Shown here in pieces: positions 1 through 64,000 of a stretch of DNA of 64,000 bases. Source of the stretch: an unicellular cyanobacterium SU2. GTDB lineage: Bacteria; Cyanobacteriota; Cyanobacteriia; Cyanobacteriales; Microcystaceae. The notes under the pieces were generated by a model, which ran no database searches, had not been told where the DNA came from, and saw nothing but the letters and a program-made list of their open reading frames with translations. The stretch spans positions 1 to 64,000 of the forward strand of contig NEED01000075.1 in NCBI GenBank assembly GCA_002110465.1, given 5' to 3'. Made by a program: the position numbers and the translations under genes. Position 1 is the first letter of the stretch. The number at the start of each line of letters is the position of its first letter.

Positions 1-2
1 TG

Positions 3-116
3 AAAATATCATCAAAACGTTTACACCATCTATCGAAGCAAGGAGGCATCGCTGTTGAAATTGTTTCTCTCATGGGAACAAGTACAATCGCTATCAACCT
101 AAAACGCCTATCCTAG
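3..116 (+). CDS. C-terminal end of an unidentified gene cut by the window start
   Basis: One frame is open from the window edge to TAG at 114-116 and encodes 37 residues ending in IAINLKRLS. The composition, mixed hydrophobic and basic with a GGIAVEIVSLMG stretch, looks protein-like, but I do not recognise the family. It would be the last part of a plus-strand gene lying upstream. About 340 bases separate it from galE, so it need not be in the same operon. A chance open frame cannot be excluded. Confidence 0.3.
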   Translation, partial: KISSKRLHHLSKQGGIAVEIVSLMGTSTIAINLKRLS

Positions 117-459
117 CTATATTAGCGAAATGTTGAGTTTAGTTTCTAGCTAAAGTCCCATTATTAGATATGCTTCCTCTTCACTGACACATCTGCATCA
201 TCAATTGATACTCTACTTAAACTGAGTTTAAATAATGCCCTAACCCAGCAAAATGAATTAGTTTTAGGTGCTTTCTTACACTCTACACACCCTACCATTA
301 TTTTAATATTTACTTAACCAGCAGTCTCTTAACCTATTTTTTGAGTAAATATAAATGCGTAATGATATCATAACCAAAGTAGGAGGAAAACCCTAATTTG
401 AAGGGGTTTCCAAAACTATCGTGATACGGTCAGATATCTGAATCAATAAAAAATGTTCT
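117..459. promoter_or_regulatory. Non-coding leader of galE with one imperfect hairpin
   Basis: This AT-rich stretch holds no supported gene. The clearest structure is a hairpin at 385-411: arm GGAAAACCCT and arm AGGGGTTTCC pair at nine of ten positions around a short AT loop. No T-run follows, so it is not an obvious terminator. It more likely lies in the galE 5' leader or is a degenerate dispersed palindrome. No convincing -35/-10 pair stood out. Confidence 0.25.
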
Positions 460-1467
460 ATGTCTACTACAAAAAAGCCCTGTATTTTGGTGACAGGGGG
501 AGCTGGTTATATTGGCTCCCATACCGTCAGACAACTGACTGCTGCTGGGTATGAAGTCATTGTTTTGGATAATCTGATCAATGGTCATCGAGATGTGGTT
601 GAGCAAGTTCTCAAAGTTCCTTTAATTATCGGAGATATGGCCGATAAAAATCTTTTAGAGGAAATTTTTAAGGATTATTCTATTAGTGCTGTCATTCATT
701 TTGCCGCTTATGCTTATGTCGGAGAATCCGTCAAATCTCCCGCTAAATATTACCGTAACAATGTGGCTGGAACCTTAACTTTGTTAGAAGCTATGGCGAC
801 GGCAGGTGTCAATCAATTTGTGTTTTCTTCTACTTGTGCCACTTATGGTATCCCTGATTCCTTTCCTATTACTGAAAATTCTCCTCAAGTCCCGATTAAT
901 CCCTATGGTGCCAGCAAGAAGATGGTCGAACGACTTTTAACAGACATCAGTCAAGCTTCTGCTCTTAAGTATGTTTGTTTCCGTTATTTTAATGCCGCAG
1001 GAGCTCATCCTGACCAAGACTTAGGGGAAGATCACGATCCTGAACCTCATTTAATTCCCTCAGTCATCTATGCAGCACTCGGAAAACGAAAAGCAATTTC
1101 TATTTTTGGTAGTGATTATCCCACTAGAGACGGAACTTGTATCAGAGACTATATCCATGTGGTAGATTTAGCCCAAGCCCATGTCCTCGGTTTAGAGTAT
1201 TTATTAAACGGCGGAGATAGTCAAATTTTTAATCTGGGCAATGGCCAAGGGTTTTCAGTACAAGAAGTCATCGATATCGCTAAAGAAGTCACCCGAAGGG
1301 AGATTACAGTAGAAAAAGGCGATCGCAGACCAGGAGATCCAGCTATTTTGGTTAGTAGTAGCGAAAAAGCTCAAAAAGTTTTGGGATGGCAACCTCAATA
1401 TCCTGATTTAAAAACGATTATGACCCATGCTTGGCAATGGCACTTGAAACGTCATGGTTCAATCTAA
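460..1467 (+). CDS. galE: UDP-glucose 4-epimerase
   Basis: Extended short-chain dehydrogenase that interconverts UDP-glucose and UDP-galactose in the cytoplasm, supplying galactosyl donors for surface glycans. The N-terminus carries the Rossmann NAD-binding motif TGGAGYIGSHT (about residues 12-22). The catalytic set is visible as Ser/Thr near 123-125, Tyr149 and Lys153 in NPYGASKK. The substrate-binding RDYIHVVDLA segment lies further on. At 335 residues it is full length for the family. It heads a run of same-strand genes for two glycosyltransferases and an ABC exporter, and its last 14 bases overlap the next start, which suggests translational coupling. Paralogues with other UDP-sugar specificity cannot be excluded from sequence alone. 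Confidence 0.9.
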   Translation: MSTTKKPCILVTGGAGYIGSHTVRQLTAAGYEVIVLDNLINGHRDVVEQVLKVPLIIGDMADKNLLEEIFKDYSISAVIHFAAYAYVGESVKSPAKYYRNNVAGTLTLLEAMATAGVNQFVFSSTCATYGIPDSFPITENSPQVPINPYGASKKMVERLLTDISQASALKYVCFRYFNAAGAHPDQDLGEDHDPEPHLIPSVIYAALGKRKAISIFGSDYPTRDGTCIRDYIHVVDLAQAHVLGLEYLLNGGDSQIFNLGNGQGFSVQEVIDIAKEVTRREITVEKGDRRPGDPAILVSSSEKAQKVLGWQPQYPDLKTIMTHAWQWHLKRHGSI

Positions 1468-2797
1468 CCTAAACAGTTCGATGGAGAACAGCACACACCA
1501 AACTATTGCCTTTGTACCTTGGGGAAATGTCATTGAAGATTATTTAGACAGTATCAACATTTCCCTCGAAAAATTCTGTACAGACATGACAGGAGGCTGG
1601 TTGTTTGGCTATATTGAAGCCCTAAAACGAGTGGGTATCCAAACAATCTTAGTCTGTATCTCAGTACAAGTTATCACTCCAACTCGCCGTCTTCATCCAC
1701 CAACCGGTGCAACGATTTTTCTTTTACCTGTCAGTAAAAGTTATAGGCAAATTCGCCGTCGTATGGTCTATGCTTACGGTTCATCAGTTAAGCAAGTATT
1801 TGGAGAAGTACCTAGACTATATTATGGCTTTTTTGCACTATTACGACAATTATCTCCCTATCTTACGACTCCGTTAAATACATTAGCCCAACAACTTAAG
1901 CAAGAAGGTTGTCAAGCTATTTTGTGTCAAGAATATGAATATCCTCGTTTTGATGCTTGTATTTTATTGGGAAAAATGCTTAAAATCCCTGTTTTTGCTA
2001 GCTTTCAAGGGGGAGATTTTCAAATTTGGGAGCTCGAACAATGGATTCGTCCCCTGACTATAGGTGATTGTGCAGGGTTGATCATTGCTTCCCAAACAGA
2101 AATTGAGCGAGTCAAATCCTGCTATCGTATTCCTGACCGAAAAATTGCCCAAATTTTTAACCCGTTAGATCTTAATGATTGGACAGGAGGCGATCGCCAG
2201 CAAACTCGTTTAGACTTGGGAATTGCCCCCGACGCAGAAGTAGTTGTTTATCATGGACGAATCGAACGCTACCGCAAAGGATTGGATATTCTTCTGGACG
2301 CTTGGCAAGAGATTTGCAACACTCGTCCTAATCGCCCTCTTCAATTATTATTGGTGGGAACAGGGAATGATGCTGAGTGGTTACGTATAGCGATCGCTCA
2401 AAAGTCCTTAACCAATATTGTCTGGATTGATCAATTTATTTTAGATCGTACCCTAATGGCTAATTATCTCTCGGCAGCCGATATTTATTGTTTGCCCTCC
2501 CGTCATGAAGGGTTTCCTGTTGCGCCTTTAGAAGCGATGGCAAGTAGTTTACCGATTGTCACCACCGATGTTCCAGGTGTAGCCGATATTTTAGAGGGCA
2601 AAGAAGAATCTGGAGGAATTATTGTTCCCAAAGAAAATTCAGCAGCTTTAGCAAAGGCCATAGGAGATTTATTAGATAATCCAGGTTTACGCCGTGAATG
2701 GGGACAACGCGCCCGTAATCGGATCAAAACGGCTTTTTCTTTAGAAGCAGTCGGTCAACAACTACAAGCATTTTTAGGACGACAAAAGAACAAATAA
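1454..2797 (+). CDS. Family 4 glycosyltransferase
   Basis: Predicted retaining GT-B glycosyltransferase that moves a sugar from a nucleotide donor to a glycan or lipid acceptor. The C-terminal half has the GT4 pattern: YHGRIERYRKGLDILLDAW, then LLLVGTGND, then the EX7E-type donor-binding motif with Glu352 and Glu360 in EGFPVAPLEAMA. The N-terminal acceptor domain is divergent, so acceptor and linkage are unknown. The start overlaps the end of galE; a second in-frame ATG at 1481 is also possible. The stop TAA shares a base with the ATG of the next gene. Context points to exopolysaccharide or glycolipid assembly. Confidence 0.8.
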   Translation: MVQSNLNSSMENSTHQTIAFVPWGNVIEDYLDSINISLEKFCTDMTGGWLFGYIEALKRVGIQTILVCISVQVITPTRRLHPPTGATIFLLPVSKSYRQIRRRMVYAYGSSVKQVFGEVPRLYYGFFALLRQLSPYLTTPLNTLAQQLKQEGCQAILCQEYEYPRFDACILLGKMLKIPVFASFQGGDFQIWELEQWIRPLTIGDCAGLIIASQTEIERVKSCYRIPDRKIAQIFNPLDLNDWTGGDRQQTRLDLGIAPDAEVVVYHGRIERYRKGLDILLDAWQEICNTRPNRPLQLLLVGTGNDAEWLRIAIAQKSLTNIVWIDQFILDRTLMANYLSAADIYCLPSRHEGFPVAPLEAMASSLPIVTTDVPGVADILEGKEESGGIIVPKENSAALAKAIGDLLDNPGLRREWGQRARNRIKTAFSLEAVGQQLQAFLGRQKNK

Positions 2798-3900
2798 TGG
2801 ATAGTAGCAATACGCCTTTAGTGTCCGTGATTATTCCCGCTTATAATGCGGAAGAATTCATTGGCAGAACTCTTAATTCTGTTATCAATCAAACCTATCA
2901 AAACCTTGAAATTATTGTCATCGATGATGGGTCAAAAGATGGGACAAAAGATAAAGTTGACTTATTTTTAAAACAAGATAAACGAATTAAATATTTACGA
3001 CAAAATAATGCAGGAGTAGCAGCAGCTAGAAATTTAGGAATTAGTGAAGCTAAAGGGGAATTTATTGCCCCCGTTGATGCTGACGATATTTGGTATCCTG
3101 AGAATATTGAAAAACAGGTTAACTGTATGATATCAGGGGGAAAAACGGTAGGATTAGTGTATTCGTGGTCGGTTGATATTGACGAAAATGATATCCTCAC
3201 TGGGGCATTTCGGGCGGCAGAAATTGAAGGCAATATTTATCCAACTCTAGTCAGTCACAATTTTTTGGGAAATGCAAGCTGCTCGATGATGCGTCGTTCT
3301 ATTGTTCAAGAATTAGGGGGATATAATCCAGAATTAAAGCAACAAAATGCCCAAGGATGTGAAGATTGGGAATTGTATTTGAAAATTGCTGAATCTTATC
3401 AAATTAAAGTCGTTAAGAATTTTCTAGTAGGTTATCGAAAATTGCCAGGAAGTATGTCTCGCAATTATGAAACTATGGCCAGATCCCATGCTTTAGTTAT
3501 GGACAAAGTTCAGCCCAATCATCCTGAAATTCCTAACTTCTTTTTTTGTTTATCTAAAAGTAATTTGTCTATATATTTTGCTCATCAAAGCTATTTTGCC
3601 AAAGATTATAATTCAACTTCTTATTGGTTAAAACAAGCGATCAAAGCCGAGTCTTTTACACCTTTTATTCGTCCTGGATTATATTATCTAAGTATTTTTA
3701 GCTTTTTAAAAACAATAAGTCAATCTTCAAATTCTAATGAAACTATTTCTCCTTACCTAAACAAAATACCCCCAAATCAACCAAATCTCAATATAAAAAC
3801 CCTGACACAAAAAAATCTTAAATTGCAACTAATGTTAGGAGTAGAGAATGTTTTTCATTCCTTTGTTATGTTTTTCTCTAGAGCAAGAAATAAAGAATAA
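2797..3900 (+). CDS. Family 2 glycosyltransferase
   Basis: Predicted inverting GT-A glycosyltransferase. The first 120 residues contain the hallmark VSVIIPAYNAEEFIGRTL start, the VIDDGSKDGT nucleotide-binding segment, the NNAGVAAARNLGI motif and the metal-binding VDADD. A later CEDWELYLKI stretch matches the usual catalytic ED region. The last 150 residues are divergent and carry no recognisable domain. The ATG overlaps the stop of the preceding GT4 gene (TAATG), so the two are probably translated together. The donor sugar is unknown. It should act on the same glycan as its neighbours, which the next gene may export. Confidence 0.8.
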   Translation: MDSSNTPLVSVIIPAYNAEEFIGRTLNSVINQTYQNLEIIVIDDGSKDGTKDKVDLFLKQDKRIKYLRQNNAGVAAARNLGISEAKGEFIAPVDADDIWYPENIEKQVNCMISGGKTVGLVYSWSVDIDENDILTGAFRAAEIEGNIYPTLVSHNFLGNASCSMMRRSIVQELGGYNPELKQQNAQGCEDWELYLKIAESYQIKVVKNFLVGYRKLPGSMSRNYETMARSHALVMDKVQPNHPEIPNFFFCLSKSNLSIYFAHQSYFAKDYNSTSYWLKQAIKAESFTPFIRPGLYYLSIFSFLKTISQSSNSNETISPYLNKIPPNQPNLNIKTLTQKNLKLQLMLGVENVFHSFVMFFSRARNKE

Positions 3901-3942
3901 TTTATTTAAAAAAACATAAGTGATCAATTGTATGGTAAATAA

Positions 3943-5745
3943 ATGCAAGAAATTAAATCTATAAAAAAATTACTCCCTTTATTTGGCTATTATCCTTGGT
4001 CAATTCCGGCAATCTTTACCCTAGGGATTTTATCCTCTCTTTCCGAGGGAATTGGTATCACCTTAATTATTCCTTTTTTACAAAGTTTGGATTCTCAAAG
4101 CAGTCAAACTACTCAAGAAAACACCTTAATTCAATGGCTTAATCCGCTATTTAGTAATTTTTCTACATCTCAGAGAATAATTTATATTCCTTTGATAATT
4201 GGCATTTTTATTCTTATTAAGAATGGCTTATCTTATGCTAATTTATCACTTTTATCTTGGTTAAATTCTCGGATTAGCCATCGCTTACGCTGTGATGTTT
4301 TTAATCAACTGTTGAATGTTAGCTATCGTTTTTTAGATACACAAGAATCAGGAAAACTTTTCAACACCTTAGCTACTGAAACCTGGCGAACAAATGAAGC
4401 TTTAGGGATTCTGGTTAGATTAAGTATTAGTTTTTCTATTGCTATTGTTTATATTATTTTACTCTTCCTAATTTCTTGGCGATTAACATTAGTCGTCGCT
4501 TTTATTTTACTTGTAACTTCATTGCTAACCCGTTGGGTAACTCGTCAATCAAGTCATCTCAGTCATCTGGCAGTAGATGCGAATTCAAGATTAGGAATTC
4601 GGATGTACGAAGGATTTACAGGGATGAAAACCATTCGCGCTTTTGCTAGAGAGACATACGAACAAAAGCGTTTTAATCAAGCATCAAAAAAGGTTCGCAG
4701 TCGCTTTTTTCAATTAGGTTTGATTGGTAATATTGTTAATCCCTTATATGAAGTCTTTTCTGCTTTTTTAGTCTTAGGAATTCTAGTAATTGCTTTGATT
4801 CATGATCGTACAGCTTTACCCTCCTTATTGACTTTTCTCTTCATTCTTTACCGTCTTCAACCCCAAATTCAACAATTAGATAACAGTCGGGTTAGTTTGT
4901 TAACCTTAAGTAGTTCTGTTAATGATGTTATCTCTTTTTTAGAGCGAACCAACAAACCCTATATTATTTCAGGTTCGAGACCTTTTAAATGGTTAGAATC
5001 AGGTATCACCTTAGAAGCAGTGACATTTCGCTATTTACCTACGGAAAATCCTGTTTTAGAAAATATTTCACTCCATATTCCCAAAGGCAAAACCACTGCC
5101 TTTGTCGGAACATCAGGTGCGGGGAAATCCACGTTAATTCAGTTGATTTGTCGCTTTTATGAGGTTTCAGAAGGAGAAATTTACATCGATCATACTCCTT
5201 TAAAACAATTAGATCTCGCTTCTTGGCGATCGCACATTGCCATGGTAAGTCAGGATATACATATTTTTAGCACAACCATTCGAGACAATATCGCCTATGG
5301 TCGTTTAGATGCAACAGAAGCAGAAATCATTGCTGCAGCTAAACAAGCTCACGCTCACGACTTTATTTGTCAAATGGCACAGGCATACGATACTAAAGTC
5401 GGTGATCGCGGTGTTAGACTTTCGGGGGGACAAAAACAACGGATTGCTCTTGCTAGAGCTATTGTACGAGATCCTGATATCTTAATCTTAGATGAAGCTA
5501 CCAATGCTTTAGATACAATTTCTGAGCAAATTATCCAAGAAACCGTTGATAATTTAGGAGGAAATCGTACCATTATCGTGATTGCTCACCGCCTTTCGAC
5601 TATTAAAGAAGCTGATCAAATTGTTGTTTTAGATCAAGGAAAGATTGTAGAAAAAGGTAAGTTTACCGAATTATTAGAGAAAAACGGACTATTTTCTTAT
5701 CTTTATCGTATTGGGTTAACATCCTCCCCTTCCTCCCCTTCCTAA
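3943..5745 (+). CDS. ABC exporter, fused membrane and ATPase domains
   Basis: Half-transporter of the MsbA/HlyB type that would work as a homodimer in the cytoplasmic membrane. Residues 1 to about 320 form the six-helix exporter domain. The ATPase follows: Walker A GTSGAGKST near residue 389, signature LSGGQKQR near 493, Walker B ILILDEATNALD near 513-524 and the H-loop IVIAHRLS. The substrate is not evident; the upstream glycosyltransferases suggest a glycan, glycolipid or lipid-linked sugar. It lies 42 bases after the GT2 gene on the same strand. The 3' end contains two copies of a CCTCCCCTT tandem, giving a Ser/Pro tail that probably reflects repeat expansion. Confidence 0.85.
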   Translation: MQEIKSIKKLLPLFGYYPWSIPAIFTLGILSSLSEGIGITLIIPFLQSLDSQSSQTTQENTLIQWLNPLFSNFSTSQRIIYIPLIIGIFILIKNGLSYANLSLLSWLNSRISHRLRCDVFNQLLNVSYRFLDTQESGKLFNTLATETWRTNEALGILVRLSISFSIAIVYIILLFLISWRLTLVVAFILLVTSLLTRWVTRQSSHLSHLAVDANSRLGIRMYEGFTGMKTIRAFARETYEQKRFNQASKKVRSRFFQLGLIGNIVNPLYEVFSAFLVLGILVIALIHDRTALPSLLTFLFILYRLQPQIQQLDNSRVSLLTLSSSVNDVISFLERTNKPYIISGSRPFKWLESGITLEAVTFRYLPTENPVLENISLHIPKGKTTAFVGTSGAGKSTLIQLICRFYEVSEGEIYIDHTPLKQLDLASWRSHIAMVSQDIHIFSTTIRDNIAYGRLDATEAEIIAAAKQAHAHDFICQMAQAYDTKVGDRGVRLSGGQKQRIALARAIVRDPDILILDEATNALDTISEQIIQETVDNLGGNRTIIVIAHRLSTIKEADQIVVLDQGKIVEKGKFTELLEKNGLFSYLYRIGLTSSPSSPS

Positions 5746-5755
5746 GTATAGATAG

Positions 5756-5923
5756 GCTGTTCATAATAACCAAGATCATTCCATGTTATCAGCACTATTG
5801 GCGGCTGAAAATATTATGGGGGCGAAACATAATTTGTGGCAAGTCAATACTGAACGCTCTTACCATGAGGATTTTGTCACGAAAGATAACAAACGATCCA
5901 CCGTTGCTTCCTCAGTTAGATAA
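5756..5923 (+). pseudogene. C-terminal remnant, possibly of an FAD-dependent oxidoreductase
   Basis: A short open frame between stop codons reads DHSMLSALLAAENIMG, then HNLWQVNTERSYHEDF, and ends at TAA 5921-5923. This resembles the C-terminal FAD-binding helix and tail of amine-oxidase-like or UDP-galactopyranose-mutase-like flavoproteins, as I remember the family. Everything upstream of this tail is missing and a stop lies at 5753-5755. The internal ATG at 5783 has no good ribosome binding site. I read it as debris of a gene deleted next to the ABC exporter. The family name is tentative. Confidence 0.45.
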
Positions 5924-6001
5924 TTTCTGACTAGGGAAATCTCAAATAAACAAAAGACCTTGTGATCTTTCCAACCCATTTTCAGGCACTTTTAACATTG
6001 T

Positions 6002-6030
6002 CTCCGCGTCTTCTAGAGCGGGGATTTTTT
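6002..6030 (+). terminator. Probable rho-independent terminator
   Basis: CTCCGC at 6002-6007 can pair with GCGGGG at 6018-6023, with one G-U pair and a ten-base loop, followed by ATTTTTT. It sits after the ABC exporter and the oxidoreductase remnant and 25 bases before the next gene, a sensible place to end the glycan operon transcript. The opposite strand of this hairpin also resembles an IS200/IS605 right-end hairpin, so an IS origin is an alternative. Confidence 0.5.
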
Positions 6031-6054
6031 GATCACGACAATACTTAAACCCAA

Positions 6055-6528
6055 ATGTTGGGTAAAGTAAATAAATGTCTCAATTATTACTCTTTGACTG
6101 AAAAGACTGTGCAACTTTTAGAAAAGCTTTTAAACACACAAAAAAGCCGTAAAGTGGGGATTATATTAGCTTTACTTGCTACTATTGTCCCCTGGCCCAT
6201 AGCAGGACTCCATAAATTTTACCTGGGACAACCTGTCTGGGGAGTCATCTATTTTCTGTTGTGGAATACTCCTATCCCCCGTATTGCTTGCGCTATTGAT
6301 GTGGTTTGGTACGTTGTGCAAGGAGAAGAACAGTTTAACGCCCAATTTAACGGGTTATCATTGACTAATACCCAATCTGTCAGCCTTAATCCTACCATAA
6401 CTGAACCAGTTCAAGTAGGGGCGATCGCCGAAGGGTTGCGGGAATTAGATCGGTTGCGGCAAGAGGGGTTAGTCTCAGAATACGAATTTGAACAAAAACG
6501 TCGTCAACTTCTCGATCGCATTACCTAA
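6055..6528 (+). CDS. TM2-domain membrane protein with SHOCT-like tail
   Basis: A 157-residue membrane protein. After a polar N-terminus come two hydrophobic segments around GLHKFYLG, the signature loop of TM2 domains (about residues 38-90). A soluble tail follows whose end, AEGLRELDRLRQEGLVSEYEFEQKR, matches the short C-terminal oligomerisation motif SHOCT seen in many bacterial membrane proteins. Function is unknown; TM2 proteins are usually small inner-membrane proteins of undefined role. No operon partner is evident: it follows a probable terminator and precedes a decayed HicB gene. Confidence 0.7.
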   Translation: MLGKVNKCLNYYSLTEKTVQLLEKLLNTQKSRKVGIILALLATIVPWPIAGLHKFYLGQPVWGVIYFLLWNTPIPRIACAIDVVWYVVQGEEQFNAQFNGLSLTNTQSVSLNPTITEPVQVGAIAEGLRELDRLRQEGLVSEYEFEQKRRQLLDRIT

Positions 6529-6541
6529 CCATTGTTTGAAG

Positions 6542-6673
6542 ATTAATGAAGATGCTTGCTTTTTGGTAACATTACCTGATTTTCCAGATCAATATTGGTG
6601 AACTTATGGAGAGAGTTATGAGGAAGTAGTTGCTAATGGAAAAGAAGCTTTTGAATCTCTAATTATTTCTTGA
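6542..6673 (+). pseudogene. HicB-type antitoxin remnant with internal stop
   Basis: The frame starting at 6542 reads INEDACFLVTLPDFP, meets a TGA at 6599-6601, and continues TYGESYEEVVANGKEAFESL to TGA at 6671-6673. The two halves match the HicB partial RNase-H fold, where the pattern is FLV-PDLPG, then TYGES-EEA-NA-EA. The in-frame stop replaces the residues linking the two strands. No HicA toxin frame or HicB DNA-binding tail was seen next to it. It immediately follows the TM2 gene, so its original start may have been lost. Confidence 0.6.
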
Positions 6674-6940
6674 TCAAGCTGATGGTGAAACTTGACCTAA
6701 GCCCCTAATTTCTAGTACAGCTTGACCTGTTTATGGTCAGAAAAATAACTGTTATAAGATAATTTTTGGGCAAAATTTTAATAGTTACAAAATATTCAAT
6801 ATAGAGTACAGTAAAAACATATTAAAGAGAGCGATTACTTGTGAGATTAAGATCGCTCCATCCCTCTGTAGATAGGAAACCGAAGATGGTCAATTAATCA
6901 GAAACATTATTACTATTATTATCCTTGTTTCTAAACAAGC
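6674..6940. other. AT-rich intergenic stretch with no supported feature
   Basis: I see no gene here. The string CTTGACCT occurs twice about 40 bases apart near 6691 and 6731, a short direct repeat of unknown meaning. A GATCGCTC/GAGCGAT pair flanks a short segment near 6829-6857 and could form a weak hairpin. Confidence 0.3.
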
Positions 6941-7201
6941 TTAAATATTGGTTTTTAGCTGATCCACACACTGCACAAATTCTCCGTTAAGTGTAACAAT
7001 TTCCGCTTGATCAATAGTTTCGTTATTGAGTAGCGCAGAGAGTTGAATTAAGAACGTTCCTATACATGTTAAAGGACTTTCAGTAATAGTTTCCTCTTGA
7101 CCTCCCCGAATATTACCAATTATATTTTCAGGCAAATCTTTTATTTGACCTTTTAAAGGGGATATTTCAAAAATTTGAACACTAGTAATTTCATTTACTC
7201 C
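6941..7201 (-). CDS. Uncertain small open frame without a normal start codon
   Basis: On the minus strand a frame is open from 7201 down to the stop at 6941-6943. Its interior (PLTCIGTFLIQLSALLNNE, then IDQAEIVTLNGEF) looks protein-like, about 65-86 residues. No ATG exists in this frame; TTG at 7133-7135 is possible. A strong AAGGAG and ATG sit just upstream but in another frame that stops after 13 codons, so the gene may have suffered a one-base frameshift. No family was recognised. It may be a small cyanobacterial gene in decay or a chance frame. Confidence 0.25.
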   Translation of the reverse strand, partial: GVNEITSVQIFEISPLKGQIKDLPENIIGNIRGGQEETITESPLTCIGTFLIQLSALLNNETIDQAEIVTLNGEFVQCVDQLKTNI

Positions 7202-7445
7202 TTATTCAATTACAAAATAAAATCAAAACGATTAAAAATATTGTATGAAAAGTCCATAATAAAATTCAACATAATGTAAAGTATTATTGATGGCAATGAT
7301 TTTTTAAGGGTTTAATTTGTCCTAAACCGTACTTGGATTACTTATAATAAGAAAATAACCACTAAAATTCTGGAAACAAGAAACTAAGGAATTTAAAAAA
7401 ATTCAAGATCACTCAAAATAAATAAGAATCAACTAACTCACTACT
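7202..7445. other. Upstream region of the molybdopterin oxidoreductase gene
   Basis: Very AT-rich sequence presumed to hold divergent promoters for the small minus-strand frame and the oxidoreductase gene. I could not pick a convincing promoter or operator. Confidence 0.25.
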
Positions 7446-9680
7446 ATGCTAAACAAACCCCCAAAAATTTGGAACCCTGAACATTGGGCGAGTTGGAAAC
7501 CCTTTGGAATAGGGGAACAATATCCTAATAACTATTGGGAATTGGTGCGAACTATTTGGGAAAACCGGGATCAATTACCCTATGCTTGGAATATCCTCAA
7601 TAAAGGGGTTTGTGACGGTTGTGCCTTGGGAACCACAGGAATGAAAGACTGGACGGTTGAGGGGTTCCATTTATGTAATGTAAGGTTGCGACTGTTGCGC
7701 CTTAATACTATGGCTGCTTTAGATTCCGAATGTCTCAAGGATGTCTCTTTATTACCCAGTAAACGAAGTTCTCACCTACGGAAACTAGGAAGACTACCCT
7801 ACCCCATGAGACGGGATAAAGAAGACAAAGGATTCCGTCGTATTAGTTGGGATGAAGCTTTAGACTGTATTGCCAGCCATATTCATCAAACGAGTCCTGA
7901 TCGTACCGCCTATTATCTCACCAGTCGGGGAACGGTTAATGAAACCTATTATGTAGCACAAAAAGCTGTCCGTTCAATGGGGACAAATAATGTGGATAAT
8001 GCAGCGAGAATTTGTCACTCTCCCAGTACAACAGGACTCAAAACTTCCCTTGGTGTGGCTGCAACAACTTGTTCCTATAAAGACTGGATAGGAACTGATT
8101 TATTAGTATTTATTGGCTCAAATGTGGCTAATAATCAACCCGTGACGGTTAAATATTTGCACTGGGCTAAAAAAGCTGGAACTCGCATTGTAATGATTAA
8201 CAGTTATCGGGAACCAGGAATGGAAAGATATTGGGTTCCTTCTATTCCCGAAAGTGCTTTATTTGGAACCAAATTTGCAGAAGATTGTTTTTTAGTTAAT
8301 GTCGGGGGTGACATGGCTTTTTTGAATGGAACCCTAAAACATTTAATTGAAAATAATTGGATTGACAATCATTTTATTAACCAACATACCACTGGATTTA
8401 ATGACTTAAAAAATACCCTTGATAATCAACCTTGGAAAAAATTAGAACAGCTATCAGGGGCAACGCGGGAGCAAATGTATGAGTTTGCTAAACTGATTCA
8501 AAATGCCCAAAAAGCCGTTTTTGTTTGGAGTATGGGAATTACCCAACATCCTTGGGGAGAAGATAATGTTAAAGCTATTATTAATTTAGCCCTAACGAAA
8601 GGATTTGTCGGGCGTGAAGGATGTGGTTTAATGCCTATTAGGGGACATTCTGGCGTACAAGGAGGGGCGGAAATGGGCTGTTATGCCACGGTGTTTCCTG
8701 GAGGTAAACCTATTAATAATGAAAATGCCCAACAATTAAGCGATCTTTGGGGGGTTGAGGTTCCTACTAATAAAGGGTTAATTACATCAGAAATGGTTGA
8801 TGCTGCGGCTGATGGTAACTTAGATGTTTTAGTCTCAGTTGGAGGTAATTTTTTAGAAGTATTACCCGATCCAGACTATGTAGAAACTGCGTTAAAAAAA
8901 GTTCCTCTAAGAGTTCATGTTGATATTATTTGTTCACCACAAATGTTACTCGACCCCGCAGAAACTGTAATTTTATTACCAGCAACAACACGCTATGAAA
9001 TTCCTGGGGGAGTAACTGAAACCAATACAGAAAGACGGGTTATCTTTAGTCCCGAAATCCCTGGCCGTCGTATTGGAGAAGCACGACCTGAATGGCAATT
9101 TTTTCAAGAATTGGCGCAACGAGTTAATCCAAAATTAACCGATAAACTATCATTTGAAAATACGGAAGCTATTCGTCAAGAAATTGCTCAAGTCATTCCT
9201 CAATATGCAGGAATTCAACATTTAAAAGAAGCAGGAGATCAGTTTCAATATGGAGGTTCTTATCTGTGTTTTGGATGGAATTTTCCCACTCCTAATCATA
9301 AAGCTAAATTTATTTCTTTGTCTCCCCCAGAAACCCAATTACCTGATGGTTATTTTGCCGTAGCAACTCGTCGGGGTAAACAGTTTAATAGTATGGTACA
9401 AGAAGATAAAGATGCTATTACAGGGGCAGTCCGAGAAGCAATTTTAATTAGTCAATTAGATGCTGAAAAATTAGGGCTAAAACAGGGAGATACTGTCATT
9501 TTAAAAAATGATTCAGGGGAATATCAAGGGAAAATTTATATCGCCCCGATACAACCTAGTAACTTACAAATTCATTGGCCAGAAGGGAATATTTTATTAG
9601 ATAAAAAACAGCGATCGCCTGTTGCTGGAATTCCCAACTATAATGCTATTGTTTGGTTAGAAAAAGTTGCTTTTACCTGA
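7446..9680 (+). CDS. FdhF/YdeP-family molybdopterin oxidoreductase
   Basis: A 744-residue member of the molybdopterin oxidoreductase superfamily, related to formate dehydrogenase alpha subunits and to YdeP. Cys190 in ARICHSPSTTGL aligns with the selenocysteine/cysteine that binds molybdenum in FdhF, so this is a Cys-type enzyme. The N-terminus has only CDGC (Cys56, Cys59) rather than a clear four-cysteine iron-sulfur motif, which is typical of the YdeP branch. The C-terminal 130 residues form the cofactor-binding barrel domain (ATRRGKQFNSMVQ). The physiological substrate is unproven for this branch; formate is only a possibility. An fdhD gene about 3 kb downstream supports a molybdenum bis-MGD cofactor. 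No partner electron-transfer subunit is adjacent. Confidence 0.8.
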   Translation: MLNKPPKIWNPEHWASWKPFGIGEQYPNNYWELVRTIWENRDQLPYAWNILNKGVCDGCALGTTGMKDWTVEGFHLCNVRLRLLRLNTMAALDSECLKDVSLLPSKRSSHLRKLGRLPYPMRRDKEDKGFRRISWDEALDCIASHIHQTSPDRTAYYLTSRGTVNETYYVAQKAVRSMGTNNVDNAARICHSPSTTGLKTSLGVAATTCSYKDWIGTDLLVFIGSNVANNQPVTVKYLHWAKKAGTRIVMINSYREPGMERYWVPSIPESALFGTKFAEDCFLVNVGGDMAFLNGTLKHLIENNWIDNHFINQHTTGFNDLKNTLDNQPWKKLEQLSGATREQMYEFAKLIQNAQKAVFVWSMGITQHPWGEDNVKAIINLALTKGFVGREGCGLMPIRGHSGVQGGAEMGCYATVFPGGKPINNENAQQLSDLWGVEVPTNKGLITSEMVDAAADGNLDVLVSVGGNFLEVLPDPDYVETALKKVPLRVHVDIICSPQMLLDPAETVILLPATTRYEIPGGVTETNTERRVIFSPEIPGRRIGEARPEWQFFQELAQRVNPKLTDKLSFENTEAIRQEIAQVIPQYAGIQHLKEAGDQFQYGGSYLCFGWNFPTPNHKAKFISLSPPETQLPDGYFAVATRRGKQFNSMVQEDKDAITGAVREAILISQLDAEKLGLKQGDTVILKNDSGEYQGKIYIAPIQPSNLQIHWPEGNILLDKKQRSPVAGIPNYNAIVWLEKVAFT

Positions 9681-9848
9681 TAAATTCGATTCAATTAATT
9701 AGAATCTTTAGTGTATAATGAGTTTAAGACTCTTACTTAAATTAGCACGGAAACATTTCAATTTTGCACTTTAATTATTCTAAGAAAAACTGAAATCTTT
9801 CGGTTGTCATTACTGTGGGTAATGCTTTTACAAAAACAGGATGTTCTC

Positions 9849-10862
9849 ATGAGAAAAATACTGAGTCAGGACAAAATAATGATCACAAAAGTAGGCAACA
9901 TCAAATTTGAAGGAAATGTACATGAAGACAAAGACATCAGTGCTATTGTCTCTTTGGGAAAATTTTTAGCCATTGGTTCTGATGAAAGTAAACGAAAAAT
10001 TCAAATTTTAGAAAAAGAGAAAGAACAAAAAAATCAGGAAATTGTCTATAAAGTCAAAGAAGATTTAGAAATTAAACTTCCTCATCTCTGCGAGGACACA
10101 AAGCAAGAAATTGATATTGAAGGAATGTCAATTAGTGATGAAAATACTTTATTTGTCATTGGCTCTCATTCCTTAAAACGATTAAAAGTTAAAGATGATA
10201 AAACTTACTGTCAGAACCGTGAAAGAATGACGAAAGTGATATCAGAAGATAGGAGAAATACCATTTTCAGATTGAAAGTTGATTGTAAAACAGGTGAAGA
10301 AAATAAGAAGAAAAGAAAAATTATTCGGATTAAAGAAATCATCGAAAATGACAGTATATTAGGTATTTTTACTAAAATTCCCAGTAAAGAGAATGGTGTT
10401 GATATTGAAGGAATTGCCTCTGAGGGAGATACTTTATATATTGGATTTCGAGGTCCAGTTCTCAGGGAGAATTATGTCCCTGTAATGGTAATAGAAGATA
10501 TTGAAGACGCATCAGATTACGAACTACGTTTTGTCAATTTGAGGGGAAATGGTATTCGTGCCATAACCAAAGTTAAAAATGGATTTTTGATTATCGCAGG
10601 TCCTGTGGGGGATGGTTTTGGTGCTTATGAGCTTTATTTCTGGAACGGTGTTGATTGTATCCCTGGGACAGATAAAGTAGAAAAAGTAGCTCTTATCCCA
10701 CTCGGAGAAATTCCAACACCTGATAATGCTAAAGCAGAAGGAATAACTGTTATCGAAGAAACCAATGATGATTATAAATTTATTATTATTTATGACAGTT
10801 TAAAAAACGGACAACCGACACTATTCCAACTAAAAAAGCCGTGGCAAGAGGAAAAGAAATAA
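9849..10862 (+). CDS. DUF3616-domain protein
   Basis: Soluble protein of about 337 residues matching DUF3616, recognised by the repeated EG(I/M) elements (IDIEGMSI, VDIEGIAS, KAEGITVI) and the IGFRGPVL segment typical of the family. The repeated strand pattern suggests a beta-propeller-like fold. The biochemical function is unknown. Start choice is uncertain: in-frame candidates are TTG 9804, ATG 9822, ATG 9849 (AGGA nine bases upstream) and ATG 9879. The charged, lysine-rich insertion around residues 55-75 and 150-165 is unusual. The gene lies between the molybdoenzyme and a convergent xylanase gene, with no obvious functional link. Confidence 0.6.
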   Translation: MRKILSQDKIMITKVGNIKFEGNVHEDKDISAIVSLGKFLAIGSDESKRKIQILEKEKEQKNQEIVYKVKEDLEIKLPHLCEDTKQEIDIEGMSISDENTLFVIGSHSLKRLKVKDDKTYCQNRERMTKVISEDRRNTIFRLKVDCKTGEENKKKRKIIRIKEIIENDSILGIFTKIPSKENGVDIEGIASEGDTLYIGFRGPVLRENYVPVMVIEDIEDASDYELRFVNLRGNGIRAITKVKNGFLIIAGPVGDGFGAYELYFWNGVDCIPGTDKVEKVALIPLGEIPTPDNAKAEGITVIEETNDDYKFIIIYDSLKNGQPTLFQLKKPWQEEKK

Positions 10863-10893
10863 TAACAATCAAACCTTCAAAGGTGGTTATACT

Positions 10894-12474
10894 TTAGTCA
10901 GTTTGCCACCGTTTTAACAAATCTTTTAAGCGATAAAAGGCTTCTTTTGGCTGTCCATCAGGTTTGAGAAATCCCCCATGCGCCCAAAAATGGTTAACCT
11001 GTTCAGAGAAATCCCACCAAGTAATGGCATCAATATAGGGTTTACTATAACAAAGGGTATAAAACTGTTCAATCCAATCAGCTTGGATTGTTTCAGACCA
11101 GGGTTTATGCCATAAACCAAAAGGAGTTTTCATAAAAGAATTTTCATCTTCTGTGGTATCTGAAGGAACCCCTAATTCTGTTATATGAATCGGTTTTCCT
11201 AATTGTCCAAAACGTTCTAATACCCTATTAATTTCTAATAAATCATGGTTCGGATAATAGAGTTGCAAACCTATGGCTTCAAAGGGAATATTAGCCGCTA
11301 AACAAGCTTTTATATATTGATAAGGAGTATCAGGATTTGATTCTTCTCTGGTGCGATATTTAGCCCACAAACAACAGTTATTAATAAGACGAAACGCCTG
11401 GGGGTTTCCTTGATGACAAGCGGTGGAAGCAACCCGCGATAGTTCAATTAATTGCGATAAGGTATAACCAGGTTCATTAGCAAAAGCTAGTCCGCTACCC
11501 TCGTTTATCACATCATAATACGGCAAGCGATCGCCAAAATATTGAGTAACTTCTTGAATATGGGTTTCAATTTTCCCTTTCATCGAGTCAAAACTCGTAT
11601 CTTCCAACCAGTAGGGAATGCCATACTCTGCAAACCAAACCAAGGGATGACCTTTAGCTTTAATTTGATGTTTTTCTAGGAATTCCAACATTTGATTGAG
11701 GTTTTCATAGTTTTTTTGCCCTTTCTTCCTCTCAAAACTACGCCAATACAAGGGAATGGTTGCAAAATTAAATAATTGGACAAAGCGCGTTTCATAGGCT
11801 TGTCCCCCATCAGGAAACCCAAAAAAGTTGCAGCCAAAGAGAAAATTAGGTCGCTTTCCTCTCCTAGCAATGGTGTCCCTTGCATGGGCTAAAACCGCCT
11901 CCTCACCCCCCCATAGACTCTCATATAAGCTTTGCTGACACCATCTCATCTGTTGTCTAATCTCTTGGCTATTTTGAGCATTTTTCAGATAAACACGGGC
12001 TTTATGGAGTCGGTTTGTGATGGTTGCAGGTAATGAGTATCCTTCTAATTGCCATGCTTTTATAATTGATTCAACCCGATATAAACGAGTTTGAACCAGT
12101 TCTAAGTTAAGATTAAGAGGAAAATCCTTGATAGTGTAGCCTTTTCCTCGATTATCCGCATAAAGATAGACTTTTCCAAAACCATAGACATTAAAGCCAA
12201 TAGCTATAATCACCGGAAAAGACGGAACAGAAGACACCAATTGACCGTTTTCGACGCGACGAGGAGGAGTCAAAATTGGGTTATCTTCTAAATCTAGAAA
12301 GTAAAGACTCTTCCAACCAGACTCATCTAAAGGATTACCCTGAAAATCCCATCCCTGAAGCGTAATTGTCTCTTCTGAAGGATTTTGAGCTAGTACGGAG
12401 GTTGATACTTGGTGAATCAGTGGGAAAAGGGTTAATCCCCCTGTGAACTCTAACAAACGACGACGACGCATCAT
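10894..12474 (-). CDS. Secreted family 10 endo-1,4-beta-xylanase
   Basis: Glycoside hydrolase family 10 enzyme that would cleave xylan-type beta-1,4 links. The N-terminus MMRRRRLLEFTGGLTLFPLI combines an arginine cluster with a hydrophobic core, so export by Tat or Sec is likely. Residues 30-190 form an accessory region. The catalytic barrel follows: KGHPLVW, acid/base Glu325 in YDVINEGSG, and nucleophile Glu433 in HITELGVPS, all in the expected order. The protein ends on TWWDFSEQ and a YRLKDLL helix, typical of the family. It is convergent with the DUF3616 gene and stands alone, with no other plant-polysaccharide genes nearby. A cyanobacterial glycan may be the real substrate. Confidence 0.85.
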   Translation of the reverse strand: MMRRRRLLEFTGGLTLFPLIHQVSTSVLAQNPSEETITLQGWDFQGNPLDESGWKSLYFLDLEDNPILTPPRRVENGQLVSSVPSFPVIIAIGFNVYGFGKVYLYADNRGKGYTIKDFPLNLNLELVQTRLYRVESIIKAWQLEGYSLPATITNRLHKARVYLKNAQNSQEIRQQMRWCQQSLYESLWGGEEAVLAHARDTIARRGKRPNFLFGCNFFGFPDGGQAYETRFVQLFNFATIPLYWRSFERKKGQKNYENLNQMLEFLEKHQIKAKGHPLVWFAEYGIPYWLEDTSFDSMKGKIETHIQEVTQYFGDRLPYYDVINEGSGLAFANEPGYTLSQLIELSRVASTACHQGNPQAFRLINNCCLWAKYRTREESNPDTPYQYIKACLAANIPFEAIGLQLYYPNHDLLEINRVLERFGQLGKPIHITELGVPSDTTEDENSFMKTPFGLWHKPWSETIQADWIEQFYTLCYSKPYIDAITWWDFSEQVNHFWAHGGFLKPDGQPKEAFYRLKDLLKRWQTD

Positions 12475-12620
12475 AAATCCAACAGTTACTTTGTCCTAAT
12501 TCATTATATTGGTTTGACCAAATTTACCTTATACGATTAACAACTATATACACACTTTAATTATTCAGTTCCCGAACATCAGAGCGATCACCTATCATAA
12601 AAAAATAAACTTGTTAACTT

Positions 12621-13454
12621 ATGTTCAATCGTCAAAAGAGTCAAATTAAGTCGAAAATTTTGGTGGTTAACCATAGTCAAAGGCGATCCCGTTTAGATAA
12701 TTTAGCCACAGAAGAACCGTTAGAAATTCGCCTGGTCAACCCTTCCAAAACAGTGGCTATTACCATGCGAACCCCTGGAAATGATTTCGATCTTGTAGCA
12801 GGTTTTTTATATAGTGAAGGGATAATTAATCATCAAAAGGATATCCAACAGATCAGTTATTGTGTTGACCCAAATGTTGACGGAGAGCAAAGATATAATA
12901 TCGTTAATGTTAATTTAAGAGAAGGATTACAGCCTGATTTACATACCCTAGAACGACATTTTTTCACTTCTAGTGCTTGTGGAGTTTGTGGGAAAATGAG
13001 TATTGAATCTTTAAAATTAAAAGGATTTTCTCCTATTGAAAGTAATCTTAGCCTTACTCCAAACCTTATCTATACTCTGTCTGAAAAATTGCGTTCTGCC
13101 CAAGGAATTTTTACTAAAACGGGAGGATTACACGCTGCCGCTTTATTTGATTTTCAAGGAAATTTATTAAAATTACGAGAAGATGTGGGGAGACATAACG
13201 CTTTAGATAAATTGATTGGATCTGCTTTTTTTAGTAGCGAAATTCCTCTAAATAATCATATCGTTATGGTTAGTGGTCGTTCGAGCTTTGAGATTTTACA
13301 AAAGTGTATTACAGCCAATGTCCCGATTATTTGTGCTGTTTCTGCACCTAGTAGTTTAGCTGTTACTTTAGCTAAAGAATTTAATGTTACTTTAATCGGA
13401 TTTTTGCGAGAGAAACGGTTTAATATTTACTCTGGTTGGGAGAGAATTGTCTGA
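12621..13454 (+). CDS. fdhD: Formate dehydrogenase accessory sulfurtransferase FdhD
   Basis: FdhD takes sulfur from a cysteine desulfurase and places it on the molybdenum of the bis-MGD cofactor, activating formate dehydrogenase-type enzymes. The sulfur-carrying motif is present as CGVCG (Cys120 and Cys123). The C-terminal half contains GGLHAAALFD, EDVGRHNALDKLIG and VSGRSSFEI, all family signatures. At 277 residues it is full length. The obvious client is the FdhF/YdeP-like enzyme encoded upstream on the same strand, although a DUF3616 gene and an opposite-strand xylanase gene separate the two. It is divergent from the xylanase gene, with about 145 bases for both promoters. Confidence 0.9.
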   Translation: MFNRQKSQIKSKILVVNHSQRRSRLDNLATEEPLEIRLVNPSKTVAITMRTPGNDFDLVAGFLYSEGIINHQKDIQQISYCVDPNVDGEQRYNIVNVNLREGLQPDLHTLERHFFTSSACGVCGKMSIESLKLKGFSPIESNLSLTPNLIYTLSEKLRSAQGIFTKTGGLHAAALFDFQGNLLKLREDVGRHNALDKLIGSAFFSSEIPLNNHIVMVSGRSSFEILQKCITANVPIICAVSAPSSLAVTLAKEFNVTLIGFLREKRFNIYSGWERIV

Positions 13455-13548
13455 ATTTAAAAGTAGAGGTTAACGATTAAGTTTCTCATTACATGAAAGA
13501 TACCTTAAATATGTTTTAAGTAGGTCAAATAACATACAGCTGTTTAAA

Positions 13549-13578
13549 AGGGCTAAAGCCCTTACTACGAACTTTTAT
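13549..13578 (-). repeat. Dispersed GGGCTTTAGCCC palindrome, copy 1
   Basis: The sequence, read on the minus strand as ATAAAAGTTCGTAGTAAGGG followed by CTTTAGCCCT, is nearly identical to the copy at 59184-59213 and close to that at 18338-18367. The GGGCTTTAGCCC core is palindromic. It sits between fdhD and the Rieske gene. It belongs to the REP/MITE-like families that litter Crocosphaera/Cyanothece-type genomes. Confidence 0.7.
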
Positions 13579-13648
13579 TTTTTAGGTGATTTGTATTAAA
13601 TTTTGTTAATATAAATAAAAATATAGGGGTAAGATAACAGTAATTATC

Positions 13649-15145
13649 ATGGTGACTCAGATTAGCCGACCAGAAGAAAATATTAGTCAAGAGACAAAAC
13701 CCGCAACAGAAGAAGCCACCTTTCAATGGACAAAACAATGGTATCCTATCGCCGTTGTTGAATTTCTCGATTCGTCTCGCCCCCATGCTCTACAATTATT
13801 GGGGAAAGAATTAGTAATTTGGCGCGATCGCCAGAATCAATGGCGTTGTTTTGAGGATCGTTGTCCTCATCGGTTAGTTCCCCTATCAGAAGGAAGAGTT
13901 GAACCCGACGGGACTTTAATGTGTGCTTATCACGCTTGGCGTTTTGATGAGACAGGAAAATGTGTCAGTCTTCCCCAGTCTCAGGATAAGACAACAGAAA
14001 CGAAGAATATAGAAAATCCTAAATCTTGTGCGATCGCCTATCCCACTCAGGAACGTCAAGGATTAATCTGGGTTTGGCCAGAATCAGGATCTCAAGCTAA
14101 GATCGAAAGCCAGGCTAGAAAACCAAGAATTATCCCTGAACTTGAAGAAAATTCCGATAAAGTCGTTAAACTTTATTGGAGTGTACGGGACTTACCCTAT
14201 GGATGGGATTATTTCATGGAAAATGTCGCCGATCCTGCCCATGTTCCCGTCTCTCACCACGGAATGATGGGAAGTCGCTACAAAGATGCTAAATACTACG
14301 ACATGATTCGAGAAAAAGAAATATCGACTCAAGAAGGATTTGCTTTTTCTATCGAACCGGTTCCACCCACCATAGAAAAAACGATCCATGACTTTCAACC
14401 TCCCTGTCACATGAGAATTTCTTCAACCTTCAAAGATGGGGGCAAATTTATTCTAGCCTTATATGCCAGTCCCACCCGACCAGGATGGTGTCGTCAGATT
14501 GGTTGTCAAATATTGGTCAAAAATAATGAAGGAAAAGCCCCGAAAGGCATAGCATTTTTCGCTCTTCCTATGCCAACTTGGTTAGGTCATATTTTAAGTT
14601 CCTTATTTCTGCATCAAGATTTAGTCTTTCTTCACTACCAAGAAAAAATTATAGCCAAACAAGGAAAACAAGGGTGGTTATCCTCTGTCTACACCCCCAA
14701 CCCTCAAGATAAAATGGTAATTACCTTGCGTAAGTGGATAGAGAAACGAGCAGGAGGTGGAATTCCTTGGTCTACGGATGGGAGTCTTGAACTTCCCCCC
14801 CCCGAAACAGATAAACAAAAACTCTTTGATGTTTGGACAACCCATACTCAGAATTGTCGTGTGTGTCTTAATGCTCTAAAAAATATTAATCGCGCCACTA
14901 TCACCGCTTATGTCGGTGCTGCAATTTGTTTGATCATCGGAATTCTCCTAGACTCCCGCGCCGTTGCTCTAAAGCTCTCCACCCAAGCAATTGACCAGAC
15001 TCACTCCTTGCTAAGGGTAGCTCCTCCATTAGGTTTTTGGGTAGCGATCGCTGGAGCGGTTATCTTAGTAATTGTAGGCTACCTACTCAAAAAATTAAGC
15101 CGACTTTTCTATGTCTATGAATTTGAACATAGTCACAACAACTAG
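13649..15145 (+). CDS. PaO/Tic55-type Rieske oxygenase
   Basis: A 498-residue membrane-anchored Rieske non-heme iron oxygenase related to pheophorbide a oxygenase, chlorophyllide a oxygenase and Tic55. The Rieske cluster ligands are Cys72/His74 (CPH) and Cys92/His95 (CAYH). The mononuclear iron site is in ENVADPAHVPVSHHG near residues 190-205. A Cys-X-X-Cys (Cys403, Cys406), a redox motif typical of this subfamily, precedes two C-terminal transmembrane segments (about 420-440 and 465-485). It probably acts on a chlorophyll breakdown product or another tetrapyrrole or isoprenoid at the thylakoid, but the substrate cannot be read from sequence. No reductase gene is adjacent; ferredoxin is the usual donor. 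Confidence 0.8.
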   Translation: MVTQISRPEENISQETKPATEEATFQWTKQWYPIAVVEFLDSSRPHALQLLGKELVIWRDRQNQWRCFEDRCPHRLVPLSEGRVEPDGTLMCAYHAWRFDETGKCVSLPQSQDKTTETKNIENPKSCAIAYPTQERQGLIWVWPESGSQAKIESQARKPRIIPELEENSDKVVKLYWSVRDLPYGWDYFMENVADPAHVPVSHHGMMGSRYKDAKYYDMIREKEISTQEGFAFSIEPVPPTIEKTIHDFQPPCHMRISSTFKDGGKFILALYASPTRPGWCRQIGCQILVKNNEGKAPKGIAFFALPMPTWLGHILSSLFLHQDLVFLHYQEKIIAKQGKQGWLSSVYTPNPQDKMVITLRKWIEKRAGGGIPWSTDGSLELPPPETDKQKLFDVWTTHTQNCRVCLNALKNINRATITAYVGAAICLIIGILLDSRAVALKLSTQAIDQTHSLLRVAPPLGFWVAIAGAVILVIVGYLLKKLSRLFYVYEFEHSHNN

Positions 15146-15222
15146 AGGAGGAAACAAACTTTGACTATGATTTAAGTGTAAAATTGCTTAACATAAAGCA
15201 GCCAAGATAAACAACAAAATAT

Positions 15223-15487
15223 ACTCCTTGGGACACAGGGAGTCTGCCTCGGTAGTAGTTCTCTACTACGCCAGTAAGTGCCACTTAAGGTGAGCAAAAC
15301 CTGCGGAGGCTGAGTAAGACCAACACTAGAATTTTCTTGTAGAGGCATCAGCCGGTGAAAGAGGAAGCCTCGTACCTAAGCTTAGCGACGTGCGTAGGTA
15401 TGTCACCAATTACTGGTGTCGTCATAGACATCACTCGAAGGTCGAACGCTCCGAGTGGTTTAGTTCCAGCCTCCTGTGCTGGCTATG
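15223..15487 (+). ncRNA. Unidentified highly structured RNA upstream of the EF-G gene
   Basis: A non-coding stretch between the Rieske gene and fusA is unusually GC-rich for this window and packed with complementary arms: 15223-15227 with 15239-15243; a 7-bp hairpin 15252-15258/15263-15269 enclosed by 15246-15250/15306-15310; 15342-15346/15367-15371; 15373-15378/15395-15400; 15404-15408/15414-15418. A three-way junction has closing stem CATAG 15423-15427/CTATG 15483-15487 with branches 15432-15437/15452-15457 and 15466-15470/15478-15482. Two GCCTC and two GAGGC arms could swap partners. It ends 50 bases before the fusA start, so it is either a cis-regulatory leader or a separate RNA. It does not look like tmRNA, RNase P RNA, SRP RNA, a cobalamin riboswitch or a group I intron. 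Confidence 0.65.
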
Positions 15488-15537
15488 AAGTAAACGCCGA
15501 ATAAATACCATTTGTAAGACCTAAACCCTGTAGATCT

Positions 15538-17625
15538 ATGAAAAAAGACCTAACTCGTTACCGTAACATTGGCATCTTCGCCCACGTAGATGCGGGAAAA
15601 ACCACAACCACCGAAAGAATTCTCAAACTAACCGGAAAAATCCACAAAATCGGTGAGGTTCACGAAGGTGCGGCCACCACAGACTTCATGGAACAAGAGC
15701 AGGAGCGTGGGATCACCATTCAATCGGCTGCGACGAGTTGTTTCTGGAAAGATCACCAACTCAACATTATTGATACTCCAGGTCACGTTGACTTTACCAT
15801 TGAAGTGTATCGCTCCCTTAAAGTACTTGATGGAGGTATCGGGGTATTCTGTGGCTCAGGTGGTGTAGAACCTCAGTCCGAAACCAACTGGCGTTATGCT
15901 AACGACTCCAAAGTCGCTCGAATTATTTACGTTAATAAACTTGATCGCACGGGAGCCGATTTCTTTTCAGTTGTCAAGCAAGTCGAAGATATTCTAGCGG
16001 CTAAACCCCTAGTGATGGTGCTACCTATTGGGATAGAAAGCGAGTTCTGTGGGGTTGTTGATCTACTCACCGAAAAAGCTTGGATTTGGGATGATTCAGG
16101 CGATCCCATGAATTATGAAATTAAAGAAGTTCCCGCAGACATGGCTGATCAAGTTGCCTCCTACCGTGAACAGTTGATCGAGTCGGCAGTTGAACAAGAT
16201 GACGAGATGATGGAAAAATATCTCGAAGGGGAAGAACTGACCATCGACGAAATTAAGGCCTGTATTCGTAAAGGAACCCGTGAGCTTGCCTTTTTCCCCA
16301 CCTACTGCGGTTCATCCTTCAAAAACAAAGGGGTACAATTAGTTCTCGATGCTGTTGTAGACTATCTCCCCAACCCCACCGAACTTAAACCCCAACCAGA
16401 GGTTGATCTCGAAGGCAACGAAACAGGGACGTTTGCTGTTGTTGACCCCGAAAAACCCCTACGGGCTTTAGCCTTTAAGATCATGGATGATCGCTTTGGC
16501 GCGCTTACCTTCACCCGTGTGTATTCTGGAACCCTTTCCAAGGGAGATACTGTACTTAACACCGCCACAGGAAAAAGTGAACGGGTCAGCCGTTTGGTAG
16601 AAATGCACGCTAATTCCCGTGAAGAAATTGAAAGCGCCCAGGCTGGGGATATTGTGGCAATTGTAGGCATGAAAAACGTTCAAACAGGTCATACCCTCTG
16701 TGATCCTAAGTTTCCAGCTACTCTTGAACCGATGGTCTTTCCTGACCCCGTAATTTCTGTTTCTGTCTCTCCTAAGAAGAAAGGGGACAACGAAAAAATG
16801 GGAATGGCACTCAGCAAGATGGTTCAAGAAGACCCCTCCTTCTATGTGGAAACCGACAAAGAAAGCGGTGAAACCATCATGAAGGGAATGGGAGAACTTC
16901 ACCTCGATATTAAGGTAGACATCCTCAAGCGAACCCACGGGGTTGAAGTGGAAGTAGGAAAACCCCAGGTAGCTTACCGTGAGTCCATTACCAAGGTCAT
17001 TAACGACAGCTATACCCATAAGAAACAATCTGGAGGGTCAGGTCAATTCGGTAAGATCGACTATACAATCGAACCAGGAGAACCTGGTAGCGGTTTTTCC
17101 TTTGAGTCTAAGGTAACTGGGGGTAACGTTCCCAGAGAATTTTGGCCAGCGGTTCAAAAAGGATTTGAAAACAGTATTGATAAAGGGGTTTTAGCCGGTT
17201 TCCCTTGTGTGGATCTGAAGGTGACTCTAACCGATGGTTCATTCCACCCGGTTGACTCTTCGGCGATCGCTTTTGAAATTGCGGCACGGGCTGGTTATCG
17301 TCAGTCTATTCCCAAAGCAGGGCCTCAACTCCTCGAACCCATCATGAATGTGGATGTGTTCACTCCTGAAGATTATATGGGGGATGTGATCGGCGATATT
17401 AACCGTCGTCGGGGAATGATTAAGTCCCAAAATTCAACTCCTATGGGAGCGCGGATCAAGGCTGATGTTCCTTTAAGCGAGATGTTTGGCTATATTGGAG
17501 ACTTGCGTACCATGACCTCAGGTCGTGGTCAATTCTCTATGGAGTTCTCCCATTACGCTCCTTGTCCTAATAATGTCGCTGAAGAAGTGATCGCTGAAGT
17601 CAAAGAACGTCAAGCTGCTTCTTAA
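15538..17625 (+). CDS. fusA: Elongation factor G, second-type paralogue
   Basis: Ribosomal translocase GTPase of 695 residues. The G domain shows AHVDAGKTT (G1), RGITI (G2), DTPGH (G3) and NKLD (G4). Domains II to V follow, with the family motif GMGELHLDI near residue 455 and the C-terminal [13 protein letters not shown] and RRGMI segments. The N-terminus ([14 protein letters not shown]) and the lack of rpsL, rpsG or tuf neighbours suggest the stand-alone EF-G paralogue many cyanobacteria carry, not the str-operon copy. Whether it works in translocation, ribosome recycling or stress is not readable here. It is preceded by a structured RNA region and followed by a strong terminator. The symbol is used in the broad sense. 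Confidence 0.9.
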
Positions 17626-17654
17626 TTTTTAGTTAGATTTTTTATCTTGAATTT

Positions 17655-17689
17655 TTCCTGATCACTGCTATGTTGATCAGGAATTTTTT
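17655..17689 (+). terminator. Strong rho-independent terminator of the EF-G gene
   Basis: A perfect ten-base-pair stem, TTCCTGATCA at 17655-17664 with TGATCAGGAA at 17674-17683, has a nine-base loop and is followed by TTTTTT. It lies 30 bases after the EF-G stop. Confidence 0.85.
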
Positions 17690-17706
17690 GTGATTAACTA
17701 AAAAAT

Positions 17707-17743
17707 GGTGGGTTACGGTGGATGGGTAACTGCCTAACCCACC
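17707..17743. repeat. Inverted repeat with GGTGGGTTA arms
   Basis: GGTGGGTTA at 17707-17715 is perfectly complementary to TAACCCACC at 17735-17743. This GGTGGGTTA/TAACCCACC pattern is a common intergenic repeat in cyanobacteria. It lies between the EF-G terminator and a convergent gene and is probably a small non-coding mobile repeat. Confidence 0.6.
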
Positions 17744-17827
17744 CTACGGTACGGTATTTTTGATCAAGTAAATTTCAAAAAAACTGTAGGACGTATTAAT
17801 GTAGGGTAATACGCAAAAAAACTATTT

Positions 17828-18304
17828 TTATAGATAAGTCCAACTAGAAAACGTTGCTGCTTGACCTAATTTTTGGTTGTTAGAAGCAATTACATTCCAG
17901 ATAATGGCATTTTCAATTAAAAACTGCTTTCTTGTGCGAGAAACACGAACACCACGATAGTTTTCTATAAAGCCTTTATTTTGGGCTTCTTCTAACATTT
18001 GACTCCGTTGCTTTAACTCCTCAGAATTGAGAGAATTCACAGTTTTTTTAGACGGGGTTTGGGTAAATTCTTCCCAACTCATTTCCCAAAGATTAAGGGC
18101 AGTTTGATTACCATAATTTAAAATTGGATTAATTTCTTTTCCATGGGAAACAATAACCATCGGAGCAAAAAAAAGTGCTTCAGCTTCCTTTTCTGGATTA
18201 CTATTTCTTTCAATAAGTTGCCTTCCTAATAGCTGATTATAACTGTTTAATAATAGTTGACTCCACTCGATTATTGCTGGTTTTATCCAAATGTCTTGGT
18301 TCAT
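17828..18304 (-). CDS. MEKHLA-domain (PAS-like) protein
   Basis: A soluble protein of about 158 residues matching the MEKHLA domain, a PAS-related fold also found at the C-terminus of plant HD-ZIP III regulators. Visible family features are the APMVIVSHG strand, the NYGNQTALNLWEMSWEEFT segment and the RVSRTRKQFLIENAIIWNV strand. The ligand and role are unknown. The open frame extends upstream, but the ATG at 18304 gives the expected family N-terminus MNQDIW. No partner gene is adjacent; a dispersed repeat begins about 34 bases upstream. Confidence 0.75.
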   Translation of the reverse strand: MNQDIWIKPAIIEWSQLLLNSYNQLLGRQLIERNSNPEKEAEALFFAPMVIVSHGKEINPILNYGNQTALNLWEMSWEEFTQTPSKKTVNSLNSEELKQRSQMLEEAQNKGFIENYRGVRVSRTRKQFLIENAIIWNVIASNNQKLGQAATFSSWTYL

Positions 18305-18337
18305 TTTTCTCCTATCATGTATAATTAAAACGAACAC

Positions 18338-18415
18338 TTAAAAGTTTGTAGTAAGGGCTTTAGCCCTCATATTATAATAAGCCTTATTGTCTATCAAGGA
18401 CTTACTATAAACTTG
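18338..18415 (+). repeat. Dispersed GGGCTTTAGCCC repeat with terminal inverted repeats, copy 2
   Basis: The left end, AAAGTTTGTAGTAAGG followed by GCTTTAGCCCT, and the right end, AGGACTTACTATAAACTT (18398-18415), are imperfect inverted copies flanking about 30 AT-rich bases. The layout is MITE-like. The left end matches the other dispersed copies in this window. It lies in the 5' region of the MEKHLA gene. Confidence 0.6.
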
Positions 18416-18532
18416 AGGTTATTTTTGCCTACCTACTTACTATTTAAGCTCTAAATTATTAACACAAGAAAGGCGTAGATATTAATAAATTCATTTTTTT
18501 TAGCATTGCTCCATAAAACTTTGCAAGATAAT

Positions 18533-18563
18533 TTGTCTGCAAATTCTAGACTTCATTTATAAT
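18533..18563 (+). promoter_or_regulatory. Possible promoter of the grr locus
   Basis: A consensus -10 TATAAT at 18558-18563 is preceded by TTGTCT at 18533-18538, with a 19-base spacer that is longer than ideal. It lies about 48 bases before the grrP start and would place transcription start near 18570. It was picked by eye in AT-rich DNA. Confidence 0.4.
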
Positions 18564-18610
18564 AATTAGGAAACATGATACTCTAAAACCAGCGATTTGC
18601 AGGAATATTA

Positions 18611-19519
18611 ATGTTAAAAAAATTTTCTTTAACCTTGATCAGTCTCCTTCTAGTTTTGATCGCAGCTAAGACAAGTAAAGCAGAAACAGTCATAGAAAAA
18701 GTAGCTAGAACAGGAGTATTAACCGTTGGTTCTCGCATTGATTTAATTCCCTATTCCTATATTGATGACCAGGGAAACTTAGATGGTTATTCTTTACAAG
18801 TTCTTAACCTAATTAGAGAAGAAATTGAAACCCAATTAGACAAACCAGTCAAATTACAAATTATTGAAGCTGAAGGAGTCACCGAAAGAATTCCTAAATT
18901 AATAACAGGAGAAATTGATATTAGTTGTGACACAGTTTTTACATGGGGACGGGATAAATTTGTTGATTTTTCTGTTAGTTATAGTGTTTCTGGTATTAGA
19001 TTATTAGTGCCGAAAAATAGTTCTTTAGGATCAGGAGAATCTTTAGAAAATAAACGGATTGGGATTATTCCCCATACCATTACTGAAGATACTATAAAAT
19101 TAGTTCAACCCAAAGCAAATTTAGTGGCGATGAAGGGTATTAATGAAGCAATAGAAGCACTGAAAGCAGGACAAGTAGACGCGATCGCAGGAGATAGTTT
19201 AATCTTAGAAGGGGAACGTCAAAGACTCGATGGTGATGATTATAAATTAGTTCCCAAAGACCCCTATGCAAGGTATGGCGTAGCTTGTATGGTTCCTGAA
19301 AATAACTCGACCTTTTTAAATTTAGTGAACTATTCTATCGTTAAATTAATGCAAGGCTATTTAGTTGGGGAGAAAGAATACCAAGAAATGGTTAATCGGT
19401 GGATTGGACCAGAAGGAATTGTTCAGATTACCAATGTTGATTTAATTAAAGACTTTTTTAATTACACGATTATGAGTCGAGAACAAATTCCCTTATCCCA
19501 AGAATCTGCTAATCAATAA
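18611..19519 (+). CDS. grrP: GrrP-type orphan periplasmic solute-binding protein
   Basis: A 302-residue extracytoplasmic amino-acid-type binding protein (SBP_bac_3 fold). A signal peptide with a long hydrophobic core (LTLISLLLVLIAAKTSKA) is followed by VIEKVARTGVLTVG, YSYIDDQGNLDGYSLQVL, GEIDISCDTVFTWGRDKFVDFS and GQVDAIAGDSLIL, the expected order of family motifs. No permease or ATPase gene is nearby, which fits the orphan binding proteins called GrrP that accompany glycine-rich radical-SAM-modified peptides. An AGGA site precedes the ATG. The first precursor gene follows after 42 bases on the same strand. It may bind or present the modified peptide, but this is inference. Confidence 0.8.
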   Translation: MLKKFSLTLISLLLVLIAAKTSKAETVIEKVARTGVLTVGSRIDLIPYSYIDDQGNLDGYSLQVLNLIREEIETQLDKPVKLQIIEAEGVTERIPKLITGEIDISCDTVFTWGRDKFVDFSVSYSVSGIRLLVPKNSSLGSGESLENKRIGIIPHTITEDTIKLVQPKANLVAMKGINEAIEALKAGQVDAIAGDSLILEGERQRLDGDDYKLVPKDPYARYGVACMVPENNSTFLNLVNYSIVKLMQGYLVGEKEYQEMVNRWIGPEGIVQITNVDLIKDFFNYTIMSREQIPLSQESANQ

Positions 19520-19561
19520 AAGTTTTTAGATTGAGTTAAGTTTTAGTCGGAGGAAACAAGT

Positions 19562-19981
19562 TTGAAAGTTACAACCACCAGTTGGCTGAGTTTTTTAGTC
19601 ACTTTATCTGCCTTAAATATTTCCGCGTCTCATGCTATTAATAATCCGTCTGCAAGCGAAAAATCCAACTCATTAGAAAGTCGTTTATCTCGGATTTCAA
19701 ATACCTTAAAATTGAAAGAAAATCAGTTACCTAATTCCCCTTTAAATCAACCCGATAATGTTGCTAGGGGTTGGGGAGATGGTAGAGGTAGTAGAGGCTT
19801 TGTTAATACTAACCGTGGCGGTTGGGGAAATGGAAATAGAGGGGGAGGGTTTGCTAATGTCAATCCCTGGCGTAATGGTTGGGCTGATCAGGGTGGTTTT
19901 CGTAACCATGGCGGTGGATTTGCCAACCGTGGTGGCGGCGGAGGGTTTGCTAACCGTGGTGGTGGATTTGTTAACCGCTAA
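19562..19981 (+). CDS. grrA: GrrA-family precursor peptide 1, predicted cyclophane RiPP
   Basis: A 139-residue precursor. It starts with TTG behind a good GGAGG site. Residues 1-25 are a signal peptide ending SHA. Residues about 38-60 form a conserved leader segment (SLESRLSRISNTLKLKENQL). From about residue 66 the core is glycine-rich and holds ten aromatic-X-Asn/Asp triplets in order: WGD, FVN, WGN, FAN, WRN, WAD, FRN, FAN, FAN, FVN. Such triplets are the known substrate pattern for three-residue cyclophane formation, in which the aromatic ring is bonded to the beta-carbon of the third residue. The adjacent maturase should modify it. The mature, exported product is uncharacterised. Confidence 0.85.
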   Translation: MKVTTTSWLSFLVTLSALNISASHAINNPSASEKSNSLESRLSRISNTLKLKENQLPNSPLNQPDNVARGWGDGRGSRGFVNTNRGGWGNGNRGGGFANVNPWRNGWADQGGFRNHGGGFANRGGGGGFANRGGGFVNR

Positions 19982-20049
19982 TTCATTATTAACCATGAGA
20001 TAATTGGAAGCAATAATTATTATCTAAATAAAGTTTTAGAGGAACGAAT

Positions 20050-20505
20050 TTGAAAATTAAAACCACAAGTTGGCTGAGTTTTTTAGTTACTTTATCTGCG
20101 TTGAATATTCACGCTTCTTATGCTATTGATAGTTCTTCTGCAACAGCAACATCTCAATCATTAGAAAGTCGTTTATCTCGGATTTCGAGTACCTTAAAAT
20201 TGAAAGAAAATCAATTACCTAATTCCCCTTTAAAACCCGATAATGTTGCTATTGGTTGGGGAGATGGTAGAGGGAGTAGAGGCTTTGTTAATACTAATCG
20301 TGGCGGTTGGGGAAATGGAAATAGAGGGGGAGGGTTTGTTAATGTCAATCCCTGGCGTAATGGTTGGCGTGATTACGGTGGTTTTCGTAACTATGGTGGC
20401 GGTGGTGGTGGATTTGTTAACCGTGGTGGTGGTTTTCGTAACTACGGTGGCGGCGGTGGTTTTCGTAACCGTGGTGGTGGATTTGTTAACCGTCGTTGGC
20501 GTTAA
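20050..20505 (+). CDS. grrA: GrrA-family precursor peptide 2, tandem paralogue
   Basis: A 151-residue tandem paralogue of the preceding precursor, again starting with TTG behind an AGAGGA site. The signal peptide (SFLVTLSALNIHASYA) and leader segment (SLESRLSRISSTLKLKENQL) are almost identical to copy 1. The start of the core is also conserved, through the WGD, FVN and WGN triplets. The tail has diverged, with eleven triplets (WGD, FVN, WGN, FVN, WRN, WRD, FRN, FVN, FRN, FRN, FVN), three Tyr-Gly-Gly sites absent from copy 1, longer Gly runs and an arginine-rich end (NRRWR). The pattern indicates recent duplication followed by repeat slippage in the core. Confidence 0.85.
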   Translation: MKIKTTSWLSFLVTLSALNIHASYAIDSSSATATSQSLESRLSRISSTLKLKENQLPNSPLKPDNVAIGWGDGRGSRGFVNTNRGGWGNGNRGGGFVNVNPWRNGWRDYGGFRNYGGGGGGFVNRGGGFRNYGGGGGFRNRGGGFVNRRWR

Positions 20506-20547
20506 TTTTTGATAATTGTTTTGATAATTAATTAATAATAAAAGTAA

Positions 20548-21741
20548 ATGATAACTACTCCCTCTCAACTTTCTAACTCCTCTACAGAAAAATCACCTAA
20601 TCTAGATAACTTTGGTCCAATTAATTTAGTAGTAATTCAACCGACTTCCTTTTGTAACCTGAATTGTGATTACTGTTATTTACCAAATCGACAGTTAAAA
20701 AATCGCTTATCTTTAAACTTAATTGATCCCATTTTTAAAACAATTTTTACCAGTCCTTTTTGTACTTCAGATTTTAGTATTTGTTGGCACGCAGGGGAAC
20801 CCCTAGCGGTTCCTATTGCCTTCTATAAGTCTGCTTTTGAAGCTATTAATAAAGCCTCTGAAAAATACAATAGTAATGAGGTTTATTTTGATCTTTCTTT
20901 TCAAACCAATGGGACTTTGATAACCCAAGCTTGGTGTGATTTATTTAAGCAATACCCTGTTCATGTTGGTGTGAGTTTAGATGGACCAGAATTTCTCCAT
21001 AACATTCATCGTAAAACTCGTAATGGAAAAGGAAGTTATGAACTAACAATGCGAGGACTCCGTTATTTACAAAATAATAATATCCCCCATAGTTTGATTT
21101 CAGTTATTACAGAAGATTCTCTTGATTATCCTGACGAAATCTTTAACTTTTTTATGGAAAATGGGATTAAAGATGTAGGATTTAATATGGAGGAAACAGA
21201 AGGAATCAATAAAAATTCATCCTTAGAGGGGAAAGGAATTAAAGAAAAATATAGAAATTTCATGAAGCATTTTTGGGAGTTAATTGCTCAAAATAATGGA
21301 AAATTTAGATTAAGAGAATTTGAGTTTATTGGCAGTTTGATTTATACAGGCGATCGCATGATCAATACCGAAATGAATCAAGCCTTTCGTATCCTCAATA
21401 TTGATCATCAGGGTAATTTTTCTACTTTTGATCCAGAATTATTATCCATTCAAACAGAACTCTACGGAGATTTTATTTTAGGCAATGTTTTAACCGATAC
21501 CTTAGAATCAGTTTGTTATAGTGAAAAGTTCCAAAAAATTCATCAAGATATGACCGCAGGGGTTAATCTTTGTCGTCAAACTTGTGAGTATTTTGGGTTG
21601 TGTGGCGGTGGCGCAGGAAGTAATAAATATTGGGAAAATGGAACTTTTAATTCTGGTCAAACAATCGCTTGTAATTATCGGATTAAAATGATCACTGATG
21701 TCGTAGTAGAAGCCTTAGAAAATTCTCTGGGTTTAGCTTAA
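20548..21741 (+). CDS. grrM: Radical SAM/SPASM peptide maturase, GrrM type
   Basis: A 397-residue radical SAM enzyme with a SPASM-type C-terminus. The cluster motif is CNLNCDYC (Cys36, Cys40, Cys43; CX3CX2C), followed by WHAGEPL and SLDGP, as in anaerobic sulfatase-maturase-like peptide modifiers. C-terminal cysteines for auxiliary clusters are Cys342, Cys346, Cys352 and Cys375 within LCRQTCEYFGLCGGG and IACNYRI. Placement 42 bases after two glycine-rich precursors makes it the cyclophane-forming maturase known as GrrM. It would abstract a beta-hydrogen from the third residue of each aromatic-X-Asn/Asp triplet and couple it to the ring, before export. How many sites are modified is unknown. 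Confidence 0.9.
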   Translation: MITTPSQLSNSSTEKSPNLDNFGPINLVVIQPTSFCNLNCDYCYLPNRQLKNRLSLNLIDPIFKTIFTSPFCTSDFSICWHAGEPLAVPIAFYKSAFEAINKASEKYNSNEVYFDLSFQTNGTLITQAWCDLFKQYPVHVGVSLDGPEFLHNIHRKTRNGKGSYELTMRGLRYLQNNNIPHSLISVITEDSLDYPDEIFNFFMENGIKDVGFNMEETEGINKNSSLEGKGIKEKYRNFMKHFWELIAQNNGKFRLREFEFIGSLIYTGDRMINTEMNQAFRILNIDHQGNFSTFDPELLSIQTELYGDFILGNVLTDTLESVCYSEKFQKIHQDMTAGVNLCRQTCEYFGLCGGGAGSNKYWENGTFNSGQTIACNYRIKMITDVVVEALENSLGLA

Positions 21742-21839
21742 CGCCTATCATCCCACTATATATCGAAGGTCAGATTCGGGTTGATAGGCGGTCAATATTT
21801 CAACCCTAGAAAACTTGAGTTCGCTTACTTGAGTTGTGC

Positions 21840-22153
21840 TTAAAAGTCTAATAAACTGCCATTACCGACGACTAATTGATTGTCATTAAGAGCAAAGCGT
21901 CCTTCTGCATCATAGAGGAGGGTGTAGGTATGAGTGTCTCCTGCATCAGCATTAGTGGTACTTAGGTCAGCAATAATAGTGCCATTGGGACTGTTTTCAT
22001 TTACCTTATTACTACTTAGCTGGGCTAGCTCAACCACAGCATCAAAGCGACTCCGCAAAAGACCACATAACTCTCTCCTGCTTGGGTATTGCCATTGGAG
22101 TCGGCAGTAAATGCCCCAATAATCAGGTCATCAATGCCATCCCCAAAATCAAT
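21840..22153 (-). pseudogene. Frameshifted fragment of an FG-GAP/cadherin-repeat surface protein
   Basis: On the minus strand, 22153 downward reads GDGIDDLIIGAF, then ADSNGNTQAGESYVVF, a classic FG-GAP (integrin-type) repeat. Around 22065 the match shifts to another frame and continues SRFDAVVELAQL, then VNENSPNGTIIADLSTT and DTHTYTLL, followed by FALNDNQLVV, a cadherin-like repeat of the type found in giant cyanobacterial calcium-binding surface proteins. It ends at a stop at 21840. A stop also lies directly upstream, so both ends are lost and a one-base frameshift separates the two domains. Confidence 0.7.
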
Positions 22154-22633
22154 CTAGTTTCTAAACTCATTCTAATATATAAGATTTTCTTATATTTCAA
22201 GGTGTGGTGTGTTGAATAAACCCCATACAATAGTCTAAGTAAAGGTTTTGACCTTTTTATAGTTGTTTCAAATAAGAATGAGACGAGAGAACCTTTACTA
22301 TTCCGGTGTTCGAGGCTAAAAAAGTGTCTCACTTTAAATTGAAATGACTATAATTGTCAACAAAAGACAAAAATATAAAATATATTGGTCGATTTTATTA
22401 CACGGGGGAAGCGATCGCGCCACAAACCCAAACAATCGATAGTCGAAAAACAAATAGATGGAAGGAATTGCTTAAGAAATCAAAAAAATCAAAAAACCCT
22501 GACAATTTCAGTAACTTTTAAGATGGAATTCTCTAATTTGTATTGTATGATTCAAAGTAATGGAGAAAAGTACTTCAGAGAAAGTGGTGAGGAGTATCGA
22601 CATCTTCAGTATTAAGAATCGAAGGAAAGCAGT
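22154..22633. other. Long AT-rich upstream region of the GH57 gene
   Basis: This stretch of 480 bases contains no supported gene. A TTG-started plus-strand frame at 22385-22615 is basic and asparagine/lysine-rich, with nothing family-like, so I treat it as chance. An AAGGTTTTGACCTTTTT segment near 22231-22247 is a small palindrome. It probably holds the promoter and a long 5' leader for the GH57 gene, which has an AAGGAAAG site just before its ATG. Confidence 0.35.
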
Positions 22634-24124
22634 ATGATTGCAACAGCACCATCGTCCAATGCAGAAAATATACAAAGAATAAAGCCCGAATTACCTCCTA
22701 TTAGCGGTTGGGAAAAAGAAATCGCCTCAGTAGTTCAACACAACGACCCAGTCTTTTTACCCACCACTAACATCACCTTAGACAATGTTAAAGCAGGGTT
22801 TGCTTGCGCCCTTCATATGCACCAACCCACAATTCCCGCGGGACACAATGGTGAATTGGTTTGTAATCTCCAACATATGTTTGAAAACCAAGGAGTAGGA
22901 GACAACCACAACGCGGGAGTCTTTGCTTGGTGTTATCGCCGTATGGGTGAATTTATCCCTGAAATCGTTAATAATGGCGGTAATCCCAGAATTATGCTGG
23001 ACTATTCTGGGAATCTTCTCTGGGGATTCGAGCAAATGCAGCGCGATGATATTCTTAATGACCTCAAGCGCATCACCTGTGACCCTCAATATCAACCCTA
23101 TGTAGAATGGTTAGGGACGATGTGGAGTCATGCGGTGGCCCCTTCAACGCCCATTCCTGACCTTAAACTCCAGATTCAAGCGTGGCAACACCATTTTGCC
23201 TCAATTTTCGGTTATGATGCCCTCAAGCGGGTGAAAGGTTTCTCCCCACCGGAAATGCACCTTCCCAACAACCCCGATACCCTTTTTGAATACATTAAAG
23301 CTCTCAAAGAGTGTGGTTATCGTTGGTTATTGGTACAAGAAGACTCGGTAGAACGCTTAGATGGAGCGAGTTTACACCAAAATGGAGATGATAAATACGT
23401 TCCTAACCGTTTAGTGGCGCGTAATTCTCACGGGGAAACCATCAGCATCACCGCCTTGATTAAAACCCAAGGGTCTGATACTAAATTAGTAGCCCAAATG
23501 CAGCCCTACCATGAAGCCAAATCACGGGGACGGCAAAAAATTGGGGATGTAGAAGTTCCCTGTTGTGTTTCCCAAATTGCTGACGGGGAAAACGGCGGAG
23601 TCATGATGAATGAGTTCCCCAATGGATTTAATCCTGTTTGGGATCAAATCAAAGGAGAAGGGGATGTGGTTGGCCTCAACGGAACCGAATATATTGAACT
23701 CCTTGAAGCGGCTGGCGTTAACCCTGATGATTATCCCGTTTGTCAGGCGGTGGGACAACACAAAATCTGGAACAAAGTTGATCTCAATAATGTTACCCCA
23801 GAAGCCGTTGCTAAAGCGGTTGAAGAGTTACAAGCCACTGATCATCAGTTTCATATGGATGGGGCTTCTTGGACTAATGATTTAAGCTGGGTTTCTGGCT
23901 ATGAGAACGTCTTAGAACCCATGAATCAACTCAGTGCTGATTTTCATCGGAAATTCGATTCTTTAGTGCAACAAGATTCTGGAGTGACTAAAACCCCTGA
24001 ATATCAGGAAGCGCTACTCTACACGATGTTAGTAGAAACCAGTTGTTTCCGCTATTGGGGACAGGGAACTTGGACTGATTACGCCCGCGAACTTTATAAT
24101 CGCGGTGAAGGATTAGTTAAGTAA
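22634..24124 (+). CDS. Glycoside hydrolase family 57-like protein
   Basis: A 496-residue cytoplasmic protein with the GH57 N-terminal pattern: FACALHMHQPTIPAG (the family HQP motif), LDYSGNLLWGFEQM and FSPPEMHLPN. GH57 enzymes act on alpha-glucans (amylase, branching or 4-alpha-glucanotransferase activities), so a role in glycogen metabolism is plausible. The exact reaction is not assignable, and conserved cyanobacterial members are often annotated only as GH57 proteins. The start is supported by a nearby purine-rich site. It stands alone, and a truncated transposon gene lies 128 bases downstream. Confidence 0.7.
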   Translation: MIATAPSSNAENIQRIKPELPPISGWEKEIASVVQHNDPVFLPTTNITLDNVKAGFACALHMHQPTIPAGHNGELVCNLQHMFENQGVGDNHNAGVFAWCYRRMGEFIPEIVNNGGNPRIMLDYSGNLLWGFEQMQRDDILNDLKRITCDPQYQPYVEWLGTMWSHAVAPSTPIPDLKLQIQAWQHHFASIFGYDALKRVKGFSPPEMHLPNNPDTLFEYIKALKECGYRWLLVQEDSVERLDGASLHQNGDDKYVPNRLVARNSHGETISITALIKTQGSDTKLVAQMQPYHEAKSRGRQKIGDVEVPCCVSQIADGENGGVMMNEFPNGFNPVWDQIKGEGDVVGLNGTEYIELLEAAGVNPDDYPVCQAVGQHKIWNKVDLNNVTPEAVAKAVEELQATDHQFHMDGASWTNDLSWVSGYENVLEPMNQLSADFHRKFDSLVQQDSGVTKTPEYQEALLYTMLVETSCFRYWGQGTWTDYARELYNRGEGLVK

Positions 24125-24252
24125 TTCAAGTTCTCGTGAATTGAAAAAATGAAGCGATCGCTCTCTAGAAATAGGGGGCGATCGTTATAAGTGATCTACG
24201 AAAGACAATCAAATCCGTTCTCATTTTTAAGCTTACAGTCAAAAGTTACCGT

Positions 24253-25032
24253 ATGAGACGATCCTGCCTGTCGGGTGATCGCTCCAAACAAATTTGTCAG
24301 CACAAAGATGATGATTGGTATGTACATATTCAACTAAAATCCGATGCTCCGAAGCCTATCAAATCAGATAAGGTGATTGGGGTTGATTTTGGTAGAAGAG
24401 ACATAGCAGTTACCTCAACTAATAAATCATGGTCAGGAAAGGAGATTCAAGAAAAACGAGATAAATTTAATCGTGTCAGAGCTTCTTTGCAACAAAAAGC
24501 ATCCCAAGGCACAAGATCAACAAGGCGTAGGTGTCGTCAGATTTTGAAACGGCTATCAGGGAAAGAAAGAAGATATCAGGCATGGTTAAACCATAATATA
24601 TCTAAAGCAATCATCAACGAAGCTAAACAAACTCAATCCTTTGTATCTATTGAAGACCTAACAGGAATTCGAGAACGAACTAATCAAAAACCTAGAAATA
24701 AAACTGAACGAAGACGTTCTAATTCATGGGCTTTTTATCAGTTAAGAACTTTTCTAGAATATAAAGGAATTAAAGAAGGGATTGAGGTAATAGCGATTAA
24801 CCCTAGATATACTAGCCAGACTTGTCATTGTTATCTACATATAGGACTTAGAAACAATAAGTCTTTTAAGTGCAGTAATAAAGCTTGTGGTTGGATTGGA
24901 GATGCGGATCTAAATGGTTCGTTGATGATAGCTTTAGTGGGGCTGAGTGTAAGGCAGCCTGGAGGCAACCATTTATTGTCTTGTGCGATAGATGGAGGGC
25001 TACAGAAAGCCCTCGACTTTAGCGTAGCGTAG
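24253..25032 (+). pseudogene. tnpB: 5'-truncated IS200/IS605-type TnpB nuclease
   Basis: A 259-residue frame covering the RuvC half of TnpB, the RNA-guided nuclease of IS200/IS605 elements. All three catalytic acids are visible: Asp45 in IGVDFGRRD, Glu134 in VSIEDLTGIRE and Asp219 in GDADLNGS. The zinc-finger region is altered: the first pair is CHC (TSQTCHCYLHIG) instead of C-X2-C, while the second is C-X4-C. Roughly the first 130-150 residues (recognition and wedge regions) are missing, and the apparent ATG start lies in unrelated sequence. No TnpA is adjacent. It is probably an inactive remnant, although RuvC chemistry could remain. Confidence 0.8.
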
Positions 25033-25191
25033 TCGTGGGAACCTTACCTGTCCTTTACTGGTTATCGTGATTGTAAGGAAAATCAATCCATGTTGCATAA
25101 CTTTTTCTGATGTACTTGTTTCCCGTGACGACACTAAACTAGGTACAATTAATTTGACTTTAAACCCAATAATCATAGGGGATAAATCAAC

Positions 25192-25701
25192 ATGAGTGAC
25201 TTGATTGCTATCGCTTACGACGACGAATTTAAAGCTGAAGAAGTCCGTTTAACCCTCGCTAAGCTGCAAAAAGAACATCTGATTGAACTCGAAGATGCAG
25301 CCGTTGTAGTTAAAAACAAAGATGGCAAAGTGAAATTAAAACAAGCTATCAATTTAACTGCTAGTGGTGCAGTAAGTGGGAGTTTTTGGGGACTATTAAT
25401 TGGAACTCTATTTTTTGCTCCTATCGTTGGTGCAGCAGTAGGTGCAGCCAGTGGTGCTTTGAGTGGTGCTTTAAGTGATATCGGGGTTGATGATGATTTC
25501 ATGCGGGAACTCGGAGAAACCATGACACCAGAAACCTCTGCTTTATTTGTTTTGGTTCGTAAAGTGACCCCTGATAAAGTGCTTGAAGAAATTGCTCCTT
25601 TTGGTGGCAAAGTTTTACGGACTTCTTTAACAAAAGACAAAGAAGAACAACTACAAGAAGTTCTCACTAATCGAGGGATTACTATTCCATCAGAAGACTA
25701 A
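25192..25701 (+). CDS. DUF1269 membrane protein
   Basis: A 169-residue protein matching DUF1269. It has a ferredoxin-like N-terminal part (IAYDDEFKAEEVRLTLAKLQ), a central glycine/alanine-rich hydrophobic segment (about residues 60-95, GAVSGSFWGLLIGTLFF onward) and a C-terminal repeat of the fold (ETSALFVLVRKVTPDKVLEE). Function is unknown; such proteins are often stress-related in bacteria. An AGGGGA site precedes the ATG. A strong hairpin follows the gene. It is a monocistronic plus-strand gene facing a minus-strand operon. Confidence 0.75.
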   Translation: MSDLIAIAYDDEFKAEEVRLTLAKLQKEHLIELEDAAVVVKNKDGKVKLKQAINLTASGAVSGSFWGLLIGTLFFAPIVGAAVGAASGALSGALSDIGVDDDFMRELGETMTPETSALFVLVRKVTPDKVLEEIAPFGGKVLRTSLTKDKEEQLQEVLTNRGITIPSED

Positions 25702-25746
25702 GCTTACTTCGTGATTTGAAGTACCCTAACGTACTCTTCTAAGCTT

Positions 25747-25772
25747 GCTTGAGGGCAAACAGTCCCTCAAGC
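25747..25772. terminator. Strong hairpin between convergent genes
   Basis: GCTTGAGGG (25747-25755) and CCCTCAAGC (25764-25772) form a perfect nine-base-pair stem with an eight-base loop. No T-run follows on either strand, so intrinsic termination is uncertain. The position 45 bases after the DUF1269 stop, and facing a convergent gene, suits a transcript-end structure. Confidence 0.5.
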
Positions 25773-25837
25773 ATTAGACAAAGGTAAAATTTTAATTCTA
25801 AATTCTGTCATAGTATTCTTTTTAAGTTTTGATTTTA

Positions 25838-26401
25838 CTAATATCTATCCTCATCTCGATTCTGACGACTCTGTATCTTACCCTTAATGATAAACCAGAG
25901 TTTTTTTAGCCGTAAATCTAAGGAAAATCCTCGACGAGTTTGTACTACGACAGTATCTCCAATACGATCATGAAATGCTTGGTTTAATTCCTGATCGCCA
26001 AAGGCTATTCCACAGTCTACTAATAAGGGGGCTATTAATAACAACATTGATAAACCATTACGAAAATTAATCTTAAGTCCAATCATCGCCAGTAAAGCTG
26101 CACCGCCTAAAATTCCTTCTCGTTTTCCTAATTCGGTTAACCCTGGAATTTTACTAAAACGGACATCAATTACCTTCATATCAAATGCCCAACTTCCTAA
26201 ACTTTGCCCTCGATTTTTTTCTACTAGAATAACTCGCAATGCTAACCAGCCAATAACAAAAACTAATCCTTGCAAAAACCCTCTAAAAAATGAACTAATA
26301 AACCAAATGCTGAGAAAATCTAACAGAAAAGCATAAGCTCTACGATCAAGGGGAACTTTAGGAAACCTTCGATAAATAGCCGATTCATTATCAGAATACA
26401 T
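25838..26401 (-). CDS. RDD-family membrane protein
   Basis: A 187-residue inner-membrane protein. The N-terminal DRRAYAFLLDFLSIWFISSF matches the start of the RDD domain. A second segment with RGQSLGSWAFDMKVID carries the family GQ-LG--A----V pattern. Three or four hydrophobic stretches are visible. RDD proteins are thought to be small membrane proteins, some linked to ion or solute transport; function here is unknown. It is the last gene of a likely minus-strand operon lapA-nanE-rdd, starting 32 bases after nanE. Confidence 0.7.
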   Translation of the reverse strand: MYSDNESAIYRRFPKVPLDRRAYAFLLDFLSIWFISSFFRGFLQGLVFVIGWLALRVILVEKNRGQSLGSWAFDMKVIDVRFSKIPGLTELGKREGILGGAALLAMIGLKINFRNGLSMLLLIAPLLVDCGIAFGDQELNQAFHDRIGDTVVVQTRRGFSLDLRLKKLWFIIKGKIQSRQNRDEDRY

Positions 26402-26433
26402 AATTTTAAGTTAGTGAGAATTTCAATATTTAT

Positions 26434-27105
26434 CTAAGTCATAAAAACAGAATTAAAGGCTTTAACTTTTAAATCAATTCCGGTAATCGCTGTCCCCACA
26501 ACCACACTATAAGCTCCATAATTTAAAGCTTTTTTTGCTTCTTGGGGGGTGCTAATTCCTCCTTCACAAATGATAGGAATATCTAATTGGTTAACCATTT
26601 TTTGTAATAGTGAATATCCAGGAGGGGATAAAGTTTCTGTTTCTTTAGTATACCCATAAAGCGTTGTTCCTACATAGTCAGCCCCTGCGTTACTAGCTGC
26701 GATCGCATTTTCAATGGTATCCACATCAGCCATTACTAAGGTTCCCAATTCTTGGTGAATTTTCTGAATTAGAGTTGTCATTTTTTCCCCTTGGGGACGA
26801 GTTCTAACCGTAGCATCAATAGCAATAATATTAGCCCCCGCTTTAGCGATGTCTACAGCATCCGAAAAACAAGGAGTAATATAGACATCATACCCTTGAT
26901 AGTAGCGTTTCCACAAACCAATAATTGGTATCTTAGGTAATAATTGTCGAACGGCTTTAACATGGGATGGGGTATCAACTCTAATCCCTTTTGCTCCTTG
27001 ATTAATAGATGCTTGAGCCATTGCGGCTATAATTTTGGGGTCATGTAAAGGGGAATTACTAGGAGATTGACACGAAACAATAAGACTAGACTGGGGGATT
27101 TTCAT
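26434..27105 (-). CDS. nanE: N-acetylmannosamine-6-phosphate 2-epimerase
   Basis: A TIM-barrel epimerase of 223 residues that interconverts ManNAc-6-phosphate and GlcNAc-6-phosphate. Family motifs are clear: ACFSDAVDIAKAGANIIAIDAT-type strand (here CFSDAVDIAKAG), TLVMADVDTIENA, GADYVGTTLYGYT and ICEGGISTPQEAKKA, then GAYSVVVGTAIT. It overlaps the end of the preceding lapA-type gene by 20 bases. No sialic acid lyase, kinase or transporter genes are nearby, so it probably serves amino-sugar recycling rather than sialic acid catabolism; that role is inferred. Confidence 0.9.
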   Translation of the reverse strand: MKIPQSSLIVSCQSPSNSPLHDPKIIAAMAQASINQGAKGIRVDTPSHVKAVRQLLPKIPIIGLWKRYYQGYDVYITPCFSDAVDIAKAGANIIAIDATVRTRPQGEKMTTLIQKIHQELGTLVMADVDTIENAIAASNAGADYVGTTLYGYTKETETLSPPGYSLLQKMVNQLDIPIICEGGISTPQEAKKALNYGAYSVVVGTAITGIDLKVKAFNSVFMT

Positions 27106-27436
27106 TGTTAATTGTTGGGTTTTGATTACTTTGATTAGATGGGAGATCTTTGGCTGGTACTTTTTTATTTATTTCTGGTTGATTTAAGCTTTTTTCGAGT
27201 TCTTTAATTTGTTTATTTTGCTTGCTGATTTCTAAGGTTTTGGAAATAATACTATAACTAGACACCAGTAAACCAATAACAATTCCTAATGCTAAGGTAA
27301 TTAATAGAATTAAGGCTAGAGAACTTTCAACTTGTGTCACAATTAAATCAATGGTTACTAATTCTGCATTTTGCAAAGCAAATAGCACAAAAAATATAGC
27401 AATCATTAAAGCGAAAACAATTAGAAGCTGCATCAT
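27086..27436 (-). CDS. LapA-domain membrane protein
   Basis: A 116-residue protein with two transmembrane segments (LLIVFALMIAIFFVLFAL and SLALILLITLALGIVIGLL) separated by FALQNAELVTIDLI, the hallmark LapA (DUF1049) pattern. A coiled-coil-prone segment (KTLEISKQNKQIKELEKSLNQ) and a polar Asn/Pro-rich tail follow. In enterobacteria LapA/LapB tune lipopolysaccharide synthesis; the role in cyanobacteria is not established. Its stop overlaps the nanE start, indicating co-translation. Confidence 0.75.
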   Translation of the reverse strand: MMQLLIVFALMIAIFFVLFALQNAELVTIDLIVTQVESSLALILLITLALGIVIGLLVSSYSIISKTLEISKQNKQIKELEKSLNQPEINKKVPAKDLPSNQSNQNPTINNENPPV

Positions 27437-27652
27437 TAATATATTGATTTGATAGAGGGTAATAAGCTATTTATCATTTAACTTGTTAGTTGAGACTGTA
27501 TGGGAGCAGGTTTACACTTAGCTTAGTCGAAGTGGAGCTTCGGAGAGAAAGTTTGAGCGTTTGTACTAAAAACTGATAACACCCAGTTTAAATGCACAAT
27601 AGCTTAGTCTTTCAATAGTTTGGGAGATTTGAACTGTAAAAAATACTTAGAT

Positions 27653-29938
27653 TCACTTATCTTCTTCATCATTTTCATCAGACATTAAAGCATTAATTCT
27701 TTTTAGTAAGAGATTAGGTTGAATTGGTTTTAGGAGATAATCATCGATTCCTCTTTGAGAAATTTCTGTCCAATCTAATGAGGATATTTGATAACTTAGG
27801 AGTAGCACTTTGATTGATTTAAGGTTCGGGGATTGTTTGATGGTTTCACTAATTTGATAAGCATCAGTTAAATCTTGATCTAAAATCACTGCGGTAGGTT
27901 CAAGAAGTTCAACTGTTTTGACAGCCGTGGTACTATCCATTAACCAAATAAATTGATAGTTAGCTGCCGTTAATAATTCCCCAATTAATGTGGCAATTTC
28001 TTCATTACTTTCAATTAAAATAATACTTCTATTTCCTTGAAAAAATGACTGTTTACTCTTTAAATTTCCTAATGATTTCTGTTGACGTTGCGGTTGGTTA
28101 GGAAGTCTAACCGTAAAGATTGAGCCTTCTTGTAAGATGGATTCTACCTCAATTGTTCCTCCATGAAGTTCCACCAATTGTTTCGTTAAAGCTAATCCTA
28201 ATCCAGTTCCTCCATAGGTACGTCGTCGAGATGTTTCTAGTTGTTGGAATGATTCAAATAAGAGGGGAATTTGATTTTCTGCAATTCCGATTCCTGTATC
28301 TTCTACTTGGAAGATAGCTTCATTGCCTTCTCGCCAAATTCTTAAAATAACTGTTCCTCCATCTGAGGTAAATTTTAAAGCATTATTAAGTAAATGATAA
28401 AGAATTTGTTGCACTCTTTCAGGATCAGCAAAAAAGTTACTATTTTGGGGGTCTACTTGAAACTCTAAGACTAGGTTTATATTTCTCTGATTGGCTTCTT
28501 TTCTAAATTTTTGATGGACATTTTTGGCAAAACTTTCTAACTCAAATTCTTGAATAGATAAAACGTATTTACCAGCTTCTAATTTTGAAAACTCTAGAAT
28601 TTCATTAATGATTTCTAATAAATGTTTACCGCTATCTTGAATCGTTTGGAGATATTTCCTTTGTTTGTGTAAAGGAAAAGATTTATTTTCTCCTGACCAA
28701 TGTAATAATGTTCCTGATAATCCAATAATACAGGTTAAAGGAGTCCGTAATTCATGGCTCATACTTCCCAAAAATTCACTTTTAGAATGATTAGCTGTTT
28801 GGGATGCTAACAAGGTATCTCGAAGTTCTTTGGTTCTTTCAATAACCCGATGTTCAAAGGTTTTCTTTTGTTCTTGAACTTGGGCATATAATTGAGCTTG
28901 GTAAATAGCGATCGCCAAGTGTTCTCCAATTTGTCCTAAAAAGCTTTTTTCACTATCAAACCATTGACGTTTCTGAAAACATTGATGAGCAATTAGTAGT
29001 CCCCAAAGATTTTCTTCAACAACAATTGGTGCAATTAATTTTGATCTTATTCGATATTTTTCTAAGAATTTTATCAAACAAAACGATGAAGAATAAGCCG
29101 TTTCCACATCTTCAATTGCCATAATTGAACCTTGACGATATTTTTCTTGATAATCAGAAAGATTGCCAAAACAACCATCTTCAGCGACTACATTTAAAAG
29201 AGAAGGAATTCTCTTAGAAATTCTCGATTCATAGGTGACACATCCCGAACTTGTCTTTAAGGTCAGATCTGGTGTTTCCTCAGACATTCCATGACCGAAT
29301 TCATAAATGACTAATCGATCAACCTGAAGAAAACTTCTGAGTTCTCTGACGGCGGTTTCTAAAATAGTCGATAATTCTAAACTTTGACGTATTTGGGCAA
29401 TAACTTGATTCAGTAATCTTTCTTGGGCAATTTGCTGTCTTAAGGCATCTTCTACTGGTTTACAAACCCCAAAATCAGAATAAATTTCTTGAGATTCTGC
29501 TAAAGAGTTGGGGGCTAAAATATTGACCAATTCTGTAATGAAAACTCTCGGTAGGGGAGTTAGGGAAACGAGTTGACTATCCGAAAAGTTTCTGAGGCGA
29601 TCGCCCCAAACTGAGGTAGCGGGAAGATATTGTATGAGATAGTTAATAAACTCTGTGATCGCTTCAACTTCCCAGGTAATAGTAGCTTGATAACATAAGG
29701 CTGTCGTATCAAACCTTCCTCGCAATAAAATACTTAATTGAGAAGAGAGTAATAAATAAAATTGTTCTTTCGCTAAATTCCCATCAGGATGAGAAATTTC
29801 TGCTAAGATTGTTTCTTGAGTAATTAATATTCCATTGATTCCCTCCATTGCTGCAAGTTGTCGCCAGAGAGAACCTAGTTCCTCGAATACCCTAACCGAT
29901 AGAGTTCTGCGTAACATAGAGTCTTGAAAACGAGTCAT
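27653..29938 (-). CDS. GAF-domain hybrid sensor histidine kinase
   Basis: A cytoplasmic hybrid kinase of about 761 residues. The first 170 residues form an unassigned sensory region. A GAF domain follows (about 180-350, with FLQVDRLVIYEFG and SKLIAPIVVEENLWGLLIAHQC, as in phytochrome-related GAFs). The HisKA H-box is SHELRTPLTC with His395. The ATPase has QQILYHLLNNALKF, VEDTGIGI and GGTGLGLALTKQL. The C-terminal receiver keeps ILDQD and LLKPI, but its usual acidic pair is replaced by IESNEE, so phosphotransfer may be impaired. No bilin-binding Cys is obvious. ATG 29938 is preferred over the upstream TTG at 29962. It is divergent from cobN. Confidence 0.85.
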   Translation of the reverse strand: MTRFQDSMLRRTLSVRVFEELGSLWRQLAAMEGINGILITQETILAEISHPDGNLAKEQFYLLLSSQLSILLRGRFDTTALCYQATITWEVEAITEFINYLIQYLPATSVWGDRLRNFSDSQLVSLTPLPRVFITELVNILAPNSLAESQEIYSDFGVCKPVEDALRQQIAQERLLNQVIAQIRQSLELSTILETAVRELRSFLQVDRLVIYEFGHGMSEETPDLTLKTSSGCVTYESRISKRIPSLLNVVAEDGCFGNLSDYQEKYRQGSIMAIEDVETAYSSSFCLIKFLEKYRIRSKLIAPIVVEENLWGLLIAHQCFQKRQWFDSEKSFLGQIGEHLAIAIYQAQLYAQVQEQKKTFEHRVIERTKELRDTLLASQTANHSKSEFLGSMSHELRTPLTCIIGLSGTLLHWSGENKSFPLHKQRKYLQTIQDSGKHLLEIINEILEFSKLEAGKYVLSIQEFELESFAKNVHQKFRKEANQRNINLVLEFQVDPQNSNFFADPERVQQILYHLLNNALKFTSDGGTVILRIWREGNEAIFQVEDTGIGIAENQIPLLFESFQQLETSRRRTYGGTGLGLALTKQLVELHGGTIEVESILQEGSIFTVRLPNQPQRQQKSLGNLKSKQSFFQGNRSIILIESNEEIATLIGELLTAANYQFIWLMDSTTAVKTVELLEPTAVILDQDLTDAYQISETIKQSPNLKSIKVLLLSYQISSLDWTEISQRGIDDYLLKPIQPNLLLKRINALMSDENDEEDK

Positions 29939-29965
29939 TATCTTGGAGACAGTTAGAGACAACGC

Positions 29966-29994
29966 AGGTAAGATCCTTGATCTAGGATCTACCT
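29966..29994. promoter_or_regulatory. Inverted repeat in the divergent region before cobN
   Basis: AGGTA (29966-29970) plus GATCC (29972-29976) pair with GGATC (29985-29989) and TACCT (29990-29994), giving ten base pairs with one bulged A and an eight-base loop. It lies between the divergent kinase and cobN genes, 54 bases before the cobN ATG. It could be an operator half-site pair or a hairpin in the cobN leader. It is too small for a cobalamin riboswitch. Confidence 0.4.
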
Positions 29995-30047
29995 AAATCC
30001 CCACGCTATGGCTGAAACCTAATAATTTTTAAAGATAAGGAGTTTCA

Positions 30048-33000
30048 ATGCATCGAATTGCTGCTACCCCAGGAGGCTGGAACCCTAATAATGAAGGCGT
30101 AATTTTTGTTGAACAAAATTCAGCCCCGATTGTTTTCCTTAGTGCAGCCGATACAGATATTCAAACCTTAGCGTCCGCTATCAACCATTTACCCCCTAAT
30201 TTTCCCGCAATACGGGCAGTTAATCTTTTACAATTACAACAACAACTGAGTATTGATAGCTATGCTGACACAGTATTGTCTCACGCTAAAGTCATTGTTT
30301 TACGATTATTAGGGGGTCGATCCTATTGGTCTTATGGGTTAGAAGTCGTTAAAGAAATAGCAATTTCTCTAAAGATTCGTCTTTTTATTTTACCAGGTGA
30401 TGATCACCCTGATCCTGATTTAATGAGTCATTCGACCGTTTCTTTAAGTCAAAGTAATCAATTATGGCGGTATTTAACCGAAGGAGGTCTAGAAAATTGG
30501 GTAAATGCTTTAAAATTCATTTCTGATATTTATCAAAACACTTCTTATCATCCTTCTTCTCCCAAAACCGTTCCTAATTTTGGTGTATACTCTTGGCATT
30601 CTTTAGAGAAAACCCCTGTTAACTCTTGTCCCAATATTGCTTTACTTTTTTATCGTTCCCATTATTTAGCAGGGAATTTACTCGTCATTGATAGGCTTTG
30701 TCAAGTTTTAGAAGAAAGAGGATTAACCCCTTGGCCGATTTTTGTTTCTTCTTTACGAGATCTAGCGGTTCAAGGGGAACTTATTAACTATTTTCAACAA
30801 TTTCAACGTAATCCCATTCAACTGATTCTTAATACCACCAGTTTCTCTTTGGCAAAAATTAATTCTGATTCAGGGAATATTGATAATTTAAACCTTTGGA
30901 CAACTCTCAATATTCCTGTTTTACAAGTTATTTTAAGTGGGGGAACAGTTGACCAGTGGCAATCAAGTTATCAAGGGTTAAATCCTCGTGATGTTGCCAT
31001 GAATGTTGCCCTTCCTGAAGTGGATGGTAGAATTATCACCCGTGCAGTTTCTTTTAAATCAGTTCAAGCTTGGAATGAAGACCTAGAAACTGATGTTGTG
31101 GTTTATCAACCTGTGGGCGATCGCCTTAATTTTGTGGCTGATTTAGCTAAGCATTGGATACAGTTAAAAACCACTCCTATTCCTGAGAGAAAAGTCGCTT
31201 TAATTCTGGCTAATTATCCTAACAAAGATGGTCGCATTGCTAATGGGGTTGGCTTAGATACTCCTGCTAGTTGTCTCGAAATTTTGAAAGCCTTAAAAGA
31301 GGCGGGATATAAAGTTACAAATATCCCAGCAACAGGGGATGAATTAATTGAATGGTTAACCACTGGAATAACTAATGATCCTGAAGGAAAAGACTTAAAA
31401 CCTATTTATCAATCCCTCTCTCAACAAGACTATAACGCCTATTTTCAAACCTTATCCCATCAAATTCAAACCAAAATTAATCAACGTTGGCAAACCATTT
31501 ATCAATCCCAATCACTCTCATCTTTTCCTATTCCTGGGATTCAATTAGGAAATATCTTTATTGGCATTCAACCTTCTAGGGGATACGATTTAGATCCCAG
31601 TTTAAATTATCATGCCCCTGACTTAGAACCAACGCCCCACTATTTAGCTTATTACTATTGGTTAAAACACGATTTTAAAGCCTCAGCAATAATTCATTTG
31701 GGGAAACATGGCAACTTAGAATGGCTACCTGGAAAAAGTCTGGCACTGTCTGCTAATTGTTATCCCGAAATAGCCCTAGGAACGCTTCCTAACTTTTATC
31801 CCTTTATTGTGAATGATCCAGGGGAAGGTTCCCAAGCAAAACGCCGTTCCCATGCTGTTATTTTAGATCACCTAACCCCTCCTTTAACCCGCGCTGAACT
31901 CTATGGAGATTTAGAAAAACTTGAAACCCTCATTGATGAATATTATGAAGCGCAAACCCTCGATCCCTCTCGTCTAAAAATTATCAGCGATCGCATCACA
32001 AACCTGATTAAAGAAACCCATCTTAATCAAGATCTCGGCATTGATTTAACCCCCAATACATTAAGCCAATTCCTAACCCTTGCTGATGGCTATTTATGCG
32101 AATTAAAAGAAGCCCAAATTCGAGACGGTTTACATATTTTTGGACAATGTCCCCCCCTACCTCAACTCATAGAACTAACCCTAGCCATTGCCCGTTCTCC
32201 TAGTCTTAATCGGTTGGGTTTGACCACCGCGATCGCCCAAGATTTAGATCTCCATTTCTCTCCCCTCACCACTCCTCCGACTACCCCCTTTTTTCAGAAG
32301 CAATCAAAGGGGGATAGTGTTTTGAAACAATTAACCCAATGCCGCACCACTGGACAAGCGACAGATGTTCTAGAAACCTACGCTAGTGGACTGATCGAAA
32401 CCCTAATTCTCAACCCTCAAACCCCAATTAATTGCCCTCTCAACGCCACTCAAAACGAACTCCAATGGATACAAACTCATCTCCTGCCTTCTCTGGGTCA
32501 AACTCCCCAAGAAATCACTAATCTCCTCAAAGGACTCAACGGCGAATACATCCCCAGTGGGGCAGCCGGTGCGCCCACCAGAGGACGGCCAGATGTTCTC
32601 CCCACCGGTCGTAACTTCTACTCAGTCGATATCCGCGCGATTCCCACTGAAACCGCTTGGGATGTGGGTAGAAAGGCAGCAGAAGCCGTTATTGAACGAT
32701 ATACCCAAGAAAACGGAGAATATCCTAAAACCTTGGCTATTTCTGTCTGGGGAACCTCCACTATGCGAACGGGAGGAGATGATGTGGCGCAAGTGTTGGC
32801 ATTATTGGGAGTTCAACCCATTTGGGATGGATTATCTCGTCGAGTCGTTGGCTATGAAATCCTTACTCCATCAGCGTTAGGGCGACCCCGTGTAGATGTG
32901 ATGATTCGGGTGTCGGGCTTTTTTAGGGACAGTTTTCCTAACTTACTACAACTACTATACAATGCGATAAACGAGGTGTCAAGTCTAAAGGAAGAAAAAG

Positions 33001-33806
33001 AAATCAATCCCTTAGCCGCCCAAGTCAAGGAAGATCAAGCCTTTTGGGAGAAACAAGGATTAACAAAAGACCAAGCCAAACTAAAAGCTGGCTATCGAAT
33101 ATTTGGATCAAAACCAGGGGCATATGGGGCAGGATTACAGGGATTAATTGAAGCCCAAAACTGGAAAAATGAAGATGATTTAGCTCAAGCGTATTTGAAT
33201 TGGAGTTGCTATGGATATGATAAAGATGGGAAAGGGCATGGCGTTCCAGAAGTTTTTGAAAAACGATTAAAACAGTTACAAATTATCTTACATAATCAAG
33301 ATAATCGGGAACATGATTTATTAGACTCTGATGATTATTATCAATTTCAAGGAGGATTAACCGTTGCTGTTAGGTCATTAACGGGTAAAAATCCTGAGAC
33401 GTATTTTGGCGATAATTCTATCTCGTCTAATCCTAAAGTTAGGTTATTAAAAGAAGAAATAGCTAGGGTTTATCGTTCCCGTGTGGTGAATCCTAAATGG
33501 ATAGAGGGTGTGATGCGTCATGGTTATAAAGGGGCGTTTGAAATGGCAGCAACCGTTGATTATTTATTCGCCTATGATGCCACGGCTAGATGTGTGGAAG
33601 ATTTTATGTATGAGGGGGTTACTCAAACTTATTTATTAGATGAAAAAGTTCAACAGTTTATTTATCAAAAAAACCCTTGGGCGTTACGAGATATGGCCGA
33701 AAGATTATTAGAAGCAAATTTACGGGGATTATGGCAAGACGTTACTCATGAAACCTTAGAAAAATTACGAGATATTGTTCATTATGCAGAAGGGGCGATC
33801 GAATAA
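30048..33806 (+). CDS. cobN: Cobaltochelatase subunit CobN
   Basis: Large subunit (1252 residues) of the ATP-dependent aerobic-type cobaltochelatase that inserts cobalt into the corrin ring during cobalamin synthesis. The N-terminus MHRIAATPGG with the following FLSAADTDIQ segment is typical of CobN and unlike the magnesium chelatase ChlH start. Internal family blocks include HLGKHGNLEWLPGKSLALS, NDPGEGSQAKRRSHAVILDH, PSGAAGAPTRGRPDVLPTGR and VWGTSTMRTGGDDVAQ. In cyanobacteria the small AAA+ subunits are thought to be shared with magnesium chelatase (ChlI/ChlD), consistent with no cobS/cobT here. An AAGGAG site precedes the ATG. Confidence 0.92.
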   Translation: MHRIAATPGGWNPNNEGVIFVEQNSAPIVFLSAADTDIQTLASAINHLPPNFPAIRAVNLLQLQQQLSIDSYADTVLSHAKVIVLRLLGGRSYWSYGLEVVKEIAISLKIRLFILPGDDHPDPDLMSHSTVSLSQSNQLWRYLTEGGLENWVNALKFISDIYQNTSYHPSSPKTVPNFGVYSWHSLEKTPVNSCPNIALLFYRSHYLAGNLLVIDRLCQVLEERGLTPWPIFVSSLRDLAVQGELINYFQQFQRNPIQLILNTTSFSLAKINSDSGNIDNLNLWTTLNIPVLQVILSGGTVDQWQSSYQGLNPRDVAMNVALPEVDGRIITRAVSFKSVQAWNEDLETDVVVYQPVGDRLNFVADLAKHWIQLKTTPIPERKVALILANYPNKDGRIANGVGLDTPASCLEILKALKEAGYKVTNIPATGDELIEWLTTGITNDPEGKDLKPIYQSLSQQDYNAYFQTLSHQIQTKINQRWQTIYQSQSLSSFPIPGIQLGNIFIGIQPSRGYDLDPSLNYHAPDLEPTPHYLAYYYWLKHDFKASAIIHLGKHGNLEWLPGKSLALSANCYPEIALGTLPNFYPFIVNDPGEGSQAKRRSHAVILDHLTPPLTRAELYGDLEKLETLIDEYYEAQTLDPSRLKIISDRITNLIKETHLNQDLGIDLTPNTLSQFLTLADGYLCELKEAQIRDGLHIFGQCPPLPQLIELTLAIARSPSLNRLGLTTAIAQDLDLHFSPLTTPPTTPFFQKQSKGDSVLKQLTQCRTTGQATDVLETYASGLIETLILNPQTPINCPLNATQNELQWIQTHLLPSLGQTPQEITNLLKGLNGEYIPSGAAGAPTRGRPDVLPTGRNFYSVDIRAIPTETAWDVGRKAAEAVIERYTQENGEYPKTLAISVWGTSTMRTGGDDVAQVLALLGVQPIWDGLSRRVVGYEILTPSALGRPRVDVMIRVSGFFRDSFPNLLQLLYNAINEVSSLKEEKEINPLAAQVKEDQAFWEKQGLTKDQAKLKAGYRIFGSKPGAYGAGLQGLIEAQNWKNEDDLAQAYLNWSCYGYDKDGKGHGVPEVFEKRLKQLQIILHNQDNREHDLLDSDDYYQFQGGLTVAVRSLTGKNPETYFGDNSISSNPKVRLLKEEIARVYRSRVVNPKWIEGVMRHGYKGAFEMAATVDYLFAYDATARCVEDFMYEGVTQTYLLDEKVQQFIYQKNPWALRDMAERLLEANLRGLWQDVTHETLEKLRDIVHYAEGAIE

Positions 33807-33812
33807 AGATCA

Positions 33813-33958
33813 GTTTGTAGTAGGTTCCCTTTAGGGCAAAAAAGCTTGTTATGGGGAGATGCTCAAGTCTTGAATACAAACTTTTATATTGATTTTTTCA
33901 AAGTTCTTAGTAAGGACTTTAGTCCTATCATATCAGTCCTAAAGGACTCACTACAAAC
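33813..33958. repeat. Dispersed palindromic repeats, copies 3 and 4
   Basis: Two related elements lie back to back after cobN. The first begins GTTTGTAGTAGGTTCCCTTT (33813) and closes near ATACAAAC. The second, 33901-33958, begins AAGTTCTTAGTAAGGACTTT and ends ACTCACTACAAAC, with an internal mirrored AGTCCT/AGGACT pair. They share the GTTTGTAGTAAGG-type ends of the repeat seen at 13549, 18338 and 59184. Confidence 0.6.
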
Positions 33959-33974
33959 ATACAATTAATTTTGC

Positions 33975-35396
33975 TTACCTACTTATATCATTTTTTGCTG
34001 AGTTTTGAGGAATTTTTCCCTCTAAGTTAGTCATTATTATTTCTTGTAATTGCTTATAGTTAATTTTACCTTGCTGATTACGAGGTAAAGAATCAACAGA
34101 AATCCAATATTTAGGCTGTTTAAATTGACTAAGTTGCTCTTGAATTGCTATTTTAATCATTTGGGAAGATATTAAACAAGTATTGGGTACATAAACCGCA
34201 GTTATTGCTTGTCCCCATTTATCATCAGGAATGCCAATCACGCCTACATCTTTAACCAGTCCTGTCGCTAAAATTATTTGTTCTACTTCAATGGGAAATA
34301 CATTTTCTCCCCCTGTAATAATTTTTTGACTATTTCTACCAATAATATATAAGTAACTATTTGAATCAAAATATCCTAAGTCATCGGTTATTATTTCGGT
34401 TTGCTGTTTTATATTTGGATAGTACCCTGAAAATAAAGAGGTAGATTTTAGTGTAATAATTCCAGCTTGATCATTCTTTGATAAGGTTTTACTTGGATTA
34501 AAAATTGTTACTTGGGCGTGGGGTAAAATTTTGCCAGTGCTATTATTTCCTTTTAGAAAATCTTGGGGTTTTAAGGTAACAACTTGAGAGGCTGTTTCCG
34601 TCATTCCATAAGTCAGTGCTAAATTTATTTTATAGTTTCTTGCTGTTTCTAAAAGAGATGACCATGGAGGTGCGCCTCCTAAAAAGACGGTTTTAAATTG
34701 GGCTAACCATTGGGGATTTAATTCTAATAAAAATTGTAATTGAGTGGGAACTAAAGAAATGAAATAATCATTAAGGTTTAGAGATAGATTACTTGCTTGT
34801 TTTAGTTGTGAATAAGGAATAATTGTTAATTTACCTTTGGTTAGAAAAGAGCGAAAAAATTGAATTAAACCACTAACGTGATAGAGAGGTAAACAACAAA
34901 AAGAGTTAACTGTTTTTATTTCAAAATAATCAATGAATCCCTGCACAGAATTAGATAGGCTTTGCCAAGTATGAACCGTAAAGCGAATGTCTCCAGATGA
35001 ACCTCCTGTAGGAATCATTATCAGATTTTCTAGATTGAGATTTAAAGCATTATTAGGACTACTTGAAGATGATAGACTTTGTAAAATATTTGATTGCTCA
35101 TCACCTAAAATTAAATCGGGTTGAACTAGATTAAAAACCTGTTTCCATTCTTTTTTTTTCCATTGATGATTACATAAGAAAACAGGAGATTTAGTAATAA
35201 CACAAGCTAAAAAAGCCGCTAAAAATTCATGATAATTCGCTTCAACGATAAATATTTTAGGAATATTTTTTTTCTGTTTTATATCAAGAATCTCTTTGAT
35301 GAAATAGTGTATCAGATGATAGAATTTTTGGTTATCATATCCTATCAACCAATTTTTATCTGAACGGTTTTTGAGAGAGGTTAAGAGTTCTTCCAT
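33975..35396 (-). CDS. menE: 2-succinylbenzoate-CoA ligase
   Basis: An ANL-superfamily acyl-CoA ligase of 473 residues. It activates o-succinylbenzoate to its CoA ester in phylloquinone (vitamin K1) synthesis, which photosystem I needs in cyanobacteria. Adenylation motifs are visible: MIPTGGSSGDIRFTVHTW (P-loop type), LTYGMTETASQVV, the hinge IIGRNSQKIITGGENVFPIEVE and C-terminal RNQQGKINYKQL with the catalytic Lys. It overlaps the end of menC by 16 bases, confirming the pathway assignment and probable coupling. Confidence 0.9.
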   Translation of the reverse strand: MEELLTSLKNRSDKNWLIGYDNQKFYHLIHYFIKEILDIKQKKNIPKIFIVEANYHEFLAAFLACVITKSPVFLCNHQWKKKEWKQVFNLVQPDLILGDEQSNILQSLSSSSSPNNALNLNLENLIMIPTGGSSGDIRFTVHTWQSLSNSVQGFIDYFEIKTVNSFCCLPLYHVSGLIQFFRSFLTKGKLTIIPYSQLKQASNLSLNLNDYFISLVPTQLQFLLELNPQWLAQFKTVFLGGAPPWSSLLETARNYKINLALTYGMTETASQVVTLKPQDFLKGNNSTGKILPHAQVTIFNPSKTLSKNDQAGIITLKSTSLFSGYYPNIKQQTEIITDDLGYFDSNSYLYIIGRNSQKIITGGENVFPIEVEQIILATGLVKDVGVIGIPDDKWGQAITAVYVPNTCLISSQMIKIAIQEQLSQFKQPKYWISVDSLPRNQQGKINYKQLQEIIMTNLEGKIPQNSAKNDISR

Positions 35397-36352
35397 AAAT
35401 TGTTTAACCAGTTTTTATTACTATCTTGAAACCAGTCATTAACCCCAAATCCCATAGGGCGACCTTGAGGAATTAATTCTTCAGCTAAATTAATAATATA
35501 TTGTTGTGTAATTGCAGTTTCAAAAACAGAAGAAAAAACCAGATCTAGTGAATACATTTTGCATAGCTGACGAAGACGACTCGGAAATCCTGCGATCGCT
35601 GGTTTAACCACAAAAATTTCTAGCCATCCTTGTTGATAACATTGCTCTAATTGTATTAAATTTGAGACAGATTCATCTAAGGCTAAAAGGGTAATATAAT
35701 CTTGACTTAATTTTACCATTGAATCAAATTCTAGAGGGGATAAAGGTTGCTCAATAAATTCAATTATCTCTGATTTATCAGCTATCTCAAGCCACTTTTG
35801 AGCCTCGGATAAACTTAACCCTCCATTGGCATCTAATCTTAACGTAACTTCCTTTGGCAAGATATTAATTAATGTTTTAAATATGGTCATTTCTTCTTTA
35901 ATATCACTGACCCCAATTTTCCATTTAAAGGTTTTTATTTCTTGATTATAACCATCCTTCCAGGCCTCTAATACATTTTTTCCTGCTGGTAGTAAATAAC
36001 TATATTTAATTCTCTTGTTTTTCTTGATTTCTTTTGGTGGATAAAGTTGAGATAAATTGACCCCTTCTAAGGCTGACTCAAACCCAAATTGACACCCTGG
36101 TAAACTATTAGGAATCGCTTTAATTTTATCCAAAGTTATTTTACCATTTAAACCCTGACAAAACCCTAAAGCTTCTTGTAACGTTTCAGACCCAAACCAA
36201 GATAAGGGAGCAATTTCTCCCCAACCCATTCTACCAACTTTATCAGTTAAGTGAATAATAATTCCTTCTCTTTTTTTCCAAACTCCGTGACTGGTTATTA
36301 AAGGTTGACGAAACGGACGAGAATATAAACGAAAATCAAAAGAATACTCCAT
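35381..36352 (-). CDS. menC: o-Succinylbenzoate synthase
   Basis: An enolase-superfamily dehydratase of 323 residues that converts SHCHC to o-succinylbenzoate in phylloquinone synthesis. Family features are FKWKIGVSD (catalytic Lys region), LRLDANGGLSLSEAQ (metal Asp), EFIEQPL (metal Glu), ALDESVSNL (metal Asp/Glu) and VVKPAIAGF (second catalytic Lys). The N-terminal capping domain has GWGEIAPLSWFG. Gene order helicase, menC, menE on the minus strand with tiny gaps or overlaps indicates one operon. Confidence 0.9.
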   Translation of the reverse strand: MEYSFDFRLYSRPFRQPLITSHGVWKKREGIIIHLTDKVGRMGWGEIAPLSWFGSETLQEALGFCQGLNGKITLDKIKAIPNSLPGCQFGFESALEGVNLSQLYPPKEIKKNKRIKYSYLLPAGKNVLEAWKDGYNQEIKTFKWKIGVSDIKEEMTIFKTLINILPKEVTLRLDANGGLSLSEAQKWLEIADKSEIIEFIEQPLSPLEFDSMVKLSQDYITLLALDESVSNLIQLEQCYQQGWLEIFVVKPAIAGFPSRLRQLCKMYSLDLVFSSVFETAITQQYIINLAEELIPQGRPMGFGVNDWFQDSNKNWLNNLWKNS

Positions 36353-36360
36353 AAAAATAA

Positions 36361-37860
36361 TCAGTCTTCAAACCAACTAACATCAAGATAATTAATTTTT
36401 GCGTAGGGTTCTAAAGCGCTTAAAATGCGACTCCCATAACTGCGATAATTCACGCGATTATCCAATAAAGCAACCACTCCTTGGCATTCTCGTAATGGCA
36501 TTACTGCCCGTTGAATCATATTTAAGGCTGTGGGTAAAAGATAGAGACGAAACCAATCTTTATGATTTTTTTTATAATAGTCAACACGGGCAGCCACTAA
36601 AGGATTTTCTAAAGAAGGAATCGGTAAAGTAGCCATCACTAATAATTGAGGAATGGGCAATTCTTCATGATGATGATGCCAAAAATCCCAACCACTAATT
36701 AAAATTCCATTATTAGGAACTTGAGTTTTTTCGACTTGTACCCGTGAGCCAAATTCAGCCGCTAAGGTAGTTCCGACTTGTGCTTTTAAAGGAACATCAT
36801 CAACCAGAATAATAATGAGTTGTGGCCGGTGACAGCATAAGGCAACAAGACGATAAACTTGGTCAAATATGACTTTTTGAAATTCTGGCGTGTTAGGCAT
36901 TGGTAGGCGATCGCGGATATATAATTTAATTAATTCATTTTGTCGATTAGGAGAAAATTTTAGACAAAGAATATCGTCTGTTAAGCCAATGGTATTGCGG
37001 TAAGTCGTGGCTGCTTTATCTGCATCTAGAAACCCTCCCATCAAAACAACGGGGGACTGTTGCCAAATTGGTTCTAAAGTAGACGCAACTTCCAAGGGAC
37101 TACTATGGAGAAAAAAGTTTTGGGTGTTAGGGTCTATGGATGCCCAAAGTAATTGATTTTTCGCTGACATTTGTTCCCAAAATTGTTTAACGGGAAAGTC
37201 TCCATTAATGACTTCTCCTAAATGTTGCAAACTCTCATATTCCTCTTGGTTGAGAAGATAGCAGTGATAAGGGTTTTTAGGATGACTTAAGGTGCTTTTT
37301 TTTAGATAAAGACAAACTTCTTGGATTAAATTTCCAGAAGCAGGATAGGTGTTTTGTAATTGTTGCCAATGGTGAGGACTAAAGGTACTGGTTAGGTATT
37401 CTCTCGTCCACTCTTCTAATTCATCTGCACTATCAATTAAAGTGGGAATATCTAGGGGGAAACGACCTTGTTTTTCTAGGCGATCGCTTAGCCAAGTTTG
37501 GGGTGATACTATTAATAATCCCTGAAAATTATCCCAAGTTAAGGCCTCCTTTTCTGTCCAAATAGCCTTATCTGTCTTTAACCATTCTTGAAGTTTAGGA
37601 ATAATTCCTATTAATAATTTTTCTTGAATGGGGGGAGAAGCGACCAATAAAACAGGGCGATCGCTGAGTAAGGCTGGCATTAAATAGCTATACCCATAAC
37701 GGGATATTGTACTTCCCGTTTGAATAACCGCAGAACGCCCTAAACGTAACCCCCTTGACACTAACCTCGCCATAGTCAGATGATGATCCCATAAAGGCAG
37801 TCCTTGCTGGCGTAAAAAAGCCCGCAGTGAGGTATGAACTTCTGCTTCAAGTAGGGTCAT
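36361..37860 (-). CDS. DinG/XPD-like helicase-type protein, cyanobacterial
   Basis: A 499-residue protein resembling the DinG/XPD helicase family, chiefly in its C-terminal helicase_C_2 region (LVMATLPIPSLENPLVAAR, YLLPTALNMIQRAVMPLRE, GVVALLDNRVNYRSYGSRIL). The N-terminal half is reduced: a segment near VIQTGSTISRYGYSYLMPAL sits where Walker A would be, but lacks the canonical GKT/S. DEAH and the four iron-sulfur cysteines of classical DinG are not evident either. ATPase activity is therefore doubtful. The gene lies eight bases upstream of menC and should be co-transcribed with the phylloquinone genes. Confidence 0.65.
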   Translation of the reverse strand: MTLLEAEVHTSLRAFLRQQGLPLWDHHLTMARLVSRGLRLGRSAVIQTGSTISRYGYSYLMPALLSDRPVLLVASPPIQEKLLIGIIPKLQEWLKTDKAIWTEKEALTWDNFQGLLIVSPQTWLSDRLEKQGRFPLDIPTLIDSADELEEWTREYLTSTFSPHHWQQLQNTYPASGNLIQEVCLYLKKSTLSHPKNPYHCYLLNQEEYESLQHLGEVINGDFPVKQFWEQMSAKNQLLWASIDPNTQNFFLHSSPLEVASTLEPIWQQSPVVLMGGFLDADKAATTYRNTIGLTDDILCLKFSPNRQNELIKLYIRDRLPMPNTPEFQKVIFDQVYRLVALCCHRPQLIIILVDDVPLKAQVGTTLAAEFGSRVQVEKTQVPNNGILISGWDFWHHHHEELPIPQLLVMATLPIPSLENPLVAARVDYYKKNHKDWFRLYLLPTALNMIQRAVMPLRECQGVVALLDNRVNYRSYGSRILSALEPYAKINYLDVSWFED

Positions 37861-38124
37861 TGATCTTCATCTTTTTGCTTCATATCGATTGTAGCATTTG
37901 CCCCAATTATAGATAATTGACCGTTAATTTCAACACTTAACTTTATTGATGAGTCTTAATTTAAACTTCAGTCTTTTAACTTATCACAAATGATCATGGA
38001 TGAATATTTTTTTAAATTGGCTGATTTTTCATTATTAATAATTCGGAAGAAAATTGAGTTAGTGAGCCAAATCTGATCGAAAATACTCCTGTTCAAAACA
38101 CCAGATTTAAAAAGTTTATGATGA
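37861..38124. other. Intergenic region without recognised features
   Basis: AT-rich sequence between two minus-strand genes. It presumably contains the promoter of the helicase-menC-menE operon. No repeat, RNA or small gene was recognised. Confidence 0.3.
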
Positions 38125-38310
38125 TCACTGTCCAAATTCTAACCGAGCTTGTTCTACCATTTCCACCGTAACTTCATCAGAATCCCACTCTCTTGCTAAC
38201 TCTTCAATGCGCTGACGAGCTTGAGTCCGCACAAAAAAAGGAATATTTTTCAGTTTTTCCTGCGCTTCAGGAGTCCAACGGGGTGCATCACCAAAATTAA
38301 CCTCTTCCAT
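38125..38310 (-). CDS. Small PCP_red (protochlorophyllide reductase-like) domain protein
   Basis: A 61-residue protein almost entirely made of the PCP_red domain, the short helical module at the C-terminus of light-independent protochlorophyllide reductase Chl[20 protein letters not shown], then [15 protein letters not shown]. As a stand-alone protein its role is unknown; a regulatory or adaptor role in tetrapyrrole metabolism is possible but not shown. The start at 38310 is chosen because GGAG lies six bases upstream; ATG 38316 is an alternative. Confidence 0.7.
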
Positions 38311-38476
38311 TTTCATCTCCAAAAATTCCTGACTTAGACCAGTATTTTATCAATTACTATCCGAAAAATTAACTTCTTAACTTAACTTTACTTTTAAGAG
38401 ATCACTATCGTTATTATTTCAATTTGATATAATAAAAGTGGACACTTCCAAGTGTTAATTAATCGGAGGCAAGACA

Positions 38477-38677
38477 ATGAGTGAAAGATCTTACTTAATT
38501 ATCTCTGGATCTATTTTTGCCCTAATTGGTGTTTTACACCTGCTCAGAGTTATCTTTGGTTGGTCTGCAAGTGTCGGTACATTAATGGCTCCTTTTTGGA
38601 TGTCCTTGATCATTCTGGTTATTGCAGCTTTCCTATCGGTCTGGGCATTTCGTCTGTACAGAATCGTTACCTCGTAA
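38477..38677 (+). CDS. Small two-helix membrane protein
   Basis: A 66-residue protein with two hydrophobic helices: LIISGSIFALIGVLHLLRVI (about residues 7-26) and SLIILVIAAFLSVWAFRLY (about 44-62), separated by a short polar loop with FGWSASVGTLMAPFW. A GGAGG site lies eight bases before the ATG, supporting a real gene. No assigned family; small membrane proteins of this layout are common and uncharacterised in cyanobacteria. It is 124 bases upstream of recQ on the same strand. Confidence 0.65.
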   Translation: MSERSYLIISGSIFALIGVLHLLRVIFGWSASVGTLMAPFWMSLIILVIAAFLSVWAFRLYRIVTS

Positions 38678-38801
38678 CCTCAAATTAAATCAACGTTGAA
38701 TTAGCTAAAAAGCTAAAAAAAGTGGGTTAAGCTTAGAGAAAAATGAGGAAATTTGTCAATCAATTAATCTAGCTTTAGCCCACTATAATTGTAAGTCTCT
38801 A

Positions 38802-40259
38802 ATGAACCAAGAAAAATCGACTTGGGAACAAGTGCGTCAGACATTTCAACAAATTTGGGGTTACGAAGAATTTAGACCACCTCAAGGAGAAATTGTTAGG
38901 TGTCTGTTAGCTTTTCAAGACGCTTTGATAGTGATGCCAACGGGGGGAGGAAAGTCCATTTGTTTCCAACTTCCTGCATTGTTGAAACAGGGGTTAACGT
39001 TGGTGGTTTCTCCCTTAGTAGCATTAATGGAAAATCAAGTCCTGGAACTTCAGCAAAAAAACTTACCGGCTGCCTTACTTCATAATGAAATTCCCAGACA
39101 TCAACGCAAACAGACCTTACAAGCGATCGCCACTCAGCAATTAAGGTTGTTATATCTTTCCCCAGAAACCTTGCTCAGTCTCCCGGTTTGGGAAGTATTA
39201 ACTCATCCTCAACTACCCATTAATGGCCTTATTTTAGATGAAGCTCATTGTTTAGTACAATGGGGGGAAACCTTTCGTCCTGCCTATCGGCGGTTAGGGA
39301 TGATAAGAGAAGAATTATTACACAAAAAACCGCCTGGAACCAAAATAGCGATCGCGGCTTTTACAGCTACTGCTAACCCGAAAGATCAGAGAATCATTAA
39401 ATCAGTTTTACAATTAAAAAATCCTGAAATATTTTGTTTAAGTCCCTATCGTTCCAACCTTAATCTTAACGTAAAAATTGCTTGGACTCCCCGATGTCGT
39501 CGCCATCAATTATTAAACTTTATTAAACCCAGAAAAAATCAATCAGGATTAATTTATGTCCGTTCCCGTCGAGAAAGTGAAACCTTGAGTCAATGGTTAG
39601 GATCTTTAGGTTATCAAACTACTCCTTATCATGCCGGGTTAAGTCCCAACCAACGCAGAGACATAGAAAGCCAATGGTTAACAGGAACCTTACAATTTGT
39701 GGTATGTACCTCAGCCTTTGGCATGGGAATTAATAAAGCTAATGTGCGTTGGATTATCCATTTTCAGCCTCCCTCTTTGCTATCAGAATATTTACAAGAA
39801 GTAGGACGAGGCGGTAGAGATGGAAAGTCCACAGATGCCCTAACTTTAATCAGTGAACCCACCGGATGGCTTGATCCGAGTGATCAGCAAAGAAAACAAT
39901 ATTTTGAGCAAAAATTACAGCAACAATATCAACAGGCAAAACGACTGATTAAACAAATCCCACGTCAGGGAAAGATACAAGCGATCGCCAAAGAATTTCT
40001 TCAAGGAGAAAGCCTTTTATCTTTATTACATAGTCAGGAACAATTAGAGTGGTTAGATCCCTTTACTTATCAAATTAGGCCAACAGCTTCAACCCAAACA
40101 ATTAATAAGCTTAAGCAAAACAAAAAGTCAAGTGATTCCTCAATCAAACAATATTTAATGACCCGACATTGTCGCTGGCAGTTTTTATTAAAGGCATTTG
40201 GATTTAAGAGAGAATCTAAGGATTTTAGGTGTGGTCATTGTGATAATTGTCGTTCTTAA
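38802..40259 (+). CDS. recQ: ATP-dependent DNA helicase RecQ
   Basis: A superfamily 2 helicase of 485 residues acting in recombinational repair. Motifs in order: YEEFRPPQGEIV (motif 0), VMPTGGGKS (Walker A), LILDEAHCLVQWG (DEAH box), FTATANPKDQ (motif III), YVRSRRESETLSQWLGSLG (IV) and QEVGRGGRDG (VI). The C-terminus has the RecQ zinc-binding cysteines in CRWQFLLKAFG and CGHCDNC. There is no HRDC domain, so it is the short form, common in cyanobacteria. The gene appears monocistronic. Confidence 0.9.
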   Translation: MNQEKSTWEQVRQTFQQIWGYEEFRPPQGEIVRCLLAFQDALIVMPTGGGKSICFQLPALLKQGLTLVVSPLVALMENQVLELQQKNLPAALLHNEIPRHQRKQTLQAIATQQLRLLYLSPETLLSLPVWEVLTHPQLPINGLILDEAHCLVQWGETFRPAYRRLGMIREELLHKKPPGTKIAIAAFTATANPKDQRIIKSVLQLKNPEIFCLSPYRSNLNLNVKIAWTPRCRRHQLLNFIKPRKNQSGLIYVRSRRESETLSQWLGSLGYQTTPYHAGLSPNQRRDIESQWLTGTLQFVVCTSAFGMGINKANVRWIIHFQPPSLLSEYLQEVGRGGRDGKSTDALTLISEPTGWLDPSDQQRKQYFEQKLQQQYQQAKRLIKQIPRQGKIQAIAKEFLQGESLLSLLHSQEQLEWLDPFTYQIRPTASTQTINKLKQNKKSSDSSIKQYLMTRHCRWQFLLKAFGFKRESKDFRCGHCDNCRS

Positions 40260-40374
40260 TGAATGAGAGGGGGATGACAAAATTTAGGCATTCAGTAATT
40301 TAACTGCTACTGATGGGGGCAATTTTGAATTACTATAGTGTTCATCTATTGTGAAAAATAACTTTTGTCATATC

Positions 40375-41100
40375 GTGAAGCTTTCTGTTTACCACACCCC
40401 TGAACTCACTCCCCTTGATAATTTGCCTGAATGCGCCGTCGTTATTGATGTCTTGCGGGCAACAACCACTATCGCTACTGCCTTAAATGCCGGTGCTGAA
40501 GCCGTACAAACCTTTAGTGAGATCGATAAATTAATAGACGTGAGCGATCGCTGGCTACCCGAAAAACGGCTTCGCGCTGGAGAAAGGGGCGGATCTCAAG
40601 TAGAAGGGTTCGATCTGGGGAATTCTCCCCTCGATTGTACTCCAGAAACAGTAGCCGATAAACGGCTGTTTTTAACCACCACTAACGGCACTCGCGCCTT
40701 ACAACGGGTAGAAAACTCAACCACCGTGATCACCTCTGCAATGGTTAACCGTCAAGCAACAGTGCGCTATCTGTTAGATACCAAACCCGAAACCATCGGG
40801 TTAGTGGGATCAGGATGGCAAGGAGGCTATTCCCTCGAAGATACGGTGTGTGCAGGAGCGATCGCCCATAGTTTACTGGCAGCGAATGCTATTACCGTTG
40901 GCAATGATGAAGTGATCGCCGCGATCGCCCTTTATACCCAATGGCAAGATAATTTACTCGAACTGTTTCGTCAAGCCAGTCACGGCCAACGACTTTTACG
41001 ATTAAATTGTGAAGAAGACTTAAAATACTGTGCCGAAACGGATATTCTAGACGTGCTACCCATTCAAAAAGAACCCAGTGTTTTAGTCAAATTTTCCTGA
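40375..41100 (+). CDS. comB: 2-Phosphosulfolactate phosphatase family protein
   Basis: A 241-residue ComB-family phosphatase. The family hydrolyses 2-phosphosulfolactate to sulfolactate in coenzyme M synthesis in archaea; cyanobacteria lack coenzyme M, so the physiological substrate here is uncertain. Motifs are [49 protein letters not shown] and [18 protein letters not shown]. The frame opens at GTG 40351, but GTG 40375 gives the family-typical start [10 protein letters not shown] and is preferred. Confidence 0.85.
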
Positions 41101-41197
41101 TTTTTTGTCTGAGATAAAGAAATTAATCGATTTGAAAAAATGGTAAGTTAAGGAAAGTTGGATTGATACAACCGAATTGGCAAAGGACTGGGTAGTT

Positions 41198-42388
41198 ATG
41201 AAGATTTTGGTGCTAAGTTGGGAGTTTCCCCCCAGAATTGTCGGAGGAATTGCCCGTCACGTTGCGGAACTCTATCCAGAATTAGTGAAACTAGGGCATG
41301 AAATTCACCTGATCACCGTTGAGTTTGGAGAAGCACCTCAGTACGAAGTGGTCGAAGGGGTTCATATTCATCGTCTTGCAGTGGATGGGGCTGATAATTT
41401 CTTCCATTGGATCGGTAATATGAACGATAGCATGGGTCATTATGGGGGAAATCTGATTCAAGAAAAAGGGAATTTTGATTTAATTCATGCCCATGATTGG
41501 TTGGTGGGAGATGCGGCGATCGCCCTTAAACATCATTTTAAATTACCCTTAATCGTTACTATCCACGCTACCGAATATGGCCGCCACAATGGGTTACATA
41601 CGGAAACCCAACGCTATATTGCCAGTAAGGAAGGAACCCTGGTCTATAATGCTTGGCGGGTGATTGTTTGTAGTGATTATATGCGTCATGAATTACAACG
41701 GGTGTTTCATACTCCTTGGGATAAAATGGATGTGGTTTATAATGGCATTCGTCCCGAAAAAAAACAACGAGATCCTGATTTTGATCACCAGAGTTTTCGC
41801 CGTCGCTTTGCCAATGATAACGAAAAAATTCTTTATTATGTGGGTCGAATGACCTATGAAAAAGGGATTTCCGTCTTATTGAATGCAGCCGCAAAGGTTT
41901 TTTGGGAACTCGAAGGAAAGGCTAAATTAGTAATTATTGGTGGGGGAAGTACCTATCATTTACAAACCCAAGCTTGGCATTTAGGTATTTGGAATAAATG
42001 TTATTTTACTGGGTTTATGTCCGATGAGGATTTAGATAAGTTTCAAACGGTTGCTGATTGTGCGGTTTTTCCCAGTTTATATGAACCGTTTGGTATTGTT
42101 GCTTTAGAAAGTTTTGCGGCAAAGGTTCCGGTTGTGGTGTCAGATACGGGGGGATTACCCGAAGTCGTTCACCATACAAAAACGGGTATTGTCACCCATG
42201 CAAATAACTCAGATTCTTTAGCTTGGGGAATCTTAGAAGTGTTGAGAAATCCTAGTTATGCTAAATGGTTGGTTGATAATGCTTATGAAGATCTAGAAAA
42301 ACGTTTTAGTTGGCCAAAATTAGCTAAACAAACGGAACAAGTTTATCAAGTTGTTACTCAAGAAAAGTTACTAACTGTTTGGGTTTAA
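41198..42388 (+). CDS. Family 4 glycosyltransferase
   Basis: A 396-residue GT-B glycosyltransferase. The N-terminus KILVLSWEFPPRIVGGIARH is the glycogen-synthase-like donor loop region, followed by LIHAHDWLVGDAAIALKHHF. The C-terminal half has YYVGRMTYEKGISVLLNAA, KLVIIGGGS and the EX7E motif in YEPFGIVALESFAAK. It resembles bacterial alpha-glucan or trehalose-type glycosyltransferases more than the two GT genes at the window start. The acceptor is unknown. The open frame starts at TTG 41177, but ATG 41198 is the natural start. A heptamer tandem repeat begins right after the stop. Confidence 0.8.
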   Translation: MKILVLSWEFPPRIVGGIARHVAELYPELVKLGHEIHLITVEFGEAPQYEVVEGVHIHRLAVDGADNFFHWIGNMNDSMGHYGGNLIQEKGNFDLIHAHDWLVGDAAIALKHHFKLPLIVTIHATEYGRHNGLHTETQRYIASKEGTLVYNAWRVIVCSDYMRHELQRVFHTPWDKMDVVYNGIRPEKKQRDPDFDHQSFRRRFANDNEKILYYVGRMTYEKGISVLLNAAAKVFWELEGKAKLVIIGGGSTYHLQTQAWHLGIWNKCYFTGFMSDEDLDKFQTVADCAVFPSLYEPFGIVALESFAAKVPVVVSDTGGLPEVVHHTKTGIVTHANNSDSLAWGILEVLRNPSYAKWLVDNAYEDLEKRFSWPKLAKQTEQVYQVVTQEKLLTVWV

Positions 42389-42422
42389 TAGTTGATAGTT
42401 GATAGTTGATAGTTGATAGTTA
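42389..42422. repeat. Heptamer tandem repeat (TAGTTGA)n
   Basis: Four perfect copies of TAGTTGA plus a partial fifth begin directly after the stop codon of the GT4 gene. Short heptanucleotide tandem repeats of this kind are characteristic of cyanobacterial intergenic DNA and vary in copy number between strains. Confidence 0.9.
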
Positions 42423-42572
42423 GACTCTCAAAAACAACTTAGAGCAATCATAAATGATTTATGAGAATCTCTGTTCCCGGTTCCCTGCGAAGCCTGTTCC
42501 CGCTTCTAAGATACTTTGCCCACAACTGATTACTGATTGCTATATTGAACTTAATTAATAAATTATTAATGA

Positions 42573-43799
42573 TCAAGTGTCAATTTTTGATTGATATAAC
42601 TGCCAACATTCTTGAGCGATCGCCCAATCTTCTTGGGTATGAATGACTAAAATTCTCACGGTTGAATCATCCGTTGCAATATCCATATTTACGGGGGAAT
42701 TATTGTTTTTTTCAGAATCTAATTTGAGTCCTAAAAATTCAAACGCTTCACAGGTTTTTTCCCTAACAATAGCTGAATTTTCCCCCACTCCTGCGGTGAA
42801 AACTAACGTATCTAATCCCCCTAAACTGCCTAACATTTTCCCTAAATGCGATCGCAAGCTATGAATGTACATATCAAAGGCTAATTGTGCGCGGGAATTC
42901 CCTTCATTAAGGGCTTCAACAATAGCCCGTAAATCAGCAGAAATTCCTGAGACTCCTTGAAACCCTGATTCTTTATTCAACATTGTATTTAGTTGATCAG
43001 CCGTAAATTTATATTCTCGTATTAAATAAATTAAAATAGCTGGATCGATCGAACCGCTACGGGTTCCCATCATTAACCCTTCAAGAGGAGTAAATCCCAT
43101 GGTTGTATCAATACTAATTCCGTCTTTAATTGCGGCTAAAGAACAGCCATTCCCTAAATGACAAGTAATTATTTTTAAAGAGTTTAGGGGTTGATTTAAA
43201 AGTTGGGAGGCTTTTTCAGCACAATATTTATGACTGGTTCCATGAAAACCATAACGACGGATTCCTTTTTCTAACCATTCATAAGGAATAGGATAAGCCG
43301 CTGATTCTACGGGCATACGGCTATGAAAAGCAGTGTCAAATACCGCCACTTGGGGAACCGTTTCTAACACCTGTTCAATGGCTTCTATCCCTTCGATATG
43401 GGATGGATTATGGGTGGGTGCTAGGGGAATTAAACGAGCGATCGCGGCTTTGACTTCTGGAGTAATTAAAGTTGCTTCAGAATAATCTGTCCCTCCATGA
43501 ACCACCCGATGACCAACAATATTTATCTCCGAAAGCTTGTCAATAACCTGGATTTCTCCATCAACCAAAGTATCAAGCATTTTAAATATTCCTTGACGAT
43601 GATCATCAGAATTTAAAGTAATTTTTTGCTTAATTCCGTTAGCTTTAACCGTTAAAATTCCTTGACCTTTAGTCACTGTCCAATCAATATCCGCTTTCCA
43701 GATGGGTTCTGGGGGATGATCTGGTAACTGATTATTCGTTAAGTCATATAAGCAACTTTTTTGACTACTTGAACCTGCATTAAGAATTAAGATTTTCAT
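42573..43799 (-). CDS. ackA: Acetate kinase
   Basis: A 408-residue ASKHA kinase that interconverts acetate plus ATP and acetyl phosphate plus ADP, used in fermentative dark metabolism in cyanobacteria. Signatures are KILILNAGSSSQKSC at the N-terminus, VFDTAFHSRMP, GIRRYGFHGTSHKYC, THLGNG-type CHLGNGCSLAA and FTAGVGENSAIVRE. The frame extends to TTG 43817, but ATG 43799 directly precedes the conserved start and is chosen. No phosphotransacetylase gene is adjacent. Confidence 0.92.
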   Translation of the reverse strand: MKILILNAGSSSQKSCLYDLTNNQLPDHPPEPIWKADIDWTVTKGQGILTVKANGIKQKITLNSDDHRQGIFKMLDTLVDGEIQVIDKLSEINIVGHRVVHGGTDYSEATLITPEVKAAIARLIPLAPTHNPSHIEGIEAIEQVLETVPQVAVFDTAFHSRMPVESAAYPIPYEWLEKGIRRYGFHGTSHKYCAEKASQLLNQPLNSLKIITCHLGNGCSLAAIKDGISIDTTMGFTPLEGLMMGTRSGSIDPAILIYLIREYKFTADQLNTMLNKESGFQGVSGISADLRAIVEALNEGNSRAQLAFDMYIHSLRSHLGKMLGSLGGLDTLVFTAGVGENSAIVREKTCEAFEFLGLKLDSEKNNNSPVNMDIATDDSTVRILVIHTQEDWAIAQECWQLYQSKIDT

Positions 43800-43877
43800 A
43801 GCTAGTTTATTCGTCAAATCTAATATTATTTCATTTCTATGATAATTTTCCTAGGTTAAATTAAGTTAATAGGAAAT

Positions 43878-44435
43878 CTAAAGTAAAATTTTTAGCGGTA
43901 ATGTAAACCCAGGAACGACATTTTCCCCGTTTAATACTGCATCGGAGGGATACTGAGTAATCGAACCATCTTGACGATACACTAATGCTTGACGGTGGTG
44001 GCGATCAATTAACCACCCTAACCCAACTCCATTATCTCGATATTCTTCCATCTTAGCTTTGAGAACATCTAAATTATCAGTTTTAGAACGAATTTCTATG
44101 ACAAAATCTGGTGCTAAATTAAAAAATTCATCTTCTCCTTCGTCCCATCCCAAAGGTAAGCGATTATTAGCCACAAATGCCACATCAGGGGAACGAACCG
44201 CACCGTTAGGTAATTTAAACCCTGTACTAGAACTAAACACTTCTCCCAACTCTTGTTTTTCTACCCAAATAAATAGGGAGGCGATCGCTTTTGCTTCTCG
44301 GTTTCCTGATATTTTTCCCGTGGGTGTCATTGTTACTAAAGTTCCATCTGCGCTACATTCAAATCTTAATTCTGGGTTTTGGGAACTTAGCTGTTTTAAT
44401 TCTTGATCTGTAATACTTGAAGTGATTTGTATCAT
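43878..44435 (-). CDS. Uma2-family endonuclease-like protein
   Basis: A 185-residue protein of the Uma2/DUF820 family, a PD-(D/E)XK nuclease-fold group hugely expanded in cyanobacteria. Visible motifs are GEVFSSSTGFKLPNGAVRSPDVAFV (the catalytic Asp lies in SPD) and DFVIEIRSKTDNL (E-X-K). The end, GENVVPGFTLPL, is typical. No function is proven for most members; many may come from inactive transposable elements. The gene stands alone near a repeat-rich gap. Confidence 0.8.
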   Translation of the reverse strand: MIQITSSITDQELKQLSSQNPELRFECSADGTLVTMTPTGKISGNREAKAIASLFIWVEKQELGEVFSSSTGFKLPNGAVRSPDVAFVANNRLPLGWDEGEDEFFNLAPDFVIEIRSKTDNLDVLKAKMEEYRDNGVGLGWLIDRHHRQALVYRQDGSITQYPSDAVLNGENVVPGFTLPLKILL

Positions 44436-45084
44436 AAATATTTTTGATTCATTGCTTAATTATAACAATCAGGAATCAGTTGTGAGATCCCCCTTATTAA
44501 GGGGGTAGGGGTGATCGGAACGGGATTCTCGAAGAGTTATGAAGTCTACGAGGAACGCCAAAAGAAGAAATTTCTCATGAATCATTTCTGATTGTTATAT
44601 AACAGTGTAGTGAACGCTTCGCTTTTAATTCCTAAAAATCTGATTAACCTCAATTTTTAGCTCAGGAAAAGCCAAGGGTGATACCATGTTTTCTAATGAT
44701 AAGATTATTTTATTTTGATAAATTCCATTTATGATAATCTTCAACTGAAAATTTAGCGGTTGTTACTGTTATCATAAATTTGCAGTTCGGCGTTAATACA
44801 CCACACAAATTAGCTGTACCAACATAATACTATTAATAAACTGAGAGACTGTTTGTCAAGTAACTCTTAAGAGAACTGTAGAGTGTATTACGCTACGCTA
44901 ATACACCAAAAAACGAAATTTTGGTGCGTTACGACCTAAAAAAATGAAAGAAACTACCCAAAAAACTGTGGTTTGCCTAACACACCCAACAATCATGTTT
45001 TGTTTAGGAACAGTCTCTGATTAATTTAACTTTTAGGGTGGGCATTGCCCACCTTACTAATTTGTTGAGGCAAACTGTTTAGGA
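44436..45084. repeat. Repeat-rich intergenic gap
   Basis: No gene is supported in these 649 bases. Three repeat-like structures are visible. CCCCCTTATTAAGGGGG at 44489-44505 is a palindrome of a kind common in cyanobacterial spacers. GTGTATTA (44882-44889) and TAATACAC (44898-44905) form a perfect eight-base inverted repeat around CGCTACGC. The following TTTTGGTGCGTTACG and TGCCTAACACACCCAAC segments (44938-44994) belong to the same GGTGCGTTACG-type family. This looks like layered insertion of small non-autonomous repeats. Confidence 0.55.
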
Positions 45085-45459
45085 TTAAAATATCCCAATA
45101 GTGATGATCATTGTCATTAACAATAACCCAATAATTGATAACCCCAAAACAATCAGTAAACCATTAACATTAGAGTGAGTAGAACGTCTTTGATTAACAA
45201 TGGTTTCTTCTTGTTCTAAATTCATCTGACGAATCACATCAGAAATGGCTTGAGCATCCCTAACATGATGCAATGCTTTGGTTTCCCCATTAGGATATTT
45301 CACCATAAAATAGGTGGGAACTTGGATGTGTTCCCCAGTCATACTATACTTATCAACGGCAATTTGCTTTGCTTTTTCCTCAAGGGTTTGGGGTTTTGAT
45401 GCGATTCTATCCCCTGGGTTAGCCGTTAAAAAACCATCCATTGTTGTAGAGCTAACCAT
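45085..45459 (-). CDS. Conserved-looking hypothetical protein with C-terminal membrane anchor
   Basis: A 124-residue protein. The first 95 residues are soluble and hydrophilic, with a segment (EHIQVPTYFMVKYPNGETKALHHV) that looks like a folded strand pair. The end is one strong transmembrane helix (GLLIVLGLSIIGLLLMTMII), so the protein should be tail-anchored with its N-terminus in the cytoplasm. I do not recognise the family and neighbours give no clue. Confidence 0.55.
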   Translation of the reverse strand: MVSSTTMDGFLTANPGDRIASKPQTLEEKAKQIAVDKYSMTGEHIQVPTYFMVKYPNGETKALHHVRDAQAISDVIRQMNLEQEETIVNQRRSTHSNVNGLLIVLGLSIIGLLLMTMIITIGIF

Positions 45460-45725
45460 ACTTAACTCCTGTCTTTAAGACATAATTTCGAGTCTATTTA
45501 TTATCATCATAAGCAAATTTATCAGTAAAGTTTAATAACAAAAATATAATTTAATATTTCTTATTAAATGTTTGTATTTAATAAAATTAAAAACCATTTA
45601 TGATTAAAGATAAATACCTAAACTTTTTGCAGATTTATCTAGGTAGAAGTATATTAAAGGTAAGAGGTAAGACCCAAAAAACTTTGTTAACTTAAATTCA
45701 GATGAAGTGAACCAACAATTTAAGA

Positions 45726-46316
45726 ATGCTTTCAATTTCAAAAACCCTAGAGATGCGTTGGTTTAACCAAGGAAAAATACCAGCTAATGTTTATCAATGG
45801 TTTATTAAGAAAAATTTATCCCAAATACCATCTTCTCGTGAGTATCGTATTGATCGTTATTTTTATCTACCTCTATTAGATCACTGTAGTATAAAAATTC
45901 GTCAAGGAAATTTAGAATGCAAATGGCGAGACAAGTGCTTAGGTTATTACGAGTTTCCTGGTTTATCTACTAACCATCAATATTGTGGTTTTTTAGAAAA
46001 ATGGCAAAAATGGTCATTAGACGGTCATTATTTGCCAGGTATATCTAATTTTATTCCCAGTTTCATTGTAATTGAGATTGAGAAAACCCGATGGCTATAT
46101 TTCGAGAAAAATATTCAATTTGAGTTATGTCAACTCAAAAAAGAACAGCATCAATGGTGGACTTTCGCTATTGAAATTGAAAAAAATACCGCTACCGTTC
46201 GTCCATCGATTTTACAAACTATTCAAAGATTTCTACAAACCTATCCCCAGAATAACTTATCATCGCAGAAATCCTATGCTTATCCTCAATGGTTTCAAGA
46301 AAATACAGTAAATTAA
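45726..46316 (+). CDS. Hypothetical protein with a faint CYTH-like pattern
   Basis: A 196-residue soluble, basic and aromatic-rich protein. The sequence LEMRWFNQGKIP near the start and REYRIDRYFYLPLLDHCSIKIRQGNLECKWR are reminiscent of the strand pattern of CYTH/triphosphate-tunnel proteins, where the start is EIERK and later strands carry R and K residues. The diagnostic ExExK motif itself is not present, so this is only a resemblance. The later part (WWTFAIEIEKN) would fit further strands. No operon partner is seen. Confidence 0.5.
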   Translation: MLSISKTLEMRWFNQGKIPANVYQWFIKKNLSQIPSSREYRIDRYFYLPLLDHCSIKIRQGNLECKWRDKCLGYYEFPGLSTNHQYCGFLEKWQKWSLDGHYLPGISNFIPSFIVIEIEKTRWLYFEKNIQFELCQLKKEQHQWWTFAIEIEKNTATVRPSILQTIQRFLQTYPQNNLSSQKSYAYPQWFQENTVN

Positions 46317-46331
46317 CTAATTATGCTTAAT

Positions 46332-46688
46332 CTAGTCACCATTGTATTGAACTTTAACTTTATTTTGTTTAAGTCTAGTATGTACTATTTTAAGCTTTAA
46401 AAATCCTCCTAATGCCCCCATCGCTAAGAAGAAAACAAGGGTGATTGTTGGAGGAATTGGTGTATAAACAGAAGCATTTTGTACCTCGACGACATTATTA
46501 TTTCTGGAAGCAGTAGAAACTTTTTGAACTAACTTTATATCCGTGCTTTGAGAATAATTTATAGAGTTAGTTTGAGTAATCTTAAAATGATTATCTAAGG
46601 GAAATACTAGATTATTTTCTAAGATTAAGGTAGGGTGGTTAGAGGCAATATTTACCATAACAGGATTGATTATGTTCATTTTTGTCAA
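46332..46688 (-). CDS. Hypothetical protein with one C-terminal membrane helix
   Basis: A 118-residue protein. The first 75 residues are polar, rich in Asn, Ser and Thr. Then comes PIPPT, a hydrophobic segment (ITLVFFLAMGALGGFLKLKI) and a basic tail (RLKQNKVKVQ). The order Pro-rich motif, membrane helix, basic residues recalls a protein-sorting tail, but the PEP motif is not present and no signal peptide is visible at the N-terminus. A simple tail-anchored membrane protein is the safer reading. It is divergent from the copper ATPase gene, with about 210 bases between. Confidence 0.5.
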   Translation of the reverse strand: MTKMNIINPVMVNIASNHPTLILENNLVFPLDNHFKITQTNSINYSQSTDIKLVQKVSTASRNNNVVEVQNASVYTPIPPTITLVFFLAMGALGGFLKLKIVHTRLKQNKVKVQYNGD

Positions 46689-46898
46689 AAAATTTAAAAG
46701 TATTTGGCAGACATCTTAGAGGATGTTTCAGGAAACACTAATATATTTTATAATTACTTTAGATTGTATGTAAAGATTTTATAATTAAAAATGTATTTAA
46801 AATTACAATTAATCAAACTATTCTCTTGAGATAGTCCCTGTTAAAAAGATGTTGATTAACATAGAAGAAACAAAGGAAAAATAAAGAAATATTAGGCA

Positions 46899-49196
46899 AT
46901 GACTACTCCTGTCCAAAAAAAACCTTCTTACTCAGACAAAAGTTACGCTCAACAAACCCTCCGTCTAGAAGGAATGGGATGTGCTGCTTGTGCGACGGCT
47001 ATCGAAACTGCCATTAACCAAGTGGTTGGCGTGGCAGAATGTCAGGTAAATTTTTCTTTGGAAAGAGCCAAGGTTGAATATAATCCCCAAGAAACTTCTT
47101 TAGAAATTATTAAACAAGCAGTCAGTGATGCCGGTTATGCAGCTTATCCTCTCGAAGATAACGGCAATAATCATCAAGACCTAGAAAAAAAGCAACGAGC
47201 CGAAAAACAACAAGAACTTACCCAAAAAGTCATGTTAGCAGGGGGGGTAAGTCTAATTTTAATGATTGGTTCTCTCCCGATGATGACAGGGTTATCTATT
47301 CCCTTTATTCCCGCGTGGTTACATAATTCTTGGGTTCAATTAATTCTCAGTCTTCCGGTATTATTTTGGTGTGGGAAATCTTTTTATACAGGGGCATTTA
47401 AAGCTCTAAAACACCGAACCTCTGACATGAATACCTTGGTTGCATTAGGGACGGGGGCTGCCTTTTTATATTCATTATTTGCTACCCTATTTCCTAGTTT
47501 TTTTGTTGCTCAAGGACTGAATGCAGACGTTTATTATGAAGCGGCAGTAGTCATTATTACCTTGATTGTGTTAGGTAGACTATTAGAAAGTAGAGCCAGG
47601 GGAAAAACCTCAGAAGCCATTTATAAATTAATGGGATTACAAGCCAAAACAGCGCGAGTTATTCGGAATAATGAAGCCGTTGATGTTCCCATTGAAGCCG
47701 TTCAAATCGGAGATATTATTTTAGTTCGTCCAGGAGAAAAAATTCCCGTTGATGGAGAAATTATAGAAGGTCAATCTACCATTGATGAATCGATGGTGAC
47801 AGGGGAATCTCTTCCTGTCAAAAAACACCCTGGTGATCAAGTTATTGGTGCAACGATTAATAAAACAGGGAGCTTTCAATTTCGGGCGGAACGGGTAGGA
47901 AAAGAGACGATATTATCCCAAATTATTAAATTAGTTCAGGATGCCCAAAGTAGTAAAGCCCCAATTCAAAAAATAGCCGATCGCGTCACGGCTTGGTTTG
48001 TGCCAACGGTTTTGGTAATTGCCATTATTACCTTTATTAGTTGGTTTATTTTGACTAAAAATATTACTTTAGCTATGGTGACAACCGTTAGTGTTTTGAT
48101 TATTGCCTGTCCCTGCGCTCTAGGTTTAGCGACTCCAACCTCAATTATGGTAGGAACTGGAAAAGGGGCTGAACATGGCATCTTAATTAAAGGGGCTGAT
48201 AGTTTAGAATTAGCTCACAAAATCAAAGCAATTATTCTCGATAAAACTGGAACTTTAACCCAAGGAAAGCCAAGCATCACTAACTATATTACTATTAAAG
48301 GAATTAGTAATAATAATGAATTAAACTTGCTTAAATTAGCCGCCGCCGTTGAACAAAATTCTGAACATCCTCTAGCAGAAGCGATTGTTAACTATGCCAA
48401 GTCCCAAGGAATTTCTAACTCCTTACCCAAAATCCAAGAATTTGAAGCCGTAGGCGGTAGAGGAGTTCAAGGAAAAATTGAAGGTAAATTAATTCAAATT
48501 GGAACCCAAAAGTGGCTGGAAAGTTTAGGGATTGAAACCCAAGAGTTGCTGTCTCAAAGTAAACGATGGGAAGGGGAAGCAAAAACCACGGCTTGGATCG
48601 CCGTTGATGGTGAAATTGAAGGGTTATTTGCTATTGCTGATGGGTTGAAATCTTCATCAATTGAAGCAGTAAAAGCCCTGAAAAAATTAGGATTAGAAGT
48701 GATTATGTTAACGGGAGATAATCAACAAACTGCTGATGCGATCGCCCGTGAAGTAGGCATCAATCAAGTATTTGCTGAGGTTAGACCGGATCAAAAAACC
48801 GAAAAAGTTAAACAAATTCAACACCAATCTAAAATTGTTGCCATGGTAGGAGATGGGATTAATGATGCCCCAGCATTAGCTCAAGCAGACGTAGGAATGG
48901 CGATTGGAACTGGAACAGATGTTGCAATGTCCGCCAGTGATATCACCTTAATTTCAGGGGATTTACAAGGCATTGTTACCGCTATCGAATTAAGTCGTGC
49001 AACGATGAATAATATTAAACAAAATCTCTTCTTTGCCTTTATTTACAATACCCTAGGCATTCCCATTGCAGCCGGTATTTTGTATCCTATTTTAGGGATT
49101 TTACTTAACCCGATGATTGCTGGAGGAGCTATGGCGTTAAGTTCAGTTTCTGTGGTGTCTAATGCTCTGAGATTACGCAATTTCCAACCCAGATAA
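46899..49196 (+). CDS. Copper-translocating P-type ATPase
   Basis: A 765-residue P1B-type ATPase that moves Cu(I) across a membrane (plasma or thylakoid; PacS and CtaA are the two cyanobacterial versions and cannot be told apart here). There is one N-terminal heavy-metal domain with GMGCAAC (about residues 25-31), then eight membrane helices with the metal-binding CPC in [12 protein letters not shown]. The phosphorylated Asp lies in DKTGTLT, HP in [10 protein letters not shown], and the hinge is [12 protein letters not shown]. The stop TAA lies one codon before a TnpB-derived remnant, so the gene end abuts an old insertion. Confidence 0.92.
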
Positions 49197-49313
49197 TCAG
49201 ATGTCTATGCTTGTGGAGAAGATGTAAATCTTGCTGATACAAGTATCAGAACGTCGTCTTCTGTGAATCAAGAATCCCCCGTCACAGCGTTAGCTTGACG
49301 GCGGGAGTGTCAA
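49197..49313 (+). mobile_element. Right-end remnant of an IS200/IS605-type element with TnpB tail
   Basis: Immediately after the ATPase stop, the frame reads SDVYACGEDVNLADTSI, then SSSVNQESPVTALA and stop at 49296-49298. VYACGE followed by a Ser-rich stretch and QES is the C-terminus of TnpB proteins. Overlapping the stop, CCC (49276-49278) and CCGTCA (49279-49284) pair with TGACGG (49296-49301) and GGG (49303-49305), a nine-base-pair stem with one bulged C, followed by GAGTGTCAA. That hairpin plus tail is the usual right end of these elements, which also encodes the guide-RNA scaffold. The rest of the element is gone. Confidence 0.75.
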
Positions 49314-49677
49314 AGTCTAATTAGGATTTATAGATATCATAGGGGATTCACTAGCTAGTTGTGATGTGAGTAATAGAAAGTCTGATTAACTTTGCCCGTA
49401 AAAAAGATTGCAACTCATATTAAACTTATAATTAAAATGGGAAGAAATTGTAATCATCTATGCTAAGCCAAAGTTTTTGGTTTATTAGGGTAACAAATCA
49501 TCGGAAATAGTCTACAATTATGATTAAAGTAGTGATATAATGTAAGAACTAATTTTGTTTTTTTAATGGTTAATAAAAATTAGGAATGAAGTTGTCAGAT
49601 AATTTCACTAGAAAATTGGTCAACAATATTTACAATTAGCTTTCGATTTATTTTAAAGACTATTCTCAGTTCCGTTT
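49314..49677. other. AT-rich region upstream of the diguanylate cyclase gene
   Basis: No gene, RNA or clear repeat was recognised. The segment should contain the promoter of the cyclase gene. It also marks the downstream junction of the IS remnant. Confidence 0.3.
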
Positions 49678-51096
49678 ATGCCTATTCCTAAACATAAAAG
49701 TAAAACCTGTCATCCCTATATTAGTGCCTTATTAACAATAATAATTATTATAGCTTTTACTGGTGGCTTAGTACAACTAGAACAAGAAAGATTTACTAAA
49801 CATCATCAATTTCATACTTGGCAGGAACTTACGATTGTCCGCTCAAAAATAGAAAATTCTTTAAATAAAAAAATTCTGATTATGAGGGGTTTAGTTGCTT
49901 ATATATCAGTTGAAAATCCTCAGCTAACTCAAGAAGAGTTTAACGATTTAACGAAAACGATTTTAGGAAATACTTCAGGAATTTTGAAGGTTCTATTATT
50001 GAAGAGTGGCAATTATAGCTATAGGAGCTATAGCTATCCATCGACAGAAAAAGAAAAAAAATTAAGCGTTTTTTCTTTAAAAAACCGACAACATAGAGAA
50101 CTATTTGACAGAGCAATAATAACCAAAAAAACATTGTTATCAGAACCAGCTGATGTAGCTCAACTAAACAAAACAGTTTTGATGAGTTATAGTCCCATTT
50201 TTTTAACGCCTCGGAATGGAGTTCCTGAAAGTGGAGACTATTGGGGAATGCTTTGTATTTGTATTGATATCAATACTATATTTGAAGAAGTAGGAATCTT
50301 AAATAACCAATACAACCCAAACTATAACTATATTTATGCTATTAGATCTAAAAATGAAGTAGTACAGAAAACGCAATTTATATTAGGTGACGCTTATGAT
50401 TTTGAACGTGCATCTATGATATTAGATATAAGCTTGCCTAATAATTTATGGCAGTTAGGATTAATAGAAACTAACAAAAAACCATGTTATTCTCCTTTTA
50501 AAAAATGGATTTACTTAGGAGGAATATTTGTTGCTGTCATCATTGGTCTCTTGATATTTAATTTACACAAATCTTACGAAAAATTAAAAGCTTCTAATAT
50601 TATTGATGCTTTGACAAGAATAGCTAATCGGTTACTTTTTGAGCAATATATTAGCCAAGAATGGTTTAGATTAATGAGAGAGAATCAACCTTTTTCTTTA
50701 ATCATGTGTGATGTAGATTACTTTAAAAAATATAACGATAAATATGGTCATATAGCCGGAGATAAATGTTTAACAAAAGTGGCTCAAGCTCTCACTCAAT
50801 CCGTGGAACGTTCCTCTGATTTAGTGGCTAGATATGGAGGAGAAGAATTTGCCATTATTTTGCCTAATACCAATTCTCAAGGAGCGATAAAAGTTGCTAA
50901 TAAGATTCAACACTCAATTCAACAAATGAAAATAATTCATGAAGACTCTGACGTTAGTGAGTATATAACAGTGAGTCTAGGCATTGCTACTATTATTCCT
51001 CATCAATATTTATCAATACAAGATCTCATTCACAGTGCCGATCAAGCCCTTTATCAAGCTAAAAAACAAGGACGCGATCGCTATTATTATGATTAA
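49678..51096 (+). CDS. Membrane CHASE-domain diguanylate cyclase
   Basis: A 472-residue membrane sensor. One N-terminal helix (about residues 15-32) leads into an extracytoplasmic CHASE-type domain (about 45-250), and a second helix (about 278-298) leads to a cytoplasmic GGDEF domain. The active-site loop is GGEEF at 387-391, intact for making cyclic di-GMP from two GTP. RSSD at 378-381 is a product-inhibition I-site in the correct position. DVDYFKKYND and GHIAGDKCL are conserved family blocks. CHASE domains usually sense small extracellular molecules; the ligand is unknown. No linked phosphodiesterase gene is present. Confidence 0.85.
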   Translation: MPIPKHKSKTCHPYISALLTIIIIIAFTGGLVQLEQERFTKHHQFHTWQELTIVRSKIENSLNKKILIMRGLVAYISVENPQLTQEEFNDLTKTILGNTSGILKVLLLKSGNYSYRSYSYPSTEKEKKLSVFSLKNRQHRELFDRAIITKKTLLSEPADVAQLNKTVLMSYSPIFLTPRNGVPESGDYWGMLCICIDINTIFEEVGILNNQYNPNYNYIYAIRSKNEVVQKTQFILGDAYDFERASMILDISLPNNLWQLGLIETNKKPCYSPFKKWIYLGGIFVAVIIGLLIFNLHKSYEKLKASNIIDALTRIANRLLFEQYISQEWFRLMRENQPFSLIMCDVDYFKKYNDKYGHIAGDKCLTKVAQALTQSVERSSDLVARYGGEEFAIILPNTNSQGAIKVANKIQHSIQQMKIIHEDSDVSEYITVSLGIATIIPHQYLSIQDLIHSADQALYQAKKQGRDRYYYD

Positions 51097-51179
51097 CCGC
51101 AGTCAAATAACTTGATTATGCCGTAAAGAGTTTAGCCTCTATACTAGAAAACATCAAGCAGATTATCGTTTTTTTATCT

Positions 51180-52067
51180 ATGTTTATGGCAAAAAATTTG
51201 ATTATTCATAGGTTCAAACCTTCCATACTTGCCATTTTAATCGGTCTATTCTCACCAAATCTGACCCTAGCTCAAACTAACTTGGATAAATTAGTTATAG
51301 AACTTTGTCAAAAGTCTATCGAAGTAAAAGTAGCAGCTAGTGAAGATATTAGAAGAAGAGTAGAAATATCGTTTGATACCATAGAGCGATCGCTGACTTC
51401 TAACACAGAGCAGAAAATTCAGGGAACAGCGCGTTTACGGACTAAGAATAATTGGCAACCCTTCACCTATAACTGCTTAGTAAAAAGGAATGAAGGGCTG
51501 GTGACTCAAGCGAACTACACCTTAGAAAAAGACGGACTGACTTCAAGTACCCGACTATGCCAAGAAGAACTAAAGGAAACTGTTAGGGAAAATCGTAACG
51601 GTTCAGTAGAATTTGACGATCCCCTAGAAACCTATTATGTGTCTAATACCGAAGAAGGAGTGCGAGGAACTTTCATCGTTCAAGAGACTGGAAATCGGTC
51701 ACAACCGAATCGTTTTAATTGTACGGTCAATCTTCGAGAAGGACGGGTAACAAAACTGACCTATAGTCCTGATGGTAGCGATCGCTCGACTGCTAGTGAA
51801 CAACGAATCATTCGCCTGTGTCAAGAGAATATCCGTCAACAAGTTTCCCAAAATCAAATTGATTTAGGAGGAATTTTTGGCATCAGTATCGGAACAGGAC
51901 GAAAAATAGAATTTGGACAAGCTGTTGACACCTTTGATATTTCAGAGAGTCAAAAAGGGGTAGAGGGAAATGCCACCTTATTAGAAGGGTCAAAACAACG
52001 TCAGGTTAACTATCGATGTACCGTCAATCTTCCTGACGGAACCATAACCAACGCTACCATACAATAG
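51180..52067 (+). CDS. Secreted protein with three internal repeats
   Basis: A 295-residue exported protein. A signal peptide ends at LTLAQ-T (about residue 32). The mature part contains three related blocks of about 80 residues. Each starts with an LC(Q)xxI/L element (ELCQKSIEVKV, RLCQEELKETV, RLCQENIRQQV), continues with a strand ending in GxA/FxLxE or similar (IQGTARLR, VRGTFIVQE, VEGNATLLE), and closes with a Cys-containing strand (YNCLVKR, FNCTVNL, YRCTVNL). Cysteine pairs per block suggest disulfides. Family and function were not recognised. It lies upstream of a RodZ-like gene on the same strand, with 67 bases between. Confidence 0.65.
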   Translation: MFMAKNLIIHRFKPSILAILIGLFSPNLTLAQTNLDKLVIELCQKSIEVKVAASEDIRRRVEISFDTIERSLTSNTEQKIQGTARLRTKNNWQPFTYNCLVKRNEGLVTQANYTLEKDGLTSSTRLCQEELKETVRENRNGSVEFDDPLETYYVSNTEEGVRGTFIVQETGNRSQPNRFNCTVNLREGRVTKLTYSPDGSDRSTASEQRIIRLCQENIRQQVSQNQIDLGGIFGISIGTGRKIEFGQAVDTFDISESQKGVEGNATLLEGSKQRQVNYRCTVNLPDGTITNATIQ

Positions 52068-52134
52068 TCGAGAGTGACTCGAAACCTGACAACATCTACT
52101 TTTATTGCACTTTAAATAAAAACAAAACAGACTA

Positions 52135-53202
52135 ATGAGTAACTATAATCCCACCCAAATCCAACAACTCCAAGAATTGGGAGCTTATTTGCGTCAACAA
52201 CGACTCGATCAGTCCTTAACCCTAGAGCAAATAGCCACGAGTACCTTTATTCGTCTATCTATTCTTAAAGCCCTAGAACAAGGAAAGGTAGATGAGTTAC
52301 CCGAACTGGTCTATGTACAAGGCTTTTTACGCCGTTACGGAGAAGCCTTAAACCTCGATGGCCATGAGTTAGCTCACCAAATTTCTCCTCAGCAAGTTGA
52401 AGACTCGTCTTCTGAAATTTCCCCTGAATTAGTGACTCTTCCCCCAGTTGACTCTATGGGAGAAGATTTATCATCCCCTTTAGTCCGCACACAGACAACC
52501 ACAAAAAAACAAAAAAAGGTTGCCTCTGCTGTGAGAAATCTGATGCCTGTCACTGATGAACAACCATCGAGTTCCCCTCTTCCCGTCGGGTCTAAATTCA
52601 AGGTTTATGGATTATACACCCTAGTCTTAGGGGGAGCCGTCGCAGGACTGTTTTATCTTTTCTCTGGCTCACAATCTTCTGAACCTTCTTCCCAAAATCA
52701 GCCTCAAAATCAGCCTTCAGAGGTGGCAAAAACCTCGTCAACAAAGACCACCAAACTAGCCAGCCAAAACCCTCAAGTTCAGTCAAATATGATTGAACCT
52801 GTAACCCCTGAGTCTAATACGGCTCAATCAACTCAAGATGTAGCTCAACCCCCATCTGAAGGTAGAGAGGAAAAGCCCTCAACTCCTACTGGGGTAGAGA
52901 CAAGGACTAATAATGCTCCGAATGTGACTAATACCACGCCCGTACCCCCTAATTCAGAAAGCCCTGTTGCCGCTTCTGTTGCTCTAGAAGGGGACTCTTG
53001 GATGAGGGTTAAGGTAGACGGTAAAACTGAATATGAAGGCATTTTGGAAAAAGGCACTCAGCAAACCTGGACTGCCCAAGAAACCTTAATTATTCGAGCA
53101 GGTAATGCAGGGGCAGTTAACCTAGTGGTTAATGATCAGCCTGGGCGAAAGTTAGGCAATCTCGGTGAAGTCAAAGAAGTTACCTTAACCCGTGATAATT
53201 AG
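52135..53202 (+). CDS. RodZ-like membrane protein (HTH_25 and DUF4115)
   Basis: A 355-residue protein with RodZ architecture. An N-terminal cro-type helix-turn-helix (about residues 10-80, LGAYLRQQRLDQSLTLEQIA and YVQGFLRRYGEAL) is followed by a basic linker, one transmembrane helix (YTLVLGGAVAGLFYLFSG, about 158-176), a long Ser/Gln/Pro/Thr-rich periplasmic spacer, and a C-terminal DUF4115 domain (about 275-352, SWMRVKVDGKTEYEGILEKG). In rod-shaped bacteria RodZ anchors MreB; here a cell-shape or wall role is inferred from architecture. Confidence 0.8.
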   Translation: MSNYNPTQIQQLQELGAYLRQQRLDQSLTLEQIATSTFIRLSILKALEQGKVDELPELVYVQGFLRRYGEALNLDGHELAHQISPQQVEDSSSEISPELVTLPPVDSMGEDLSSPLVRTQTTTKKQKKVASAVRNLMPVTDEQPSSSPLPVGSKFKVYGLYTLVLGGAVAGLFYLFSGSQSSEPSSQNQPQNQPSEVAKTSSTKTTKLASQNPQVQSNMIEPVTPESNTAQSTQDVAQPPSEGREEKPSTPTGVETRTNNAPNVTNTTPVPPNSESPVAASVALEGDSWMRVKVDGKTEYEGILEKGTQQTWTAQETLIIRAGNAGAVNLVVNDQPGRKLGNLGEVKEVTLTRDN

Positions 53203-53282
53203 AGAAAAACTCAGTAAAGAAAGACAAGGGGACAAAACAGAAGTGATTTTAGTCTAATTACCTTCTCTGCTCCCCCTTTTTC

Positions 53283-53612
53283 TTAAGAAGCAGTTTCAAG
53301 AGACCCTAACGGATCAGCAATAGAGGCTGATGGAGCTTCAAACTCCCCTTTAACGACGTATTCTAAGCGTAACTTTAACCAAGTAATAAACTCGGAATTG
53401 AGAGATATGATCGCAGCACACGGTTGAGGACACTTGGCTTTAATCTCCGCAAATTCGGGAGCTTCGATAAAAGCAGGTTGTTTAATCAACCAAAAATCAA
53501 TTTCTTTGTTTTTCTCTTCATAGTTCCGTCTTCTCTCCCGAAGCACTTCATCTAAGGGTTCTTCTTCTATGAGAAAGCGTTGACTAGCTAAAACGTAATA
53601 GTAGGTCGTCAT
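53283..53612 (-). CDS. ycf54: Ycf54, Mg-protoporphyrin monomethyl ester cyclase subunit
   Basis: A 109-residue soluble protein of the Ycf54 (DUF2488) family. It is needed for assembly or activity of the oxidative cyclase (AcsF/CycI) that forms ring E of chlorophyll. Conserved features are the N-terminal TTYYYVLASQRFL, RRRNYEEKNKEIDFWL and AEIKAKCPQPCAAIISLNSEFITWLKLRLE. The length is normal for the family. It sits 88 bases downstream of pdxJ on the same strand; no other chlorophyll genes are adjacent. Its presence is strong evidence for an oxygenic phototroph. Confidence 0.92.
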   Translation of the reverse strand: MTTYYYVLASQRFLIEEEPLDEVLRERRRNYEEKNKEIDFWLIKQPAFIEAPEFAEIKAKCPQPCAAIISLNSEFITWLKLRLEYVVKGEFEAPSASIADPLGSLETAS

Positions 53613-53700
53613 TTGGTTAGTGATTAATATTCAATTACCCAAGATCAATTATCAATCCCAGGGGAATTTTGTAGGTCAGGGATTATTAATAATTTAGAAT

Positions 53701-54423
53701 TTAGAATTCCCCTCTCATCGCTAGTTTCATCTCACGGACTGCCCGTTCCATTCCCACCAACACCGCACGACTAACAATAGTATGACCGATATTGAGTTCT
53801 TCCATCCCTGGTAAACAAGCAACAGGGTAAACATTCTGATAGGTTAACCCATGACCTGCATTAACTCGTAATCCTAAGTTTAAGGCTTGTTCGCATCCTT
53901 GTCTTAAAGCTTCTAACTCTTGTTGGCGCACGGTAATATTAGGCGCGTCTGCATATTTTCCTGTGTGGAGTTCAATAAATTTAGCGTTAGTGTTACCAGA
54001 GGCTTGAATTTGGGTTTCTTGTGCATCAATGAATAAGCTAACCGGAATGTTTGCACTTTGTAATTGATCAACAACTTCTTTGAGGCGATCAAAATTCCCC
54101 GCGATATCTAACCCTCCTTCGGTGGTGACTTCTTCTCGTTTTTCAGGAACAAGGGTGACATAATCTGGTTTAATGTCAAGGGCGATCGCTACCATTTCCT
54201 CAGTGGCGGCCATTTCTAAGTTTAAATGGGTGCGGACGGTTTCGCGCAATAACCGCACGTCTCGATCTTGAATATGACGGCGATCTTCGCGCAGATGAGC
54301 AGTAATTCCATTAGCCCCCCCTAATTCAGCTAAAACGGCTGCCGCTATGGGGTCAGGTTCCACGGTACGCCTTGCTTGGCGAATGGTGGCTACGTGGTCA
54401 ATATTAACACCAAGAGTCAGCAA
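53701..54423 (-). CDS. pdxJ: Pyridoxine 5'-phosphate synthase
   Basis: A TIM-barrel enzyme of 240 residues that condenses 1-deoxyxylulose 5-phosphate with 3-amino-2-oxopropyl phosphate to form pyridoxine 5'-phosphate (DXP-dependent vitamin B6 pathway). Signatures are [16 protein letters not shown] at the start, [40 protein letters not shown] and [12 protein letters not shown]. It is full length. Probably co-transcribed with ycf54. Confidence 0.93.
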
Positions 54424-54510
54424 TTTAACCTCTTTTATCTGTAATGTATGGATGGTTTAAGTCTCACTATATTAACCTAAATTTTCTTCCTATCATCTGA
54501 GGGGCAAGGA

Positions 54511-54532
54511 AGTAATAAGTAATAAGTAATAA
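54511..54532. repeat. Heptamer tandem repeat (AGTAATA)n
   Basis: Three perfect copies of AGTAATA lie between divergent pdxJ and trpD. This is a second short heptanucleotide tandem array of the cyanobacterial type, with a unit different from the one at 42389. The remaining 220 bases of this gap hold no recognised feature besides the promoters they must contain. Confidence 0.8.
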
Positions 54533-54673
54533 TCTGATATTTTGACGTATCTTGGAGGTGGTTCAATATAAACTTTTATTTGAAATTTCCCTTCCCCAAG
54601 GGCAAAAGCTTTCATCGGGGATAATAGGGGATTGTACAATATATTTTGGTAATTTATCTTTTGTGTAAAAACA

Positions 54674-55717
54674 GTGACCCAAAATTCTCCTAACCTCTGG
54701 CCTGAACTTCTACAACAACTTCTTGATCAACAGTCTTTATCCCAACCCCAAGCTGCCCAATTAATGGAAGGATGGTTATCAGAAGCAATTCCTACTGTAA
54801 TTTCGGGGGCAATTTTAGCGGCGATTCAAGCTAAAGGAGTCTCTGGGAGTGAATTAGCAGGAATGGCGCAAGTCTTACAGTCCCAATCGTTACATCAAAC
54901 TGAGGTCAATCATGGGGAACCTGTAATTGATACCTGTGGAACCGGAGGTGATGGGGCTTCTACCTTTAATATTTCTACCGCAGTGGCTTTTGTAGCAGCA
55001 GCAGCAGGGGTTAAAGTCGCTAAACATGGCAACCGTTCAGCGTCGAGTAAAGTCGGTTCTGCTGACGTTTTAGAGTATTTAGGGGTTAAACTTTCTGCCC
55101 CCTCGGAGAAAGTAGAAGGGGCGTTACATGAGGTGGGAATTACATTTTTATTCGCCCCAGGATGGCATCCAGCCATGAAATATGTCGCCCCTTTGCGTAA
55201 GATTTTAAAAGTTCGTACTATTTTTAATTTATTAGGCCCTTTGGTCAATCCGTTACGTCCTACGGGACAGGTTATTGGGGTTTATTCTCCTCAATTTATT
55301 ATGCCAATGGCCGAGGCATTGAATCAATTGGGAATTCCTCAAGCCATTGTTTTACATGGGCGAGAAAAACTCGATGAAGCAGGGTTAGGGGATGCTACAG
55401 ATTTAGCTTTGTTAAAGGATAAAACCGTTAATTCTAGTTATGTAATGCCTTCAGAATTGGGGTTGACTTCTGCCCCTTTGACAGCTTTGAAAGGAGGCGA
55501 TGTAGAAGAAAATGCGGCGATTTTAAAGAATGTTTTACAAGGTAAAGGAACGGCGGCACAACTTGATGCAGTTGCGTTGAATGCTTCCTTAGCGTTACAG
55601 GTAGGGGAACTTGTTCCTTGGGAAGCACATCATCAAGGAATTACTAAGGCTAAAGAGATTCTCAAAAGTGGGGCGGCTTGGGAAAAATTAGAAGCGTTAG
55701 TTAAGTTTTTGGGGTAA
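54674..55717 (+). CDS. trpD: Anthranilate phosphoribosyltransferase
   Basis: A 347-residue enzyme of tryptophan synthesis that joins anthranilate and PRPP. It starts with GTG. Diagnostic motifs are [55 protein letters not shown] and [13 protein letters not shown]. The C-terminal part has [13 protein letters not shown]. There are no other trp genes nearby, consistent with dispersed trp genes in cyanobacteria. Confidence 0.93.
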
Positions 55718-55743
55718 AATGAATCAACCTAAATTTTAAAGCG

Positions 55744-55938
55744 ATGAGTCAGCAAGAATTAAAAGAATATTTTCTCGCTCATCGAAATAATTCTGAGGCA
55801 TTTTATGCTTATGTTGATAGACTACATGAAGAGGGAAATTGGGTCGAAATGCCTCCATTAAATTCTGTAGAAGATTTAAACAATTATCCTGAATTTACTA
55901 AGAGGTGTGACGAAAAGTTTAAACGTGATCGCTATTAA
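55744..55938 (+). CDS. Small DUF6887-like protein
   Basis: A 64-residue acidic, aromatic-rich protein (QQELKEYFLAHRNNSEAFYAY, then LHEEGNWVEMPPL) resembling the cyanobacterial DUF6887 group. Such proteins often sit beside another small gene in an arrangement that looks like a toxin-antitoxin pair, but no function is established. It starts 26 bases after trpD and ends 40 bases before the lectin-like gene, all on the same strand. Confidence 0.6.
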   Translation: MSQQELKEYFLAHRNNSEAFYAYVDRLHEEGNWVEMPPLNSVEDLNNYPEFTKRCDEKFKRDRY

Positions 55939-55978
55939 AATAAGGAATATTTTTTCAAAGGAGTTAGGAGTTTTGATT

Positions 55979-56944
55979 ATGGTGAATGTACCAGCAATAG
56001 ATATACCAGTACCAATACTTCAATTTATTGGTACCATTGCTATGTCAGGAACAGTAGCTTGGTTTGTATTCGATCAAAGACTGAAGAAGCAAGGATACAA
56101 TATTCAAACTCTCGAAGAGACAAAAATTCCAAATATGCGAGACGCACTTGAAAGAGAGATTGAAAATCTACGGGACAAGTATGATCAAAATATTCAAGAT
56201 ATAAAGTCTGAAATTAAACCACTTAAAGGTTTACTTCCCATAACAGGATTCGTGAGTCCTGATGATATTAAACAATATATAGTTGATCTAAATAATCTTC
56301 AAGGAAAGATTGAAAATGCTCAACAAAAAATTAAAGATCATAATGATCAAATAGATCTACTGAAGCAAAATATTGAAAAATCTAATGAAGATTATAATCA
56401 ATTTCGTTCTATTCTAGACAGAATTAAAGATCCAAATATTAATCCAACAAATGTTGAACAGGTTCTGGAAACATTCTTACAGAAATCTGAGGCTATTAAT
56501 CTTCAGAACCAATTAATTGAACTTGAGAGAACAATTGAAAGTATTAAAAATCTTAATCAACAAGAATATATAATTAAAACAAATAAATTTAATTTGAACA
56601 AAGAAAACTCTCCAGATCTCCAAAACTACCGAGAAGATAGAGATAGATTTGCTGAACATTGGGTTGATTTTAATCACACTTTTAAAAAACCTCCTCAAGT
56701 ATTTATTGCACTTAAAATGATTGACGCTGCAACAGAAATATATAGCAAAGAGGTTCGACATGAAGATCTGAATCTAGGAAATGCTGTTAAATTCCTCACT
56801 TCTCTTAGAGCTCAATTTATCAGAATTGATGTCTGGATAAAGGAAGGATCGATTACAGAGAATGGATTTACAGTAGTTGCTAAAACCTGGTATGATTCAC
56901 AAGTATTTGGTCTAGATATAGCTTGGATAGCCTTTGGAAAATAG
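55979..56944 (+). CDS. Membrane coiled-coil protein with C-terminal H-type lectin domain
   Basis: A protein of about 321 residues in three parts. An N-terminal membrane helix (ILQFIGTIAMSGTVAWFVF, about 14-32) is followed by a long coiled coil (about 40-220, many Leu/Ile heptads with Glu, Lys, Asn, Gln). The C-terminal domain (about 240-321) has the H-type lectin pattern: VDFNHTFKKPPQVFIAL, then ITENGFTVVAKTWYDSQVFGLDIAWIA. H-type lectins bind GalNAc-type sugars and trimerise, which suits a coiled-coil stalk. ATG 55979 is chosen for its AGGAG site; the frame opens further upstream. AT-rich codon use, unlike trpD, suggests acquired DNA. Confidence 0.7.
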   Translation: MVNVPAIDIPVPILQFIGTIAMSGTVAWFVFDQRLKKQGYNIQTLEETKIPNMRDALEREIENLRDKYDQNIQDIKSEIKPLKGLLPITGFVSPDDIKQYIVDLNNLQGKIENAQQKIKDHNDQIDLLKQNIEKSNEDYNQFRSILDRIKDPNINPTNVEQVLETFLQKSEAINLQNQLIELERTIESIKNLNQQEYIIKTNKFNLNKENSPDLQNYREDRDRFAEHWVDFNHTFKKPPQVFIALKMIDAATEIYSKEVRHEDLNLGNAVKFLTSLRAQFIRIDVWIKEGSITENGFTVVAKTWYDSQVFGLDIAWIAFGK

Positions 56945-56988
56945 AATAAGCTTTATTTGGTTAAGAAATTTATTGTGTTATAAAAGCG

Positions 56989-57255
56989 ATGCAAATTACC
57001 ATAGAAATTCCTGAAGAAATTGGGCAAAAACTCCCAAAAATCTGGGATAACATTCCACAAAAAGCATTAGAGTCAGTATTAGTAGAAGCTTATCGTCAAG
57101 GAAGTTTAACATCGGCTCAAATTCAATCAATTTTAAATTTATCCTATCGTTGGGAAACCCAAGCATTTTTAAGTCAATATCAAGCTTATCCCAACTATAC
57201 AGAAGAAGATTTAGCCGATGATATTGAAACTCTTAATGATTTGCCCAATTTATGA
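56989..57255 (+). CDS. UPF0175-family antitoxin
   Basis: An 88-residue helical protein of the UPF0175 family (ITIEIPEEIGQKLPKIW, EAYRQGSLTSAQIQSILNLSYRWETQAFL), a putative antitoxin whose C-terminal EEDLADDIETLNDL tail would bind a PIN-domain toxin. The stop TGA overlaps the ATG of the following toxin gene (ATGA), the usual coupling in these pairs. The partner toxin is destroyed here, leaving an orphan antitoxin that may still regulate or protect. Confidence 0.75.
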   Translation: MQITIEIPEEIGQKLPKIWDNIPQKALESVLVEAYRQGSLTSAQIQSILNLSYRWETQAFLSQYQAYPNYTEEDLADDIETLNDLPNL

Positions 57256-57427
57256 TTGTCATTGCAGATACTTCTCCTTTATTTTATCTAATTTTATAGG
57301 AATTTTAGATTTAGCAATAATTCGCCAACTAATTAATCTAACCTCGGTTATTAAACGCTTACAAAAAACTAATTTTAGAATTTCTAATACCCTTATTCAA
57401 TCTCTGATTAAACGCCATTTATGTTAA
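57252..57427 (+). pseudogene. Deleted DUF3368/PIN-type toxin
   Basis: The start MIVIADTSPLFYLI matches the N-terminus of DUF3368 PIN-domain toxins, with the first catalytic Asp, and hits TAG after 15 codons at 57297-57299. Across a one-base shift the match resumes with GILDLAIIRQ and soon with LQKTNFRISNTLIQSLI, which is the C-terminus of the family. About 90 central residues, with the other catalytic acids, are missing. Frameshift plus internal deletion leave no active toxin. Confidence 0.75.
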
Positions 57428-57509
57428 TCTTAAGTTATAGATAAATACTAAATGCTCGATATTCCTAAGTATTTCTGATTTATCTCATTTATTATTCTGG
57501 TAACTTATT

Positions 57510-58421
57510 ATGAACTTTTCAACACAAGACTACACCTGGAAAAACTTTAATTGTACTTATAGCATTCACACTACTGAAACCCCTAAAAATGATGATTTAG
57601 CCTTATTATTAATTCATCCTATTGGTGTCGGTTTGTCGGGAGTATTTTGGCATCGCTTTGCTGAAACGTGGTTTAAGACTGGTCAAAATTATACCCTTTA
57701 TAATCCTGATTTACTCGGTTGCGGGAAAAGTGATAAACCGCGTCTTTGTTATTATCCTCAAGATTGGGCAAAACAATTAAAATATTTTATCGAAAATATT
57801 GTCAAAAAACCTGTTGTTTTGGTGATTCAAGGTGCTTTGTTTCCTGTGGCTATTGAACTAATTAAACATCCTCCTCAACCTAATTTTATCAAAGGATTAG
57901 TTTTATCGGGTCCTCCGGCATGGCGCATTATGACAGAACCTGCCAAACCTTTACAACAAAAGCTATTATGGAATCTTTTATTTGACTCTCCTTTCGGGTT
58001 AGGAAATGGTTTCTATCGTTATGCCCGTCGTCGTAAATTTTTGCAATCATTTTCAGTTCGCCAATTGTTTGCTAAAGCAGAAACAGTTGATAACGAATGG
58101 TTAGATTTTTTGGAAAAAGGGGCAACGGATCTTCAAAGTCGTTATGCTGTTTTTTCTTTTTTAGCAGGGTTTTGGCGACGGAACTATACTGAGGATATTC
58201 AATCTATTCAACAACCAACTTTAGTTGTTTTTGGGGAAGAAGCTTCTAGTATTAGTAAAGAAGGAAAAACAGAAACCCCTAATGAACGATTAGACTTATA
58301 TTTAAAACATCTTCCAAATAGTCAAGGGTGTAAAATTGCAGGACGTAATGTAATGCCTTATGAATCTCCTAACGAATTTGTTTCAGTTGTCGGAGATTTT
58401 ATTAATAATTTAAACGCTTAA
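57510..58421 (+). CDS. Alpha/beta-hydrolase-fold protein lacking catalytic residues
   Basis: A 303-residue protein with the alpha/beta-hydrolase layout: LLLIHPIGVGLSGVFWHRF (oxyanion loop), YNPDLLGCGKSDKP, and C-terminal PTLVVFGEEAS. At the nucleophile elbow the usual G-X-S-X-G is VIQGALFPVAIEL, with Gly where Ser should be. At the histidine position the usual GH is GRNVMPYESP. Two triad residues therefore appear lost, and a binding or regulatory role is more likely than hydrolysis. Its last 20 bases overlap the convergent endonuclease V gene. Confidence 0.7.
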   Translation: MNFSTQDYTWKNFNCTYSIHTTETPKNDDLALLLIHPIGVGLSGVFWHRFAETWFKTGQNYTLYNPDLLGCGKSDKPRLCYYPQDWAKQLKYFIENIVKKPVVLVIQGALFPVAIELIKHPPQPNFIKGLVLSGPPAWRIMTEPAKPLQQKLLWNLLFDSPFGLGNGFYRYARRRKFLQSFSVRQLFAKAETVDNEWLDFLEKGATDLQSRYAVFSFLAGFWRRNYTEDIQSIQQPTLVVFGEEASSISKEGKTETPNERLDLYLKHLPNSQGCKIAGRNVMPYESPNEFVSVVGDFINNLNA

Positions 58422-59076
58422 AGGATGCTAATTTATCTGACCATCGAGTTGTTTCGGGTAAACGATATTTTGTTAAGCAACCCATGACATACTGAATGGT
58501 TGTAGGTAAGCTAATTTTATGACCAATAGATACATAAATTGGTTTAACATTAGTCCGCGATCGCAACACAACACCGATGACTTCCCTCTTATCTATTAAG
58601 GGTTGCCAACTTCCTTTTTCTAGGGGGACTTCTTCATGTTTACCAATCAATAAAGATTTAGCCACTCCAATCGTAGGAATATCGATTAATACCCCCAAAT
58701 GAGAAGCAATACCTAAACGACGAGGATGGGCGATTCCTTGACCATCACATAAAATGATATCAGGGATAATTTCTATTGATTCTAAGGCTTTTAAAATGGC
58801 GGGAATTTCTCGAAAAGATAAAAACCCTGGGATATAAGGAAAGGTTGTGGGAAGACAAGCAATCTGGGTTTCAACTAATTGTAAGTCAGGAAAACTTAAA
58901 ACAGCCACTGCAGCTTGAGTTAGCTGATAGTTATTCTTAAAACCTACATCAACCCCTGCAACATAACGCACTTCTGTTAAGTCATCTTCTGTAATCACTT
59001 GTTGTTTAAGTTGCTGTTGAATTTGCTTGGCTTCTTCAAGAGATTGGGGAACGGAAAAGTTAGCATTGATTTTCAT
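58402..59076 (-). CDS. nfi: Endonuclease V (deoxyinosine-specific)
   Basis: A 224-residue repair nuclease that nicks DNA one base 3' of deoxyinosine and other deaminated bases. Motifs are VRYVAGVDVGF (catalytic Asp), SFREIPAILKALE, ILCDGQGIAHPRRLGIASHLG and TIGVAKSLLIG, in family order. It is full length. The 3' end overlaps the convergent hydrolase-fold gene by 20 bases. Confidence 0.9.
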   Translation of the reverse strand: MKINANFSVPQSLEEAKQIQQQLKQQVITEDDLTEVRYVAGVDVGFKNNYQLTQAAVAVLSFPDLQLVETQIACLPTTFPYIPGFLSFREIPAILKALESIEIIPDIILCDGQGIAHPRRLGIASHLGVLIDIPTIGVAKSLLIGKHEEVPLEKGSWQPLIDKREVIGVVLRSRTNVKPIYVSIGHKISLPTTIQYVMGCLTKYRLPETTRWSDKLASFKRLNY

Positions 59077-59183
59077 TTAGGGGATTATATTTTGAAACTG
59101 CATATTTGCGTAATTTTTATCGCAATATATATCCTATTTTACTTTTTTTGATATAGTTAAACTTAAAACACAAGTAACTAAAT

Positions 59184-59213
59184 ATAAAAGTTCGTAGTTA
59201 GGGCTTTAGCCCT
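59184..59213 (+). repeat. Dispersed GGGCTTTAGCCC palindrome, copy 5
   Basis: Nearly identical in inverted orientation to the copy at 13549-13578: ATAAAAGTTCGTAGTTAGGG followed by CTTTAGCCCT. It lies in the spacer between divergent endonuclease V and the LpxB-like gene. Confidence 0.75.
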
Positions 59214-59254
59214 GATCATCAATAATAGCTGCTCAATAATAACTAGAAACTACT

Positions 59255-60499
59255 ATGGGAATTCTAATTGTAAGTAACGGTCATGGAGAAGATGTAATTG
59301 GGAGTCGTATTGGTGAACAATTACAAGACTTATCTAATGTTTCTGAAATAGCAGCTTTACCCCTTGTAGGAGAAGGACACGCTTACAAAAGTTGTAATAT
59401 TCCTATTATTGGATTAGTTCAAAAAATGCCATCAGGTGGGTTTAATCAAAATCCTCAACAGTTATTAAGAGATGTTAGTGGCGGTCTAATTGGATTAACT
59501 TATTATCAGTATAAAACTATTCGTCAATGGGCAAAAGATGGCGGTAAAATCTTAGCCGTTGGGGATTTAGTTCCTTTAGTTTTTGCTTGGTTAAGCGGGG
59601 CAGATTATGGATTTGTAGGAACTGCTAAATCAGAATATTATTTACGAGATGAAAAAGATTGGCTACCCCAAACGTCTTGGTTAGCGCGTTGTTTTGGGTC
59701 AATGTATTTTCCTTGGGAATGTTGGTTAATGAGTCATCCTCGATGTCGTGCGGTATTTCCGAGAGACCAATTAACTGCTCAAATTTTACAGCAATGGCCA
59801 ATGCGAGTTTTTGATTTAGGAAACCCGATGATGGACGGTCTTGAGTCAACTTCAACAGTCAATTTAAACCTTAAATCTGATTCATTTACGATTGTATTAC
59901 TCCCTGGTTCACGAAGTCCAGAAGCACAACAAAACTGGGAAATCATTCTAGAGGCAATTCAGGAAATCATAGAACATAATCACAGTCATTTTATTACTTT
60001 TTTAGGGGCAATTTCTCCCGCTTTAGATCTTGATGATTTTCAAAAATCTGTTATCTCTAAAGGTTGGACTTTTCAACCGATAAAATCTAGTGAATTGCCG
60101 TTAAATGATCCTCATCAATTAGCTTTTAATAAAAATCAACAGACTTTAATATTAACTCAACATTCCTATCAAGATTGTTTACAAATAGCTGCTCTAGCGA
60201 TCGCAATGGCAGGAACAGCAACAGAACAGTTTGTCGGGTTAGGAAAACCAGCTATTACTATTCCTGGAAAGGGTCCACAATTTACCTTAAACTTTGCCAA
60301 AAAACAAACCTATCTTTTAGGAGAATCAGTTATATTAGTTGACCATTTTCAACAAGTTCCAACTGCTATTAATTCTTTATTAAGAGATCTTAAAAAATGG
60401 CAACAAATTGCTCAAAATGGACGTAAAAGATTAGGAAGATCGGGAGCCGCTAAACGAATTGCTCAATGTTTAAGGGAGTGTTTCTCTAGTAATAGATAA
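59255..60499 (+). CDS. Lipid-A-disaccharide synthase-related protein
   Basis: A 414-residue GT-B protein of the cyanobacterial LpxB-related group. The N-terminus MGILIVSNGHGEDVIGSRI and the C-terminal AMAGTATEQFVGLGKPAITI with the following GKGPQFTLNFAKKQ are typical. True LpxB joins two acylglucosamines in lipid A synthesis; this related family lacks a proven reaction, so an outer-membrane glycolipid role is only inferred. FTIVLLPGSRSPEAQQNW is the donor-binding region. A degenerate copy of the dispersed repeat follows directly. Confidence 0.8.
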   Translation: MGILIVSNGHGEDVIGSRIGEQLQDLSNVSEIAALPLVGEGHAYKSCNIPIIGLVQKMPSGGFNQNPQQLLRDVSGGLIGLTYYQYKTIRQWAKDGGKILAVGDLVPLVFAWLSGADYGFVGTAKSEYYLRDEKDWLPQTSWLARCFGSMYFPWECWLMSHPRCRAVFPRDQLTAQILQQWPMRVFDLGNPMMDGLESTSTVNLNLKSDSFTIVLLPGSRSPEAQQNWEIILEAIQEIIEHNHSHFITFLGAISPALDLDDFQKSVISKGWTFQPIKSSELPLNDPHQLAFNKNQQTLILTQHSYQDCLQIAALAIAMAGTATEQFVGLGKPAITIPGKGPQFTLNFAKKQTYLLGESVILVDHFQQVPTAINSLLRDLKKWQQIAQNGRKRLGRSGAAKRIAQCLRECFSSNR

Positions 60500-60501
60500 A
60501 A

Positions 60502-60530
60502 AAGCTTTGTAGTAAGCTCTTTAGAGTGTG
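60502..60530 (+). repeat. Degenerate copy of the dispersed palindrome
   Basis: AGCTTTGTAGTAAGCTCTTT followed by AGAG is related to the TTTGTAGTAAGGGCTTTAG repeat. It lies directly 5' of the PEP-CTERM fragment, so it may mark the break point of that gene. Confidence 0.45.
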
Positions 60531-60532
60531 AA

Positions 60533-60706
60533 AATGTTATATCTTTTGGAGCCTCTCCTGAAACCGGTTCGAGAACCTGGACGGCACAACCTATTCCTGA
60601 ACTCCTGACCTTCTTAGGTACTGGGGTTGCGTTCGGTGTTGGCATATTGATTAAAAAATCTCTGAACCCAAAAAGACACAATAATCGGTTGAAGAACATC
60701 CCTTAG
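60533..60706 (+). pseudogene. Orphan PEP-CTERM sorting tail
   Basis: A frame without any start codon reads ENVISFGASPETGSRTW, then PIPELLTFLGTGVAFGVGI, then LIKKSLNPKRHNNRLKN and stop at 60704-60706. PxPE, a hydrophobic helix with LGTG, and a KK/RKR cluster are the PEP-CTERM sorting signal recognised by exosortase in cyanobacteria. The exported body of the protein is missing; a dispersed repeat occupies its place. No promoter or ribosome binding site suits it. Confidence 0.7.
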
Positions 60707-60837
60707 CTTATTGATACTCCCTCACCACAAGGTTGTTCCTTCTAAATTCTGCATTCTGCTATGGCTGCTAAATTTTGCAAATTCTTTAAATTTGATGAAT
60801 CTCAATGTCTAATAATCTTCTACAATGGGAATAGTGG

Positions 60838-61158
60838 ATGAGTAAATATACTAAGGGAAATATACCTATGGTGAGTGGGAAGTTTCAGACAGCAGCTTCT
60901 TTATCGAGTCGGGAAATGGAAATTCTTGATTTAGTCGCTACTGGTTTAACCAACCTTGAAATTGCTAAGGAACTCGAAATTAGTAAACGAACCGTTGATA
61001 ACCATATTAGTAACATTTTGACCAAAACTAAGACAGAAAATCGGGTTGAACTGGTACGGTGGGGGTTGCAATGGGGTAAAGTCTGCCTTAACGATGTTAA
61101 CTGCTGTTCCTTACCGATGTCCCTTGACGCGAATGCTATTAGCAAAGTGGTTTCCTAA
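60838..61158 (+). CDS. LuxR-type helix-turn-helix regulator without receiver domain
   Basis: A 106-residue protein (or 96 if it starts at ATG 60868) consisting almost only of a GerE/LuxR DNA-binding domain: LSSREMEILDLVATGLTNLE, IAKELEISKRTVDNHISNIL, TKTENRVELVRWGL. There is no N-terminal receiver or ligand domain, so its activity must be set by expression level or a partner. The C-terminus has two Cys residues (KVCLNDVNCC). Its 3' end overlaps the start of the downstream lipoprotein gene by 26 bases. Confidence 0.8.
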   Translation: MSKYTKGNIPMVSGKFQTAASLSSREMEILDLVATGLTNLEIAKELEISKRTVDNHISNILTKTKTENRVELVRWGLQWGKVCLNDVNCCSLPMSLDANAISKVVS

Positions 61159-61717
61159 TAGCTTGGGTAACTGGTTAAAAACGTTAGTTAGTTGCCTAGT
61201 CTTAGGTTTAAGTAGCTGTCAACAAGGTAACTTTGTTAACCTACCAACACAGAACTTAAAATCAGGTTTAAATACGCGATCAGCAGAAGAGTATTCTAAT
61301 TTTTCCTATGATGGCCAATATATAGTGTTGGCTTCAGATAGACAGGGAAAACGGGGAATTTGGCTTTATGATCTTCGAGGTCGTCGTCTTCTACCGTTAC
61401 CAGGATTAAACCAGCCCCAAAGTCGTCAAGATCAACCTGATATTAGTTCTGACGGAAGGTATATTGTTTATGTTTCCGAACAAGAAGGAAAACCTGAAAT
61501 CTTTGTTTATGATCGTCAAACTTTTCAATCGGAAAAAATCACTAAAAATTGGTTAGGGGAAGTACGTCATCCCAGTATTAGTGGCAATGGTCGTTTTATT
61601 TCCTTTGAATTAAATCGAGGGGGACAATGGGATATTATGATTTATGATCGCGGACTAAATACTCCTTTATCCTTACCTAATCAGTTATTAGAAAATAATC
61701 CCCAACCCCCAAACTAA
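61133..61717 (+). CDS. PD40 (TolB-like propeller) lipoprotein
   Basis: A protein of about 194 residues with a lipoprotein signal: basic N-terminus, hydrophobic core (LKTLVSCLVLGLSSC) and lipobox LSSC. Three PD40/WD40-like blades follow: YSNFSYDGQYIVLASDRQG, QPDISSDGRYIVYVSEQEG and HPSISGNGRFISFELNRGG, each ending in an I/F-W/F/M-x-YD strand. Three blades are half a TolB propeller, so it may dimerise or cap. ATG 61133 is chosen because it gives the signal peptide; it lies inside the end of the regulator gene. Confidence 0.7.
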   Translation: MLLAKWFPNSLGNWLKTLVSCLVLGLSSCQQGNFVNLPTQNLKSGLNTRSAEEYSNFSYDGQYIVLASDRQGKRGIWLYDLRGRRLLPLPGLNQPQSRQDQPDISSDGRYIVYVSEQEGKPEIFVYDRQTFQSEKITKNWLGEVRHPSISGNGRFISFELNRGGQWDIMIYDRGLNTPLSLPNQLLENNPQPPN

Positions 61718-61729
61718 TTCACTAATAAC

Positions 61730-62638
61730 TTACTCTTCTTTTTGTATTTTTTCTAACGCTTGTTCAACCCTTGTTGGGGCTGTTTTCATTACCTCATCAA
61801 AGTTCTCTAAAATTTCCCCAGGATAGTTTTCTAAGACTTTAGTAGACAAAGAAATACGGCCTTTGTATTCATCAATATTCAGAATTATCACCTGAATTTC
61901 TTGGCCAAACTTGAAGAGTGTATTTAAAGAATCCACCCGTGAACCACTAATTTGGGTAATATGTAACAATCCTGTGACCCCATTCATATCCACGAAGATT
62001 CCATAGGGTTGAATTCTCGCTACTTTTCCTGCTACCAATGTTCCCGCCGTAATTTTATCCATTTGTGCTGCCATAATGGCACGACGTTGGGACAAGACTA
62101 ACTTATTATTCTCCTGATTAACTTCTAAAAAATTAGCGGTTAATGATTGACCCACTAAAGACTCTAAATTTTCTTTTTCGAGGAGATGCGATCGCGGAAT
62201 AAATCCTCGCAACCCTTCAACTTCACCGATAACTCCCCCTTTATTGGTTCGAGTCACGAGCATTTGAACCGTTTGGCCGGTTTCAGCCAATTCTGCTAAA
62301 TGATCCCAAGCTTGTTGCAATTGGAGTTGGCGAGCAGAGAGTTTAACTTGACCTTCAGCATTTTGGTCACTAATAATCAGTAATTCACATTCTTCGTTTA
62401 AGGGGAGAACCTCAGCTAAATCAGGGGTTGAGTCTAAAGCAGCTTCTCTTAAGGGAACAAACCCTGTAGACTTGCCTCCGATATCAACATAAGCTCCGTC
62501 AGAGGTGTGTTGAACCACCATTCCACGAACGATTTGCCCTTTCTCGAAAGTGTAATCATGCTGGTCTAGAGCTTTAGCAAAGTCATCCATGGAAAAGCCA
62601 ATATCGGATGATTTAGGGGGGGTAGATTCTGGAGTCAT
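61730..62638 (-). CDS. rpsA: 30S ribosomal protein S1
   Basis: A 302-residue short S1 protein with three S1 RNA-binding repeats: GQIVRGMVVQHTSDGAYVDIG, VQMLVTRTNKGGVIGEVEGLR and AGKVARIQPYGIFVDMNGVTG, each followed by the usual hydrophobic strands. Cyanobacteria and chloroplasts have such three-repeat forms, and most cyanobacteria carry two paralogues. It helps mRNA binding to the small subunit. ATG 62638 gives the typical acidic start (MTPES) and is preferred over the upstream in-frame start at 62704. Confidence 0.88.
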   Translation of the reverse strand: MTPESTPPKSSDIGFSMDDFAKALDQHDYTFEKGQIVRGMVVQHTSDGAYVDIGGKSTGFVPLREAALDSTPDLAEVLPLNEECELLIISDQNAEGQVKLSARQLQLQQAWDHLAELAETGQTVQMLVTRTNKGGVIGEVEGLRGFIPRSHLLEKENLESLVGQSLTANFLEVNQENNKLVLSQRRAIMAAQMDKITAGTLVAGKVARIQPYGIFVDMNGVTGLLHITQISGSRVDSLNTLFKFGQEIQVIILNIDEYKGRISLSTKVLENYPGEILENFDEVMKTAPTRVEQALEKIQKEE

Positions 62639-62713
62639 GGTGATTAAATGAACAAGGGAAAGCAATAAACAGTTAGTTAGGTGATCGCGGTGATAACAAA
62701 CCACTGATTACTA

Positions 62714-63454
62714 TCATAATTGGGTGCTAAACAACTCTAACACATGGCTCCAAGCATCTTTAGCTGCTTCTGGATGATAACTATCGCGTTGATCGCAGAA
62801 AAATCCATGATTTGCCCCTTGATAACGGAACACTTTATGAGAAATATTATGTTTTTTTAAGCTTGCTTCGATTTCGTCTACTTGTTCTGGGGGAATACTG
62901 GCATCGTCGAGGCCAAAAAAAGTATAAATGGTTCCGCTAATATCGGGAGTACGACTCAAGGTTGGTTCTCCGTCTCCAGGGGTCCAATTAGTAATCCCTG
63001 CACCATAAAAGGAGGCGGTTGCTTTGATATCATCGAGGGTAGCTGCTAGATAGGTCACATGGCCACCAAAACAAAACCCAATTGCTCCTATCCCTTTCTT
63101 TTTTACATTAGGCAAGGTATAAAGATAATCAATGGCAGCCTGAATATCTGTGAGAAGTTCTGAGGCCTTGGTTTGATTTTTGTAAACACGACCAATTTTA
63201 ATGTCTTCTGGAGTGTAGCCTGTTTCAAATCCAGGGGCGAGACGTTGATAAATCGTTGGGGCGATCACCACATAACCCTGTTTAGCAATTCGTTCAGTGA
63301 CCTCTCGAATATGGGCATTAACGCCAAAAATTTCTTGAACTACAATAACACCTGGAAAGATGCCTTCTTGGGTTGGCATAGCTAAATAAGCATCAATAGC
63401 CAAATCTCCATTATTGACTTGAATTTGCTGGGTTTTAATGTCTGATAGCACCAT
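62714..63454 (-). CDS. Dienelactone hydrolase family protein
   Basis: A 246-residue alpha/beta hydrolase. The catalytic triad is visible: nucleophile Cys in GAIGFCFGGHV, Asp in FFGLDDASIP and His in GANHGFFC. The N-terminus (GVIVVQEIFGVNAHIREV) has the conserved Glu that tunes the Cys nucleophile. The natural substrate is unknown; dienelactone is unlikely in a cyanobacterium without an aromatic degradation cluster. It is adjacent to the creatininase-like gene on the same strand. Confidence 0.88.
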   Translation of the reverse strand: MVLSDIKTQQIQVNNGDLAIDAYLAMPTQEGIFPGVIVVQEIFGVNAHIREVTERIAKQGYVVIAPTIYQRLAPGFETGYTPEDIKIGRVYKNQTKASELLTDIQAAIDYLYTLPNVKKKGIGAIGFCFGGHVTYLAATLDDIKATASFYGAGITNWTPGDGEPTLSRTPDISGTIYTFFGLDDASIPPEQVDEIEASLKKHNISHKVFRYQGANHGFFCDQRDSYHPEAAKDAWSHVLELFSTQL

Positions 63455-63472
63455 TATTAATTTTTTCCAACA

Positions 63473-64000
63473 CTAATCATTTTGCAAAAACTTAAGATAA
63501 GACTCACAAAGTTCTTTAACTGCTAACTCATACAATTGCTGGCCATGTTCTGGGGTCGCTAACGCAGGATTTGACCCCATTCTGCCATCGGGATAATGCC
63601 GACGAAAATCAGCCGACCCATAGATAGGATAACCTGATGCCACATCCTTAGCTAGAGGAGCATTTTTAATCGACTCAGGATAGATATATTGAGTAACAGC
63701 TACTTCCGAGGGAGTCGCATGAGATCCTTCTTGATCACCGTATAATTCCTTTGCTTTTTTATAGACAGAACGACACATAAACCAATTTCCCACTTGACAG
63801 CGAACGTGATCCGCCTGGGGAAGATTGAGGTGGGCTAAATGGTAATAAGTTTGGGAAAATGCTCCTTTAAGGGTAGCAATATTACCGCCATGACCATTGA
63901 TAAAGAAAAATCGCGTAAATCCCGCCTTGGTTAAACAGGTGAGATAATCTTCAATCACTTGAATTAAGGTGGTGGGGCGTAAACTCATCGTTCCGGGGAA
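63473..64000 (-). CDS. Creatininase-family amidohydrolase, 5' end beyond window
   Basis: The C-terminal 175 or so residues of a creatininase-family protein. The frame runs off the window edge (FPGTMSLRPTTLIQ reads through 64000), so the apparent ATG at 63988 is internal. Family motifs are FINGHGGN (metal ligands), GNWF and DQEGSHATPSEVAVTQ. Relatives hydrolyse cyclic amides such as creatinine or act on formamide intermediates; the substrate here is unknown. It lies 18 bases upstream of the dienelactone hydrolase gene and is probably co-transcribed. Confidence 0.85.
   Translation of the reverse strand, partial: FPGTMSLRPTTLIQVIEDYLTCLTKAGFTRFFFINGHGGNIATLKGAFSQTYYHLAHLNLPQADHVRCQVGNWFMCRSVYKKAKELYGDQEGSHATPSEVAVTQYIYPESIKNAPLAKDVASGYPIYGSADFRRHYPDGRMGSNPALATPEHGQQLYELAVKELCESYLKFLQND

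Follow-up and report, generated by a model that had tools for sequence, protein, structure and literature searches.

Radical SAM enzymes that form cyclophanes have been studied for their chemistry, and the job of many of the resulting natural products is open. The grr locus described here raises this question in a specific form: why is a solute-binding protein (GrrP) encoded beside two peptide precursors (GrrA) and their maturase (GrrM)? The locus type and its chemistry are already known, and what is new concerns the linkage, the pocket and the distribution of GrrP, of which no discussion as a partner was found in the open-licence literature.

The grr locus and its predicted ring chemistry

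The open reading frames of the window (the whole 64,000-nucleotide stretch of DNA that was analysed) confirmed four genes on the forward strand, separated by spacers of 42, 68 and 42 bases. These are grrP (18611..19519, +), encoding an orphan family-3 solute-binding protein of 302 aa, grrA1 (19562..19981, +; 139 aa, TTG start) and grrA2 (20050..20505, +; 151 aa, TTG start), encoding GrrA/OscA1 precursors with 10 and 11 W-x-N/D or F-x-N motifs, respectively, and grrM (20548..21741, +), encoding the 397-aa radical SAM/SPASM maturase GrrM/OscB. All four products exceed the curated NCBIfam cut-offs: GrrP scores 330.7 bits against TIGR04262 (cut-off 190), GrrA1 and GrrA2 score 82.3 and 76.6 bits against TIGR04260 (cut-off 31), and GrrM scores 632 bits against TIGR04261 (cut-off 310). 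This is almost certainly a complete GRRM-type triceptide locus, a class already named in NCBIfam, with all three parts in one gene row and no difference of substance from that system. The original prediction of such a locus, with same-strand genes 42–68 bases apart, was thus reproduced. The cysteines that it had pointed out in GrrM, i.e. the CX3CX2C motif (Cys36, 40 and 43; 20653..20676, +) and the presumed auxiliary-cluster residues Cys342, 346, 352 and 375 (21571..21672, +), are invariant in nine aligned GrrM sequences.

As predicted, no transporter was recognised beside the binding protein, among the ORFs examined at positions 13649–25029 of the window. The neighbours in this region include a Rieske-type oxygenase (family matches below the cut-offs), an EF-G-like ORF recognised by eye and a MEKHLA gene, and, downstream of the grr locus, a 496-aa ORF for which the family search gave no match and a TnpB-like ORF.

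The cores with ring motifs occupy 19772..19978 (+) in grrA1 and 20257..20502 (+) in grrA2. Beyond residue 60, Asn or Asp stands at position +2 of 10 of the 11 aromatic residues (W, F, Y, H) of GrrA1 (shuffled mean 2.2) and of 11 of 14 in GrrA2 (shuffled mean 2.7), which bears out the predicted abundance of aromatic-X-Asn/Asp triplets. The four exceptions are a His and three Tyr, and every Trp or Phe of these parts that has a +2 residue fits the motif. Among 51 GrrA sequences, Asn or Asp follows two residues after 384 of 438 W/F/Y: position +2 of Trp is Asn in 150 and Asp in 54 of 217 cases, that of Phe is Asn in 179 of 199, and that of Tyr is Asn in 1 of 22, this one lying outside the core. 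In the review PMC11002830, OscB (IPR026357) is described as forming Trp-to-Asn/Asp and Phe-to-Asn three-residue cyclophanes, and the residue grammar of GrrA matches OscB as presented there. The class and its chemistry had accordingly been described before, as the original prediction held, and the window precursors fit this chemistry. By analogy with the OscB literature, it is very probable that GrrM forms three-residue cyclophanes on GrrA. The NCBIfam enzyme and precursor families also carry the OscB/OscA names; unlike the OscB/OscA systems, the window encodes a pair of precursors, for which 10 and 11 rings are predicted, and its GrrM is known from sequence.

GrrM would read a conserved leader segment of GrrA (in grrA1 the ExRL-type motif E-S-R-L-S-R-I, 19676..19696, +, is the presumed recognition site) and would link core Trp to the beta-carbon of the Asn or Asp two positions on, and core Phe to that of the Asn, so that about 10 rings are expected on GrrA1 and about 11 on GrrA2. 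Export of these ringed, glycine-rich products would then follow in a Sec-type manner via the N-terminal signal sequence. Among 87 GrrA of at least 95 aa, the ExRL-type pattern is present in 70 and a hydrophobic 12-mer near the N-terminus in 84 (signal peptides were assessed by eye and hydrophobicity). The last ring motif ends no more than two residues from the C-terminal end in 72 of 78 GrrA of at least 95 aa; shorter GrrA were left out of the leader count and of the C-terminus and dN/dS analyses. A shaping of this terminus by GrrP was considered and is weakened by the GrrP-less loci (e.g. L199, L203, L205, L208 and L212), whose precursors likewise have a ring motif and an aromatic residue at their end.

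Linkage of GrrP to GrrA and GrrM

A draw of 292 cyanobacterial genomes contained 40 GrrA clusters, in 37 of which GrrP adjoins GrrA and in 28 of which GrrM is present. GrrP without GrrM accompanies GrrA in eight clusters (G014, G080, G095, G097, G235, G237, G253 and the second cluster of G272); five of these belong to genus g3 and two to genus g2, which corresponds to about three independent events. GrrP exceeds the cut-off in 36 of the 37 GrrA genomes, and the 37th has a GrrP fragment. Weak sub-cut-off GrrA matches in G091, G097 and G237 were not taken as clusters, and the weak lone GrrA of G205, picked up by the GrrA profile built in this analysis, was included as one. In neighbouring pairs, counted over the draw and the named loci together without de-duplication, GrrP lies upstream of GrrA on the same strand in 53 cases, divergently in 6 and convergently in none; two further same-strand pairs come from A-to-P junctions within tandem arrays, of which L183 and L185 show the order P-A-P-A-M. 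In cyanobacteria, GrrP stays beside GrrA even where GrrM has moved away, which makes its role easier to test at the bench.

The conservation of grrP relative to grrM, named in the original prediction as a check, gave a divided answer. Within the draw the association held, with zero clusters of GrrM and GrrA devoid of GrrP. Outside it, the alphaproteobacterial loci L203 and L205 resemble the window in having GrrM and GrrA over the cut-offs and differ from it in that their genomes have no GrrP over the cut-off; in the cyanobacterial MAG L176, a GrrA-GrrM pair has no GrrP within 495 bases upstream. Given these three loci, the maturation of GrrA does not generally require GrrP. Altogether, 14 non-cyanobacterial genomes (of unstated completeness, many of them MAGs) contained GrrA over the cut-off in 4 cases and GrrP in none. 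The pairing of GrrP with GrrA was seen in cyanobacteria and in none of the other phyla searched. Among them, the Reyranella MAGs L223 and L231 share GrrA over the cut-off with the window and, unlike it, have no GrrP over the cut-off, their GrrM being interrupted by contig ends.

In the GrrP tree, 60 of the 62 linked GrrPs form one group (SH-aLRT 95). The two outside it come from L179 and L181, in which GrrP adjoins GrrM instead of GrrA. Eleven genomes have GrrP and no GrrA over the cut-off, and their GrrPs form a separate group of 11 (SH-aLRT 99). Co-divergence was examined as support for a P-A over a P-M pairing and failed in this respect: across 44 loci, the distance correlation is higher for P-M (0.933) than for P-A (0.879), and it therefore points to GrrM at least as much as to GrrA. 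In a partial Mantel analysis of these loci, the correlation is 0.39 between P and A when controlled for M, and 0.72 between P and M when controlled for A. This set is without L130, L169, L176, L181, L195, the loci with short GrrA and those in which P or M does not occur precisely once.

The GrrP fold and binding pocket

The closest folds and sequences of GrrP (signal peptide at about residues 1–24, by eye) are those of glutamate/aspartate and other amino-acid binders. Foldseek gave a TMt of 0.80–0.81 at 26% identity to 2ia4/2vha, and the score against the GltI model NF008063 is 86.9 bits, below the cut-off of 375. Arg97 and Asp182 of DEBP are taken by us to be amino-acid head-group residues; positions 90 and 92 presumably belong to the same head-group site and positions 24, 75 and 164 to the side-chain subsite. 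The pocket numbering was anchored on S72, as given in PMC10942590. R114 and D195 of the window GrrP align with Arg97 and Asp182, and the equivalents of all four residues Arg97, Asp182, Arg24 and Arg75 are found in this protein. It is thus like GltI/DEBP (2ia4, 2vha; sensors 8ovn, 8ovo) in fold and in four pocket residues, and unlike it in being without an adjacent transporter, in scoring far below the GltI cut-off and in belonging to a linked set whose subsite varies.

This set of 62 linked GrrPs includes L179 and L181, in which GrrP is in the locus apart from GrrA, and the L130 fragment; a 98-aa GrrP fragment (L195) and the two fragments of the broken GrrP of G268 (L140) were dropped from the pocket and tree sets. 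The Arg97 equivalent is kept in 56 of the 62 (one of the six without Arg is a fragment) and the Asp182 equivalent in 54, eight being without Asp; one head-group residue is absent from 14 of the 62, one of which is a fragment. The head-group site is not conserved at positions 90 and 92. The six side-chain-subsite positions have entropies at the 71st–89th percentile, with Arg at the Arg24 equivalent in 14 of 62, at the Arg75 equivalent in 12 of 62, and His at the His164 equivalent in none. A conserved GltI-type side-chain carboxylate pocket was consequently not found in the GrrA-linked set. In the separate group of 11, whose members are closely related (median entropy 0.44), all six positions are invariant; in the other 13 unlinked GrrPs, positions 24 and 140 are invariant, 75 is nearly so, and 27, 72 and 164 vary. 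GrrA-linked GrrPs mostly keep the amino-acid head-group residues, and their side-chain subsite is strongly variable. Because these head-group residues of an amino-acid pocket are mostly kept, the likelier ligand would be something small, or the free end of a chain, and not a long polymer such as the poly-cyclophane whose possible capture by GrrP the original prediction suggested. Taken with the linkage to GrrA and the distribution described above, the head-group clamp beside a variable subsite narrows the question of why GrrP is present to a few tests. A C-terminal extension of GrrP was discarded as a candidate feature, the reference fragment ending short there.

Possible roles of GrrP

In the explanation that we favour, GrrP would work in the periplasm as a partner for GrrA, not for GrrM, and would act after export, where it may hold, deliver or sense the product, a fragment or a free end, its pocket still gripping an amino-acid head group. 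The whole scheme, a GRRM-type triceptide locus with GrrP as the post-export GrrA partner, has in our judgement an even chance of being right. A dedicated partnership of GrrP with GrrA is proposed only tentatively, since the co-divergence data and the alphaproteobacterial loci oppose it.

It is somewhat unlikely that GrrP is an ordinary orphan amino-acid binder, serving a distant ABC permease or scavenging, and co-transcribed with grrA through shared conditions. Its linkage to GrrA persists where GrrM has been lost or has moved elsewhere, and tandem copies of the pair occur, while an ordinary binder would also have to accommodate a subsite that varies in the linked set and is invariant in the group of 11 close kin. 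Five genomes have ABC-ATPase-like ORFs no more than 6 kb away, but these are scattered, of differing kinds and never adjacent. Such a binder would, however, agree with the relatives of GrrP being amino-acid binders and with the two mostly retained head-group residues, and orphan binding proteins are common in the window genome, given 10 matches to SBP_bac_3 but just 2 to the polar amino-acid permease family (TIGR01726) over the cut-off.

A sensor role, in which GrrP would detect an extracellular amino acid or a fragment of a peptide by binding it and would signal to a membrane partner controlling grrA, or in which the GrrA product is the signal, is clearly unlikely. Binding proteins of this fold do serve as sensor domains, BvgS appears among the GrrP matches, and the six divergent pairs have an upstream region common to GrrP and GrrA. 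However, NtcA, Pho half-site, Fur-like and LexA patterns did not rise above the shuffle range upstream of the 62 linked GrrP genes, Rfam gave no match at positions 17500–23000 of the window, and among the 20 neighbour clusters occurring in at least five genomes (4 of which are P, A or M) no kinase or regulator was recognised by eye in the other 16. The promoter scan gave 13 promoter-like sites (12.7 in shuffles), and the terminator scan gave none.

A more specific form of the favoured partnership, which we regard as improbable, would make GrrP-GrrA a modular cognate receptor-ligand cassette. Each GrrP would grip a free amino-acid-like head group on its cognate GrrA product, offered either by the end of the chain or by a ring-bearing fragment that proteolysis sets free. 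The variable side-chain subsite would provide lineage-specific recognition, and the ringed glycine-rich peptide, captured outside the cell, would serve as a signal or as a unit of a matrix.

That GrrP is a hitch-hiker with a decaying binding pocket, as the varying subsite and the 14 of 62 rows (one a fragment) without one head-group residue might suggest, is already disfavoured and very improbable, given its place beside GrrA in most clusters of the draw and dN/dS values of 0.04–0.30 throughout the 13 comparisons made for GrrP over 12 overlapping pairs of close genomes. By these substitution rates, GrrA-linked GrrPs are under purifying selection.

Conserved neighbours were also considered as a functional clue and set aside as shared synteny that indicates no function. 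The neighbour clusters found in 10 to 12 genomes come nearly all from the marine Synechococcus group, and we read them as rpiA-like, protease-like and translation-factor-like.

The grr locus and the precursor peptides

Four ORFs were read on the forward strand at 18611-21741, with spacers of 42, 68 and 42 bases, exactly where the original prediction had placed them. All four exceed the curated NCBIfam cut-offs, and the grr locus is complete: the orphan solute-binding protein GrrP (TIGR04262), two copies of the precursor peptide GrrA/OscA1 (TIGR04260), both starting with TTG, and the radical SAM/SPASM maturase GrrM/OscB (TIGR04261). The Pfam matches were to solute-binding proteins of family 3 and to the radical SAM domain, and the cysteines that had been listed for GrrM were invariant in 9 of 9 aligned GrrM proteins. 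The locus is of an already known kind and had been read correctly, and the question of its function is now sharper. Downstream lies a TnpB/OrfB_IS605-like transposase ORF (24253-25032; PF07282, PF01385) of only 259 aa, perhaps incomplete. An ORF fragment beside the locus on the reverse strand (21840-22058) is possibly a gene remnant; by eye it resembles part of a large surface protein, a repeat of cadherin-like or calcium-binding type.

Motifs were counted in 51 GrrA ORFs (some of them fragments) from the fetched loci of the phylum, at W/F/Y beyond residue 60. Asn or Asp occupied position +2 of 384 of the 438 aromatic residues (0.877), compared with 0.037 to 0.209 at seven other offsets. Trp was followed at +2 by Asn in 150 and Asp in 54 of 217 cases, Phe by Asn in 179 of 199, and Tyr by Asn once in 22, outside the core. 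The 32 GrrA of named loci gave 68 Asn and 18 Asp for 90 Trp, 145 Asn and 10 Asp for 167 Phe, and neither residue for any of 44 Tyr. According to the review PMC11002830, OscB joins the beta-carbon of Asn or Asp to C7 of Trp, and that of Asn to C4 of Phe. The window cores carry 10 and 11 such ring motifs (0 to 12, median 8, among 78 GrrA at least 95 aa long). The predicted formation of three-residue cyclophanes by GrrM is well supported at the sequence level by family and motif grammar, and GrrA is likely exported via its predicted N-terminal signal.

Linkage of GrrP and GrrA in Cyanobacteria

Profile searches of a draw of 292 cyanobacterial genomes found 39 with GrrM, 47 with GrrP and 37 with GrrA over the cut-off. 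GrrP was over the cut-off in 36 of the 37 GrrA genomes (G286 has a GrrP fragment) and GrrM in 35, the exceptions being G286 and G095, the latter with no GrrM match at E 0.001. Eleven genomes had GrrP without GrrA over the cut-off, and their GrrPs form a separate tree group. Four had GrrM without GrrA over the cut-off (G042, G111, G284, G191); no GrrP was found around these enzymes or the second GrrM of G280, two of the five stretches (L127, L129) lying near contig ends. Other small ORFs with W/Y-x-D/N motifs occur near some of these GrrMs (L125, L129).

On gene maps of 40 GrrA clusters, the window's included, GrrP adjoins GrrA in 37. GrrM lies within 28, including G145 (3.9 kb off), G286 (fragments) and G093 (split between contig ends), its presence in G133 being undecidable owing to contig ends. 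The GrrP-GrrA pair occurs without GrrM in 8 clusters, of which five belong to genus g3 and two to genus g2, which gives about three independent events. GrrA stands alone in three (G213, plus additional copies in G201 and G205, of which the G205 one scores below the cut-off).

Among the loci L169-L196, GrrP was present in the stretch of 24 of 26 cyanobacterial loci with GrrA (a fragment in L195). For L169, a GrrP-GrrA pair was found on another contig of the same genome. L176 has GrrA-GrrM with no GrrP in the 495 bases covered upstream, where an integrase-like fragment was seen by eye; its genome has a GrrP over the cut-off, matching the profile at 1-240 only, like the separate group. The order is tandem (P-A-P-A-M) in L183 and L185, and GrrP adjoins GrrM rather than GrrA in L179 and L181. 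The grr locus of Crocosphaera watsonii WH 8501 (L195) appears broken, with a GrrP fragment and GrrM as two ORFs. In marine Synechococcus-like genomes (L107-L119, L191-L196) the locus lies amid conserved neighbours seen in 10-12 genomes, which suggests vertical inheritance and not a mobile cluster.

Loci outside Cyanobacteria and GrrM-like relatives

No GrrP match was found in 50 non-cyanobacterial loci (of 80 fetched, with flanks up to 6 kb), many of which represent distant radical SAM relatives. GrrM and GrrA were both over the cut-off in L203 and L205, and whole-genome searches of 14 non-cyanobacterial genomes gave GrrA over the cut-off in 4 and GrrP over the cut-off in 0, weaker GrrP-profile matches occurring in 6 of the 14 versus 7 of 14 control genomes. 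Since GrrA/GrrM loci without GrrP exist there, GrrP looks like a cyanobacterial addition. The original prediction, under which such loci should not be frequent, fails to this extent outside Cyanobacteria, in a small sample. In L199 and L217 GrrM is over the cut-off and the precursors match no NCBIfam model.

Small ORFs adjoining GrrM-like enzymes in L206 (925-1275; Oligoflexaceae) and L199 (5638-5979; Neptunitalea) carry near-continuous W-x-D/N/K triplets. Two further ones with W-x-N/D/S repeats (L186, 7349-7675 and 8365-8703) lie beside a GrrM-like enzyme of Leptolyngbya sp. PCC 7375; these have no glycine-rich core, and that genome has no GrrP or GrrA over the cut-off.

The binding pocket and possible role of GrrP

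The AlphaFold2 model of the window GrrP is confident (pLDDT 88.9), and the solved structures that it matches best are those of glutamate/aspartate-binding proteins and of sensors based on them. In a quick tree without bootstrap, 60 of the 62 GrrPs encoded in GrrA loci (linked GrrPs) fall in one group (SH-aLRT 95). Pocket positions were numbered as in the glutamate/aspartate-binding protein DEBP, anchored at S72 from PMC10942590. The head-group equivalents Arg97 and Asp182 are kept in 56 and 54 of the 62 linked GrrPs, with column entropies at the 7th and 8th percentile. These GrrPs show no conservation at head-group positions 90 and 92, and the entropy of side-chain subsite positions 24, 27, 72, 75, 140 and 164 ranks between the 71st and 89th percentile. 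All six subsite positions are invariant in the separate group of 11, whose rows are close kin with a median entropy of 0.44. Among the remaining 13 unlinked GrrPs, 24 and 140 are kept, 75 nearly so, and 27, 72 and 164 vary (37th to 62nd percentile). Across 12 overlapping close genome pairs, dN/dS was 0.04-0.30 for GrrP (13 comparisons), 0.04-0.16 for GrrM and 0.05-0.51 for GrrA.

A role of GrrP as the post-export partner of GrrA ranks first, if tentatively. Next comes a plain amino-acid binder serving a distant permease. In its favour, matches over the cut-off in the window's genome number 10 for binding proteins of this type and 2 for permeases of this type. Regarding the preferred partnership, co-divergence did not separate GrrA from GrrM as the partner of GrrP, leaning to GrrM. 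Eleven of the 62 linked GrrPs show a lipobox-like pattern (9 plausible on reading), and judging from this motif such proteins would be tethered to a membrane.

The separate group is encoded at L136-L138, L144, L145 and L163-L168 (all GrrP rows except L158-L162), in 11 genomes mostly of family f5, and no common partner was noticed at these loci. Both the genome of the window and G143 have a GrrP paralogue adjoining a 1981-aa ORF (L131, 6389-13440; L133, 25-7059).
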